Assembly: GCA_963921825.1 (NCBI GenBank)
Contig: OY997596.1
Location: 62,012,754-62,076,753 of the forward strand
Length of the DNA stretch: 64,000 nucleotides
Direction of reading: 5' to 3'
Origin: Erodium maritimum
Lineage: Eukaryota; Streptophyta; Magnoliopsida; Geraniales; Geraniaceae
This document shows positions 1 to 64,000 of this stretch, piece after piece. Below the pieces are notes generated by a model. The model did no database searches. It was not told where the DNA came from and saw nothing but the letters and a program-made list of their open reading frames with translations. The position numbers and the translations under genes were made by a program. Positions within the stretch are counted from its first letter, which is position 1. Every line of letters begins with the position of its first letter.

Positions 1-387
1 TTGCAACTTGTAGCCCTCTTCTTTGATAATTGCAAAAAAACTGCCCTGAATTTGTCTTTTTGATTCACTTTGTATAATTTTGTTTCAAAATGATGATTTA
101 CCCTTCAATTATAGAAAATAATAATTAAAGAACAAAAAATCCTAATTTTCATATCCCCTAAATTTCTTACTCCTTGTATGGTACAAAAGAGTAAGAAAGT
201 TGAGGTATATGAAAATTTTGAATTTTTGTTGTATCTTGTTTTTTTAAATCTAAATTGTAAGGGTAAAATCATCATTTTATACAAATTGCAACAAAAAGAC
301 TAGTTTAGGGTACTTTTTTGCAATTATCAAAGAAGGATACTAGTTGCGAAAACTGAATACCTCAAGGTACTTTTTTGCAATTAGCCC
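1..387. repeat. Edge copy of long-TIR MITE (family A)
   Basis: The window opens inside an intron of the UPL3 gene, in the inner part of a left terminal repeat. The copy ends near 387 with GCAATTAGCCC, the inverted form of the family's usual start GGGATAATTGC. Its middle carries AT-rich sequence shared with copies at 2282-2636 and 62940-63239. The left end lies outside the window, so any target duplication cannot be read. Confidence 0.7.
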
Positions 388-465
388 TTCTCTTTATAAG
401 TCGGTTTCATCTTTATTGCCATTTTTTTCACGAGCATGCATCGTGACATTTATTAGTATTTTTAG

Positions 466-2771
466 GTGGATATTGATAACTTGGAGGAGTACATTTCGTT
501 GGTGGTTGATGCTACTGTGAAGACTGGAATTAGGAGGCAGTTGGAAGCGTTTAGAGCCGGGTTTAGTCAGGTTTAATACTAATAATTCGTTTTTTTTTGT
601 TTCAAATTATTATCGTCATTATATAATAGAAGTACTTGATGGAAGTAAATTGCACATAGCTACCTTTAAAAATTACATTTATAATCAGATACGCTCCTAT
701 TTCTTTTTCTAATACTTCGTTTAGGATGAAATGTTTATATGTTGTGAATAGAAGTCATATTGTATAATGTAATGTAATTATTTAGCCACCCAACATGAAA
801 TGTTGATTGTTTTCGTATGCTTGTGTTATAATTGCTATCAGGTGTTTGACATTTCTTCATTACAAATATTTACTCCGAACGAATTGGACAATTTGCTTTG
901 CGGTCGGAGGGAACTGTGGGAGGTAACATGACTGTATATTTTCTCGGAATAATTGCAAAAAACTTCTCTTGTTATTCACATTTTGCAACTTGTAGCCCAC
1001 TTCTTCGATAATTGCAAAAAAGTGGCCTGAATTTGTCTACAAGTTGCAAAAAATGAATACCATAGTGTACATTTTTTGCAATTATCCGTAATTTCTCTGT
1101 GATACAATTAGGACTTTTATTTGGTCATCAATTGATTTCTAACTGGTGCTTCTAACTCGCTTTCAGGCCGATACTCTTGCTGATCATATTAAATTCGATC
1201 ATGGATATACTGCCAAGAGCCCGGCAATTGTTAATGTATGAGAACTTTGTGATATTTAAAAGCGAGTTGTATTATGAGTTCTTGTGTTATTGATTTGTCG
1301 TCATATGTGATATTTTCAGTTATTGGAAATAATGGGAGAGTTTACACCGGAGCAGCAGCGGGCCTTCTGCCAGTTTGTTACTGGAGCGCCCAGGCTTCCA
1401 CCTGGCGGGCTGGCCGTTCTCAACCCAAAGCTCACAATCGTCAGAAAGGTATGGTACTTAATCTAGTATATATTTGGGATAATTGCAAAAAAGTACCTTG
1501 AGGTATTCCCTTTTTGCAACTTGTAGTTCTCTTTTTTTTTATGGTTGTGAAAAAGTGACCTGAATTTGTCATTTTCTTGCACTTTGTATTTAAAAATCAA
1601 AATGTCAATTTTACCCTTGAAAATAATAATATAAGAACATAAAATCCAAATTTTCATATCCCTTGAGGAGGAAGAAAATTAAGGGATATCAAAATTAGTT
1701 TCTACTTATTAGTGTCCAGACGTATGACACCCTTATGAATTTCCATGTGTCACATGATTTTACATGTCTGTAAATTATAAAATATCTCAAAACTACATAC
1801 TTCACGCTTTACTCTTTCAAAACTACATACTTCCCGCTTTACTCTTTCAATTTCAGTTTGATTCCGTTCTTGAAATTTTCCATGGAATCATATTGGAATC
1901 GGAAGGCCATGGGGATGAGTAGTGTTGGAATATTATAAAAAATGAAACTCATCTGTAAATCCCGTGACTGAAAAAAATTGAAACTTTTGATGATTTCTGC
2001 ATATTTTGTTCAACAGTGACATGTGGAAATTCATAAGGGTGGTCATGTGTTTGTGGTGAAATCACAAAGGTAGTTGTGTGTAATTAACTGACTGATACCA
2101 ATTACCTCATTGTCCCCTCTATTTGCAGCATTCTTCAACGGCGAGTAATGTAGCAGCCAATGGAAACGGGCCTTCAGAATCAGCGGACGATGACTTGCCC
2201 AGTGTAATGACATGTGCTAATTACCTGAAGCTGCCTCCTTACTCTACCAAGGTAAGCATCATATCTTTTGGGTGAATATAAGGGATAAGTGCAACAAAAT
2301 ACCCTGAGGTATTCACTTTTGGTAACTGTTAGCCCTGATCTTTGATAATTGCAAAAAAAAAAGTCCCTTGAACTTGCGTTTTTGTACACTACAAATTTGT
2401 TTCATAATGATTATTTTACCCTTCTAAGTTCCAGATTTTAAAAATCATAAATCATCCAGAATTTTTATCTCTATTACTTTTCTTCTTTGGACGTACAAAG
2501 TGAAGCAAAATGAAGAGATGAAAAATGTCATTTTGAAACAAATTTACACTAAGTGCAACAGAAAGACAAGTCCAAGGCACTTCGTCTGCAACTTACATAA
2601 AGTGAATACACCAGGGTATATTTTTGCAATTATCCCTAAGACAACGAGTCTTGAGGGCATTTTTGTTGATAAATCCATTATCTTTTATCTGATGCTCACA
2701 AACAGGAAATCATGTACAAGAAACTCGTATACGCCATCAGCGAAGGGCAGGGATCGTTCGACTTGTCATGA
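466..2771 (+). CDS. UPL3: UPL3-type HECT E3 ubiquitin ligase, C-terminal 190 residues (5' part outside window)
   Basis: Six exons are in phase: 466-570, 842-922, 1167-1235, 1320-1448, 2129-2251, 2706-2771, all with GT-AG borders and all phase 0. They encode the C-terminal lobe of a HECT domain, the part that accepts ubiquitin from an E2 and passes it to the substrate. The catalytic cysteine is visible in [20 protein letters not shown] (TGT at 2213-2215), and the protein ends EGQGSFDLS followed by TGA. These endings match the UPL3/KAKTUS family, a regulator of endoreduplication, trichome branching and proteasome-linked transcription, better than UPL4 as I recall the sequences. The armadillo-repeat N-terminal half must lie upstream of base 1. 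Next to it on the same strand is a beta-galactosidase; UPL3 and BGAL14 are also neighbours in Arabidopsis. Confidence 0.93.
946..1088. repeat. Short MITE copy (family A) with 9-bp target duplication
   Basis: A 143-bp element in a UPL3 intron begins GGAATAATTGCAAAAAA and ends in its inverted counterpart TTTTTTGCAATTATCCG. It is flanked by TATTTTCTC (937-945) and TAATTTCTC (1089-1097), 8 of 9 bases alike, which reads as an aged 9-bp target duplication. Confidence 0.75.
1476..2095. repeat. Partial family A MITE adjoining family B repeat in UPL3 intron
   Basis: From 1476 a left family A end (GGGATAATTGCAAAAAAG) is followed by its AT-rich body to about 1675, without a recognisable right end. From about 1700 to 2095 a second repeat family follows, marked by phrases such as CACATGTGTTTGTGG-like stretches and CCTTATGAATTTCCATGTG. 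The same phrases recur in the bZIP intron (21400-22180) and a SYF2 intron (59940-60050). Confidence 0.6.
2282..2636. repeat. Full-length family A MITE in last UPL3 intron
   Basis: This 355-bp element starts GGGATAAGTGCAACAAAATA and ends in inverted form TTTTTGCAATTATCCC. The two ends also share the inner phrases CCTGAGGTATTCAC and GTGAATACACCAGGG. No target duplication could be matched. The apparent reading frame across its right half is a by-product of the repeat and is not a gene. Confidence 0.7.
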
Positions 2772-4541
2772 GCTTCTTCCTAGACTAACCAAAATCAGAA
2801 ACTGTACATTCATCACAGCACATGATACAATTTCGGTGTCAAAGTCGCAACCTTTTCTCCTCGAATAATGCTTTGTTTCGATACAGATTGGTCAGTTTCG
2901 ATATCTCTTCATATCATGTTCTTGCAAACGTTTATCTGGGATTTTATCGGGTTCGATTATGATTCTCAGGTTGTAATGGTTACATTGCCAGTAGCTGTGG
3001 GAAGCGTTGGTTCTTTTTGAATATTCGTTATTCTGTTAATACTTGTAAATGGATAGGAGTTGTTGGCTTTGCTTTTGGTTTCATAACTTTTTATATATTG
3101 TTGTTAGGATTTGTATGGAAATTTGAATAAATGAATCATTGGATAATTTTATTTTTTGAGGTTTTCTTATTATGTCTTTTGTCCGAAATGCCCTTACTCT
3201 TTGGCTGTTTATTTTAGACAATTGGTGTTACACTGTATAGAGTACTGATTGTATTAAGCTCAAGATCCTATGTTGTCTATTTAATTGGTTAGTTTTCTTG
3301 GGGTAATTTTTTAAAACGTTTCGATCATTAATGTATTATCCTGTCTGTTTACTTCAAATTTCTCCCAGGGACCTTATTTTTGAGGTTGTGTTTTAATTTT
3401 TATGTTAAAATTTCACCTTAGTTGTTGGTCAAGTTAGTAAGCATCAGGTCAAGATATATACTATCTATTATATATTAGGTTTATAACAAAAAAATAAGAC
3501 CTTGTAAAGGTTATAAGATCAAGTGAATCTAACCGTAAATACTTTTTAGATCATTTTAATAATAAAAATAAATCATTTAAGTCGCTAGATCCAATCGCTC
3601 ATATTTTTTAGATGATTAATAACAAGTCTAAATTTAAGTTTATAAATTTTTAGTTCATGAGCATATGTTCGTGTGCTTACATATATGATATGCAAAAAAG
3701 ATAGGTTACAAAATAGCAGTGTTTTAAAAATCTCGATTGGGTGTCGTTTAGGTCTAGCCGATCCGCCTAGACGTTTAGAACAACTTTGTATAGTATATTG
3801 AATAAGTTAAAATAATTAGATGGTCATGCAGAGTTGTTTGGTGTTGGTGATATTAGGGGTTGTGCTTCTGAGTTGTTTGGTGTTATTTTTTAGGTGTTTT
3901 TAATATAATGAAATTCATATTTTGTTTCTAATATATCTATTATAAATTAAAAAAATAGAGAAATACAAATCCGATTAATCTCCAATTAGTCCCCGCCTAA
4001 CTCCCGATTAATTTCCGAATGGCTTAACTGTCTGACTAGCGCCTTATGACTCTTACAACCTTGCAAAATTATTTTAGAATTGTAAACTATTTGTCAAGTA
4101 ACCTTTAAGTTGAAGATTTTTGCAAAATAACCCCACTTTTTAAAAGATATATCAATTTTACCCTTCATAAAATTCCAGTCAAACGAAGAAAGAAGATTAG
4201 CTCAGTAAGAGAGCAACTAAACTAGGAGCTATTTTACAAGTCAACCCTCCAACTAAACCATTTTGGAGCTTCACAAATATTTAAAATCAAACTATATAGA
4301 TTCAGTCAAACTATATTTACTCTTCATCACTCATTTCACACAAATAGTTCGGAAAACGAGGTCATCCTAAATTCAATACTCACAAACCCAAATCCCGATG
4401 TTCCAGCTAATCTAAGATAAAAATAAAAAAATTCTAAAAATCGTCAATTATAAAAACCTCGTCCCTTTGTCCTAAACCACAACCTTAACCTTAACCTCAA
4501 CAGTCACACCCGTCTCTCTTCTCCGGAGGAAAAAAATAAAA
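2772..4541. other. UPL3 3' region and intergenic DNA
   Basis: The first ~360 bases are the likely UPL3 3' untranslated region, with a polyadenylation-type AATAAA at 3126-3131. The rest is AT-rich, with no exon-like reading frame. Around 4060-4180 there is a degraded stretch about TTGCAAAATAACC resembling the MITE families of this window. The last ~100 bases before 4542 are pyrimidine-rich (CCGTCTCTCTTCTCCGG) and look like a beta-galactosidase leader. Confidence 0.5.
3126..3131 (+). terminator. Polyadenylation signal AATAAA, UPL3
   Basis: AATAAA lies 355 bases after the UPL3 stop codon in a T-rich 3' region. Plant signals are loose, so this is a plausible position and not a proven one. Confidence 0.45.
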
Positions 4542-7500
4542 ATGTTCCGTGCCCTCAACACGGCGTTGAGGTCACCACCGAACATTTCTTACGTCATTCT
4601 CCTCCTCCTCTCCCTCCTGATCTCGCCGGCGGCCGCCGCCGCCGCCGGAGCTCCGGAGAACGGAACAGCGGGTGTGACCTACGACGGGAGGTCGCTGATC
4701 ATCAATGGGAAGAGAGAGCTGCTCTTCTCCGGGTCCATCCACTACACACGCTCCACGCCCGACATGTGGCCCGACCTCATCCGCAAAGCGCGGGACGGCG
4801 GTCTGAACGTCGTGGACACCTATGTTTTCTGGAACGCGCACGAGCCTGTCCGAGGAAAGTTCAACTTCGAGGGTCGGTACGATGTTGTGAGGTTTTTGAA
4901 GCTCGTTCACGAGAGTGGATTGTACGTGACTTTGCGCCTCGGGCCTTTTATCCAAGCGGAATGGAACCACGGGTTTGTGATATAAAATTATAATCAGATC
5001 TTTAATTATTTGGTTTTTTAATTTATTTTTTTTGGGTTTTGGGGTGTTATACCCTTGATTTTGTTTGCAGTGGATTGCCTTATTGGTTAAGGGAGGTTCC
5101 GAACATTATATTCCGATCAGATAACCAGCCATTTAAGGTACTGTATCGTCTTAACGAGCGCACGTATTAGTTTTGTATTAGATTAATGGGTTAATTACGT
5201 ATATTTACCCAAATCTATTTATAAAATTCACATGCATGTAATAGTATAACATTATTCGTGTTTCTTTCTACAATAGAAACACGATTAATTAATAAACTCT
5301 TTAAGATAATATTTTTGTCTGGTCCCGATTCGGTGATATGGTGCTAAATTAATAACTCTTTTAATTAATAAATTTTGATGGCCCTATAACTATTAATTTA
5401 TAAAGTTTCAACTGTAGTTCTGTTAGTTTTGTCGATAAACTAAAAAATTCGGGCAAGTTAGTCCATAAGTTGTAATAACCCTTTTAATTAATGTCCAAAT
5501 ACTAATGATGTATTACGTGTTTTCTTACACAAACTAAGTATAAAATGTGTAATTTTTATATCCACTATGACTCAGTCAAATCTGAACATTTTTTTCCCAT
5601 TTACTAGCCGTTAGCTTTTGCAAACCTGGATGATATAGAGTAGTATTTGTAAAACATGCATAGTAAGGGTAGTTTTTTGCAAAACTGCCAGGGGTATTTT
5701 GAACGATTCATATCCAGATTTTGATAGAGTTATAACGGAATGTATATCACGGACTTTGCTACCTGATCTTTTCACATGTCTTTTACAAACAACTAAAATT
5801 CACATGTTATTTCTTGAGAAGACTCGATTCTTTCCAACGATACAACGATTGTTTTCTCAATCTGATCTCGGGTTCTCTTCTCGCAGTTTTACATGGAACA
5901 ATGGGTGAAGAAAGTGGTGGGCATAATGAAGGAGGAGAAACTATTTGCCTCCCAAGGAGGTCCAATCATTTTAGCTCAGGTGCATCGATCGTCTCAACTC
6001 GATACCAAAACTCGATTATACATGTCATTTAAATTATGAAGTCTGATCCGATATATATTACAGATCGAGAACGAGTACAATAGTGTACAACTAGCGTACC
6101 GAGAGCTGGGCATGCGATACGTGCAATGGGCAGGGAACATGGCCGTGGGACTAGACGTTGGAGTCCCGTGGGTCATGTGCAAGCAAACGGACGCTCCGGA
6201 TCCGATCGTGAGTACCAAAACTGATTTTCACACGTCCGATTGAGAAACATAAGAACTCGAGCCACAGCTCACGTCGTAGATCCAACGCTTCCTTTGGATC
6301 TTTCGTGTCATGTTTCTTGCTTGCACCGCAAGCGAGATCTCAACCGTGGTCACGTGCAGATCAACAGTGGTCACGTGAAATTTTCAGTTTTCTTTTTATA
6401 AAAAAAAAGTTATTATTATAATTAGCATTAAATTTTTTTTTAACCCTGTTTAATTAATCATTAGCTAAGGTGGTAGATAAGTTGGTTCGTGTTCGGTTCG
6501 TTGGGCAATCCAGTTCATTATAATTAGTCGAATTTGAACTCAAGATCAGTCATGTTTATAAACGAGTGGAGATCTACGAGAAATTTCAAGACTCGTGAGT
6601 CAACTCGTTTACAATTAAATTTGATATATAATTCGTATAATAAATTAAAATTATTTATATAAATTCTAGATGAATTTGATCTTGAGTATTTATTTTCGAT
6701 ACGGTTGATATTTTTATTTTAATGTAATTTTAGACAAAGTATCATGAATATGATCTAGTTTAGGTTCAAAAATCTAATAGGATAATATATTAATATATAA
6801 ATGATAATATGATGACATACATTAAGAGATATTTTGTTATTGAATTGACAATAAAATTGTTTTTCATACAGAATATGAAATTTAAACTTTATAACTTATA
6901 TCGAGTCATTTATCGTTTTATGTCACGGTGCCATTCGTAAGCTATTTTTATACTACTCGCTAGTATGAAGAAAATTATTAATTTCTGATTTGACTGAAAA
7001 AATTAGCTCCGCCACTGCAGATCAACGCGTGCAACGGGAGGCACTGCGGGGACACGTTCGTGGGGCCCAACAGGCCGAACAAGCCGGCGATCTGGACGGA
7101 GAACTGGACGGCGCAGTACCGGGTGTTCGGGGACCCGCCGTCTCAAAGGGCGGCCGAAGATCTCTCATTCTCGGTGGCTCGGTTCTTCGCGAAGAACGGG
7201 GCATTGAACAACTATTACATGTACCACGGAGGGACAAACTTTGGTCGGACGACCTCGGCTTTCACCACGACGAGGTACTATGACGAGGCTCCTTTGGACG
7301 AGTATGGTTTGTATAGGGAGCCCAAGTGGAGCCACCTCAAGGACTTGCATAGGGCTCTCAACTTGTGCAAGAAGGCCTTGCTTACTGGGAATCAAGGAGA
7401 GCAAAGGATTAGTGTTGATTTAGAGGTATGATCGGTTTTTTAAGTTATAAAATATTTTGACTCTTAGTTGTGGTGGTGTGAAAGGTTAGATAAGGCGGTT

Positions 7501-10500
7501 TTTGACTAAATATTAGAGTTGTTTCATCTTTTACTAATATTCTTACTTGTCATATTGATTCGGGTCAAAGTTCATTTCTAATCAATTCATATGTTAAATG
7601 ATGTTAGAGTCGGTCCTTTCACTTAACATGATAGACAGTCACTGGTGCCCTAACTTGCAAGACCCCAAAATATAGTTTAAGTTTATATTTCTTAAGACTA
7701 TAAAAGAGAAACGTCTAAAGATATTATTGGAAACTGAAATAAACATAAAATATAAATGTTGTAAGACTGAAAACATAGAAAACCGATCATAGGAATCAAA
7801 AGGTTGTCCAGCTGACACAATTTCTGGAGACTGAAAACACAGGTATGATCCGTCCAGAACTTAAAAGTTAGTGGTACTCAATTGACTGATACTCCTTTAC
7901 AGAATCAATGGTCGTCCTCCTCTCTCAATTAAACAATAAGGCTCCAAAAACGAATAGAGGCCAAAACCTGAAATGACCGGGAAGTATCTTAACGATACTT
8001 GGTAGATCCATCGCCATCTTATAACAGGTTAGAAAGTGATGGTGGTACCTATAAATCCCAAACAGTGTTAGGATCCGACCTCATAACACCTATCTCATTC
8101 TATTAGTTTTCTTGTATGAGTCATATCTAAATGTATATTATCAACAACCCATGCAGATACGTCACCGTTGACACGTGTACTATGACATATTTTCAGGCAA
8201 GATGGTACGAGGTTCCGGGGAGCAACACGTGCGCAGCTTTCTTAACCAACAACAACACGGGAACAGCTCTAACCATGAGCTTCAGAGGAACCGAGTACTT
8301 TTTGCCTCCTCGGTCCATCAGCATCCTCCCGGATTGCAGGACCGTCGTCTACAACTCCAAGTCCATAGTCGCGCAACACAACTCCAGAAACTTCCGAAAG
8401 TCCGAGGTTGTCGGAACTCTCAGGTGGGACATGTACAGAGAAGTCATCCCGACCATGGACAAGGTGGGCCCCAAGGACGTGTCGGAAAACCCTCGGGAGC
8501 TCTATGGCTTGCTCAAGGACACTACTGATTATGGATGGTTCACGACCACGTGAGTGCTTCTTGTCACATAGATTTAGATATAAATTTTTATCCGAATATT
8601 CATCGTGGGGTCGGATTGGATAAGATCGATTAGATCAGATATGGTTCCGTATTGTCTAGTAAAATAAGTCTAACGGTCGATTTTGATCAAAATCGACAAA
8701 TGGCCGGAAAAGAAAAGGTAGGGATAGAGAGAGAAAAGAAACATAGAGTAAGGTGGAATCTGTGCGTCAACGACACAAGAAAAGAGAAGAAACATCATTT
8801 TATTCATCTCGTATTTCTTTTTTCTTGTCCAATCGACCCCACTACAAATACTCTTAAAACACTTACAGTGAGAGTCGTTACGAGGATTGGTTCGACAAAA
8901 AAGTGAGGAAAATGTTCCTCTCTTTAGTCTCTTTTCTTCTGACACTTCACAATTCTGTTTCAAATAATTAACCTATCGTAAACTATTGATAGAGAATTGA
9001 TTTAAAATCACGTTTGATTCGACTGTACAGAATCGATCTCATTATAAATGCTCTTATTGAGTGTATGTCTATATATAAGGGTTTCGATGTGTTTGCTTGC
9101 AGAATCGAATTGGGCCCCGGAGATTTGCCGGTGCGGAAGGACATTTTGCCTGTTCTTCGGGTTACAAGTCTCGGCCATGCAATGATTGCCTTCGTCAATG
9201 GCGAATTTGTAGGTTAGTTTTGGCTCCTACTATTGTTTATGTGTCTTATGATGCTACATTTTTTATCAATAATTTATACTGAGGTTGGACATTTCTTTTT
9301 ATATTGATGTATAGTAAGTCAAAAACATTTCTTTTTATATTGATGTATAGTAAGTCAAAAACATTCTTTGACATGAGTTCTAATATTGTCTCAAGACCTT
9401 CCATCTTGAGATTGAGACCAACAAAAGGCCAACAAAAGTTAGAGAAATAGATGATAAAAGTTGGAATAATCCAAGTTGGACAAACAAACTTCGGTCAATG
9501 ATATTTTGTTACGTATATGTCGGGACTTATCAAACGTATTTTGGTCGCTCCTACTAATTCCGTCTGAAAAACCCGAATCTCCATTTTGATCCTCCCTATC
9601 AAATCGAGGATATTAGGTCCTGATCTGTATATTTTACAATCTTAAATATAAGTTTTTTTTATTATTTTACGATTTGTGAGGTCATCTTTACGTGTACAAT
9701 GTATCTTTATTGTAGGAGCCTCACACGGAAGCCACGATGAAAAGAGCTTTGTGTTCGAACATCCAATTAACTTGAAGGCCGGGGTGAACCAAATTGCCAT
9801 GTTGGCCATGACCGTGGGACTTCCGGTGAGTAGCTTCTCGTGATATACTTTTTACTGATAAAAGTGATAAATCTTAATCTTTTTTGCTCTTCACGCTTCT
9901 CAAGTTGATGACTTGTTACAATTTGAACACTAAAATATTTGTTTTGAACAACCAGTCATCTTAAAAAGTTTATCTCGTGATACTGACCGTGAAAACTGGG
10001 TCGAGCTTACTTAAAACTCAAGCTGATAGGTGACATGTGATTCTAACTTTTACATTCGCCTAATCGTGGTGCAGGACAGTGGAGCCTACATGGAGCACAG
10101 GTATGCAGGGCCCCAAGTCATATCGATCCTGGGGCTGAGCACGGGAACCCTAGACCTAACCATGAACGGTTGGGGACATCATGTTGGGTTAGACGGTGAG
10201 AAGCTCCGGTTGTTCACCAATGGTGGAGTGAAAAGGGCTCAATGGAGTAAAGCTCCTCAAGGTAAAGGACCGGCCCTTACATGGTACAAGGCTCGTTTCG
10301 ATGCTCCTGAAGGAAACGACCCTATTGCCATCCGCCTAAATTGCATGACCAAAGGAATGGTTTGGGTCAACGGGTTTAGCATCGGTCGATATTGGGCTAA
10401 CTATCTCTCCCCACTCGGACAACCTTCTCAAACGGAGTAAGTAAACAAAAATGTAGTATGAATCTTTAATATGACATAATTCTTGTGGGTTCATACTTCT

Positions 10501-12802
10501 ATGATTTAGGGAGGACAACGAGACGGGTTTTTGTTTCATGTACCTATTCCATCCAAAATCTCGTGAAAAGAAAACATTCTCTCTGTGTCTTTGGGAACTT
10601 CATGACCCATGTATAAAAGGGCTAAGAAAAAATTTTGGGAACTAATTATCTTCGACGTGTATCTTTTAAGAACTGATTATTAGCTTATTAGTCGATCAAT
10701 TTGACATTGTAAACTTAAGGTAATTACGTAAACTAACATTTTCTATTAGAAATTGCAGAAAACGTTAGGAAAAACTCTAAGAACTAACTGTTATATGATT
10801 ATTGAACTCAAAAACTAACAATAGACTTATTAATTTTTTGAGTTTTTCCTAACATTTTATGTCATTTCTAATAGAAAATATTAGTTTATGTAATTACCTT
10901 AAGTCTACAGTGTCAAATTGATCGACTAATAAGTCAACAGTCAGTTCTTAAACGGTACAAATTAGTGATAGTTAGTTCTCGGTATTATCCCAAGGAACAA
11001 ACTCATACGGATGGAAACCGACAGAGGCAATAGTCATACCAATTGAAAAAAGTTGGTCTTTTAGTAGTGAAAACATGATCCTAAACAGGTCATAGTCGCT
11101 CCAAACCGATAAAATTGGCATTTTAATTGTGTAAATCCGATCCGATATAAATGATCTGTTTTAGCAAAATAAATTACAAAAACCGTTTCAAAATACATTT
11201 GAAAGTATAGTCAACTTAAATCCTGAAATATATCCATTCAAATGAATTTTTAATTTTCGTCCTAAAATAGCAAAACGATTGTATAATTGTTCATTGATCC
11301 GACACAACCATGTATCTTTGTTGTTGTGTTTAAGGTACCATATCCCGAGATCCTACGTCAACCGAGCAAAGAAGAACTTGATAGTGGTCTTGGACGAGGA
11401 AGGTGGAGACCCAGGCTCAATAGAGATCGTCCTGGTCGATAGAGATACAATATGCAGCTTCGTCTCGGAGTATCATCCGCCGACCGTCTTCTCATGGGAG
11501 AGGAAAGAGAGCGAGCTCCGGCTCGTGGCCGGATTGGCCGCCGCAAGGCCATTGGCTCACCTTTCATGCCCGGAGGGGAAGGTGATTGTGGCCGTGGAGT
11601 TCGCCGATTTCGGAAACCCTACCGGTGCTTGCGGAGGGTTTCAAGTTAGTGTGAATTGCACTTCCCCCGTTGCCAAAGATGTGGTCGAGAAGGTATGGAT
11701 CGTTATCGGTTTTGTTGTTTAAGTATAAGTCACGGATAGACAGTGTATGGACGAATTGAATACTTGAAAAGCATATTAGTGTCTCCGTCGATCGGTTCGA
11801 GTTTTTGGGTTGGATTGGACTTTAACGTAATATCAGAGTTGGTTCGACTTATGGCCCGTTTGTCACATCTACCATGTAGTCTCTGGTCCATATGCAGATG
11901 TCATGTCCTACACGTGAGGGAGAGTATTGAAGTATAAGTCCCGTGTAGAAAGTGTATGGATGAATTGAACACTTGATAAACATATTAATGCCTCCGGCCA
12001 TCCGTTCGAGCTTTTGGGTTGGATTAGACCTTAACATTTGTTCAACCCTAAAACTCGAGCTGATACATGGAGGTTTCGATATGTTTATCAATTCATTCAG
12101 ACATTCTCGTGGGTTTAGTGGCTTTTTGAATCCTTAGTCCGCTAGGATTTGTGACGGTGTGTGTGGGTATCGCATGTGTTGTACACTAGGATACCTAAGA
12201 GAGGTTTGTGTCTATTAGCACAGATTCACCGGTCTAGATCGGTTCTAGTAGCTGGGTACATCCAGTCTAAATGCTCAAACAAGTGGCCGGAGGCTCAATA
12301 TACTTATCAAATGGTGAATTATTCCACGTATTTTCGATGTGGAATACACACTTCAATATAGGTTTAGTGAGTTTTTGGATCCTCGGTCTGTTTAGGTTTG
12401 TGACGTGACATTACATATGGGTCTCACAACCTATTGCATATTAGGGCACTTCATAAGGAGGTTCATGCATAATAGGAAAGAATCATCGGTCCAAATCAGC
12501 TTTAATATCATGTTATATCTGGTTTAAAAGCTCAAATTAATGATTAGAGACATCAATATACTTATCAAATAATAAATCCGTCCACATACTTTCGATCAAC
12601 ATAGATTTAACGAGTTTTTGGATCATTTATGACATTAATGTCTTTTTCGTGAACTTTGATGAAACAGGCTTGCTTGGGGAAGCAAACGTGCGATGTTCCT
12701 TTGGACAGACAAGCCATGATCAGTAACGACCAAGATTCTTGTCCGGATATGAAGAAGATTCTGGCCGTACAAGCAAGGTGTGGAGTGAAGAGTAATGCTT
12801 AG
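4542..12802 (+). CDS. BGAL: Beta-galactosidase, glycoside hydrolase family 35, with C-terminal lectin domain
   Basis: Eleven exons join in phase: 4542-4972, 5071-5137, 5887-5979, 6064-6207, 7021-7425, 8197-8549, 9103-9212, 9716-9825, 10075-10436, 11335-11692, 12668-12802, giving 855 residues. The enzyme removes terminal beta-galactosyl units from cell-wall glycans in the apoplast. A signal peptide is visible (hydrophobic stretch about residues 16-33). The GH35 core carries the acid/base in [13 protein letters not shown] (Glu201) and the nucleophile in AIWTENW (Glu272). The C-terminus (about 770-855) is a cysteine-rich galactose-lectin (SUEL) domain ending [11 protein letters not shown]. Residues such as [21 protein letters not shown] and [12 protein letters not shown] place it in the BGAL11/13/14 clade, often pollen- or flower-expressed. 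The start is the first ATG before the signal peptide. Intron 10 is crowded with retroelement fossils. No damage to the coding sequence was seen. Confidence 0.93.
11716..12036 (+). mobile_element. TRIM-like LTR retroelement fossil in beta-galactosidase intron 10
   Basis: Two direct ~110-bp repeats (11716-11826 and 11925-12036, each beginning near AAGTATAAGTC and ending GGTTGGATT...TTAAC) flank about 100 bp. After the first repeat comes a sequence resembling the initiator-tRNA-Met primer site (AATATCAGAGTTGG). Before the second lies a purine run (GTGAGGGAGAG), as for a polypurine tract. There is no coding capacity. This is the layout of a terminal-repeat retrotransposon in miniature. The repeats have diverged clearly, so the insertion is old. 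The copy is a decayed fossil. Confidence 0.65.
12040..12645 (-). mobile_element. Further TRIM-like fossils in inverse orientation
   Basis: After 12040, sequence related to the same long terminal repeats returns in the opposite direction (GATATGTTTATCAATTCATT, then ATATACTTATCAAATGGTG, then ATATACTTATCAAATAATA). Between them two copies of ~270 bp share AGTGAGTTTTTGGATCCTC-like and AGGTTTGTGACG phrases. They look like two or three nested or tandem relics of a related miniature LTR family. All are decayed, and boundaries are approximate. Confidence 0.45.
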
Positions 12803-15800
12803 AGAGAAGGGCATATTGATAAGAGTTAGGGTTTGGTTTGTAATAGTGGGTTTCACTAGAACACCAAATTCAATGATTTTTTTTTCTTCCCTTTTGTACA
12901 AGGTTAATTATTTGGTTTCTCTAACCCCATGACTTATGTCAAATCCTTGTTCAGAAAGATACATGATTAGATCCATAAACATAAATACACAAGCTTCATG
13001 GCCTATTAATCATGCGTTCATTATGTCCATGTCGTTTATGATTTTAAGGAATATCAAAACTATGAAGGGATCTCCACTAGATCTGAGAATCTATCACAAG
13101 AGGAATGGAAATGGTAATATTCCATTATGCTATTTAAGAAAAAAATGTAATTGATTGTGAACTAAAGAGCGTGTAATTTATTGAATCGGTGTTGATTGAA
13201 AGTAGTCAAAAGAGTACTCCATGAGAAAGTGACCGGTGTTAACGATGTATAAGATAGTTGGACTTCGGATTTGGGTGGGTTTGAGATTCTTTGGACTTAG
13301 CGTTTCTTTTGAAGGATTTTGAAATTAATAAAAACAAATATCAAACTGTAACATGGCCGTACTTTGGATGTATCTTTTTTTATTTTCGGATTCCTTTCGG
13401 TCAAGACTTTTTATCTCTACCTCATAATGAACATCTTTGTAATGAACAATTACGTATTCTTTTTGGTAATTTGTGACCCTTAGAGAAAACTTGCAACTTG
13501 TATCCGGGCGAAAAGGCACAAATAATTATGAATTTAGACAAATATTTTGGAATAAATATTATTTGTTGAGAAATTTAAAATGTTACTTTCTATAACTTCA
13601 TCCATACATATATTTAACTAAATACCGTCAAAAGACATCGACCACAGAAAAATCATCAAAAAATACAGTATCCAAAAGAAATACATGCAACATAATAAGT
13701 AAAAGTCCTAACATCGTGAGATTAACAAGAAAATGAAAAGATACTCATTTTCCGGACCATTGTATAGGTGTCATCAGTGTGATATTGCGATAACATAACA
13801 AACCATCGGTACAACTGCTGATTACGAGAAGTTAAAGCTGAGCTTGACCATTACCGGAACAAATGTGGATCCTTGGTGGACTGAACATTCTCCTGGGGTC
13901 CAACTAACATCGTTGTCCATCGAATGATAGATGAGGGGCCTACAACGCAGAGATGTTGGTTCTCGAAATGGTAGGGGAGTATTATATCAGTACTTGGTGA
14001 AACATCTGCCACTCTACTACTAATGATTCGGTGATACCTGTGAACTTCTCATTAGTCCTCCCAGTCTTATTAGATAAGGTGAGGATGTTATTCGCACTAT
14101 CAAAATCCTGGATGTTCCATCAGAGTTCGTCGAGCCCTCTAATTTTTCTCCCCAAAAGTCTTCGACCTCGCTTCCCCATCCGTGGAAGTGATCCCGTAGT
14201 CAGTCTCGGTTATCCTTGAAGCCAATCCCTTTACCCTCATCCTCGAGAAATTCAGGGACGGTCCTCGAGAAGAAGACGAGAGTTGCACAGGGTTTAGCAT
14301 GTTCCAACTGCCAACACTTATCATACCAAGGTGAGGAATGGTAACGATATATGTCATCTCCTCTGAGGATAGTTGTGGAGATGCGTTCTCTCTCATAACG
14401 AGAAAAGTCATGTCTTGAGTCGACGAGCCAACGATCCCCTCCCATACCTTCCCTTACCCTTTCATCCCAAGGGATCGTTCTAAGATGGAGTTCATCAGTT
14501 TTCCCTAGTCTAAGGGACCAGACCGACGCCTCTATTCGTCGGGATGCAAGACGGACCTCCACGGTGACCACGAGTCATTTCTGGATGGTCAGGACTGTTT
14601 TGATCTTGCACCCGGGAGACCCTAGCACTCGCACTCCCGTGCCCACCGAGCACACAACAACCATGTGGCCAACGTAGTACCAGTTAAAGTAATGGTCTAG
14701 AAAATATTTATACGATAAAAGCAAGAGAGACCGTACCGCTCATTCCGGATTATAGAACTGCATATGTCGTTGCAGAGGGAGGCGTACATCGAGACAGCCC
14801 TAGATCCGCATGGAATCCCTCCAACTCATGTCGTCAACGTCATTATCTACGGCTAAACAGGTAACCAAAGCACCTCTAATCCGAAAACTAACTCACTTGT
14901 TCCAAGCACCCACCGGTAGATTAGTGGCATGAACCTGCACTGAGAAGTGGGTAAATAAGATGTCTCGAGGGTGCATGTGTGTCCTAAGGTCAACAAAAAG
15001 CATCGACGACCATCTAAATACGTAAGGTTCCCCTATCAAAACTCTGGCTCGCTCCCGAGCCGTGTGAAAGAAAAATCACACAACCCCGTCTTCTAGAGGA
15101 TGGGTCACTTCCTCCAACAACCTCCATAGCTCGGCCAACTAGTCCATAAATGGTTGTCAAAAGAAAGTACGGTTGAACATGACCTGTGCTACGACCGCGT
15201 AGGCGAAATTCAGCACATTTCCATAAATCTCCGTCGAAGGTACGGCTACCTCCCAGATAATAAAGCTTCCCATCTAGCTGCCCCAACTCCTCCACACTCG
15301 ATGATTATACTTGTGGTTCCCCAAGATCTCTCCCCCAAGCAACAGGGGCATTTGGTGTCGACCCCACATGATGACCGCAGGTGGTCCTCGTCGTCATCGC
15401 ATGGTCGTTTTTTTCGGAATCCTACCAATATAGTCAATCGACCTCACGTATCAGATACCTTCTGAGTCTCCCACCGAAGTCTTAAAGCCTTTCTCAGATC
15501 CCACTCAGAGCCCTACCGCCTATAGGCAACATTACACCCCTCACTAGAGAGCTACCCCCGACGTGCTCTCGACCACTAGTGGGGATGTTGCCTCCCACGT
15601 TTGGAGCCCGCCTCAAATCTCTAAACAACACATGCATGGCCTCTTCCCTAACGATCAACCATGTAGGCATCGTGGTCTAAGGGTTACGGGGCAGAAACGT
15701 GCCCAAGAGTCCGAAGTTGAGGTCCAACCCCTACTGTCTAGCATATGACCGGTCCACACCGATATCCCATAAGAGTTCTTTGGTGCATCGTCCTACGCGT

Positions 15801-16250
15801 TGGAGACGGAGAAGAAGGGGACGATTCCCTCGCTGTGAAAACTTTCCTGAAAAGACAAGAGGCCTTGAGTCCTCGTTGCGGCTGGTGAAGGGGGGCCGCC
15901 CATTTTGAAATGATATTTTGATTCTTTTTTTTGTATATGATTGAAATAATAAGTGATTGTCAAGTTGAATGACAAGATTAATATTAAATCTGACGAGGGG
16001 CCGTTTCAAAAAAAAAATCTGACGAGGGGCCAATTATGCAGCCAAGCCCACCACATATAATTTCCGGACATTTCTCTGAAATTACAGAAAAGCCCCTCAA
16101 GTACGTATAAATTTGCACAACAACGATGGCTCTGTAACTTTTTGACCTTTTCTGACAAAAAAAAGGCAAGTCTAGTGGAATCTCTCCGATCGGTCCAAGT
16201 TCGCCCAATTTTTCTCCCCGGTTTATTTTTCCGCTTTTCGATTCGATGTC
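12803..16250. other. Intergenic region between beta-galactosidase and bZIP genes
   Basis: 12803-13780 is AT-rich with nothing gene-like beyond the beta-galactosidase 3' region. 13790-15905 is a sharply GC-richer anonymous block described separately. 15910-16250 returns to AT-rich sequence and contains the short direct repeat TCTGACGAGGGGCC twice (near 15988 and 16017). Confidence 0.5.
13790..15905. mobile_element. GC-richer decayed element of unknown family
   Basis: The base composition changes abruptly against the AT-rich surroundings, and open frames occur on both strands without a conserved motif I can name. Such blocks in plant intergenic DNA are usually old transposable elements. No terminal repeats, primer site or polymerase motif was recognised, so the family is left open. 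If it is an element, it is broken and old. Confidence 0.35.
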
Positions 16251-16388
16251 AATCAGTATCCATCGCTTGAAAGCCGCCATTGATGGAGCTTAGGGTTTCG
16301 CTTTATTGTTAGTGTAATCGTCTCCGCTTTAAACGCATCGAATTGTTCTGGTAATCCCCAAAATTGATGCTCTTCGTATCATTTTTCG

Positions 16389-16612
16389 TGATTGGATTGA
16401 ACCCTTTTCGTCTTAATTGATTTAGTCGCTATGTTTGAGCTGAATCTGCGTCCTTACCGATAGTGGAATGCTGAATTTTGTTGCAGCGATTGTTTGAGAT
16501 TGTTTCTAGGGTTGTGCCTGGCTTCTGGTGCGCTCATGTGTTTGTGTTTTGGAAATTTAGTTTACAGAGAAGTTCAAATTCGTTTGTATTTTGGTGTTTC
16601 TTAGGTTCAGGG
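16389..16612 (+). repeat. Leader repeat, copy 1 (bZIP upstream region)
   Basis: This segment runs from GATTGGATTGAACCCTTTTC to TTTCTTAGGTTCAG. It is the first of four diverged copies; the other three lie at about 19637-19848, 19866-20120 and 20134-20460, directly before the bZIP coding start. Shared phrases are TTTAGTCGCTAT, GGAATGCTGA, GCTTCTGGTGC and GAGAAGTTCAAATTC. A possible leader exon ends just upstream at about 16350 (TTGTTCTG before GTAATC). Confidence 0.75.
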
Positions 16613-16683
16613 GCGGATTTAGAGAAGTTCAAATTCGTTTTTATTTTGGTGTTTCTTAGTTCAAATTGATACCCTTATCTTTT

Positions 16684-16709
16684 TATATATATATATATAT
16701 ATATATATA
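16684..16709. repeat. (AT)n microsatellite
   Basis: An uninterrupted alternating TA run of about 26 bases directly follows leader-repeat copy 1. Confidence 0.9.
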
Positions 16710-17053
16710 CAATCGTATACTTTTCAGTTGCCTTCGATTTGATATCACATGGGTCTAAATCGGAGTTCGTATGAACAAGTTATAGCCATTTTAAGGTCTT
16801 TCTTGCACGAAGTTTGCACGTGGTTTGCATGTATTTTGCATATGAATGTCATTTCCATTTATTTTGTACCACATTTAGTAATGATCGATGGTATACCCTA
16901 AATTGTATTCCTAGATCCACCTCTGCCTCCACCTTTACCTTCACCAACATTCAAACACAAATAACCGGCAACTGAAATCAATATTATGCATGTAGCCACC
17001 GCAAAACCGATAAATGAACTTTCTTTGAATGATTTCACAAAAATGGACAGGGA

Positions 17054-17435
17054 TTATGGGACAAGAAAGGTATTATAATCCAGGACACTTGACTCGGTCG
17101 GATGGGAATGGAAATGAGGAATCAACCCAGAAAAATTGTTGTGGGACAAATAGAGAGACACTAGATCAGGGAAAGCATCAAAGGTGTAAGGTATGGCACC
17201 ACTAAGGTGATTGTATGAGAAATCGATCACCTTTTGTTGTAGAAATAACCGAAAACATTTGGTAGTAGCCCCAAAAGTTGACATTGACCGCATAGAGGCT
17301 AAAGAGGCTCCGACAATCACCTATCTCCATGAGAAGCGACGAGAGAGCCATGTTTGGGGTTATCACTCCAGCCGTTGTATATGCTCTCAATAGCCTTTTC
17401 ATCCATAGAAGCAAACACCACAAAAAACAATACAA
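17054..17435 (-). pseudogene. Leucine-rich-repeat receptor-like gene fragment
   Basis: On the minus strand, two overlapping frames read as a receptor-like LRR protein. One contains VIDFSYNHLSGAIPYTFDAF and LVSLYLSHNNFSGLIPHF, two consecutive plant-type repeats of the form LxxLxLSxNxxSGxIP. The upstream frame starts with a hydrophobic, signal-like stretch (MYCFLWCLLLW). Only about 380 bp remain, the frame is not continuous and there is no kinase or transmembrane part. It is therefore a captured or decayed fragment of a host gene. It sits between leader-repeat copy 1 and the other copies, inside the bZIP upstream region. Confidence 0.7.
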
Positions 17436-18307
17436 GACCCACTTGTTACCGAGTTTGAAAGACCAGTAGTCTGTTTGGAACGCTAGGGATATTGGATAAT
17501 CAGGCCAAACATGTTTAGCTTAGGAGGTTGAAAAGTCAGGCCCAAGACCATTAACCGGCTTTCCCAAATGGGCCTAAACCGTCATCTGAAAACCCACAAA
17601 GTTATTGGCCTGATTTCATCTCTACCATTTGGTGCTTCCTTCTTCAGTTGATTTCTTAGTTACGGAAGGAGCGAGTCAGCACCAGCGAAAACACTGGGAC
17701 GGAACTGCGGGTCCATATCCTGTTTCGATTGGGATGACACATCGATTCAAATCCTAGAGATTGGGATAGCCTTCGAACTGTGGGAGGACCCTCTTCGACG
17801 ATTATAACAAAAGATCCAATTTTTCCAGGTATTGTTCGTCTCAACAGACACAACTCAGTGTATCCGATTTATGCATCATTTTGGTTCAACCGGATTTCAA
17901 TTTATATCTGTTCAGTGTTTGCCTAATCGAATTAGGGTTTAATTTGAGCGTCGAAATGTTAATTTATTACTGTATCGTCTCGTTTTGAGCTGAAAATATA
18001 AATATCGTATCTATAAAGACAAGATACTGATTTGTGCGCTCTGGGTTTTCTTTGTTGCTGATGTATTTTATACATGACATGTGAAAAGAGAGGTTCTTCA
18101 CATCAAAATTCAAGTTGATTTTTTTAATTAGTGTTTTTTTGGGTCTAACATTGTTTCATTCATTTGTGTATTTGAGTTTCTCTGAAACCTTGAAATTCAA
18201 ATTTTGCTAGTCAGCAAGAATCATTTGGTTGGCTAATTAACTTAATTTGATGTGTTTGTCTGGGTTCAGCAGATATGTGTTGATGTGTTCAGCAAAAGAA
18301 CTAAGGG

Positions 18308-18961
18308 TAGGGGTGTACATGGTTGGTTTAACCGACCATTACACGTAATTTATGAACCAACCTGAAACTTCATCGGTGTAAATTTTGGGAACCGCAACCG
18401 GAAAATGCTACTCTAGTTGGTTTATACCGTAATAAATTTCGGTTGGTTACCGGTTTGAAACCGGACCAACCAATTGATTGGGCCTACTAATTGGGCCCAA
18501 CATTTTCAACTCAGGGCCAACCTATTCCTCGTTTCCATCTGCCCCTGATTCACCGAATTCCCCGACACACTCAAAATGCTTCAGAATTCACAAGGTGATG
18601 AAAAAGGGTGTAGTGTTGTGTTGTAGGGTATTGTGTGGGTATTTATATGGAAACACTTAGGTTAAAATAAGTTGGGTTGTATCATTTAGTTGTACTTAAG
18701 TGAAATGGGTTGGAACTGAAAAAGTAAATAGGCTGATGTTGGCTCAAGCAACAAAAAAGGATTTGTCGGATTTGAAGCCCAACGTTCGGTCTGATCTAAG
18801 CGGTTAACTGCTGGTTTCAGAAAACAAAACCAGTCTCCAACCGAAACAAAGGCGGTTTGGAAATTTTCCAACCAGTTCTTTGCTGGGTTTTTATGGTTTC
18901 GATTATTCTGGTGTCGATTCCGGTTGGTTTAGTCGGTTCTGGTGATTTTTGAACACCCCTA
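18308..18961. mobile_element. Non-autonomous hAT-like DNA transposon with 8-bp target duplication
   Basis: A 654-bp element begins TAGGGGTGTACATGG and ends in the inverse of TAGGGGTGTTCA. It is flanked on both sides by the identical 8 bases ACTAAGGG (18300-18307 and 18962-18969). The TAGGG start and 8-bp duplication are typical of hAT elements. The inside is rich in CCGGTT/AACCGG phrases and encodes no transposase. A one-base shift would give a 9-bp duplication, so a Mutator-type origin is a weaker alternative. Confidence 0.8.
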
Positions 18962-19084
18962 ACTAAGGGGTTAAAAGAATACCTTAAATATGTGAGAACC
19001 TAGCTTGATGGTTTAAGGCTCATGAATTTTTACATAAGAACTTGTGTTTGTATCCCATCTGGAACACCCTGAATTTTAATTTAT

Positions 19085-19294
19085 TTTTTATATCTGGTTC
19101 GTCACAGTTTTGGGCTTGGCCCAATCCGTTTATCCGTGTGTGTGAGAAGCTCAACAACAATCCGTTTATAATCACTCCCTTTCACCTCTTCTTTTTTCAA
19201 CGCGATCGGCTTGGAGCAGCAGGCAGCCACCACTCCCTTCGCCGGCAGCAAGCAAGTCTTCTTCATCACGTTTCACGGCAACTCAATTACTCAA
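19085..19294 (+). other. Probable 5' untranslated exon of the bZIP gene
   Basis: This stretch is GC-richer and leader-like (CCTTCGCCGGCAGCAAGCAA) and ends CTCAAG before a good donor GTAAGATC at 19295. The intron would run to the acceptor just before the bZIP ATG (TTATTCAG at about 20417 or CAAACCTAG at about 20500) and contain leader-repeat copies 2-4. Transcript data are needed to fix it. Confidence 0.4.
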
Positions 19295-19636
19295 GGTAAG
19301 ATCTTAATTCTCATCACTATTTTTGTTGATTTTTCTTGAATTGAAATTCAGACCTAAAATTTACAAACCTAAATTAGTTGGATGGTAACAAGAGAAGATT
19401 AAGGGTTTGTTTGGAGTAGCTGGTTCCTTGTTTCTTTCTCCCTTGGCATCCGTTTGGGGCTGGTTTTTTGGTGATTCAGAGTTGAAGTTGTTGATGGCCT
19501 TTTAGTAGTGTTGAGTTGTTATTTTGTTGTGTTTGTTGCTGATTGAATTTGTGTTGTCATTGCATGTGGATGCTGAATTTTATGGCTCATGATTTGTAAG
19601 GCTTATCACTCCTTGATGTTATGTGTATAATGTTTC

Positions 19637-20460
19637 ACGATTGGATTGAACCCTTTTCGTCTTAGTTAATTTAGTCGCTATATGTTAGCTGAATCTACGT
19701 TCTTGCTGGGAATGGAATGCTGAGTTTTGTTGCAACTGTAGTGTTTGTATGAGATTGTTTTAGGACTGTAATCCACAGAGAAGCTCGAATTTGTTTATAT
19801 TTGGTGTTATTTAGGTTGATTTTGCTTTTGAGTAAGTGCAAAGAGCCTACAGTTATCACTTATTGCATCGAGCCCCTTTCATCTTAGGTCAATTTAGTTG
19901 CTATCTCTTAGCTGCTGAATCTGCTTCCTTGCTGGGAATGGAATCCTCAATTTTGTCATAATGATTGTGTTTGTGTTAGACTGTTTCTAGGGTTGAGGTT
20001 GGCTTCTGGTGCTCTTAGGTGTTTGTGTTTCAGGGATTTAATTTACTGAGAAGTTCAATTTTGTTTGTATTTCGGTGTTTGTAAGGTTGATTTTGCTTCT
20101 GGGTCACTGCAACGAACCAATATTTATCATTCATTGGATCGAGCCCTTTTATATTGTAGTCAATTTAGTCGTTACCTCTTAGCTGGATCTGCTTTTTGCT
20201 AGGAATGGAATGCTAAGTTTAGTTGTGTATCTTGTTTTTGTATGAGATTGTTTCTGGGGTTGTAGCTGGCTTCTGGTGCTCTTACGTGTTTGTGTCTTAG
20301 GGTTTAATTTAGGGATAATTGGAAAAAACGAATACCTGAGGGTACTTTTTTTGCAATTACCCCTTTAATTTTCCGAGAAGTTCAAATTCATTTATATTTT
20401 GGTGTTTTTTTATTCAGGTTGATTTTGCCTCTGGGTCACTGCAAAGAACCCACATTCTTC
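19637..20460 (+). repeat. Leader repeat copies 2, 3 and 4, in tandem
   Basis: Three diverged copies lie head to tail in the bZIP leader intron: about 19637-19848, 19866-20120 and 20134-20460. Copies 3 and 4 share TTGATTTTGCTTCTGGGTCA-type ends and GCTTCTGGTGCTCTTA. Copy 4 contains a 52-bp MITE insertion (20312-20363) absent from copies 1 and 3. Confidence 0.8.
20312..20363. repeat. Miniature family A MITE with 9-bp target duplication
   Basis: Fifty-two bases, GGGATAATTGG...TTTTTGCAATTACCC, consist of little more than the two element ends. The flanks are TTTAATTTA (20303-20311) and TTTAATTTT (20364-20372). The paralogous copy 3 shows the unfilled site TTTAATTTACTGAGAAG, so the insertion and its duplication can be read directly. 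Confidence 0.85.
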
Positions 20461-20507
20461 ACCCCTTGGCCAGATTTTACTTTCCTCTGGCAAACCTAGC
20501 TCTCACT

Positions 20508-22372
20508 ATGGATGATGGAGAGATAGATGTTTCGAACCAGGATGTGTTTTCAGGTTCAAACATCGGGGAGCTCCCGAGCTGCTCAATGGACAGTTTCTTC
20601 GATGACCTTCTCAAGGAGCCTCACGGGGACAGCCATGCGTGCATGCACACCCACACTTGCAACCCTCCCGGGCCCGACCTGTCCCACACACACACTTGCT
20701 TCCACGTGCACACAAAGGTCTTGTCCGGGCCGTCCGACGACAAGGCGGGAAGCGACGATACCGCGGAGTCCACAGGGAAGAAATCGAAGAAGCGCCCGAT
20801 GGGTAACCGGGAAGCGGTGCGCAAGTACCGTGAGAAGAAGAAGGCCCGGGCCGCTTCTCTGGAGGACGAGGTTGTGAGACTGAGGGCTGTGAATCAGCAG
20901 CTCCTGAAGAGGTTACAAGGACAAGGTGCATTGGAGGTTGAGATTGCGAGGCTCAAGTGCTTGCTTGTGGATATAAGGGGGAGGATCGAGGGTGAGATCG
21001 GGTCTTTCCCGTATCAGAAAGCTGTGAACCAGAACTTGCCCGGTGCTTATGTGGTGAATCCGTGTAATGTGCAGTGTAATGATGATCAAGCTTATTGTCT
21101 TCGCTCGGACACAGGCTTGAATGGGCAAGGTCTTGGTGGTTGTGGGTATGAAGATATGGAGTGTCCAGCTAATCATAACTCGGAGTTTAAGGAGCTTCCT
21201 GGTTCTACAAATGGAAGTGTTGATATCAGCATCATGGGTTCTGGCACAAACAAGAAGAGAGGTAAAACTTGGGACGCCTTTTACTTTTGTTTATGAATTG
21301 GGGTAATTTGCAGCTCAACTAAACAAAAACAAAAAAAACAAAAAAGGAAAATGTTCATGAACTTGTTAGGTTTACCCATGTGATTGAGCAAAAAATGAAG
21401 GGTAAATTGTGTTAGTTAAGAGGGTAAATTGCATATAATTACTTTTATGAATTGTTCACAAACATATAACTGCGTTGTTAATTTCCATTGACACATGACT
21501 ATTAGGAAATTTTACGTAACCATAAAAAAATCAATTTTTTTATGGTTTATGTTTATTTTGTACAATAGTGACACGTGAAAATTCAGAAGGGTAGTCATGC
21601 ATATTGGAAAAATTACTTTGGGGTCATGTGTTTGGCGGAAACTTAATGTAGAGTCACGTGTTTGTGGGGAATTCGTAAAGGGTGAATTGTGTTAGTGAAG
21701 AGGGTAAATTGCATATAATTACTTTTATGAAATGTCCACAAACATATAACTGCATTGTAAATTTCTATAGACCCATGACTACCCTTATGAATTTTCACGT
21801 GTCGACATCATGCAAAATAAACGCAAACCATAAAAAATCGATTTCTTTTTTCGCCGTGAGTTTAAAATTTAAAATATACCAAAACTAATCATTCTCTATC
21901 ATATCATCTTCTGATTTCAATTTTGATCCCGTTCTCGAAATCCAGAATCATATTGAAATTGGAGGATTAAATGATGAGAATGAATAATTTTGGGGTATTA
22001 TAAAATCGAATTTTTGTATGGTTTCAGTTTATTTTGTACAATGGTGGCACATGGAAATCCATAAGGGTAGTCATTTGTATGTGGGAAGTTTACAATGGGG
22101 TCATGTGTTTGCAGAAATTTACCATAGAGTCGTGTGTTTGTGGGAAATTCATGAAGGTAATTATGTGCAATTATCAACCCAAGCATTTCAATTTGAATCA
22201 AATAGCTTCCCTTCAACTAAAGCAAACAACTTTTATCGAGTTTTCACCTCTTTCACATATCATGTTCATGGTCGTACATTTGACTCATCTTCATTTTAGC
22301 TTTGTCATTTCCGCTCATTAAATGTGTCTATGCTACACTATAGGAGGAGGCCGGGCGGCAACAGCAGGTTGA
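20508..22372 (+). CDS. bZIP19/23: Group F bZIP transcription factor of the zinc-deficiency response
   Basis: Two coding exons, 20508-21261 and 22344-22372, give 260 residues. The ATG at 20508 starts MDDGEIDVSNQDVFS, which aligns with the family start; the frame stays open upstream but without another ATG. Residues 43-70 hold the Cys/His-rich zinc-sensor motif (HTHTCNPPGPDLSHTHTC then FHVHTK). The basic region is about 94-113 (GNREAVRKYREKKKA, N-x7-R spacing) and the leucine zipper about 117-152. The last exon supplies only GGRAATAG. Arabidopsis bZIP19 and bZIP23 bind zinc directly through this motif and, when zinc is low, activate ZIP transporters and nicotianamine synthases through the element RTGTCGACAY. 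A perfect copy of that element lies in this gene's own coding intron. Confidence 0.95.
21400..22180. repeat. Family B repeats in bZIP intron
   Basis: Several imperfect copies of a ~40-60-bp theme are strung together (TAAATTGCATATAATTACTT, CATGTGTTTGTGGG, GAATTTTCACGTGTC, TTTATTTTGTACAATGG). Similar strings occur at 1700-2095 and 59940-60050. No clean terminal repeats were defined. Confidence 0.6.
21799..21808 (+). promoter_or_regulatory. Zinc-deficiency response element (ZDRE) match
   Basis: GTGTCGACAT fits the published palindromic consensus RTGTCGACAY bound by bZIP19/23 exactly. It lies in the intron between the two coding exons of the bZIP19/23-type gene, inside a family B repeat. Whether it is used is unknown. 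Confidence 0.5.
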
Positions 22373-24744
22373 AGAGCTATTCTTATATAATATAGTCTCG
22401 ACCAATAAGTAGTTCTGCTGAAACTGCAAAGCATCGGAGCTTCTCAGGTTCATCTTGTGCTATCAATTTGTTCTTTCATTTTTGCTCTTGTGGTTTGACT
22501 TGTACTTTTAGAGACCAATGTTATGTGTTTTCAAGCTTGTTCTTGCTCTCTTTTTTCCCCCTAAAGCTGTATGAATGAATGGTTGATTGCTGAATTACAG
22601 AGTTTAGGGGAGATGGGGTTTGTTTCATGTTTCAATGTACTGTGAGCCTTGAGCAGGTGAGTTACGAATCTCACTCTCGCATAACTAAACATACGCATGT
22701 ATCAAAATTTAGGATGATTGCAAAAAAGTACACCGAGGTATTCATTTTTTTGTAAGTTGTAATTTTACTAAAAAATGTCTTGAACTTGTTTTGTATAAAT
22801 TTGTTTAAAAATGATATTTTACCCTTCAAAAATTAAGTTTAAAACAAAAAAAATCAGGATTTTCACCTCTCTCACTTTTGTTCTTCCTGCCTACAAATAG
22901 GAGGAAAACTAAGAGAAATGAAGATTGTGGAATTTTCGTATTTTATTTATGATTTTATAAGGATAAAATTGTAATTTTGATTATTATTTTTTTAACGGGA
23001 CAATTTATGGCGAAAAAGATGAGATTTTTCTAAAATCTAATGTAATTATGAAAACAACTTGAAAAATAAGTATAGATAGGTGAAAAACGTGTAATCTAAG
23101 TATAATCATGTGTAATTAGCCCAAAATAGTTGTCAAGCTAAAAATTAAAGGATTTATATCATCATAATATTCTAAAATTGCAATTACGAAGACAAAAATT
23201 TAATGGCTGATTACCTTTAATACATATTATGTATTGGTAACACACTTTTAGTACTCCATATGAATTGGTAATGTATTGGACAAAACTTTGGTCAAATTTA
23301 CACCATTTTGATAATCCGTGATCAATTCATAAAGCATGTAGTTGTTCTCTTACCGATACATAAGGGGTATTAAATGATTTGTGACCAATTTATAAGGGGT
23401 ATTAAAAGTGTGTTATCAAAACATAAGGACTCTTATCGAACGTTATAAAATTTTGGGATACTAAAGTTTGTTATCAAAACGTAAGGATTTTTATCGAACG
23501 TTATAAAACCTTAAGACATGATAGGTGTGTTACCAACTCAAAAGTGTACAAAAAAAATAATTAACTCAAAATTCAAAACTTGTCTAGCTTCAGTAACTTT
23601 GGACCACTTGAGGGATAAAAAATTCATGTTTTCTCAAACCCAACAAAGCAAGTATATTAAAAGGAGAGTACATGCATGTATCATTGTATCCAACATATAA
23701 AAAAATGTTTTGATGCTCTCTTCCTTTTAAAAAGCAATCATACTCTATTACATAATGGAAGGTACCTAAATCATTTGACATTTCAACTTCCAAATGATTT
23801 CCTACCTAATTTCCATATAAGATTGTCACATCACATACAAGAAAATGTCCAAATATCTTTGTCTAAGAATTAAATATCTTTTTGTGTTTTCAAATCAATA
23901 AGCATTTGTACATAAGTTTGTGCTTAAAATTGAATTGAGTTTCAAAAAAATAGAGATAATCTTACAAGAGTGTTTAAATGTGTTGTTTTTTTTGCTGAAC
24001 TTTAATGTTTCTCTATTTACTCTATTTAAATAATAAATGACAAATATCTCTCTACTAATGAATCTGACACATTTTCATTTTATTACGAAATTCTCATTGA
24101 GAAATTAATTTTTAATTATTTCTTATGGTTTGAATCAAAAAGGGGTAACTCAATGTCCGTACCTTCACCTTTCGGTTATTCCTAAATTCTTACCAAAGTA
24201 AATGTCAACGTTTGGCATTTTCCGTCTAAAAGTTGAACGGCCGTTAAGGGAGTAACATAAAAAGTTGATAGGTTAGGGTTATGATTTGAGAATAAACAAA
24301 ATGTCTACGTTGTGACATCAAGTTTTCTCATACCATTTGAAGAATGTTTTAGAGGCACGTGACTGGTATTTTATGGGGTCAGTTACACTTAACAGATTTT
24401 GATACATTTTGACAATTAATTTGTCTTACATTTGAATTATGATTCCGTAATTGACCATAATACCATGAAGTGACATAGTGTTTTTCCAATAAAAAATCTT
24501 GACAATATGTATATATTTTTTACCGAATTTCATATATTAATATAAGGATATTTCTGTCATTTACTACCGAGAACATAAGTACCTAATCAACCCAAATCTC
24601 CATTATAATCACCACTAACAAAACTCCCCATAGCTTTAGTTTACAACAAAAAAGAAAAATAAAACATTAAAACCACACCAAAACACATGAAAGAACAAAC
24701 AAATACACAACCTTAAAAAAAACATTAAAACCTCACATCCTCCT
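22373..24744. other. Intergenic region between bZIP and HIPP (convergent genes)
   Basis: The bZIP 3' region comes first. A one-ended family A MITE follows from about 22712 (GGATGATTGCAAAAAAGTA) to about 22985. 23160-23530 holds imperfect ~60-bp repeats built on ATAAGGGGTATTAAA and AACGTAAGGA. 24150-24490 holds a family E repeat with an inverted relative at 45440-45830. No gene is supported. Confidence 0.55.
24150..24490 (+). repeat. Family E repeat, copy 1
   Basis: Shares long phrases with 45440-45830 in opposite orientation: ATTTTCCGTCTAAAAGTT, GACATCAAGTTTTCTCAT, TTTTAGAGGCACGTGAC and AACAGATTTTGATACATTTT. By eye identity is roughly three quarters. It encodes nothing. Confidence 0.75.
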
Positions 24745-26627
24745 TCACATCACAACACAAGCCGCAGGGTTCTCGTCACTGAAAGCCGTCGTGTACCGAA
24801 CCTCAGTCGAGCTGGCACGTGCGAGCTGCGCCAGTTGCGGGTCCTGCACGTTCCTCACGTGACCGGCAGGGGCCTTTTTGTCATAAACCCCCGCGGCGTA
24901 GGGGTGGGCCACCACATCGTAGGGAACGTACGGCCAGATCTCGGCCTTCTTCCCCGTCCGGTAGCTGATCCTCGACACCACCTTCGCCGGGTCAACGTAC
25001 CCAACGACCGTGACCTTGTTTGACTTCCGGTCAACGTCGACCTGGTTCACGCCCTTCATCCCCTCCACGGCTCTCTTCACCTTGCGCTCGCATCCTTCGC
25101 AGTCTATCCGAACCTTCACCTCCACGGTCTGTTTTCATGACAATAGAATAAGTTACAGCATGCACAATGGAAAGACTCGTATGTGAGGCTCACATGTGAT
25201 TGGACAAAAAAGTGGGACTCGGGACTCAAAATAGTAGGTGTTTTACAATGGGGCTTGGATGTGAGGCTTGTATTGTGAGTGAATCGATCAAATTAAGTTA
25301 AATCTGATTTTTCGTATTAAAATAAAAGGACGCGTGGCAGCACAGGATGGCTAACCGAGGACACGGGACGCGAGAATAAGGTCGCGGCCCATCCCGCAAT
25401 GGTGGGCATGGGACGCAAGCCTCAGCTCGATCCGCGTTTTTGCGGGATGTGTAAAAGCCGTCCCACAACGGGACGACCCGCATCCCGAGCCTCAGGGCCG
25501 ACCCATTGTATTAGGTATTAGGGCTCAGACAAGTATGTGGGAGTTGACTTTTTTTTGTCTTTTCCTAGGTTTTTCCTAAATTTCTGGTTGGTTTCGGTTT
25601 GTCGTTTCGTGGTCAACCATGTGCGGGGAAGGTGGTTAGATTCGACGTTACAACTAATGTGTATTAGTTTAGCTTTACCACAACCCAACTAAATATCCAT
25701 GAAACAAATAAGGAAAATGTCATGACAAAATGACCCTTATGTATAAAAGATATAAAAAGAAAATGTATACAGTAGCTTTTTTTGCTTCGATTTTGGGTTA
25801 AATACAAAAAGTTACCCAAACTATTGGTCACATACAAGATAAAATTTAGGCCCACTTTTCAATTAATAATACATATAAATAATGTATAACCAATTCATAG
25901 AAGCATGTGAATGATATATGATCAAAATAATTTGACACTTTTAAACGGTAAGTAATTTATTGTTTGTGATCAATGCTTTTGGGTAGGTTTTTATATTTTT
26001 ATTTTTATTTTCAAGTCTTTTTACTTTTTATATGGGTATCTTCGTTATTAAGACTCAAATTATGGAAAATTAAAATAAGAATAAAATTGATTAGGATGAA
26101 TTGCTTAATAATACTTAGAAATGTGTGGTACTCAAGTTTAATTTCCTACCTATAAATAGGGCTATTATGAGGATTCATGTATAGTGTATATGTATCTGTT
26201 CCAAAATAGTGAAAAGTCAAATTAATTGCATTTTTGGGTTCATTCAATGAACAAAGCCTGGAAAAGATAAAGCAAAAGGGTTCCAAAAAAAGAGCACATC
26301 CATCACTGCTCTGTTTGGATAGTGGGAAAATCAGGTACCCAAATTTTCTCTTCAAACCCAGCAAGCTTATTACTGATCTATCACAACCCAAAACAACTCA
26401 CTGATCCCAACTTCAAGAGAAAATCAGGCCGAAATCTAAGCTTTTGAGCTCGACCCAGTTCAAAACCCGATCAAATCTAGCTAATTCAAATCAAAAATCG
26501 AAGCACACATGGCTAAATTCAGAGATATACACATATATATTTATACCTGTAATTGTTTGCGTCTCTTGAGCTTGTTTCTGCCACTGGAGCAGTCGAAGAG
26601 ATGTGACACGTGATCCAGAGCTCCCAT
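24745..26627 (-). CDS. HIPP26: Heavy-metal-associated isoprenylated plant protein, HIPP26 type
   Basis: Two exons on the minus strand, 26547-26627 and 24745-25128, give 154 residues with an intron of 1418 bp. The first exon encodes MGALDHVSHLFDCSSG, the characteristic N-terminus of this subgroup. Exon 2 holds an HMA metal-binding domain with the CxxC site (IDCEGCERKVKRAV, Cys37 and Cys40). The invariant end RYTTAFSDENPAACVVM carries a CaaX box (CVVM) for farnesylation. The family binds copper, zinc or cadmium and is tethered to membranes. Arabidopsis HIPP26 also enters the nucleus, where it meets the homeodomain factor ATHB29, and is stress-induced. It is convergent with the bZIP gene and upstream of NicO on the same strand. 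Confidence 0.95.
25150..25520. repeat. GC-rich insertion in HIPP intron
   Basis: Within the AT-rich intron, about 370 bp are GC-rich and palindromic in character, bounded by GCACAATGG on the left and CCCATTGTATTAG on the right as imperfect inverted ends. It resembles a small non-autonomous DNA element. No target duplication was fixed. Confidence 0.4.
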
Positions 26628-26740
26628 TCTGAAAAAACAAAAGTAAACTCGAAGATCTATACGAGGAAGACGAATAAAATGTTTGAACACAAAAGAGAGT
26701 GAGTGACGATGTTGAATCTTCCGACAAGGGTCGTGTCCGT

Positions 26741-26747
26741 TTATATA
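26741..26747 (-). promoter_or_regulatory. TATA box of HIPP gene
   Basis: On the minus strand TATATAA stands about 115 bases before the HIPP ATG, in a position that would give a leader of roughly 80 bases. Confidence 0.6.
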
Positions 26748-27863
26748 GGAGAGGCGGCTTGTTGTGGGACCCAGTTTTCGGTTAGTTCCGTAATTACTTC
26801 ATGCAACGTGTCGGTTTCGGGTTGGTGATGGCTTGGGTTATCCCGCACCGGCCTGGTGGGTCCCGATTTATCTGTAACTGCGAATGGCGGTGGTCAACGG
26901 ATTTTACTGGGATGGGGAATCGAAGACTGGGCTCGGGCCCAGTGGAAGTAGGCCCATAAGTTGATTTGGAGTTCAACGGGCCAACTTTCGGCCCACTCTA
27001 TTCCCTTTTGCAACTTTATAGATCAGCTAAACATTATTCCTTCCACTAGAAATCATATCCATGTGATAACTGATAACAGTTGAGATGAATTTGAAAATGT
27101 GCAATGAAAAATTTATAAATAAGATGAACTATGTGAGAATGATCCAATTTTTACAAGTGTTACGAAGGTAGTTCCGTTTAACAAGACCAAACATTGGGAT
27201 GAAACTATTCCAACAAAATCTGACACTGTTCTGGTTCGACATCGAACATTCTATTGGGAATGAGCCAATGCATTATCAGATCATTATTCGACATGTAAAT
27301 AGATATTATGTTTTAATTATCTGGTTATGATATAGATGAATCAATGAAAGTAGTGTTGTCTCTGGATCATCTTAATCTGATGCCAAAACATGCATATGCA
27401 CACATTCGAACTTGAGATTGATGGTGACAAATGTGATTTCTAACTCACGTCTGTCAAACGATGAAACATGAAGTTCGATGTCTCGTCTGTCAAACGATGA
27501 AACGTGAAGTTCGATGTCTCATTTACTGAACGGCCCAAACTCTGATTACAACCAATTCGGACAAAATATTCACAACACTACCTACAATTCTATAGCGACA
27601 TTTTCTCATATGCATACTCCAGAAATGCACTCAAACCAAGAATTTGCAAACCAGAAAAACTAAACTACTCTTAATTGCTAGCAAGTTCTTATATATTCAA
27701 ATTACAACCTTAACAAAAACAAAGCAAAACAATAATCATAACTAATCTTAAATACATGCCTCAGAACCTTAAAACAAATCGAATCTCTTATCTAAATTCT
27801 AACCATTAAAACAGATTTCAAAACACAAATCTCAAAATCTCAAAACCAAGTGATGGGTTACTT
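26748..27863. other. HIPP upstream region and NicO 3' region
   Basis: HIPP promoter sequence comes first. A pair of near-identical ~45-bp units about CGTCTGTCAAACGATGAAAC lies around 27445-27525. The last part is the A-rich probable 3' region of the NicO gene. No other gene was seen. Confidence 0.5.
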
Positions 27864-30302
27864 TCAGTACAAGCTATACCCGAAGAACTGGCTAAAAATG
27901 ATGGCTAAACCGAGCGCAATAGCTATGAGTGAAGAAGCCCAAGTAAGCTTCTCGGTGATCCTAGGAACCTTCTCCTTCAAGGCCTCACTACACGACCCTA
28001 TGAACACAGTATAGCTCCCCATAGCTACCACAGTACCAACCAGGAACATACCCAAGTAGGCCGCCCCGGCGACCCGTGACGGCAACGCGAGCGCCGGCAA
28101 GACCATCATCAGGGCGTCGGGCTGCAGCCCGTGAACGATCCCGGTAGCGAACGTGGCAAACCCGATCTTCTTCTTCTTGGGATTCTCGAGCGCCTCCTCG
28201 TAGGCGCTAACGTCGCATTCCCCGTTTTCTAACGCTACGCAAGGGGTGGGGACCTCGGACGCTTCCCTGATACCCATGGCACCGATGACTAGGAGGGTGA
28301 GGCCGACGACCCTGGTGCCCCAGGTCCGGATGATCTCGATGTGGAGGCGGTCTTTGAGGAGGAGGAATATCAGGCCGAAGATGACCTGGCCGGCGTCGTG
28401 GCCACAACCCCAGAGGGCACCGACGGCCGCACTTTCCATGCGGGTGCGGCCGATGGAGAGCGGTGCCAAGGCAGCGAGGTGGTCGGGGCCCGAGAGGGTG
28501 TGGAGGCAACCAGCGAAGAACCCAGTCCAGGCGCTACTCAATAACTCGGCCCTGATAAGGCTTTTCCCGACCGTGGCACCGCCTGTGTTGGCGGCGGTTT
28601 GGAAGGTTGCGAAGGCAGGGGGCGGCAGAGCCGGGATTATCAACATTATAGTGAGAGCGGAGAGTAGTATGAATGTCCCGGCAGCAGTTGCCTAAGAAAC
28701 AAAACACTAACTGTCGTGAATTTCAATTATTTTCCTAAACATACTTATGCAATGTAATTATTCTTAAACATCAACTTAAATTCATGTAATCACATACTCA
28801 ACATCAATTAGGTAATTAACAAGATAGACTAAATGTCAATGCAAAGCCACTAGATATTAGCAACTTGAATAAATAACTTCGAATCCAAGTATTGTCAAAG
28901 CATTGTTAATGCACACAATGTACAATTTCAAATTTAAGTTCAAGAGCATAGCATAAAATTCACCTTAACGCCACAAATGAGTGGGACTATCGAAGAAGAA
29001 GAAACTTGTTTAAAACATCAAATTCAATATGAAACACGAACCACATTGCTTCCTGAACCTCTAATTTCCTCCTCGATGACAAATTAAAACACAAAAACTT
29101 CTTAACATGAATCAAATTCGAAGAAGAAGAAGAAGAAACTTGTTTAAAACCTCAATTTCAATATGAAACACGAGCAACATTGCTTCATAAACCTCTAATT
29201 TCCTCCTCAATGACAAATTAAAACACAAAAACTTCTTAACATGAATCAAATTCGAAGAAGAAGAAGAAACTTGTTTAAAACCTCAATTTCAATATGAAAC
29301 ACGAGCCACATTGCTTCATAAACCTCTAATTTCCTCCTCAATGACAAATTAAAACACAAAAACTTCTCAACATGAATCGAAATCAAAGTGAAACTGAGAT
29401 AAATAAGACAGCTTTGACCTCACAACATTTTCCTAAACAAAGAACAATTAACAACATGATTAACATCAAACTCAGTCTCACTATTCCATTTCACCTGATA
29501 ACTATAAAGAACAATTAACAAAGCAAAAACTTTATTTTTCATGCCTAAAATTGTTATAATACCAATTAAAAATCCATAAATTGTTAGAATATTAAAATAA
29601 TATGTCTTAGTGGAGGTCATTCATGTATGAGACGTCATCAGATCGCATATGCTTTCATAAATAACTACTAATTCAGTAATTCTACAATAATTTCCTTTTC
29701 TCTTCACGGAGTAGTTAAAAATCACATTGTACAAAAGCAAATATATCACAATTTAGGTCCAAATATGTTGCATCCATGTTTGAAGAAAAGAAAATTCAGA
29801 AAATTTTCCATACATCTATTTTCCTAGCAGCCAAACAACCCATTTATAACCATCATCCCAAATTTCACACTGCTCCCCTCGTCAAATTAGGCAAAAATAA
29901 AATCAACATAATGACAATCAAATTCAATCCAACTAGAATCGAATCAAACCAAAAGAACTGGTAAATTGAAACCAAACAGATCAGTACCTTCGTAAGCCCA
30001 GAGCCTCCTCCTCCAGCATCAGATTTAACGGAATGCGACTCGGGCACAGACCCTTTCGCCGAGTCAACTCGGGAAGGCGACGAGGAAATCAAATCGAAGG
30101 AAGGTCTCGATCCAGACAACGAAAACGAAGATGGGTTCTCGTGTTTGGAGGAAACCGAACTCAGCCGCCGAAACTCGGAGCGCGGCGGCGAGGTGGGATT
30201 GAGTTTGGCGGAGTCGACTCGGCCGAGTCGGGGCAGGAGAGGAGAGAACTTTAAATGAATTCTGAAAGGGGTCGGGTACGAGGAGTAGAGCAGCTTCTCC
30301 AT
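27864..30302 (-). CDS. Chloroplast NicO-type (high-affinity nickel/cobalt transport family) membrane protein
   Basis: Two exons on the minus strand, 29988-30302 and 27864-28691, encode 380 residues, close to the ~370 of the Arabidopsis relative AT2G16800. The first ~105 residues are rich in Ser, Arg and Pro with few acids (a likely plastid transit peptide) and end in a Gly-rich linker. The second exon carries about six membrane segments and the two family signatures of the H-x4-D type: HTLSGPDH (residues 169-176) and HGLQPDA (292-297), plus GCGHDAGQ. Bacterial NicO/RcnA proteins move Ni or Co with such histidines. The plant plastid members are uncharacterised as far as I know, so the metal is an inference. 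The 1.3-kb intron contains a triple tandem repeat. Confidence 0.9.
28990..29369. repeat. Three tandem ~125-bp units in NicO intron
   Basis: Each unit runs from TCGAAGAAGAAGAA through ACTTGTTTAAAAC, CCTCTAATTTCCTCCTC and AAAACACAAAAACTTCT to AACATGAATC. Units 2 and 3 are nearly identical and unit 1 is slightly diverged. GAA-run length varies between units. Confidence 0.92.
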
Positions 30303-32165
30303 TGATTCTCCTCCGTCTCTGCTCTCGAAGAAGAAATGGAGGATTTGCAGAGAGCGAGCGAGAGAGAGAAGAGAGATTGAGGATAGAGTTGGGTTTTAAC
30401 TTATATTGACTCTAAATATAACTGATTTTTTTTTTATTCCTTTGTGGTTGACTAGAGTCAAATTCAATTTTTTTTAGCTTCTCTAAATTAAAAGTGATTG
30501 AGATTTGTGTCCAATTAAATAGATACAATGAATAACTGTTTTTTTTAAAATATTTCTTTTAATTTAATTTAGAAAGTTATAATGGGATTATTTAAGAAAA
30601 AACATAGTAAAATATCGGCGAAAAAATATTATAAATTTGTCTTTTTATTCTAATGTGTATGGTAGTATAAAATGCCGATTTTACCCTTTAAAACTAATAA
30701 ATAAAAACAATGTATACAAAATTCGTCTTCGTTAATGTTCTTTGCTCTTATATAAGAATTCTGAATTTTTCTCTTTTAAAATTTAATGTTAAGTTCATAA
30801 TTTTGAAACAAAATGACTTGTTCATACGAAAATAATTAGAGCAACTGTTATGGGAGGTCGGTTCCGCGGGATCAATTTGGGAAAATGTCGGGATCAATTC
30901 CTGGGTGTGATAGTGTAGAATAGAGATTAACGTCGGACTGTCGAGAGTATAAAGAAAGAAGAAAAAGTACATTGAATTTATAAGTCGATAGACTTACCGA
31001 TGATCGGACAAAAATCGACAAGAAAAAGAAAATTAGTCACTTTTCATCATATTTCTGCTGAATTTATGAGTCAAAATCGACCCCTAACATATTTCTTACA
31101 ATAATTATGAATATCTTATTATATTATTTTTTATAATTACCCCTAAAATAATTTGAATCAGTGGATCATGTAACACGTGTGCATTTTCTACTGATTCAGT
31201 TAAGTGAGACAATTTAATGATGATAAGAGAAATGTAAGTGGGCAAGTTCAAGTGTGACGTGTCCTTCGTTTACGCGACCATTTATTGTACCACGATGGGG
31301 AAATCTCAGCATGACTTTTTCATTTTTCGACAACACAACATCCAAAACCAAAACTTTTCAATTTGTAGTAAGTAGATTTAGACTGCACTTCTCAATTTTA
31401 AATGTGCGTGGTTGTAGGATCATATCAAAATTCGTTACAATTTGATTGATTTGAAGTACTTGTGATCAGAAATTGGATTATACATGTTACGAATAATTAG
31501 AGTGTAACATTCATAATAAATATTATTTTAATTTGATAAAAAATATTTAATATTATGTTACGTATAAATATGTAAGATTGATGGGCTAGTTATTGATCAG
31601 GATTTTTTCCGATGATTAGTCAAAAGCCAAAATAATATTAGATACCGATGGGTATTTCATGGAAGTCGAATGTTCTGATCTGATGGTGAGATTTCTCACC
31701 GGTATTGATTAGCCGGTCGTGTCCGCTCCTAAATCTAATCAACTGAGACTAATTTCATCCCATAGTGAAATGGTGCTTGAATTTTAATGGGTAGCTAATC
31801 CATTTCGATTATGATAGAAATGTTAGAAATAAAGATTATGTTATGATTTTTCAATAATCAAGAAGTTATAGCCTCTAATATAAAATATGTGAATTTATAA
31901 TTTCAAGTTTAAAACAAGTTAAAAGAGAGGCTAATTCTTGTTTTAAACAAGCTTCAAATCAATTCATATAGTTTCGATCTGGTAGAATATAACTGAAAAT
32001 CAAATTGTAAACACAATATATAGAAAATAAATAACGATTATTGTGTTCAATCATTGTTTTTAGATAATCGAACATTTTGATTGGGTATATAAAATAAGGA
32101 TCCGATCGAGTCGGGTCCACCCTTTTTTGTATTCATAACTTATTATGGGAGTGGTTGAAACCTAA

Positions 32166-32422
32166 GAGCATCTCTAGTCATAGGCGGAACGATGACGGTC
32201 GACGGATTTGAAACGTCGACGGATCGTTGGCAGATATCAGCATCGATAAGTTTATTGACGACTGTATCCGTCGACGGACACAAAAAGTGAAAAACAAATT
32301 GAAAAAAAATCATTTCAGTCTCTCTCTTTCAGTCTTGTGCTTGAAAAAATATTCATATCAATCACTGATACGAATTTTTTAGTTCTATCAATTAATAAAA
32401 TGATTAATGATTAGAGGTGCTC
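32166..32422. mobile_element. Tourist-like (PIF/Harbinger) MITE with TAA target duplication
   Basis: A 257-bp element begins GAGCATCTCTAGTCAT and ends ATGATTAGAGGTGCTC, imperfect inverted repeats of 16 bases. It is flanked by TAA on both sides (32163-32165, 32423-32425). A 3-bp TAA/TTA duplication is characteristic of the Harbinger group. The inside repeats the palindrome-like GTCGACGGA. Confidence 0.75.
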
Positions 32423-33290
32423 TAAGCTTAGCCACATGGTCTCATGAGAATTATTGGTTGATGGGCGATAGAATCATAGAAAGACGAAGTTGTTCATGCA
32501 CGTGAGTTGTTCGATCTAATGCCAGAGAGACAAACTCACGAACTCGGTCATGGTACCCGCACACAAGCCCACATGAGCATGGGTAGACCCAACACCACAA
32601 GTCCAACCCAAACTCTTGTTCCTCTAACAGGCCCAATACGCCACTTTTCTATGATTTTGAAGTTATGGGTGGGGCTTTGTTTATTTGATTGGTTTTAAAC
32701 CTTTCTTTCAAGTTATCTTCCTACAATAGTACTGAAAAGACATCGTTTAAGTTGAAGAAATCGGACTGTTGACTTCAATTTTTATTAGACCGAACTTTTC
32801 ATGTTTGAAGAGGATAGTTTGTTGGTTCTCCTAGTCCTGCGTGTTATTTTTGTTAATTCACTTAATCGATTGACATTTAACAATCATCGACACCAAATTG
32901 ATCGATTCTAAAACATAAAAAACTAACGAAAAACACTGATAACTGATTCACGAGTTTTCATCTTATAAACACATTGACCTTAATGATCTATTTTTGTAAT
33001 ATTATAAAACAAATAGAATAATTTCGTTTTAGAAAAAAAAAAGTGTATTATTACAATAAAAATTATGTAGAAATAATATATAAAACATAAAAATGGACTA
33101 TAGTTCCTGAATTTTTCTCCCACAAACTTAGGAACTTAGGAACTTAGGAGATAGGGTGCTAATTTTTCATATTACTATTCCACCCATTGTCCGCTTGTCA
33201 AAAGCATTATGTTGTCCACATACAGCAAGGGCAAATACGTCATTGCCTAAAAGGATAGAGGACCCCTTACGTGTCACCCAACAAAGATGT

Positions 33291-33306
33291 CCACGTCACC
33301 GTTATC
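33291..33306 (+). promoter_or_regulatory. Possible light-response cluster upstream of HPR1
   Basis: A G-box-like CCACGTC is followed at once by an I-box (GATAA on the minus strand, TTATC at 33302-33306), about 300 bases before the HPR1 ATG. HPR1 is a light-induced photorespiratory gene, so such elements are expected; the match itself is weak. Confidence 0.3.
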
Positions 33307-33601
33307 TCATCCGCCAACGAAAGGTCCATACACTCCCGCGCAAAAATACAGCATCTCTTCACCTCTAATCATCAATCCACCCCACCGTATTACCATGTTC
33401 CACAGCCGATCATTGGGACAGAACAAACTTTCATCAAATCCAACGGCTTAAAACCGTAAACCCTATCCTGTCCCATAGAGCGCGCCCCAGTGGATCACAC
33501 AAAAAAACGGAGTAACTGAAATTTAAACAAGGTATGTAGTCTAATTTTGCTCGTAGCCACTTACTCTGCAGTGTGAAGCGAAGCTCCGAGCTAAAGCTTC
33601 A

Positions 33602-36600
33602 ATGGCGAAACCAGTGTCGATCGAGGTATGGAACCCAAGTGGAAAGTACAGAGTCGTGAGCACGAAGTCCATGCCCGGAACTCGCTGGATCAACCTCTTG
33701 GTCGAGCAGGATTGTCGCGTCGAAGTACACTTCTCCTTCGAATCGATCCGTTTAATTTCAGTTTTCTATGTGAAATCGATGATGATTCGTTGATTTTTTT
33801 CTTCTTCTCAGATCTGTACGCTTCCGAAGACAATACTGTCCGTGGAAGATATAGTTGCTCTGATCGGTGACAGGTGCGATGGTGTGATCGGGCAGGTACT
33901 TCGTTTCAGAACCCGATTGGGTTCTTTCGATTTATGAGAGTGATTTTAAATTTTCTGGGGTTTTTGATGGGTGTTTGTTTCTGGGTATTGTTGTGGTTTA
34001 GCTGACAGAAGATTGGGGAGAGACTTTGTTCTCTGCACTGAGCAAAGCTGGAGGCAAAGCTTTCAGCAACATGGCAGTTGGGTACAATAACGTTGATGTT
34101 GCTGCTGCTAATAAGTACGGTGTTGCTGTTGGGAACACGCCTGTAAGTAGCTTGTTTCTGTTCATGGCACCCTAAGTGATTGCACATAACCTGTTTGATA
34201 AAATGCTTATGAGAGCTTTTTAGTTGTTACTATGGTGTTCGATGGTTTTGGTGATTTGGTACTGGGAAATGCTATTTACATACTCATTTTGCCCTTTAGT
34301 TATCAAAAACACTACCTAAAGGTGAAGGATTATTTGTATAACACATTGTCGCATTTCGTATTCATCAAAAGCACTTGGATTTACACAGTATGCATGATGG
34401 TTTGATCAGGAACACGCTGTCTCCTTTATCATTTATCAGTGGTTTTTTGGATTAAAATGAGGGATAATTTCATTGACACACTTAGTTTGACCTTTGTTTA
34501 TCAATAACACATTGTATAGATCAATGCGTAACGGTAACCCACCCAAAATAGGGTTTTCGGACGAAATTTTAAGATGTTTCGACTTGAAATCAGGGGGGGT
34601 TCATACAAAACCCACCCCAAAAATGGGGTTTTGATGGTATCGAAAGGTGACAATGTGTTATTGATACACACTGGCCTTTACAGTGTATTATTGACGAATA
34701 AAAGTCAAAAAGGAGGCATGAATGATATTTTTACTGAAAATGACCCAAATCATGATGTTTTTGATAAACGAAGGGCAGTGTGTTACTGATAACGTCTCAT
34801 CTGCACAGTCTGTAATTGAGAAACAAAAGTTCAAGGGGTGTCAATGAAATTACCCCTTTGGTATTTGTGGGTTATGTTAGGACCATTATTATGATTTTGG
34901 TGACTATTTTGAGCATCCCTTAATCCAATTCATAGATTTGGTCTAGTATAGTGTAGTTTAGGTGAAAACTGATGTTGGTGTTTGACTTACTTGGTAAAGG
35001 GAGTGCTCACAGAGACAACAGCTGAGCTTGCGGCTTCACTTTCTTTGGCAGCAGCTAGAAGAATAGTTGAAGCAGATGGGTTCATGAGGGCGGGGTTATA
35101 CGAAGGATGGCTTCCTCATCTGTATGGTCATTAACCAATTCAATTTTCACTTCATAGTTTGAGTTTATGCATTGAATTTGAAATGTTGTGCACTAAACTT
35201 ATGGCTTGATGTTGATTTTGTTTTTGTTTTGATGGTAGTTTTGTGGGAAACTTGCTCAAAGGACAGACTGTTGGTGTCATAGGAGCTGGTCGGATTGGTT
35301 CTGCTTATGCTAGAATGATGGTAACATAATCTCTATCAAATTTTTAAACTGTTGAAAAATGCAAATTTAGTGATTATTTGATATGATGGTGACCCCTACT
35401 TTTAGTGCATTTGAATGATATCCATAGTTTCACTCCTTGTTCATTATCTTTCTTTTCTTGATTGACAATGTTGTGATTGATTTACTGTGTTTTCTTGAAC
35501 AGGTTGAAGGGTTCAAAATGAACCTAATTTACTTCGACCTTTACCAGGCCACCCGCCTAGAGAAGTTCGTCACAGGCATGTTCTTTTTTCGATTTAAGGT
35601 TTCGTTACTTTTAATGTCCTCTTTACCAATACTTCCACGTGGGTATTGCAGCTTATGGTCAGTTCCTCAAAGCCAGTGGGGAGCAACCCGTTACTTGGAA
35701 AAGAGCATCTTCCATGGATGAGGTGCTTGCAGAGGCAGATTTGGTAAGACCCTTCCAAAGTCTAGTAATCGTTACAGTCTTACAACTAACAAATGCGAAT
35801 CCGTTCACCTTTTGATGACAATTTTAGGACCTCCATCTATATGATTGAGTTTTTAGATACAACGAGTTTTAATATAATATCATAATTTGGTACTTTTTTG
35901 GGGTGTATCACTCCATAGGAACAACTGACCCACATTGGGGTTTTAGCAATAGGGTGTGTCTACATGTGAGTCTGCAGTCTCACAATGGATACATGTAGGG
36001 TAAAATAATAGTTTTTTTTCGTATCAAAATCCGATTCTATACTCTCGAAGTCTCGATAAATAGGCCAGGTAATGAAGTGGGTCCATAAGAGTTTATACAC
36101 CTTGGACCCATAATCTACCAGGATATTGTCCTTGATAAATTTGGTTTTGGATTAATGTATTTGCTTTTGTGTAGATAAGTCTTCATCCCATCTTGGATAA
36201 AACAACATATCATCTGGTGAACAAAGAAAGGCTGTCAAAGATGAAGAAGGTGAAACTTGCTCAACCATTTAGCCTCTTCATAATGAGTTATACTTAGTGT
36301 CATTGATTGTTAGGTAACTTCGCTATTATCGGTAACACACTCTCACATTTCGTTATTCATCAAAAACCTACGGACACCATGAAAAGGTGACGGTGTGTTC
36401 CTGATAAAACCATCACCAATTTAGTATGAATCAGTGGGGTTTTGATGAATAATGAAACGTGACAGTGTTTGACTGATAACTCCCCACCTACCGGGGTTTC
36501 TAAAATTCAAAGGTTGTCGAGGGCTGTAAATAACGTTTTTCCTTGATTGCTTAATGGTGTTCAATTTATGTTAATATATAGGAAGCGATCTTAATCAACT

Positions 36601-38529
36601 GTAGCAGGGGACCTGTGATCGATGAAGTAGCTCTTGTGGAACACTTGAAGGAGAATCCTATGTTTCGAGTGGGCCTTGATGTCTTTGAGGTATTCTAACT
36701 GTCAGGATATAAAACTATAATTAGGTCCTTAACTATTAGATGATTTGGTTTTCTAAGTAACTAATATAGGATTGATTGATTCATCACATATGTTGTCTTA
36801 GGATGAGCCTTACATGAAACCTGGGCTTGCTGAAATGAAGAACGCTGTCGTGGTGCCTCATATCGCCTCTGCCTCCAAGGTAATGAATCGAACTGATATT
36901 GATTACAACATTGGTTCTTTTCGTGCATATTCATGTTAGAGTTTCATGTGTCTTAAAAATTTGGATCCTATTACCGTTAGATAAGACTCTTAAGATCACC
37001 ACTTTTCGGTTTGAGGTTTACTGTTTAGGTTGTGCTAGTCTGAACTAGCCTGCCTTAGCGAGTTTATACGTATTATGAATCATATAATCGGTTAATAAAC
37101 ATAGTATCATATCACCGCTTAATAAACATAACGTTCTTATGGTCTTGCAGTGGACTCGCGAAGGAATGGCGACACTAGCTGCCCTCAATGTCCTGGTATG
37201 GAACCAAAACTTGTTGTGTACGAGGATATAAATCATCAGACATATAACATAGCTTATTATGTTACAGGGGAAGATAAAAGGATACCCTGTCTGGTCAAAC
37301 CCGAACTCGGTCGAGCCATTCCTCAATGAGGATGCTCCCCCTCCGGCAGCAAGTCCTAGCATTGTCAATGCAAAAGCCTTAGGTAACAACTCCTATACTC
37401 TGAGGATCAATGTCTGGAGATTCGATTCTTTAATGTTCAAGTATAAAACCATAATTGATATCGGTCCGGTCTTTTTGTTGAAATACAAGTCCTACATAGA
37501 AAGTATATGGATAAATTGAACATTTGATAAACATATTAGTCTTTACCCATCAATTCGAGTTTTTGGGTTGGATAGGGCTTTAACATGGTATCTGAGCTGA
37601 TTCGGCTTATAACCGTCTGTCACCTCCACCTTGTGGTCTCCGGTCTATATGCAGATGTCCAGTCCTACACGTAAGAGGTGGAGTGTTGAAATATAAGTCC
37701 CACATAAAAAGTGTATGGACAAATTGAACACCTGATAAGCATATTAGTGTCTATTGGTTCGGCTCATGACTCGTTTGTCCCCTCATCCTGTAGTCTCCGA
37801 TATCCAACCCAAAAACCCGAACTGATGGGTGGAGGCACTAATATGCTTATCAAGTGTTCAATTTGTCCATACATTTTTTATGTGAGACTTATATTTCAAC
37901 ACTTTTAGTAGAGTTAATTAAGAACATCTTCAAAAATATTAATTCAGGCTGAGCTAATATTCCAGATGAATAGTTATATTTCAACACTTTTAGTTGAGTT
38001 AATTAAGAACATCTTCAATAATATTAATTCAGTCTTAACTAGTATTCCAGATGAATAGTGATTTGGGACATAGAGAAACTAAAAAGGCTTGGTTAATAAG
38101 AATAGTGTATTAGCCCACTGACTGAACTAATAGCACAAGTAAATGGTGATTTCGGATTATTATACATATTTCTATATAAAAATTGATACGCGTGGCAACG
38201 GGAATCGTCAGGTGAAAGCAGTGGTTGGGCTTTCGCCTACCGTCTGGCGATGAATCTTTTGTTCACTGTCCGGGTTATTAGCCCACCATTCGACATTCTC
38301 GAATATGGTAGTAGAGTTAATACTTCATGACTCGAGTTTGAATCTCGTTACTTCCAAAATTCTAATAATTCATCAATTTATCTTACCTTAGTGGGTCCAT
38401 TTTCTAAAAATTCTCTCGTAACATCTAAACTAAAAAATGATGTGTTCGTATAAACATAAAACTATAATCGGATCTTCAATTTTCTGAGTACTTTGTTCTT
38501 GCGCAGGCTTGCCGGTTTCGAAGCTATGA
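33602..38529 (+). CDS. HPR1: Peroxisomal NADH-dependent hydroxypyruvate reductase
   Basis: Thirteen exons: 33602-33724, 33812-33895, 34002-34142, 35000-35121, 35239-35320, 35503-35575, 35652-35743, 36175-36249, 36582-36689, 36802-36879, 37151-37195, 37268-37382, 38507-38529. Together they encode 386 residues, the same length as I recall for Arabidopsis HPR1. It reduces hydroxypyruvate to glycerate in the photorespiratory cycle inside peroxisomes. The NAD fold motif VGVIGAGRIGSAYA is at 168-181. The catalytic triad of D-2-hydroxyacid dehydrogenases is Arg273 (NCSRGPV), Glu302 (DEPY) and His320 (VVPHIAS). The last exon contributes only GLPVSKL, whose SKL is the peroxisomal targeting signal. Intron 6 uses a GC donor. 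Introns 3, 8 and 12 carry element insertions; the coding sequence looks whole. Confidence 0.97.
34461..34856. repeat. Long-TIR MITE (family C) in HPR1 intron 3
   Basis: Starts GGGATAATTTCATTGACAC and ends with its inverse GTGTCAATGAAATTACCCC, a 19-base inverted repeat, with further weaker pairing inside. Phrases such as GGTGACAATGTGTTATTGAT recall the elements at 36312-36542 and 43749-44085. No target duplication was matched. A degraded relative lies at 34262-34440. Confidence 0.7.
36312..36542. repeat. Family C MITE in HPR1 intron 8 with 9-bp target duplication
   Basis: A 231-bp element ends AAATAACGTTTTTCC like the element at 43749-44085, and shares CATCAAAAACC and GGTGACGGTGTGTT phrases. 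The flanks TTGATTGTT (36303-36311) and TTGATTGCT (36543-36551) agree in 8 of 9 bases. Confidence 0.7.
37476..37911 (+). mobile_element. TRIM-like LTR fossil with an added inverted LTR, HPR1 intron 12
   Basis: A first terminal repeat (37476-37585, TGTTGAAATACAAG...TTTAACA) is followed by a good match to the initiator-tRNA-Met primer site (TGGTATCTGAGC, 37586-37597). A purine tract (37671-37683) precedes a second direct repeat starting TGTTGAAATATAAG at 37684. From about 37800 part of the repeat returns inverted and ends TATATTTCAACA, so 37684-37911 can fold as a hairpin of about 70 bp. It is non-coding, rearranged and old, and of the same family as the fossil in the beta-galactosidase intron. 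Confidence 0.7.
37912..38060. repeat. Direct ~70-bp duplication in HPR1 intron 12
   Basis: Two consecutive units share GAGTTAATTAAGAACATCTTC, AATATTAATTCAG and TATTCCAGATGAATAGT; the phrase TTTCAACACTTTTAG occurs before each. The duplication directly follows the inverted LTR fossil. Confidence 0.75.
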
Positions 38530-40045
38530 AGACGCATATGGTGTAAAATGCTGTACAATTTCATTCACTCTTATGTATTACTGGTTTCTAGTTCTGTATA
38601 ATGTGTAAGTGAACACTACATATTTCCATGTGTTGTTAAATTGTCGTACCTTAATTTATCCGAATCATGAAAATGGAGAGATTTGAAACGTAACTGTAAT
38701 CTTTTAGACTATTACGGGTTTATGATTGATCCTATCACAAGAGGGAGGTGAAGATCTCATTAAGGTCAAGTTTGGTGTACTTGCAAGATATTGATTTGTT
38801 ACGCTGTTAGTCAAACCTAACACAAAAAATACGTTAATTCAAGTACGTGATGAGTTTTTTTTTCCGTATAAGACGTGAACTAGCAAAAGTTAAAAATTAA
38901 ACCGTCTTGTTCTTTGTAATGTTCCATAGTGATTCTGCCTGGTAATGGTAAATGATTTGAGGGTATAAAAGCATTTTCAATCAGTTTTTGACACTAAAAC
39001 CTGACGAACATAACTTTTAATATGAGAAGTGGAAGCGAGAGAAACTTGTATTGATCGTTGTTGTGCTTGATGATATTGGTTTACAATATATGAGTATTTA
39101 TACACTAAGATGTAACTACGATGTCAGAGAAGACGGAAGGGTTGTGGGCTATGGTTGTGGGCTACCATCAAAGGGTGTAAAGTCAAGAATAACAGCTCCA
39201 TGTTTTCTAACAATAACAAACAAAAACTTGTTAAAATACAATATGTACGTGCCAAAATGGTATATTATGTTGTTGTTTTTTGGATAACTACAAAAACTGA
39301 CCTCTTAAAAACTTTTTATCTCAAAAGCTTACCCATCGTGAATTTTGTTTCAAGATACATATCTGATAGAAGGTCAAATCTCATATACCGACTCAATTCA
39401 TTTATTTTTGAGATAAAATATCCGTTAAGTTGGTGACAATCTTAAGTACATACATATTTTTTCGATAATTTTTGTCCTAAAATACATAAAACGGATAACT
39501 AAATGGGTTTAACCTTCTACCTAATACATATTTGAGAAAAAAAATCATAACTGATAAGCTTTTGACTTATTAACCATTCCATGGGTATAAATTAGTACCT
39601 ACCTCTTGTTTTTTCACATTTTAATCAAACACTGATTTGTACTTATCATAGACGTGTATTAATTTGGACTGGAATAATTAATTATGCATTTTTTATAAGC
39701 AATAATCATAAATATATAGTTGAAATTCTGTTTCCATGCTCCATTTGTTCCATTATTGTCTCCATCATGTTTGGTTCATTTTAATTCTTTTCCCGTTATG
39801 GTCTTCGTCAAGTTGGCGACCGGTCGGTCCGGTCCCACATCCTGATCTCACCTAACAAAATAGAACACGCCTCAGCCAATCAGCTCCCGCCACGCGGCAA
39901 TCATAACTGCCCCCACCAGCCACGCGCGCGCTTCAATAACCCCGCCTTCTTCTTCTTCGATTCGTCTCTGTGACTGCGACAGAATCGCTGTTCTGTCGAT
40001 TTCAAAGCTCTCCTGCAACTCCGATTCTCGAGAATCGCCCGATTC
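38530..40045. other. HPR1 3' region and HGSNAT-like gene promoter
   Basis: AT-rich intergenic sequence without a supported gene. The last ~200 bases become GC-rich (CACGCGCGCGCTTC, CCTTCTTCTTCTTCG) and look like a promoter and leader for the following gene. Confidence 0.45.
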
Positions 40046-43000
40046 ATGGCCGAGTTTTACGAGCCACTACCGAGTCACGAGGAGCAGCTTCAGGCCGGTG
40101 CGAGAACTACGCGCGTTGCCTCTCTCGACGTCCTCCGAGGCCTCTCCGTGTTTGTGAGCTTTCTCTCTTTTACTTCTCCATTTCTCAATTCTGCGCGATT
40201 CAAAGGTTTCAGTTGACGACCTTGTTAGTGTTAGTTCAATCGGTTACTGTTTGGTTGGTTGGAAAATCGGGAAAGTGAGAAAGGAAAGTAGATTTTCTCA
40301 CATTATTAGTGACGTGCGATTCAGAAATTTCAGTCAATGAGCTTATTGCTCAATCAGCCACTGTTTGGTTGCTAGGAAAGTGAAGGAAAGTAGATTTTCT
40401 CGAATTATTAGTCCTGTGCGATTCAAATTTTTCAGTCAATGAGCTTATTGCTCAATCAGTCACTGTTTGGTTGCTAGGGAAGTGAAGGGGAGTAGATGAC
40501 AATACTAATCTCGGCTTCGAAATTTCGGTCAACGGCCTTATTTGCTTAATCGGTTCTTGTTTGGTTGCTCAGAAAATGCGGGAAAGTGAAAAGGAAAGTG
40601 GATGGCGGTATTAATCTTAGTTTTTTTTTTCATTTTCTTTCAGCTCATGATGCTTGTTGATTATGGAGGCTCATTTGTTCCGATCATTGCTCATGCACCA
40701 TGGAATGGTGCTTACTTGGCTGATTTTGTGATGCCTTTTTTCCTCTTTGCTGCTGGAGTGTCTCTAGCTCTGGTCTACAAGGTACCAGATCTTATTTATT
40801 TGTGTCCTTCTCATTTTTCTGTATAATTAATTGTTTGTTAAACTTTAAACCACTGAACATATTATGGTTATGATTCGTGCTTATGTTTATGGCATTGAGA
40901 ACTCATATTTTATTGTTGATTTTACAAACACCAGAAAGTACCAAACAGAGTAGAAGCTACAAGGAAGGCAGTGCTTAGGGCTGTGAAACTATTTTTGTTA
41001 GGCATTATCCTTCAAGGTAATTTCGCAATCCTGATAAACTTACACTCATGTGCTTCGAAAGCTATTTTGTGAAAATCTGGAGCTCTTTTGAGCAATGGGT
41101 GTTGAATTATTTTAAATTTCTAAACAAGGTTATAAACGTATGATTAATATGATATGCTTGATTGTACTGGAACTTAGATAGCTGGAATGGAGTTTTGATT
41201 CTTTCACTTTTCAAATTCTATTTTGCTTTTGTTTCGCCTGATTGGTATCAAAGATATTGGGTGTGCCTATTTGGTTTTATTTCAGGTGGCTATTTGCATG
41301 GAATTACCTCCTTAACATATGGTGTTGACATTGAAAGAATACGATGGCTGGGGATTTTGCAGGTATACACACAGTATGTAGTAGTCAAGTATTATCTCAA
41401 GGAACTTTGACTTTTGCTTATTAGAACTTTGGTATTATACTTGAACCTTTGGGAATGACCAATAGCCACTGTGGAACTAATTTGGGAATTGGTTGCACAT
41501 ATGTACTGTTCATTTATAAGTTTTTACAAACTTTACTGATATCATAAACTTGTTACTCATTGTTTGGGATACTGAAGAATAATGTATAACACTAATTTGT
41601 GTTCTTTATCAACAAATGCAGAGGATATCAATTGGATATATTGTTGCAGCTTTATGTGAGATTTGGATTCCATCTCATATGAGCAGAGAAGTGGATTCTT
41701 TCAAGAGAAACCACTCACAGTGGTAAAAAAATTTAATATCTGGAATCGTTTTAAATATGACAGTTCTGCCAGTCTGGCAAATAGTATGTTATTAATTACC
41801 ATCGGTACATTTGCTAAAATTTTGTGAACACTCAAGGATTTTTCTTTCATGGTGGTTAATTTTGTCTTTTGTTCCTCAGGTGCATTATATTTTCACTCTC
41901 AGCAATATACCTGGGGTTATTCTATGGTTTATATGTTCCGGATTGGAAATTTGAACTTTCACCTTCAACCCCATCTTTGCCTCCGTTGAACGACAATTAT
42001 GTTTATATGGTGAGTGCATTGATCCTCATCACTTTTGTTTCTGCATGTGGTTCAATTATTAGATCATGACACAACATAACATTAGTGAGTAATAAATAGA
42101 TGGATGGGTCCAGAGTAAGTGTCTGGTGCTGTCAATAAGTTAAAATAAGAGAAACTAAATGATTTTGTATCTCTATCCACTCTATCCCCAAGAAAGTTTT
42201 ACTCAGTGGACTGATCGTTCTATCCATTCCACAACATTTGTAACTGTGTGTTGATTAGGCTTCCTTCCCTCCTGTAGTTCCACTGAATCCTCAATGAAGA
42301 GGCATACTACTAAGCACTAACATTTTTCAGAAACTGAATGTTTTAGATTGTTATACCTAAAAAATACTAGATACATCAAAGCCTACTTGGCCAAGTGATA
42401 AATTCTCCGGGTTCAATTCTTATGGATGCAGGTAAACTGCTCAGTTAGAGGTGCTTATAGCCCTGCATGTAATTCTGCTGGAATGATTGATCGCTATGTT
42501 ATCGGCATTGATCATCTATATAAGAAACCTTCTTACAGAAACCTTAAGGTATCTTTGACATGGATTTGCACATTCTATATTGCTGAAAAACATCATACAT
42601 AAAAACCTTATGCCTAACCCAATAATATTTCACAGGAGTGTAACTTGTCCACTGACGGCCAAGTTCCAGAAACTTCTCCTTCCTGGTGCCATGCCCCTTT
42701 TGATCCTGAAGGCATTTTAAGGTGGCTTAACTGTTCTCTTTTCTAATTTCTTGTCTACTTCAATCCAATACTCCATTTTTGGTTACCATGAATCCCCTTT
42801 ATTAACTTATAACAATTTTTTTAAGAAATCTATTGTTCTACCTCTTCACAGCTCCATAATGGCTGCTGTGACCTGCGTAATTGGGCTTCAGTATGGTCAC
42901 AGCCTTGCACACTTGCAGGTAAGATGTTCATGCACCATTAATCTTCACCCTATTTCTCAATCTTATATCCCTTGTTTATTAGTACCATTATTATGATACT

Positions 43001-44233
43001 TAGTTTTGGTCGGAAATGGTTCCATATATTTGTTTTCCACTGCTTTTACTGTTATTGTGCTTAACAATCGATGCTTAGCCTGGCCTACTGTCATGGCATT
43101 TACAATGCAGCTGATTTCTCTTACAATGTTGCTTGTTATGTCTTTTGCTGACTGGGTTACAACTTACAAGCACATCTGATGTTATACCATTGTTTTCCAG
43201 GACCACAAGGACCGACTAGGCAACTGGGTTATACTTTCAGTTTCGCTTTTGGTCGTTGGGTTGTTTCTCACTTTCGTGGGTATATGCTAAAATGAATAAA
43301 ACTTCTTTTTTTGCCTAAACAATATGCTTTAAAATACACATATTGGATATTTACTCTGTTCCTTTTTTCTCCCTTTCAGGCATCCCTGTAAACAAATCCC
43401 TCTACACAATGAGTTACATGCTGATTACTTCTGCTGTTGCAGGAATCACATTCTGTGGTCTGTATTTATTGGTTAGTAAATTTAATTCGAAGGGGTGAAA
43501 TATCAAGTACTTAGTTTTTAACCATAACTATGTTACCAGTGACACAGATGTGCTCAACTACATATTCTCTCTTCTGCAGGTAGATGTTTATAGTTACAGA
43601 CGCTTGACCTATCCATTGGAATGGATGGGAATTCATTCCCTATCTATTTTTATCGTAGTAACTTCGAATTTAGCTGTCATCGTGATTCAAGGATTCTACT
43701 GGCAAGCTCCCGAAAATAACATTGTAAGTGTTGATTAAATATAAACTAGGGGTAAATTTTTTAACACACCTTTGGCGACCTTTGATTCTCAAAAACACCC
43801 CTAAAGGTGAGGTGTGATCAGTAACACGAATACCCTTCGTCGTGTCACCTTTCGTTATTCATAAAAAAAACATTGATTCCATCCATTTTGTTTAAAAAAA
43901 CCCACTGATAATTGAGAAATGTGACATTATGTTCTTGATGAAACCATCACCTATTCAGTGTGAATCAGGAGTTTTTTTATTAATAACGAAAGGTGACCGT
44001 GTGAGTGTGTTACTGATAACCCCTCACCTTTAGGGGTGTTTTTGAGAATCAAAGATCGTCGAGGGGGTGGAAATAACGTTTTCCGTATAAACTAATCTTA
44101 TCTCCGTCTCAAAATAAGTATCTACATTTTTTAAAGTTAATTATAATAAAATATGAATATGCTATCAGTTCATTGTCCTACTCTCTTGTATTAACAGGTT
44201 CACTGGTTGATAACTGACTTGAAACACAGATGA
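40046..44233 (+). CDS. HGSNAT-like polytopic membrane acyltransferase family protein
   Basis: Thirteen exons join in phase: 40046-40153, 40644-40781, 40935-41016, 41286-41362, 41622-41722, 41880-42009, 42432-42548, 42636-42721, 42852-42918, 43201-43279, 43380-43471, 43580-43723, 44198-44233. They encode 418 residues. The start MAEFYEPLPSHEEQLQAGAR leads into RVASLDVLRGLSVFLMMLVD and DFVMPFFLFAAGVSLALVYK, the signature of the heparan-alpha-glucosaminide N-acetyltransferase family, with about ten membrane segments. His53 in IIAHAPWNG corresponds to the active-site histidine of the human lysosomal enzyme. A luminal loop holds paired cysteines (NCSVRGAYSPACN, ECNLS, SWCHAPFDPEG). Plants lack heparan sulfate, so the true substrate is unknown. 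The product resembles AT5G27730/AT5G47900. Only VHWLITDLKHR is in the last exon. Confidence 0.93.
40190..40620 (+). repeat. Four diverged ~110-bp tandem units in HGSNAT-like intron 1
   Basis: Each unit contains GTGCGATTCA-, TTTCAGTCAATGAGCTTATT- and CTGTTTGGTTGCTAGGAAAG-like blocks; units 2 and 3 are closest. The block TTTGGTTGCT(C/G)AGAAA also occurs in the leader introns of SYF2 and PEARLI 4. Confidence 0.85.
43749..44085. repeat. Long-TIR MITE (family C) with perfect 9-bp target duplication
   Basis: A 337-bp element in the last HGSNAT-like intron has inverted ends of ~75 bases; the block TTTGATTCTCAAAAACACCC and CTAAAGGTGAGG is near identical on both sides. Both flanks are TATAAACTA (43740-43748 and 44086-44094). 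It encodes nothing. Confidence 0.9.
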
Positions 44234-44778
44234 TATCAACACAATTCAGCTCATGACATCAACCATTCGGTAAAGTCTCTTAAAAACTCTTGAAACTTAA
44301 CTCCGGTTTCAAATAAGTTGGGCCAAGTGATAAGGAGTGCAGCTCTAGACATGTGTAGTCCTGAATGAATCTTGATTCATACAAATTAAGTTAGGAATTA
44401 CACTAGTAATTACTGATCAAACACAAGCTTATCACTTGATTTCCCGAGTCTGAGATCGGAACCATACTTTGTGGTGTCTAAAGTTTTGGTTTATTTACAT
44501 GTGTTGCAGATATATTGGCAAGAAGTTCAAAAGGTTGGTATTGACATTCACATTCCAGGTACGGTCAGTTCTATTGATTTTCATGAGTTGGTGATTTACT
44601 AGTAATTGTTTGGGTGAAATGTTTATATACTATTTTCTTTTCTATTAAACACGAAACCATTTATAGAAGGAAAAGATAAGAGTGATACAAGTAGGATAGG
44701 GTGGTGACTGTAAGCAATTTCCAATTATAGTGATAATCGGTTCGTAGATGTAATTGAGTGAATATAACATAATTAATT

Positions 44779-45154
44779 AGGAAAACTCTAAACATGCACC
44801 CTCGAACAACCTTATTTAAGGGAATCGTGTTGTTCTGTTTTTCCTTTTCGCAAAAAACGACCTAGACCTTTCATCTAATGTTCGACAACAACGACTTATG
44901 TTAAATAATACTGACATTGTCGTTTGTTGCAAAAACTAATTGTCATCTGTGGAGTTTTGCCAAGTTTTTCACTAAAACAACCCCAGAAAACAAAAGGGAC
45001 TGTTGGTTTTTCCAATAAACTGACCGTATCCGTACTATTTAACGGAAGCCGTTCTTTTCTGCTATTAGATGAAAGGTTTAGGTGCGTTTTGGTAAGAAAA
45101 AGAATGAGCACCAACACGTTTTCCATAAACGAAATGCGTATTTAGAGTTATTCC
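44779..45154. repeat. Long-TIR MITE with near-perfect 9-bp target duplication
   Basis: Begins AGGAAAACTCTAAACATGCA and ends TGCGTATTTAGAGTTATTCC, imperfect inverted repeats. The flanks TAATTAATT (44770-44778) and TAACTAATT (45155-45163) differ at one base. The inside contains ACAACAACGACTTATG and GACATTGTCGTTTGTTGC, shared in style with the element at 46097-46453. Confidence 0.7.
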
Positions 45155-45439
45155 TAACTAATTTATAGTTTGGACATGTATTTGATAGATGAAGTGTGTT
45201 TGAAGACAGTGTAGTCTTTTATATATATATATATATCGGAGATGACACTCAACAAATCCATATTTGGAAGGACTAATTCGACAAAACACCTTAATTATAA
45301 AAATAAAGTATGATATGGATAGAATCTTAGTGGATGTTGTGACTACTACTAGGGACTGCACACCTAACCCAATATTTAGTTTGCTTCCTATGCCTTTCTA
45401 GCTCATTCTAGGCGGTAAATCAAAGAAAAAACGTAATGT

Positions 45440-45830
45440 CACATCATTGTACTATAGTCAATTACCAAATCATGACTCATACGTATAAAATGTATTACAT
45501 AATAACAAGTTTAACAAATTAATTCTCAAAATGTATCAAAATCTGTTAAGTGTGACTGATTTCGTGAAATACTAGTCGCATGTTTGTCACGTGCCTCTAA
45601 AACATTCCTGAAATGACATGAGAAAACTTGATGTCATAACATAGACCTTTCGTTTATTTTCAAATCATAACCCTGACCCATCAACTTTTCATTTTACTCA
45701 CTTTAGGTCGTTAAACTTTTAGACGGAAAATGTCAAACATCACGGTCAACATTACTACATCAAAACAAACTTTGCTTGAGTTAGGATTTAGTAAATAACC
45801 GAAATGTGAGGGTACAAACATCGGGTTTAT
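45440..45830 (-). repeat. Family E repeat, copy 2 (inverted)
   Basis: The reverse complement matches 24150-24490 over nearly its full length. Both share the blocks about the phrase GTCACGTGCCTCTAAAACAT. The two copies stand 21 kb apart in opposite orientations. Confidence 0.75.
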
Positions 45831-46096
45831 TCCCGAGTTGTTGTGTTGAGGTGTTCTTCTGGTTGTAATCGGTTGTAATCTCTGTGTAGAGATGTGTGGT
45901 TGAGGATCCTGTTTGGATTGTTCATTAGGTTGTATCCCACCCATGCTCTTCTCTTCAAAGAGCGAGTTTTTTTAAATATGCTTTGCTGATAAAAAAAAAA
46001 TTAAAAAAAATGCTAATATAAATATACCTTGTATTTCAACTTGTTTGTAGATGGTTAGTGTATTTTGTAATAGGTTGTTATCTTGTACATTTTTTA

Positions 46097-46453
46097 GGGA
46101 AAACTGTAAATCGATGTTGTCGAATGATTTTTGTTAGCATAAACATGTAGTGATGATTTTAAAACATGTTTATACCTTTCGTTGTTATCAAAAAATAACG
46201 ACTCATGTTTTTTTTCCATTACTTTGGATGAAAATCGAACATGTGCTCGGCACGTGGAATAGGGACAATTTCGGTATTTATGATAAATATTAACACCATT
46301 CCATCATAAGTAATGGAAAAATCCAAAAATAAATGTATGGCGTTGTTTTTTGATAATAAACGAAGTGTACAAGCATGTTTTTGATAAACAAAAGTCATTA
46401 CAACAGGTTTATGCTGACAATATCGTTCGATGACATATTTATGAGGTTTTCCC
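46097..46453. repeat. Long-TIR MITE in gene-poor region
   Basis: Begins GGGAAAACTGTAAATCGATG and ends with the inverse of GGGAAAACCTCATAAATATG. Both ends then share TCGAAYGAT and GTTAGCATAAAC-type blocks, giving inverted repeats of over 50 bases. The flanks are T-rich, so a target duplication cannot be judged. Confidence 0.65.
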
Positions 46454-49400
46454 TTTTTTTAATTATACTAAACAACGATCGGAAAGACTAAACTATTTTA
46501 AATTTTAAGTCAGATCCAAACAAGAAAAGAAGGTTAACTTCTTCATTTAAAAAAATCAACGTGTTACAAGTGTACCAGGTGTTGCTCTAAGTGGTTTTTG
46601 TGTCAGTTTTAACGGGTTTTAAACAACCGCATCCTACAAAATAAAAATGAGTAACAACCTGCAAACCAGACTAAGTATATTTTATATTTTGACCAGTATC
46701 TCTTGAAAATATTTGGATTCACACTATTTGAATAATACTTTAAGTTTAAAACATCGGTCTGTTTGGTAACTAAGTTTAAAATATCAATATTTTGACTTCT
46801 CCTATACTCTCTTCTCGTGTCATCATTTATAACCAAACAGTAAATTTGATATCTATTCATTTGAGAGTTTTTAGATGGTTTAAAATGTAACATTTCTTGG
46901 TTTATACACTAATGTTTGTAGTTACCAAATCCAACTGTGTCTCTGTCCATTGCTTTCAGTAAAAGAGTACACGTAACTTCAGCATTCATCATATTCAGGT
47001 TTTTGCACTTTTCCAAAACAGTACCTTCGCTTCCCATCCTTTTCCGATTTTTCTTTTCCAGTGTTTTCCTGAAATTTAGAGTACTATTTGTACTTCATAG
47101 GCTTTGATTATAATGTTCTCAAAGTTTATATAAAAGACAAATTAATTAATAAAAAGGAAATTGCACTTTAAAATCTTAATTTATGGTATTATCAATTAAT
47201 TGCTCTATATTCCAGGTTGTTTCAACTCACTCTAGTCAACTTTGTTTATGTATTTTAGGTCGTTTCAACTCACTCTAGTCTCTAGCTAGGAAACTTTGTT
47301 TTTGTTTCAATTTATCATAATTTGAATATTATGACGAAAAGTGTGATGGATATTTCCGTCACTTAATTTCAAATTAGGTAATTTGATGAAATGATACAGT
47401 TTAAAGTATAAGGTAATGAATTGATAATAATTTAAAGAGTGAAGTACAAAACATACCCTTAATGATCTTTAATCACAAAAACCGACTTGTTGTCACATAT
47501 ACACCTGGTAAAAGGTCAATATCTCATACACTCGCCTTTTTGGGACAAAAAAAACACATTTTTTCATTGAGATGTCAAAAATGGAGCAAGTGTGTTCGTA
47601 AGAAACATCACCTATTTTATGGATGGTTTTGACCCAAAAAAGTGAGTATATGGAGTATTAACCTTCCACTAGGTGCATGTGGGAACCCAGGTGACAACGG
47701 CTCAATTTCGGACCTAAGGATATATTTTTGTAATTATCCCTGATATAAAGTGCAAGATAGTAGAATATGATTTTTCTTTCCATTAACAAATATAGGTGTA
47801 ACATTTTTTACAAACTAAAATTCCTTTTAAGATATCTCGACTTTACTCTTAATGAAAGTTTTCTTAATTTGTATGTTTATTAAGGATAAAACCGTAATTT
47901 CACAAAAAAAAGAGTAAGATAATAGTGTTTCAAATATAGGTTATTTTACTAATTTACCCACAGAGACTATCATCCCATGCACTATTAGTAAAGTTGGATG
48001 GTCGTTCTCACGGGGGGGTCTCTAAGAAGTTAATATTAGACCGTTGAGTCCCATGTCTTATCTTATCTGCGTACCTCACAACGGTTAAAACTTTAATTCA
48101 AAGAAACAAAGAAGGAAGGATCAGGAAACATCTAGCCGTTTTGGCATGTGAAAATGAGAATGTAGACAAAAGGAGATAAATACACAGTTACATAAGCAAA
48201 GGCTCATTTCGTTTTCTAAGGTCTGTCTTCTGTCACCATCGCTCATATCTTGTGACACCATCTAATCTAGTATTGCATTTATGGAAGTAGGAGACAGAGT
48301 TAACTTCGAAACCACACAAATTATTAACTTGGGTTATAAGTAACAGTGAAATCGAGCAACTAAATTTGTACTGTTGGATGTGACCCTCATTAATAAAGAT
48401 TAGATTGTTTATTCTGATCCGTCTTGGATGTTTGAGAGATCTCTTAACCATGGTGTCTACCTAAGTGGTTGTATTTAGTCTAATTATTTGGACCAATCCG
48501 GATTTTGGTTTAAACGTCCAGATGAGATGTATTGTCTTGTGTAAATAGTTTGGATGAATGATTTATTGTCCGGGCAAATCATTCAACGACTACTTTTGTT
48601 TGAAAAATTCCTCTGCATTGTGTCTAGTTTTTGATATATACATAAAATATATCTGAAAGCAATATTCATACGAATTAAAACTAGTGTGGGATGATTCTTA
48701 TTGTTAGAATATAATTATAGTTAGGTCTTCAATTCTTTAACTTGAACTTTTAGTTGAGTTGTTCCTCTAATATGATATTTCAACCTGATTCTTCACGGTC
48801 ACGGACTCAAATCACATGGTCGACAAAACAAAATATTAATTTCTTATTAACATAATCTTTTCAATTCTACTTTCTTTCTAAAATCACTATTTACCTAGGT
48901 TATTATCTCATAGTAGGCAAATAACATTAGAGATACTATGGATGAAATCTATCAGTTGATAAGTTATGATAATCTATTTTTATTCAACTATTTATATCCC
49001 GTCATCTCAAATAAAGAATCGATTATTCGAACCATATTTGTCTGGAACAGTGAAACTATTATCAAGTTATCATGCTTTGATGAGCATTCTCTAGATGTTT
49101 TGATCAATTATTTGGAATGGAAGGCTCGGGAATTAAAACTTTGAAAGGACATTAGCAGAGTTTCAAAAGTAAACCAAATTATTGGATGCTGATAGGGGTT
49201 GGGTCTCTGAGATAAGATTGTTGTGTGTTTTTGCTGGTTGTGGGACCACTCGAGTGATCCTTCAGCATCAACAGAGATCCCAGCCAGCTGGTGCCACGTG
49301 ATTTTTATTTGTCCATTTCATAACTTCTTTACATAGTACAGATCACTTTGTTTATTTCCAACTAAAACTTACGAAACAGAGAGATATAGCACAGTTTATA

Positions 49401-49667
49401 TTTTGTTATTGCAGGGAATGTTCATAGCTGGAGGGGCAAAAGAACAGCTGAACAAGTACTGTAGTAAGCTTCCTTTCATCCCATGTAACATTTTTTTGTG
49501 GGTTCTAGGAGATTAAATCTACTCCAGTGTCATTCATTTTTAAGGATAATGACATAAATATAGTTTATTTTAATTTGGTTAGAGACTTAGAGATGGTTAA
49601 GCTATAAATTTCTTTTAGTTGTAACATTAATCGAAATCTATTATAACTAATATCAAAAAACCTTTTA

Positions 49668-49964
49668 CAGCATTTTCAATGTTAGTATATTGGTGTTGAT
49701 TGTTCATGCTGACTGTTCGATTAAAAAATAATATTTTAGTCATTTCTCAACCAAAAGTCAGCAACCTCCAACGTTATGTTTGTGTTGGCTGTTCGTGTCA
49801 TTTTCTTCACAATTTTTCATCCGTCGGCAGTTCATGTCGATGGTGAGCTTACCATCAGCACTCACCGTCAGCACCCAAACGTCCACAAAACGCCAGCTTA
49901 ACGCCTGCATTTTTTTCCTACCAGCGACTTACTATCGGTTTTACCACCAACGTAGGAAATGCTC
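49668..49964. mobile_element. Tourist-like MITE with TTA target duplication
   Basis: A 297-bp element begins CAGCATTTTCAATGTTAG and ends with the inverse of GAGCATTTCCTACGTTGG. It is flanked by TTA on both sides (49665-49667 and 49965-49967). Structure and target match the Harbinger-type MITE at 32166-32422, although the sequence differs. Confidence 0.65.
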
Positions 49965-51419
49965 TTAAAACAACATGTGATCTATATAATTTTAGATGAT
50001 GAAATTATACTTCTTCATCTTGTTTAGACATAAGTTAAAAATGTAGAAAGTTACCGCCCACCGCCAAATGAAGATTTTTACGGGGTGAATATTTAATCTT
50101 TTCACTTGTTTTTAATTGGAAAAGTGCATAACATTATAGTTGGACTAATAGAAATTGTCATACATTGAGAATGATCTTAATTGGACTAATTTAGTTGCGA
50201 TAAATAAGATCGTAATGTTTATATACATGAATCAGGTTGGATTTTTGTTTGATCTTGAATATTCGCCCAAACAAAACATGTCTCATCGAACAATTTCCCC
50301 CCTAAGTCGGCCTCCTTATTTGACCACTGAATCGCGATTGGTCGAGAAGAAACACTTGAAAATCACATCACCCAGACAGAATTACTTGCATTGTGATGGA
50401 TCTAACAAGTTCACCAGATAACCAGCCACTCCCTTAAATAAGCTGCAATATACGAGTCATTTGAGAAGAAATATATATTTTTTTTTTAAGAGCTACTTTA
50501 GTTTGAACTATGAGGACAGTCTGGGAAGAGACACGTGACACCGAGAACCAACCTGGTTACATGCAAGGTTCTTCTGTTCTGTGAGGAAGCGAAAGCCAAT
50601 ATAACTGCATTAAAGTTATTGTAATAAAACAAATGGAGATCAGAGGATAAGGACAGCTCAGTCGATAGAAAGGGCAAGGCTAAACGACACATGACAATAG
50701 CACCCAATCAATACCATTCTTCTATATAGCAACTTTTTAATTATTGTTTTTTTTTGTAAGAAATAACTAATTATACCTTTTCCTTTTCAAAAAACTAATT
50801 ATACTTTCTTCAAAGTACAGGTAAAATGGTATGTTGGAGAAGATAAAATGGTAAAGCTTATTTCAGTTTAAAAGCTCAAGCTGATGGATGGAGACATCAA
50901 AATATATATTAAAAAATCAATTCATTCATACATGTTTGACGTAAGACATATATTTTAATATTTTTTCTCACGCACGGACCTCGTACGTGACACACCCTGA
51001 GACTGAGTATCGAGGGGGAGGTTCATCAACATAAGCCCAAACCATAATGATCAATTTATCCACACATCAGATAGAAGACACACTTGAACAAGAAACAAAA
51101 ACAAAAGAGAGCTATCCAAAGACATAATTATAACTCCAATAAAGCTTACACACCCTTTATCCTTTCAAAACCTTTATTCTCATTTTAAAACCTTAATTAC
51201 AATACAAAAGAGAAATTAAAAAAAAAACACACAAAAGAAAAAAGACAGCATTACAAGCTACCCGTTGTACGAGTAGGCGTGGATGACAGACAAGCAAATA
51301 CCAACCACACGATCATTCCCCATCACATGGCCTCGCTGTCCCCTGGTCCCACACCAACTTTTCCCTCCCCAAATTACCCTCCCCCAATCCACAAAATTAC
51401 CACACCAACCCACCTCCTT

Positions 51420-51426
51420 TATAAAT
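51420..51426 (+). promoter_or_regulatory. TATA box of PIP2 gene
   Basis: TATAAAT stands 87 bases before the PIP2 ATG in a C-rich, CT-rich setting (CCACCTCCTT before, CCCCTCACTCCCC after). It would place the transcript start near 51450 and give a leader of about 60 bases. Confidence 0.8.
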
Positions 51427-51512
51427 CCCCTCACTCCCCCAACTCCACTCTCCATCAACACACCAAAATCTCAGAGTAGTCACAGAGACTGTGAGCGATT
51501 TCAGCCTCAAAA

Positions 51513-53919
51513 ATGTCGAAGGACGTGAGCGAGGAGGGGCAGAGCCACCACCACCACGGCAAGGACTACGTGGATCCGCCGCCGGCGCCGCTGATCGACA
51601 TGGCGGAGATCAAGCTGTGGTCGTTCTACAGAGCGCTCATCGCCGAGTTCATCGCAACGCTCCTCTTCCTCTACATCACCGTCGCCACCGTCATCGGATA
51701 CAAGAACCAGTCCGACCCCTGCGGCGGCGTCGGCGTCCTCGGAATCGCCTGGGCCTTCGGCGGCATGATCTTCGTCCTCGTCTACTGCACCGCCGGCATC
51801 TCCGGTAACCACACACACACTATCTCAGTATCAATCTCTGTGAATCTGTTTTGTTTAATTTATCCTTAATTACAGCTTAATGACAAATTTTATCGTTAGA
51901 AAGTAGTTAAGAAGTTATAAAAAGGTGAAAATACCCTTCATAAATTTATCCATGTTTCATTTTTCTCATATCTATGAAGGGTATTTTCGTCATTTTACAT
52001 CTCTACTTCTGATAAATTAAAAAAAATAGATAAACTTGTTTGGAAAAAAATTGATACTAATTTAAGACATGTGTAATTTACTTTTATCTCATATAAATGA
52101 ACCAAATCAAGCTGATTCTGTTACTTAGATCTTTTTAAAAAAAAATACATATATGAAAGGGTATTTTCGTCATGATAAATTAAAAGAAGGTAATTTAACT
52201 ATTTAAGGTAAGTGTGATTTTATCTCATATAAATGAACCAAAGAAGCTGATTTTGTTACTTAGATTTTTAATGAAGGATAATTGCAAAATGAAATCTCAA
52301 TCATTTTTCCCATATTATGAAAATGACTAATTTGCCCGTTCATATATAATTTGGAATCCTGATGTGTATGTATTTTAGCAGTTATTTTCTTTTTTATTAA
52401 AAAAAATATATTTTTTGTATAGTTGATAAAAAAAATAGATAGGAGTGGTATTTGCAAAAAAAAGAAATAGCTTGCCTATAATATTATACAACTCACAAAG
52501 ATGAGGGTAAGTTTTTGTAATGTCATGGTATTAGTCCTGAATTGGAAGGAGCTTATCCAGTCAAATCCGAAAATAAATGTTTAAAACATGAATTTAATTC
52601 GAAGCCCATTTCTGTATTTGGATTCAGGTGGCCACATAAACCCTGCGGTGACGTTCGGGTTGTTCCTGGCCAGGAAGGTGTCGCTGATCCGTGCGGTGGC
52701 GTACATGGTGGCTCAGTGTCTCGGAGCCATATGCGGAGTGGGGCTGGTCAAGGCCTTCATGAAGCACCCCTACAACTCTCTCGGTGGAGGTGCCAACTCG
52801 GTGGCAGCGGGATACAGCACTGGCACAGCGTTGGGCGCTGAGATCATTGGCACCTTTGTGCTCGTCTACACCGTCTTCTCTGCCACCGACCCCAAGAGGA
52901 GCGCTCGCGACTCTCATGTCCCGGTAAGGAACATTAGGAGAATTGAACTATTTTCGGCTACAAATCTGTTATCTTTAACGAAATTTAGCCATGTGACAGA
53001 CACTAGACATCGTTTTTAAATGACAGTTTTACCCTTCAAATTATGTGAGTCGTAATTTATAACCCTCATCTATACTCAGTTTTGCAATTTAGAACCCTTA
53101 TATATGCATTTTTACAGGATACTCTCGACTTTTAGTGAAAAGAAAAAAATCATGTAATGCAATTTTTTTAAATGACGGTTTTACTCTTTGCATTACATGT
53201 GTTCCAAATGTGTTCCAAACTCCTGTTATGCAATTTGAAACCCTTATATATGCATTTCTCGAGAGGTATTCTCGATTTCTTGTAAAGAAAAGTAATCTCG
53301 TTAGTGAACTTGTAGATAAAAAGTATTGTAATGCATTTTTTTAAATGACGGTTTTCTCTTTGCATTACATGTGTTCCAAATGTGTTATGCAATTTGAAAC
53401 ATATATGCATTTGTCGAGAGGTATTCTCGATTTCCTTGTAAAGAAAAGTAATCTTGTTAGTGAACTTGTAGATAAAAAATACTGTAAAACGTGTATAGTT
53501 CACCGTAAGTTTTTGCAACTGTCTTTTATTAATGTAAGGTCCTGATTTTCTTCTTGTGGGTCATCAGGTTCTTGCTCCTCTGCCAATTGGGTTCGCCGTG
53601 TTCATGGTGCACTTGGCCACGATCCCGATCACCGGAACTGGTATCAATCCGGCGAGGAGCTTCGGCGCTGCCGTGATCTTCAACCAGGAGAAGATTTGGG
53701 ACGATCAGGTACATTGATTAAACCGAAACCCCAGATCAGTGATCGATCTTCTGAACATCTGTAGGTGATAGATTAATGTGTTCGATTTTTTTCGTACAGT
53801 GGATTTTCTGGGTCGGACCATTCATCGGAGCACTGGCGGCGGCGGCGTACCACCAGTACATTCTGAGAGCAGCCGCCATTAAAGCTCTCGGATCCTTCCG
53901 TAGCAACCGATCCAACTGA
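51513..53919 (+). CDS. PIP2: Plasma-membrane intrinsic protein, PIP2-type aquaporin
   Basis: Four exons, 51513-51804, 52628-52923, 53568-53708 and 53800-53919, give 282 residues, the usual PIP2 length and exon pattern. It forms tetrameric water channels in the plasma membrane. Both NPA boxes are present ([11 protein letters not shown], Asn102; [11 protein letters not shown], Asn223). The aromatic/arginine filter reads Phe82, His211, Thr220, Arg226, the water-selective PIP set. Gating residues known from spinach PIP2;1 are conserved: Ser116 in RKVS, His194 in loop D and Ser275 in ALGSFRSN. The N-terminus [19 protein letters not shown] is acidic and carries a four-histidine run. The C-terminal [17 protein letters not shown] and the gene context suggest the PIP2;7/PIP2;8 subgroup. 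Confidence 0.97.
52260..52530. repeat. Decayed MITE-like stretch in PIP2 intron 1
   Basis: Begins GGATAATTGCAAAATGAAA and carries AAAATGACTAATTTGCCCG and ATTTGCAAAAAAAAG phrases like the family A group. No clean right end was found. Confidence 0.4.
52930..53520 (-). repeat. Repeat related to SYF2-intron MITE, with internal ~185-bp duplication, PIP2 intron 2
   Basis: The first part (GTTATCTTTAACGAAATTTA, then TTTTAAATGACAGTTTTACC) is the inverse of phrases in the MITE at 58519-58924. From about 53150 a block with GACGGTTTT, CATTACATGTGTTCCAAATG, CGAGAGGTATTCTCGATTTC and GTTAGTGAACTTGTAGATAA occurs twice in tandem, with small differences. Confidence 0.75.
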
Positions 53920-55450
53920 TTGATTACGGTTCTGCCTTCGGTTAAAAGGGCTGTGATTTTTCATTGTTTTGGTTGTTTCTAATGGAGAGAAATGTTGATG
54001 AAGATTAAGTTGACTATGGTTCCTTTTTTGTATGTTTGTGTTTATTTATTTGATTAAGTTTGATTAGCAGGTTCAGATTATGTGTAATGATCGTTATTAT
54101 TGTTAATGAGTAGTGGCTTGTTTGAGTAAGTAGTAGTGTTGCATATTTGTCTTTCCTAACTTTTGTATTTATTTATTTATTTTCTAAGTAGAGCATCTCC
54201 AATGCAAATAATTCATCCGGTAATCGGACGGTCAAAAAATAAATGAAGAGTTCAATCCAGACAAATTAAGTGACACGATAAGTGCTTTGCCCCATAAAAG
54301 TCGTAAAAAGTGGTCAATTTTCCTTTAAGTAGTCGATTCGTTCAACCTCCCGCAATGTATCAGTATACACCTGGTGAATTGGGGTCGAATAATAACCACA
54401 CGTGGCAAGTCGCTGTAAGATGAACGAATTTTTTGTTTTACTGGTCGATTCGTTCAACCTCCCACAATGCATCAGCATAGTCCTTGTGAATTGGGGGCGA
54501 ATAACCACGCGTGGCAAGTGGCTGTAAGATGAACGAATTTTTCGTTTTACTGGTCGATTTGTTCAACCTCCCACAATGTATCAGCATAGTTCTGGTGAAT
54601 TGGGGGCAAATAACTACACGTGGCAAGTGGCTGTAATATAAACGAATTAAACGGGACGATGAATGCAACTCATCCTGTATTCGTAAGTGCACTTACAAAA
54701 ACGGCCAAAAATGCTATGGGTTGGGCTAATAGAAGGGTGATTTTATTTTTCCGGAGATCACTTTCGCATTTGTCGTGTGACTAGTGGTTACAACCTCTCC
54801 CACGACCATCCTTCTCCTTTTGTTCGAGTTTATAAATAGATAGTTCAAGCGACACAAACTTCACTTGTGTGCTACTCAGGGGTCGATTCGTTCAATATCT
54901 CGCTCACATCTTTCGATTTTACTCCAACGAAAAACCAAAAGTGAAAAGTTCGGCCACACGAATTCGTCTCTATTTGAGTTGCTCCTAACATTGAAGTGAT
55001 AAAACAAGTAATGAAGATTGTCAATCTTCTTTGGATACCTTGTGCTTAACCTTATTTTTCTCTAGGGGTAAAACAGGAAAGTGAAGTGTGGGGACAGCAT
55101 TTTTACAACTCGACACGTGTCGGTTATGTATTGGATTGGCTTGCATGCGGCCACATGGACATGGGTGTCCTCGAACTTTTGAGGTTGTTCTTGGTCCCCA
55201 TTGCTTTTGCATTGTAGCTTTATCGCAGGTCCCAAATAAGAAGATAAGCTTGACAATAATAACTAGTACTATTGGATATCTGATTATTGCTCTCCCAAAT
55301 CAATACATTATTCTCCTTGAATGTTATGTATTGATTTTGGAAACTACAGCTAGACAGTTCAAAGTTGAGTATAATGGCGTTTTCTTTTTCTTCTTTTAAA
55401 AAGAGATTTATTAATAATTATTTAATTTTACAGATAAAACAATTTCAGCG
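53920..55450. other. PIP2 3' region and tandem repeat
   Basis: The probable PIP2 3' untranslated region runs to about 54170. A phrase GAGCATCTCCAATGCAAAT near 54192 resembles a Harbinger-type MITE end, but no partner end was found. The tandem array at 54331-54650 is listed separately. The remainder is AT-rich and carries no supported gene. Confidence 0.5.
54331..54650. repeat. Three tandem ~110-bp units downstream of PIP2
   Basis: Each unit runs from GTCGATTCGTTCAACCTCCC through AATGTATCAGCATAGT-like and GGTGAATTGGGG blocks to ACACGTGGCAAGTGGCTGTAA and GATGAACGAATT. Units 2 and 3 are most alike. The CACGTGGC block carries a G-box core in units 1 and 3. Confidence 0.9.
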
Positions 55451-55599
55451 TTGTATTAATTGATTGTTCTTAAAAATTCGAAGGACGACCAGTGAGATGC
55501 AATGCTTAGACAACTAAATACCATATCGTTTTTTCTTAAAAAGTATGTCGAAGGGGGGAAGCTGCGGTAACATCTAAAGACACTGATACAGCATACTCC

Positions 55600-57620
55600 A
55601 ACCAAAAGCACTGATCGAGCAGACCAAGTGAAGATTTTGTAATGGTGGATCGATACCTCCCCCGAGAAATCAGCGTGCGTCATCATCCCTTGATTGATAC
55701 TGGTAAGGCTCCTAAACGCGGGTGTGCTGACCCCGAACTGGTAGGGGAGAATCTTGTCGACTATTGGCAGAACCGTCGCCACCATAGGTCCAGAGAGGCG
55801 GTGCATCCGCCGCCCCCTCCATGGACCCCAAGGACTTATTCCTGGAGGCGGGGGTGCTTGTGGCCCCATGCCGCTGCTGTGTATGACGCCCCGTCGGATG
55901 TCGTCGAACCCGCTGCTGCTCGTGGTCCCCAGGTCTGATAAACTTGACCCGACCCTGCCCCGGCCCATGTCCAGTGCCCAACTCCCCAGGCTCGACCTGC
56001 TGGTCCAAACCTAGGGCCTGCCCACTTCTCCCCTCTAACACAGGCCCATCTCGTTACTTCCACGAGCCCACTGACCGACCCAATGACGACACGACCCAAC
56101 CCGTGGTGCCCTCCATCGAGATCCAAGCCCTGCTCCTCCTACGGAACCTTAAAGGCCACTGTTTCCAACCGTCGTTTCTAGGTCCTCGCCTCTCGTTGTT
56201 CCGACCGATCCTTCCCCTTCATCGGTGAGACGAACTCCCCGAGCCAAGCGCGGTCCTGACGCCGAAGTCCGCCGCCGCAGGCCTTGCCTGTATTCCAGCG
56301 AGTGCCCCTGAGTCTTCCGCCCGCCCAGGTGTCTCCCTGCTGTCGGCTGATCTCCCTGCTCCCCACACGCCGAACAGACGAGACGTTCACACCCCGCGCC
56401 ACCCCATCCGAAACCGGTGGACTTAGGCGAGGAGGTACTTGAGCATATGAGGTAGCAGAGAGGCCGTCGCCGATCCCCTACTCTTTTCCCCTTCGCTCTC
56501 GTGGTGGCGTTGATGTTCCGACTTCAAGCAGGAAGTCAACGCCGCCAATCTTTGCAAAACCCCTCGGGTTGATAGAGAGAGCTACATCAATATATTTACC
56601 ATATGATAAGAACACACCACAACCATCATGGTGATACAATCAACCATGTGATTTTTCACCTGCACTACAACCCACGGTGGCAGAAGATGGGACCAAGTCA
56701 CCACCGCCACTCTCGTCTAGTAGGTTTTCATCTATAATATAATATATATTTCTGATAATGTATCTTCTTAATATTTTTATTTTAGAGACGGAGAGAAACT
56801 TAATTCTCTCTGCGCGCAGCCCCTTCCCCCACCCCCTCCTCCATGTCAACCACCATTCTCCACCATTGAAGCCCCCGATCCATAGCTCTCCACTACCCTC
56901 CGGGGTCCAATCCAAGCCCCTGCTTCCAAAGCTCTCCACACAACCTCCATGAGGTTCCATTCTACCGTCGTCGTTCTTTTGATCGAAGTCGGTTTTATTT
57001 TTCTTGGTGTTTGTCTTGTTTTGCAGCTGGTCTACCCCCACAGGTCGCTGCCCATCGTTCAAGCTGCTCCACGGTATGTCCCTCGACTCGCGCTACCGTT
57101 CCTGCATCGCCGGACCGGCCCCGCCTTCGAGCCAGTAGCCACTGTGGCCCCCCTGCCGTTCATCGGATTACGGGCTCCACGCGCCGTATCCCATCTGCAG
57201 CGGCCTACCGCTTTAGGGTCACCCCTCGCCGGCATGGTCCTTCTTCCTAGATGGATCTGGGATCCGGGAGGAAGAACGGGAGCTCGGGACCTGCTTCACA
57301 GGAACCCAACTTCGGGACTTTCAACCCCGAACAAGTTTTTACAGCAGGGAGATCTCGGGAATTCTGCACTAAAGACAAATTCTCCAGTAGGTTTCGCTGT
57401 TTTAGTTCGAATAATCATGTGGCTCAATAAGTTTAGGAATTTGGTTTATTATTTTGTTGTAACGTTGGATCGAAGAAATACTAAGTTCGGATCCACGAAT
57501 CAAAGCGGACTATTTGTATGGAACCATGTGTGCCCGATGGGCCACGGCCGATCGGGACAAAAACTGGTGTCCGGGACTGTTAGGTCCCACATTGTAAGCA
57601 CAATGATATCGTAATACTAC
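55600..57620. other. GC-rich anonymous block, probably decayed element(s)
   Basis: Composition rises sharply, with runs of CCGCCGCCCCCTCC and CCCCTTCCCCCACCCC. Open frames exist on both strands, the longest 221 codons at 56949-57614, but none shows a conserved domain I recognise. A short AT-rich gap at 56580-56780 divides two halves that may be separate elements. It is not a supported gene. Confidence 0.35.
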
Positions 57621-57732
57621 TTCTTTCCCGTTTCAAAATTTTATTTTATTTTAGATGAAGTCATATATTTTGAAATAGGACATTTAACCGTAAAATAAAG
57701 AGTATATATTTGATATTCGCGCTCCTTGTGAA

Positions 57733-58320
57733 GTGTTTTCGTGGTTTGGTTTTGCCCCCAAATCAGAAACCCTAGAGATTGATAAAGAGCATCGACATCG
57801 GATCAGTTTCTTCAGAGGTTCGTTTCTCTGGTCTCTACTATCTCTTGATTTCTCTTTCTCTATAGGTTTTGTTCCAAGCTCTGCTAGCGTTTGTTTGGTT
57901 GCTGAGAAACAGTAGGAAAATTGACAATTTGAAGTTTTCTTATTCGCTTGTTAGGGATTGGAATGGTCGGATGAATATGGATTAGCTCAGTGATGGATGT
58001 AGTATTCGTTGGCTTGATTTTTCAGTGTTTATTATCTTTGCCCCCTTTTGATTTCGCAGTAAAATGTGTAGATTACGATACTCTAATTACTTTTATTGTA
58101 TGTACTTTGAAGCTATTTCATTATGTTTTGTAGCTGAACATGGAGGTGTTGGTCGGTTTATGCTTCTTTGATCTCAGTTCTAAATTGGGTCAAATTGAAC
58201 TTGTTAGAATTTTGTTGAGAAGTGTGTCGTAGTAATTTTGGTTGCTGAAAGCTAAACCTTGGTTTAATAGTTAGTTTATTGTGTGTTAAACAGTACCGGT
58301 ATAGGAGAAAGTAGCATAGG
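57733..58320 (+). other. SYF2 5' untranslated exons and leader intron
   Basis: A leader exon carrying AGAAACCCTAGAGATTG ends TTCAGAG at 57817 before donor GTTCGT. The intron ends TTAAACAG at 58293, and 27 further untranslated bases lead to the ATG. The intron contains GTTTGGTTGCTGAGAAAC at 57892-57909. Confidence 0.6.
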
Positions 58321-61116
58321 ATGGCTGGTGAGAGAAGAGTCCATCCGGATTGCAGAAATGCATCTAATCCTTATCATGAGTGCAGTGAGTATTGCTTCAA
58401 AATCATTGCCGAGACATTGCCACGGATCGATGAATCAGGTTTGTTTACATTCAGACCTTGCGGGTTTTGGAATGAATTAAAGTTAGTATGATTTCCGTTT
58501 GTCGATTTGTTTAATTAAGGAATGATTGCAATAAACTTGTGGTGAACTGTGTGCGTTTTGTAAAATACTATTGGTGAATTATTTCTTTTTTTGCAAAAAA
58601 GATCCCCAACTATTTTTCGTCTGCAAATCCACTAAGGGAGTTATTTTGCAAAAAATTCTGAAGTTACCGTGCAAAAGTGTATACATGAGGGTTCCAAATT
58701 GCAAAACATGTGTACATGAGGGTTACAAATTGCAAAACAGGTATAATGTCAAGGGTAAAACTGTCATTTTTAAAAAAATGAAGTCACATGACTAATTTCT
58801 GTTAAAGATAACAAATTTGCAGACAGAAAATAGTTGGGGAATGTTTTTTTGCAAAATAAAATAAGGTTCACGGATAGTATTTGCAAAACGTGTATAGATC
58901 AACTCAAATTTTTGCAACCATCCCTTTAATTAACAATGCTTCTTTCCCTCTAATAATAGAACGTTAATGTTACTTATGAGTACTTAGTTTGACATATATA
59001 TAAAACAATATGTAGATGATAGTAAATGACTCCGTCTGTAAATCAAATCAAGATAGTTATTTTATCAAACAAATTTGTATGTACCATTTCAGAAACCGTC
59101 CAAGCTAGCAGCTCCAGGAGTAAGTCTATCATGCCACCCCCTGATGTTGATGAAGGTGGAAATGATGAAAGAGTTGATGATGAAGAGAATAATGACAAGG
59201 ATGAGCATGCTGACGCAGATAATGTCACAGAAGATTTCACAAACCTCACTGGGAGGAAAAAGAAATTATTTGAGTTGCGGCTTAAGATGGTAAGTTTAGT
59301 GTAGTTGAAGCTTTACCGAATCTAAGAAATGAATTGGTGTATTGGGTTTTGACATTGACAATCTAGGCTTATGGCTATATTTTTGTAGAATGAAGCAAGA
59401 AAAGCCAATCAAACCGCCATGGTAGCTGAGAAGAAAAGAACGGAAGCTCCACAAGAGTCGAGGGGAATTTCTAAACAAAAATGGATTGAGGAGCGGAAGA
59501 AGAAAATTGGGAAGCTTCTAGATGCAAATGGTTTGGATATGACGAAGGCCTACATGCTTGATACTCAAGATATGGCGGAGTCAAAGTATAAGAAGTGGGA
59601 AAAGGATCCTGCTCCATCTGGCTGGGATGGTATGTACTATGTACTCATTTGTCTTTTATATTGAGTGCCATCATGATTGCCTTTGTCTCCATATTTAACC
59701 TTTTCGAGTCTATACTCATATGTCATATCTTAATGATTCGGTGAAGAGGAACATATATTTGCCCATCCCAATTTCTTCCTGAGCTAAAAGTCTGTTGTTG
59801 CATATGCTGTTATTCTCATATTCTTATTTTTGAGGAACTGTTTTAAAAGAACTAGTTGGCATTGTTTATGACGTCGTCTAGTAGTTTATGTTTTATTGTT
59901 TACCGATGATTTCATTTTCATGTCGTGTTACGAAAAAAATGACGATTTTCGTCTATTTTGTAACTTTGTTCTATTGTGACACGTGAAAATCCACAAGGGT
60001 AGCCATGCGTCTGTGGTAGGTTCATGTGTTTGTGGGCAATTCATGAATACCCTAATTTCATTCTACAACGTGTCATCTTGCATCAGTTTCTTTTATATAA
60101 CGCATTCTATTGTAATTGTGTGATGGGGAAAAGGTTCAGACTCAATGATGAAGTTAACATAGTTTTGGTAAAACAGTTTTTAACCAGAAAACGTTGTACA
60201 ATGCATACAAGAAGAGGACGAAGAATGTCGAGGTTAACCTTGAAGATTACAACAAAATGAAAGAAGCTGATCCGGAGTTCTATCGTGATGCATCAAGTCT
60301 CCAATATGGAAAGGTACAGTAAAAATTATGGGAATTAAATTGCTTTCTGTTAGTTTTTTATTTATCAACTAAATCGGGTATATCAAAGCATGTTTTGGGA
60401 TCTACACCTTGCTAATGTAGAAGTAAAGGAGCACCAAACAATTTTTTATTCCTGAAGAACTTTTTAAGATTGATATATAAGCGAGAAATGAGCTCCTTTA
60501 TGTAGAAGATGGTACTAAATTCATGACCCCCACCTTGAGAGAGGCTCAGTAGAGAGAGTGAGATAGGCCCAAAGGACTGAATAGAGAGAGGGGAGAGGCC
60601 CAATGGAAATTGGGAAAAGAAATTACCAGGATGTAAACCCAGGTTCCAAAACCCAAGTTTAAGTGTTGGGACGTGAACCCGAGTCCCAAGACCCAAGTTC
60701 AAGTGCTGGAACTTGAACCCGGGTTCCAAGACCCAAGTGCAAGTCCTACTGGGACCTGAATTCAGGTTTCAAGACCCAAGTTCAAGTGCTGATATTTGAA
60801 CCCGGGTCCCAAGAGCCAAGTTCAAGTGCTTTTGGTTCTGGTAGTTTGTTAAAGTAAGATATTGAAGCTAAATGGTGTATCTGCGCAGGCCCCAAAGACT
60901 TCCAAGGAGAACATTGAGCGAATGGTGAAGGAGCTGAACGACCGAGATAATAAGCGCCAAGCATTTAGCAGGAGGAGGAGGTTCCATGAAGAGAAGGATA
61001 TCGACTCCATCAATGACCGTAACGAGCATTTCAACAAAAAGATCGAGAGAGCCTTTGGGAAGTACACCCTCGAGATCAAGAACAACCTTGAACGAGGAAC
61101 TGCTCTTCCCGATTAA
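58321..61116 (+). CDS. SYF2: Pre-mRNA-splicing factor SYF2 (GCIP-interacting protein p29)
   Basis: Five coding exons, 58321-58438, 59093-59289, 59389-59629, 60177-60313 and 60889-61116, give 306 residues. SYF2 belongs to the NTC/Prp19-associated spliceosome and acts in nuclear splicing. The first exon encodes MAGERRVHPDCRNASNPYHE and CSEYCFKIIAE, a Cys-containing module found on plant SYF2 proteins. Exon 2 is an acidic, low-complexity linker ending in TGRKKKLFELRLKMNEARK. The rest is the helical, highly charged SYF2 domain (KQKWIEERKKKIGKLLDANG, VFNQKTLYNAYKKRTKN, and the invariant end FGKYTLEIKNNLERGTALPD). Intron 1 contains a complete MITE and intron 4 a minisatellite; the reading frame is whole. 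PEARLI 4 follows tail to tail. Confidence 0.96.
58519..58924. repeat. MITE (family D) with perfect 9-bp target duplication, SYF2 intron 1
   Basis: A 406-bp element begins GGAATGATTGCAATAAAC and ends ATTTTTGCAACCATCCC. Both flanks are TTTAATTAA (58510-58518 and 58925-58933). Inside, TACATGAGGGTTCCAAATTG and TACATGAGGGTTACAAATTG form a short direct repeat. The related, inverted sequence lies in PIP2 intron 2. Confidence 0.9.
59940..60050. repeat. Family B repeat piece in SYF2 intron 3
   Basis: Contains TTGTGACACGTGAAAATCCA, CAAGGGTAGCCATGCGT and CATGTGTTTGTGGGCAATTC, matching phrases of the copies in the UPL3 and bZIP introns. Confidence 0.65.
60638..60835. repeat. ~42-bp minisatellite in SYF2 intron 4
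   Basis: Four to five imperfect units of CCAAGACCCAAGTTCAAGTG plus CTGGAACTTGAACCCGGGTT lie in tandem, each itself partly palindromic (CCAAGTTC against GAACTTG). The intron is otherwise AT-rich. Confidence 0.85.
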
Positions 61117-61654
61117 GGTAGCTTCTGTTCGCTTGAGGAAGTTCTCGTGCAAGAATAAGTGAGTTCTTGTATCGTTTTTTTAATTAAAAAAAATTATACC
61201 TTTTTATTGGCATTTTGATCCATACACATGGAAACATAATCTTGTCACATTGTGTTGTAGTTTTTTCATCTCATTTTCAAGTGAATTTGATCACTAGCTG
61301 TTTATGAAGCAATGATATGGCTACTAACGCTTGTTTAGTTGAACTGCGACGCTCTACTAAACATAATATAATTCTTGAAATGCCCTTTATACCCCTATTA
61401 AACCAGCGCGGGCTAATACCATTGAAAACGCTCTTAGAGTATAACACAATTAAAGGGAAATAAAAAGCAAAGTTGTTGGAGATTAAGATGCATTTATACC
61501 ATTTTTAATGAACTAAACTCCAAAATTATTAACCTTAAACCATTCCCAAATCCACTAATAAACACCAATATGAGACATGTAATAACATTACAACATTGCT
61601 GCTTCTCACAATATTATTCAGTACTGAAGTAGTAACAACTCTTCAACTTGAACA
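61117..61654. other. Convergent 3' regions of SYF2 and PEARLI 4
   Basis: Only 538 bp separate the two stop codons. The interval is AT-rich, consistent with two 3' untranslated regions; nothing else is evident. Confidence 0.6.
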
Positions 61655-63605
61655 CTACACCAGCTCATCTAACAAGGCTTTAAAATCAAAATTCTCTACC
61701 TTAGACCTTTTCATCGAAAAATCCTTTTCGAATTCAGACAATTCAAGCTTGATCTTACTCAATCGAGCTTCAGTTTCAGCTATCCTTACCTTAACATCAG
61801 CAATCTCCTTCTCTTTCACTGCCACATCCTCCCTCTGAGCTTCCAACTCCCTCGTCACTGAACCCTTCACAGCTTCGATGCCTCGTTGCAGAACAATGGG
61901 CTCGATGACAACTATGATCTCATTAAGTACCCGTCTTAGCCAAGCGATATCAATCTGTACAGACTCTACGTCTTTGAGTATTGCAAGTATTTCTTTGACT
62001 TTGGCGTTGGTCAGATTGATGGTTGGTGTAGTTTGGAGCTCCTGCACGACGAAGCACACACACTCCAAGTAGTAGGAGCGCAGGGCGGGCGATTCCAGCT
62101 GGCACTTCGCTGCTATGTCTCCATGCTTGGAGAAGATGGCTTCCAGGACCGTGCTGATGCTTGCTTTCACATGGTATTTCCCGACCCATGCTCTTGGATC
62201 ATGATCAGAAATCACGGAGGTCATGCCTGAAGAGTCACTATCGTTGGATTTTTGTGTAATGCCTGAGAAATTGAAGCTCAACGATCGGTCTGTTAGTTCT
62301 TTGTTGTATTCGACAGGTTCAGGATCATGAGATGGAGCTGTTTCTGATGAACTGTGAAGCTTTCCATTGTTTTTGGGTTCATGAAGACCTTTGTTGGCTT
62401 CTACAGCTTCAGAATCGATTAACTGAACAATTTCTGATGAACTGTGAAGCTTTCCGTTCTGTCCGGGTTTGTGAAGAACTTTGTTGCCTTCTACAGCTTC
62501 AGAATCAATAAACTGAACAATTTCTTTCCCGTTCTGTTCAGGCTTGTGAAGAATGTTATTGCCTTCTTCAGAATCAAGAGACTGAACAATTTCTGATGAA
62601 CTGTGATGCTTCCCGTTCTGTTCATGTTTGTGAAGAAGGTTATTGTCTTCTTCATCTTCAGAATCAATAAACTGAACAATTTCTGATGAACTGTGAAGCT
62701 TTCCATTCTGTTCGGGTTTGGTAATGAAACCTTCTATAGGAGCAGAGACGTTACGAGGCACTTCCCGGGGCTTAGACTGAGTTTTCGGTTCCTTGATTCT
62801 CCTATCGAAGCTTTTAGGAGCATTCAGCAGGATGGGGTCTGAAGAGCAAATGATTGTGAACCAAACAAGTATGAAATGAAGATGAATCTTCCAGTGCAGA
62901 TTCTTCAGAAGGTTTTTGAAGTGAACATGATTAAAACAGGGGATGATTGCAAAAAAGTACCCTGATGTATTGACTTTTTGCAAGTTGTGGCCCTGTCTAT
63001 GAAAATTGCAACGAAATGCCTTGTATGGTACAAAGAGGAAGACAATGAAGGGAAATGAAAAATCTAAATTATTTGTTTTTACATATTAATTTTAAATTTA
63101 AAGTTTCAATGGTAAAATCATCAGTTTGGAACAAATTTACATATAGTGCAACAAGAAGACAAGTTCAAATATTATCATAGAAGAGGGCTAACAACTTGCA
63201 AAAAGTCAATACCTCAGGATACTTTTTTGCAATTATCCCTTAAAATATAGACAGACTTTCGTAAAGAAAACTTTAGCCATTGTAGTTTATTAGTAATCCA
63301 TAATTAGTCCAAACAAGACGTTTTAGTGTACATATCTACAAACTTAACCCATTAAAATACTCTCAAAAGGACGAGTATGAAATCGATAGACTATGATGAT
63401 CCAAAGAACAAACCAATTATAGCCAATACGAAAAGAGGCATCAAAATTCAAATTACTCATACCCTAAAGTTAAGTACATACCTGAGTTCTGTTTACCCTT
63501 CCTTCCCAAAGATTCAGAAATTTTCTGGCTGCAATATTGACCACATTGATGGTAAGGATTTGATGCATTAGGGCAATTTGGGTGCACCATCGTTGTCTCA
63601 ACCAT
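61655..63605 (-). CDS. PEARLI 4: PEARLI 4 (phospholipase-like) family protein
   Basis: Two coding exons on the minus strand, 63482-63605 and 61655-62838, give 435 residues; the junction is phase 1 (TCA G / AC CCC). The first exon encodes MVETTMVHPNCPNASNPYHQ and CGQYCSQKISE, almost the same module as SYF2's first exon. Residues 82-223 are five tandem units of ~28 residues of the type KPEQNGKLHSSSEIVQ-xIDSE. Residues about 259-435 form the PEARLI 4 domain (WVGKYHVKASISTVLEAIF, IAAKCQLESPALRSYYLE, IDIAWLRRVLNEI) and end in a long coiled coil. The function is unknown despite the name; no phospholipase residues are seen. The open frame running upstream of 62838 is intron. The intron contains a MITE. 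Confidence 0.9.
62294..62719 (-). repeat. Coding tandem repeat in PEARLI 4 exon 2
   Basis: Five in-frame units of roughly 70-93 bp share TTCTGATGAACTGTGAAGCT on the plus strand. Unit lengths differ by whole codons, and one unit lacks the HSSS part, so the frame is kept throughout. Confidence 0.92.
62940..63239. repeat. Full-length family A MITE in PEARLI 4 intron
   Basis: The clearest copy of the family: 300 bp, beginning GGGATGATTGCAAAAAAGTA and ending TACTTTTTTGCAATTATCCC, with inverted ends of about 55 bases. The flanks TTAAAACAG (62931-62939) and TTAAAATAT (63240-63248) agree in 7 of 9 bases. Confidence 0.85.
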
Positions 63606-63622
63606 TTTGCCCCAGGTTTTAC

Positions 63623-64000
63623 CTGTATGGAAGATAGAATAAATTTAAGATCTTATCATCCCATTTCCTACTCATTTCCCATGTTTTCTCAGCAACCAAA
63701 CAGAGGGTACCACCTATCAGTTACTCAAATGTTCATTCATACCTAGAAACTCAAACAACATCCATCTAAAACACGGTTTAATGAACCCATTTCCTACTCT
63801 TTTCCCACGTTTTCTAAGCAACCAAACAGAGAAACTCAAGCAATAACGGATGAGCATATAGCTTCACCAACCCACTTCTTACTCTTCTCCTACACTTTCT
63901 CAGCAACCAAACAGAGGTTACCACGGATCAATTACTCAAATATATACCCATACCCAGAAACACATGCAACAGCCCATGAGCATATAGCTTCACCAACACA
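63623..64000 (-). other. PEARLI 4 leader intron with tandem units (open at window edge)
   Basis: On the minus strand an acceptor (CCATACAG) at 63623 ends a leader intron that runs out of the window. It holds three imperfect tandem units. Each contains CTCTGTTTGGTTGCTGAGAAA or a close variant (near 63684-63705, 63811-63831, 63896-63915) and GGGAAAAGAGTAGGAAATGG-like text. Two of them carry the phrase ATGAGCATATAGCTTCACCA. Confidence 0.65.

Follow-up and report, generated by a model that had tools for sequence, protein, structure and literature searches.

SYF2 and PEARLI 4, two neighbouring genes of Erodium maritimum that code for otherwise unrelated proteins, begin with first coding exons that are, judged from their sequences, homologous. 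The shared exon encodes a small Cys/His module, putatively metal-binding, and the reading favoured here, somewhat above even chances, is that an old duplication of a first exon between linked genes spread it, probably from SYF2 to PEARLI 4. Both genes lie in the window, i.e. the whole stretch of 64,000 nucleotides analysed, where they are convergent, with stop codons 0.5 kb and module exons 5.0 kb apart (Table 1).

Table 1. Features of the window, with coordinates counted from its first nucleotide.
Feature	Position	Strand	Remarks
Two aquaporin (MIP, PF00230) coding stretches	51495..53016	+	span adjoining SYF2
SYF2 leader intron (inferred)	57818..58293	+	splice sites judged by eye from sequence
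First-intron motif, SYF2 leader	57893..57909	+	exact
SYF2	58321-61116	+	five coding exons (gene model)
SYF2 coding exon 1, module MAGERRVHPDCRNASNPYHECSEYCFKIIAETLPRIDES	58321..58438	+	118 bp, phase 1, last base G
SYF2 coding exon 2	59093..59289	+	gene model
SYF2 coding exon 3	59389..59629	+	gene model
SYF2 coding exon 4	60177..60313	+	gene model
SYF2 coding exon 5, stop included	60889..61116	+	gene model
PEARLI 4	63605-61655	-	gene model
PEARLI 4 main exon	61655..62838	-	gene model
PEARLI 4 first coding exon, module MVETTMVHPNCPNASNPYHQCGQYCSQKISESLGRKGKQNS	63482..63605	-	124 bp, phase 1, last base G
PEARLI 4 leader intron, in-window part	63623..64000	-	inferred 895-bp intron, reaches window-frame position 64517
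First-intron motif, PEARLI 4 leader	63685..63701	-	exact
First-intron motif, PEARLI 4 leader	63811..63827	-	1 mismatch
First-intron motif, PEARLI 4 leader	63896..63912	-	exact

The original prediction held that both proteins start from a small separate exon encoding VHPxCxNASNPYHxCxxYC, and the gene models (splice sites inferred from the sequence, without transcripts) bear this out with the longer pattern VHPxCxNASNPYHxCxxYC...I.E, together with the predicted exon sizes, the phase 1 end and the final G. Both exons end in TCAG, and in both genes the next exon continues in phase 1. Aligned as a pair, the two window modules share 51% of their residues, and 49% when all four sequences are aligned; by Smith-Waterman they score 112, where 20000 shuffles reach 48 at most, and chance likeness was rejected on this basis. 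With each window module as the tblastn query across the genome, a search that scores 5 first-look candidates per query, the other was matched at 1.8e-7 and 2.2e-7. Among the matches listed the module occurs at four places, two in the window and two, likewise in a pair of genes, on contig C7, followed by a weak fifth match (E 0.49). All four genes have the same exon structure and phase, and 17 columns are invariant in the alignment of the four modules. That the downstream domains are unrelated was also correctly foreseen, as outside the module all six comparisons give E >= 0.68. Homologous first exons in the same phase, unrelated remainders and an age beyond that of the block duplication described below, the marks of a first-exon duplication between linked genes, are thus all present.

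Both genes are clear members of their families downstream of the module. Residues 152-299 of the 306-aa SYF2 protein match PF08231 (7.1e-37, 127.5 bits against a curated cut-off of 23.5), the family that includes Arabidopsis At2g16860, and the region from residue 86 on matches SYF2 sequences in the PDB. Residues 215-433 of the 435 in PEARLI 4 match PF05278 (1.9e-54, 185.2 bits, cut-off 29.9), as in Arabidopsis At2g16900, At4g35110, At2g20960 and At4g38550. The module sets the window genes apart from both families. In SYF2 it lies outside the Pfam domain: six PDB SYF2 sequences, which we take to be animal, fungal and algal, align with the query from residue 86, 93, 94, 100, 168 or 215 to the end region, and none was matched by the module alone. 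The module's only PDB match, an antifungal peptide at E 0.19, was judged to be chance. PF08231 matches in the genome number four, all within the two SYF2 genes, and PF05278 matches number 27 (13 above the cut-off), the top two being the module-bearing PEARLI 4 genes; among the matches listed, only these two SYF2-linked genes of the 27 carry the module. A profile search of 31 loci (27 PF05278, 4 SYF2, each with about 1.5 kb beyond the match) recovered a single known module of the four and weighs little here, as the remaining ones fall outside the fetched loci; that of the C7 PEARLI 4 gene lies just beyond its locus and was missed for this reason. Further afield, bean has a SYF2 carrying the module, in a protein that was printed as 'unknown'. 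Scans of viral contigs and prokaryote genomes gave 43 and 20 pattern stretches, respectively, none confirmed as a relative. In the literature no paper joining PEARLI 4 and SYF2 was found, and SYF2 was absent among the matches listed in a wider search that took in exon shuffling and N-terminal extensions.

The sharing of the exon is older than the duplication of the block on C7 and on the window's contig (C9). Between SYF2 and PEARLI 4 the Ks of the module is saturated (1.86 in one of four comparisons, infinite in the others), whereas the C7/C9 duplicates of SYF2 and PEARLI 4 have a Ks of 0.71 and 0.91, respectively; the sharing therefore predates the block duplication, in agreement with the old age originally proposed. 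DsbD-like and bZIP neighbours at C7:45.60 and 45.80 Mb back the duplicate block, which is looser than that on C9, with the bZIP gene about 244 kb from SYF2; a PIP gene was sought in the C7 block and none was found. An aquaporin beside SYF2 is common to the window and Arabidopsis, where the locus codes At2g16850 (PIP2;8), At2g16860 (Syf2) and At2g16900 (PEARLI 4) are close together.

It had further been proposed that promoter, leader intron and first exon were copied together as a single inverted cassette, a course of events that now looks quite unlikely. The convergence of the window genes agrees with it, as does a 17-mer held by both leaders (once, exact, in SYF2; seven copies at <=3 mismatches in PEARLI 4, five of them exact, 85-126 bp apart and partly beyond the window end). 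The 17-mer is indeed in both leaders as predicted, but it is not particular to the pair: the genome holds 371 exact copies (reversed control 0), and the motif also occurs elsewhere in the window, in inferred first introns of genes of two further kinds, so its value as proof of a copied cassette was rejected. In the examined stretches all 16 matches are in sense and in inferred first introns, in four kinds of gene. What likeness the leaders have covers about 30 bp around this motif, which other first introns share, and beyond it the SYF2 and PEARLI 4 leader introns have essentially nothing alike, which leaves the idea that promoter and leader came along unsupported. By blastn the four leader comparisons gave 75 matches, 57 of them not motif on motif. 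The strongest of these, which speaks for the copied leader, is 23 bp at 4e-5 in one of the four comparisons (SYF2 of C7 with PEARLI 4 of C9) and takes in some 10 bp on the upstream side of a partial motif copy; a second (17 bp, 0.007) is to a partial copy, and apart from partial copies the best E is 0.068. Those 10 bp or so apart, the leaders show essentially no similarity beyond common first-intron motifs. Nor is inversion required, because the C7 pair, unlike the convergent window pair, lies on one strand; the convergent order may therefore be a later local inversion.

The motif was characterised further. A 16-mer form of it has 388 genome copies (reversed control 3), of which 29, all from contig C1, were scored for donor sites after one of 30 loci was dropped as lying beside another. 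Compared as plain means, the best score upstream in sense was 3.11 against 1.54, 2.16, 2.19 and 2.45 in four controls, and strong sites were found in 1 of 29 against 1-2 of 29 in controls; the excess is only mild, and a first-intron location of the genome copies at large is therefore not established by this test. Known plant first-intron motifs include TTNGATYTG, CGATT and the five consensus motifs of PMC8157754. Like these, GTTTGGTTGCTGAGAAA sits in first introns, but it contains none of those seven on either strand. By title or abstract, literature matches for CTGAGAAA as a first-intron motif concern animals, and the only match for the motif string deals with a herbal decoction and gastritis.

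Proximity of the two genes and the common exon could also suggest that recent gene conversion within the pair, and not old descent with constraint, maintains the likeness. This was rejected as exceedingly improbable: the window modules have the same third base in only 19 of 39 codons, Ks is saturated, and copies of one gene resemble each other more closely (97/117 and 95/123 identical bases) than do the two genes of one locus (71/117 and 77/123). A movement of the exon from PEARLI 4 to SYF2, or its acquisition by both from a third gene that has since been lost or has diverged beyond recognition, is possible though not probable. In its favour, the six PDB SYF2 sequences are without the module, which would mean that SYF2 also gained it. 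Against this, the bean SYF2 has the module and, among the PEARLI 4 genes listed, it is confined to those linked to SYF2; for these same reasons SYF2 is the more likely donor.

Under the favoured duplication from SYF2 to PEARLI 4, the two genes would be long-standing neighbours, and before the block duplication the small first coding exon of one, presumably SYF2, would have been duplicated to become the first exon of the other. Because the exon is a separate unit that ends in phase 1, and both genes carry on in phase 1 with their next exon, splicing could join the copy to an unrelated protein with the reading frame kept. Shuffling of first exons of compatible phase between neighbouring genes is a known kind of event. 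The present case resembles it in the separate first exon, the same end phase and the unrelated downstream domains, and differs in joining a spliceosome protein to an unrelated neighbour with lasting linkage.

Five candidate metal ligands (H8, C11, H19, C21 and C25 in SYF2 numbering) are invariant in the four modules and in bean SYF2, and the Cys/His cluster runs into a helix. AlphaFold models of the two window modules have a mean pLDDT of 66 with one helix (21-32). No Pfam family was found at E <= 1 over residues 1-41 of the two window proteins and the two C7 N-terminal pieces, named zinc-finger families included. The modelled fold is poor, and it is the residue pattern that suggests the module may bind metal. 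Its likeliest role would be as a small interaction tag, metal-bound or based on cysteines, at the very start of both proteins. More speculatively, and on balance improbably, it might be an unnamed plant-specific metal-bound docking tag through which a PEARLI 4 protein and a splicing protein related to Prp19 reach one partner, spread by exon duplication between genes kept adjacent by their joint work.

The motif once taken as a sign of shared descent is an element that occurs often in first introns of Erodium maritimum. If the duplication is true, the pair would be a well-bounded natural case of one first exon in two unrelated linked genes, one of them a splicing factor, and would offer a concrete test of whether gene neighbourhood and a common N-terminal tag reflect joint function.

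SYF2 and PEARLI 4 begin with the same small first coding exon, as originally predicted. The exon products are 51% identical in alignment, with a score of 112 where 20000 shuffles reached at most 48, and with one window module (the ~40-residue Cys/His N-terminal piece encoded by this exon) as query the other is recovered at ~2e-7 in a genome-wide translated search. The likeness of the modules exceeds chance. Past residue 41 the best E value between the two proteins in six comparisons is 0.68, in agreement with the expectation that the downstream parts are unrelated. From the shuffle test, the translated search and this lack of similarity, homologous first exons stand ahead of unrelated proteins. 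In the gene models, whose splice sites were inferred from sequence, the exons measure 118 bp (SYF2) and 124 bp (PEARLI 4), and both end in phase 1 with a final G, as first read. Pfam assigns residues 152-299 of the window's SYF2 to the SYF2 domain and residues 215-433 of its PEARLI 4 to the PEARLI-4 domain, and no family to the first 41 residues of either. The window occupies positions 62012754-62076753 of contig C9 in a 763-Mb, 40-contig genome whose genes mark it as that of a plant.

Positions of coding exons, module copies, duplicated neighbours and motif matches (window coordinates unless contig C7 is named)
Feature	Position	Strand	Remark
SYF2 coding exons	58321-58438, 59093-59289, 59389-59629, 60177-60313, 60889-61116	+	5 exons, 306 residues
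PEARLI 4 coding exons	63605-63482, 62838-61655	-	435 residues
PEARLI 4 module copy	C7:45550078	+	translated search
SYF2 module copy	C7:45559533	+	translated search
DsbD-like gene, C7 duplicate	C7:45.596 Mb		90% identical to C9 relative
bZIP gene, C7 duplicate	C7:45.804 Mb		79% identical to C9 relative
Motif match	29820	-	intron after first exon of gene running on to DsbD-like stretch; joining inferred
Motif matches (4)	40249-40575		first intron of gene starting near 40046
Motif match (1)	57893		SYF2 leader
Motif matches (3)	63685-63912		PEARLI 4 leader, within window

Translated searches with scored candidates place the module at four sites in the genome, the window pair and a C7 pair whose PEARLI 4 and SYF2 copies are separated by 9.4 kb. 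A fifth match, from one query's search, is weak (E 0.49). Scoring covered first-look candidates only, five per search, so diverged copies could escape detection. All four PF08231 rows of the genome search fall within the two SYF2 genes; PF05278 gives 27 rows, 13 of them above cut-off, the top two being the SYF2-linked genes. A profile search of 31 PF08231/PF05278 loci yielded one convincing module, that of the window PEARLI 4; since none of the three remaining modules falls inside the loci searched, this check carries little weight. In the available table of PMC4039509 (row L20), a Phaseolus vulgaris protein labelled 'unknown' starts MSDERAVHPDCRNASNPYHECSDYCF and shows 72.5% identity with window SYF2 along its whole length; judged by its sequence as given there, this common-bean protein is SYF2. 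Six PDB SYF2 sequences align with window SYF2 from residue 86 onward only, and none of the six was recovered with the module alone as query. The closest solved SYF2 is PDB 8xi2_M, a chain of 563 residues that is labelled PPIase cyclophilin-type protein and presumably comes from an alga; its SYF2 part spans residues 334-562, and it is perhaps a cyclophilin-SYF2 fusion. On the original prediction, Arabidopsis homologues would begin with the module as well.

The C9 block has a duplicate on C7, where the DsbD-like and bZIP genes lie near SYF2 and PEARLI 4 at 45.55-45.56 Mb. The bZIP-SYF2 distance is ~38 kb on C9 versus ~244 kb on C7, and searching turned up no PIP in the C7:45.5-Mb block. The C7 and C9 copies of SYF2 differ by a Ks of 0.71 and those of PEARLI 4 by a Ks of 0.91, whereas between SYF2 and PEARLI 4 modules, over only 39-41 codons, it is infinite in three of four comparisons and 1.86 in the fourth. 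Because the module values lie above those of the gene duplicates, module sharing predates the C7/C9 block duplication, which bears out the suggestion that the event is old. A third, more diverged duplicate block at C7:26.76-26.95 Mb keeps bZIP, DsbD-like and PIP relatives; genome searches gave no SYF2 or module row there.

It had also been proposed that promoter, leader intron and first exon were copied as a cassette in inverted orientation. The strands on C9 are bZIP +, DsbD -, SYF2 + and PEARLI 4 -; on C7, with the block turned round, they are bZIP +, DsbD -, SYF2 - and PEARLI 4 -, SYF2 alone differing among the four. Since SYF2 and PEARLI 4 of the C7 pair run in the same direction, inversion is unnecessary, and either the convergent or the same-strand arrangement may be ancestral. 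Copying of the leader intron along with the exon was likewise not borne out. Four comparisons of SYF2 and PEARLI 4 leaders gave 75 blastn rows, the best covering ~30 bp around a 17-mer motif seen in both. Rows other than motif on motif number 57; the two strongest of these, 4e-5 (23 bp) and 0.007 (17 bp), both hit a partial copy of the motif within the PEARLI 4 leader, followed by a row at E 0.068. The 23-bp match extends ~10 bp beyond the motif and is alone in suggesting a longer likeness. Within a gene, C7 and C9 leaders align over 263 columns for SYF2 and 301 for PEARLI 4. As the motif is common genome-wide and the similarity is local to it, the leader sequences give little or no specific evidence for a copied cassette.

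The motif is indeed present in both leaders but is not specific to the pair: the 17-mer GTTTGGTTGCTGAGAAA has 371 exact genome copies (reversed control, 0) and occurs in other putative first introns. Allowing up to 3 mismatches, the window holds 9 matches versus 0.24 expected; the remainder of the PEARLI 4 leader adds four, and 30 kb of C7 adds three. All 16 matches in the window, L021 (the sequence adjoining its end) and the 30-kb C7 stretch lie in sense within inferred first introns, one of them that of the gene starting near 40046, which we take to be a heparan-glucosaminide acetyltransferase relative. In a donor-site test of 29 genome copies from elsewhere, the upstream sense side scored only mildly above controls. 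Oriented 16-mer copies have a leading G in 27 of 29 and a preceding T in 26 of 29, with weaker A- and G-rich bases downstream. The motif may be a first-intron regulatory element. No plant paper containing the string was found among the open-access papers searched, and the motif contains none of 7 known motifs in a comparison set that includes those in the accessible part of PMC8157754. Tandem motif copies run through the PEARLI 4 first intron (63623-64000, on to about 64517 in L021), the first intron of the gene starting near 40046 (40249-40575), C2:1608813-1609371 and C1:155949884-155950650; most are spaced 85-140 bp apart, though a few intervals measure 266-314 bp. About 4.3 kb past the window end begins a large tandem array of 171/340 bp (L021 4840-9533).

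Locus codes in Arabidopsis follow order along the chromosome. In the accessible portions of the sources, At2g16850 is PIP2;8 and At4g35100 is PIP2;7 (PMC12319296), At2g16860 is Syf2 (PMC545797) and is listed among Prp19-related proteins (PMC9134077), and At2g16900 (PMC5073745) and At4g35110 (PMC10935123) are PEARLI 4. The neighbouring codes thus put PIP, SYF2 and PEARLI 4 genes near one another in Arabidopsis too; in the window a MIP aquaporin lies ahead of SYF2 at 51495-53016. No description of SYF2-PEARLI 4 exon sharing was found among the open-access papers listed, a set lacking most subscription papers, and the bean table, as available, was the one match to module strings there (partial sources also cited: PMC4969306, PMC4202796, PMC10207806, PMC3633942, PMC9473621). 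The case is a new instance of an already known kind of event.

Most likely, a single small first exon was copied from one of the linked genes SYF2 and PEARLI 4 to the other and then kept, with SYF2 the favoured donor; the copy would have been retained because its phase-1 boundary permits splicing onto an unrelated protein. Two His and three Cys are among the residues that do not vary across the four modules, and the bean protein as tabulated keeps all five. Tentatively, the module could form a small knuckle that holds a metal, continued by a helix; an AlphaFold model of the module (pLDDT 66, helix at residues 21-32) speaks neither for nor against this. As a guess of lower probability, the module might act as a tag giving SYF2 and PEARLI 4 a common partner.
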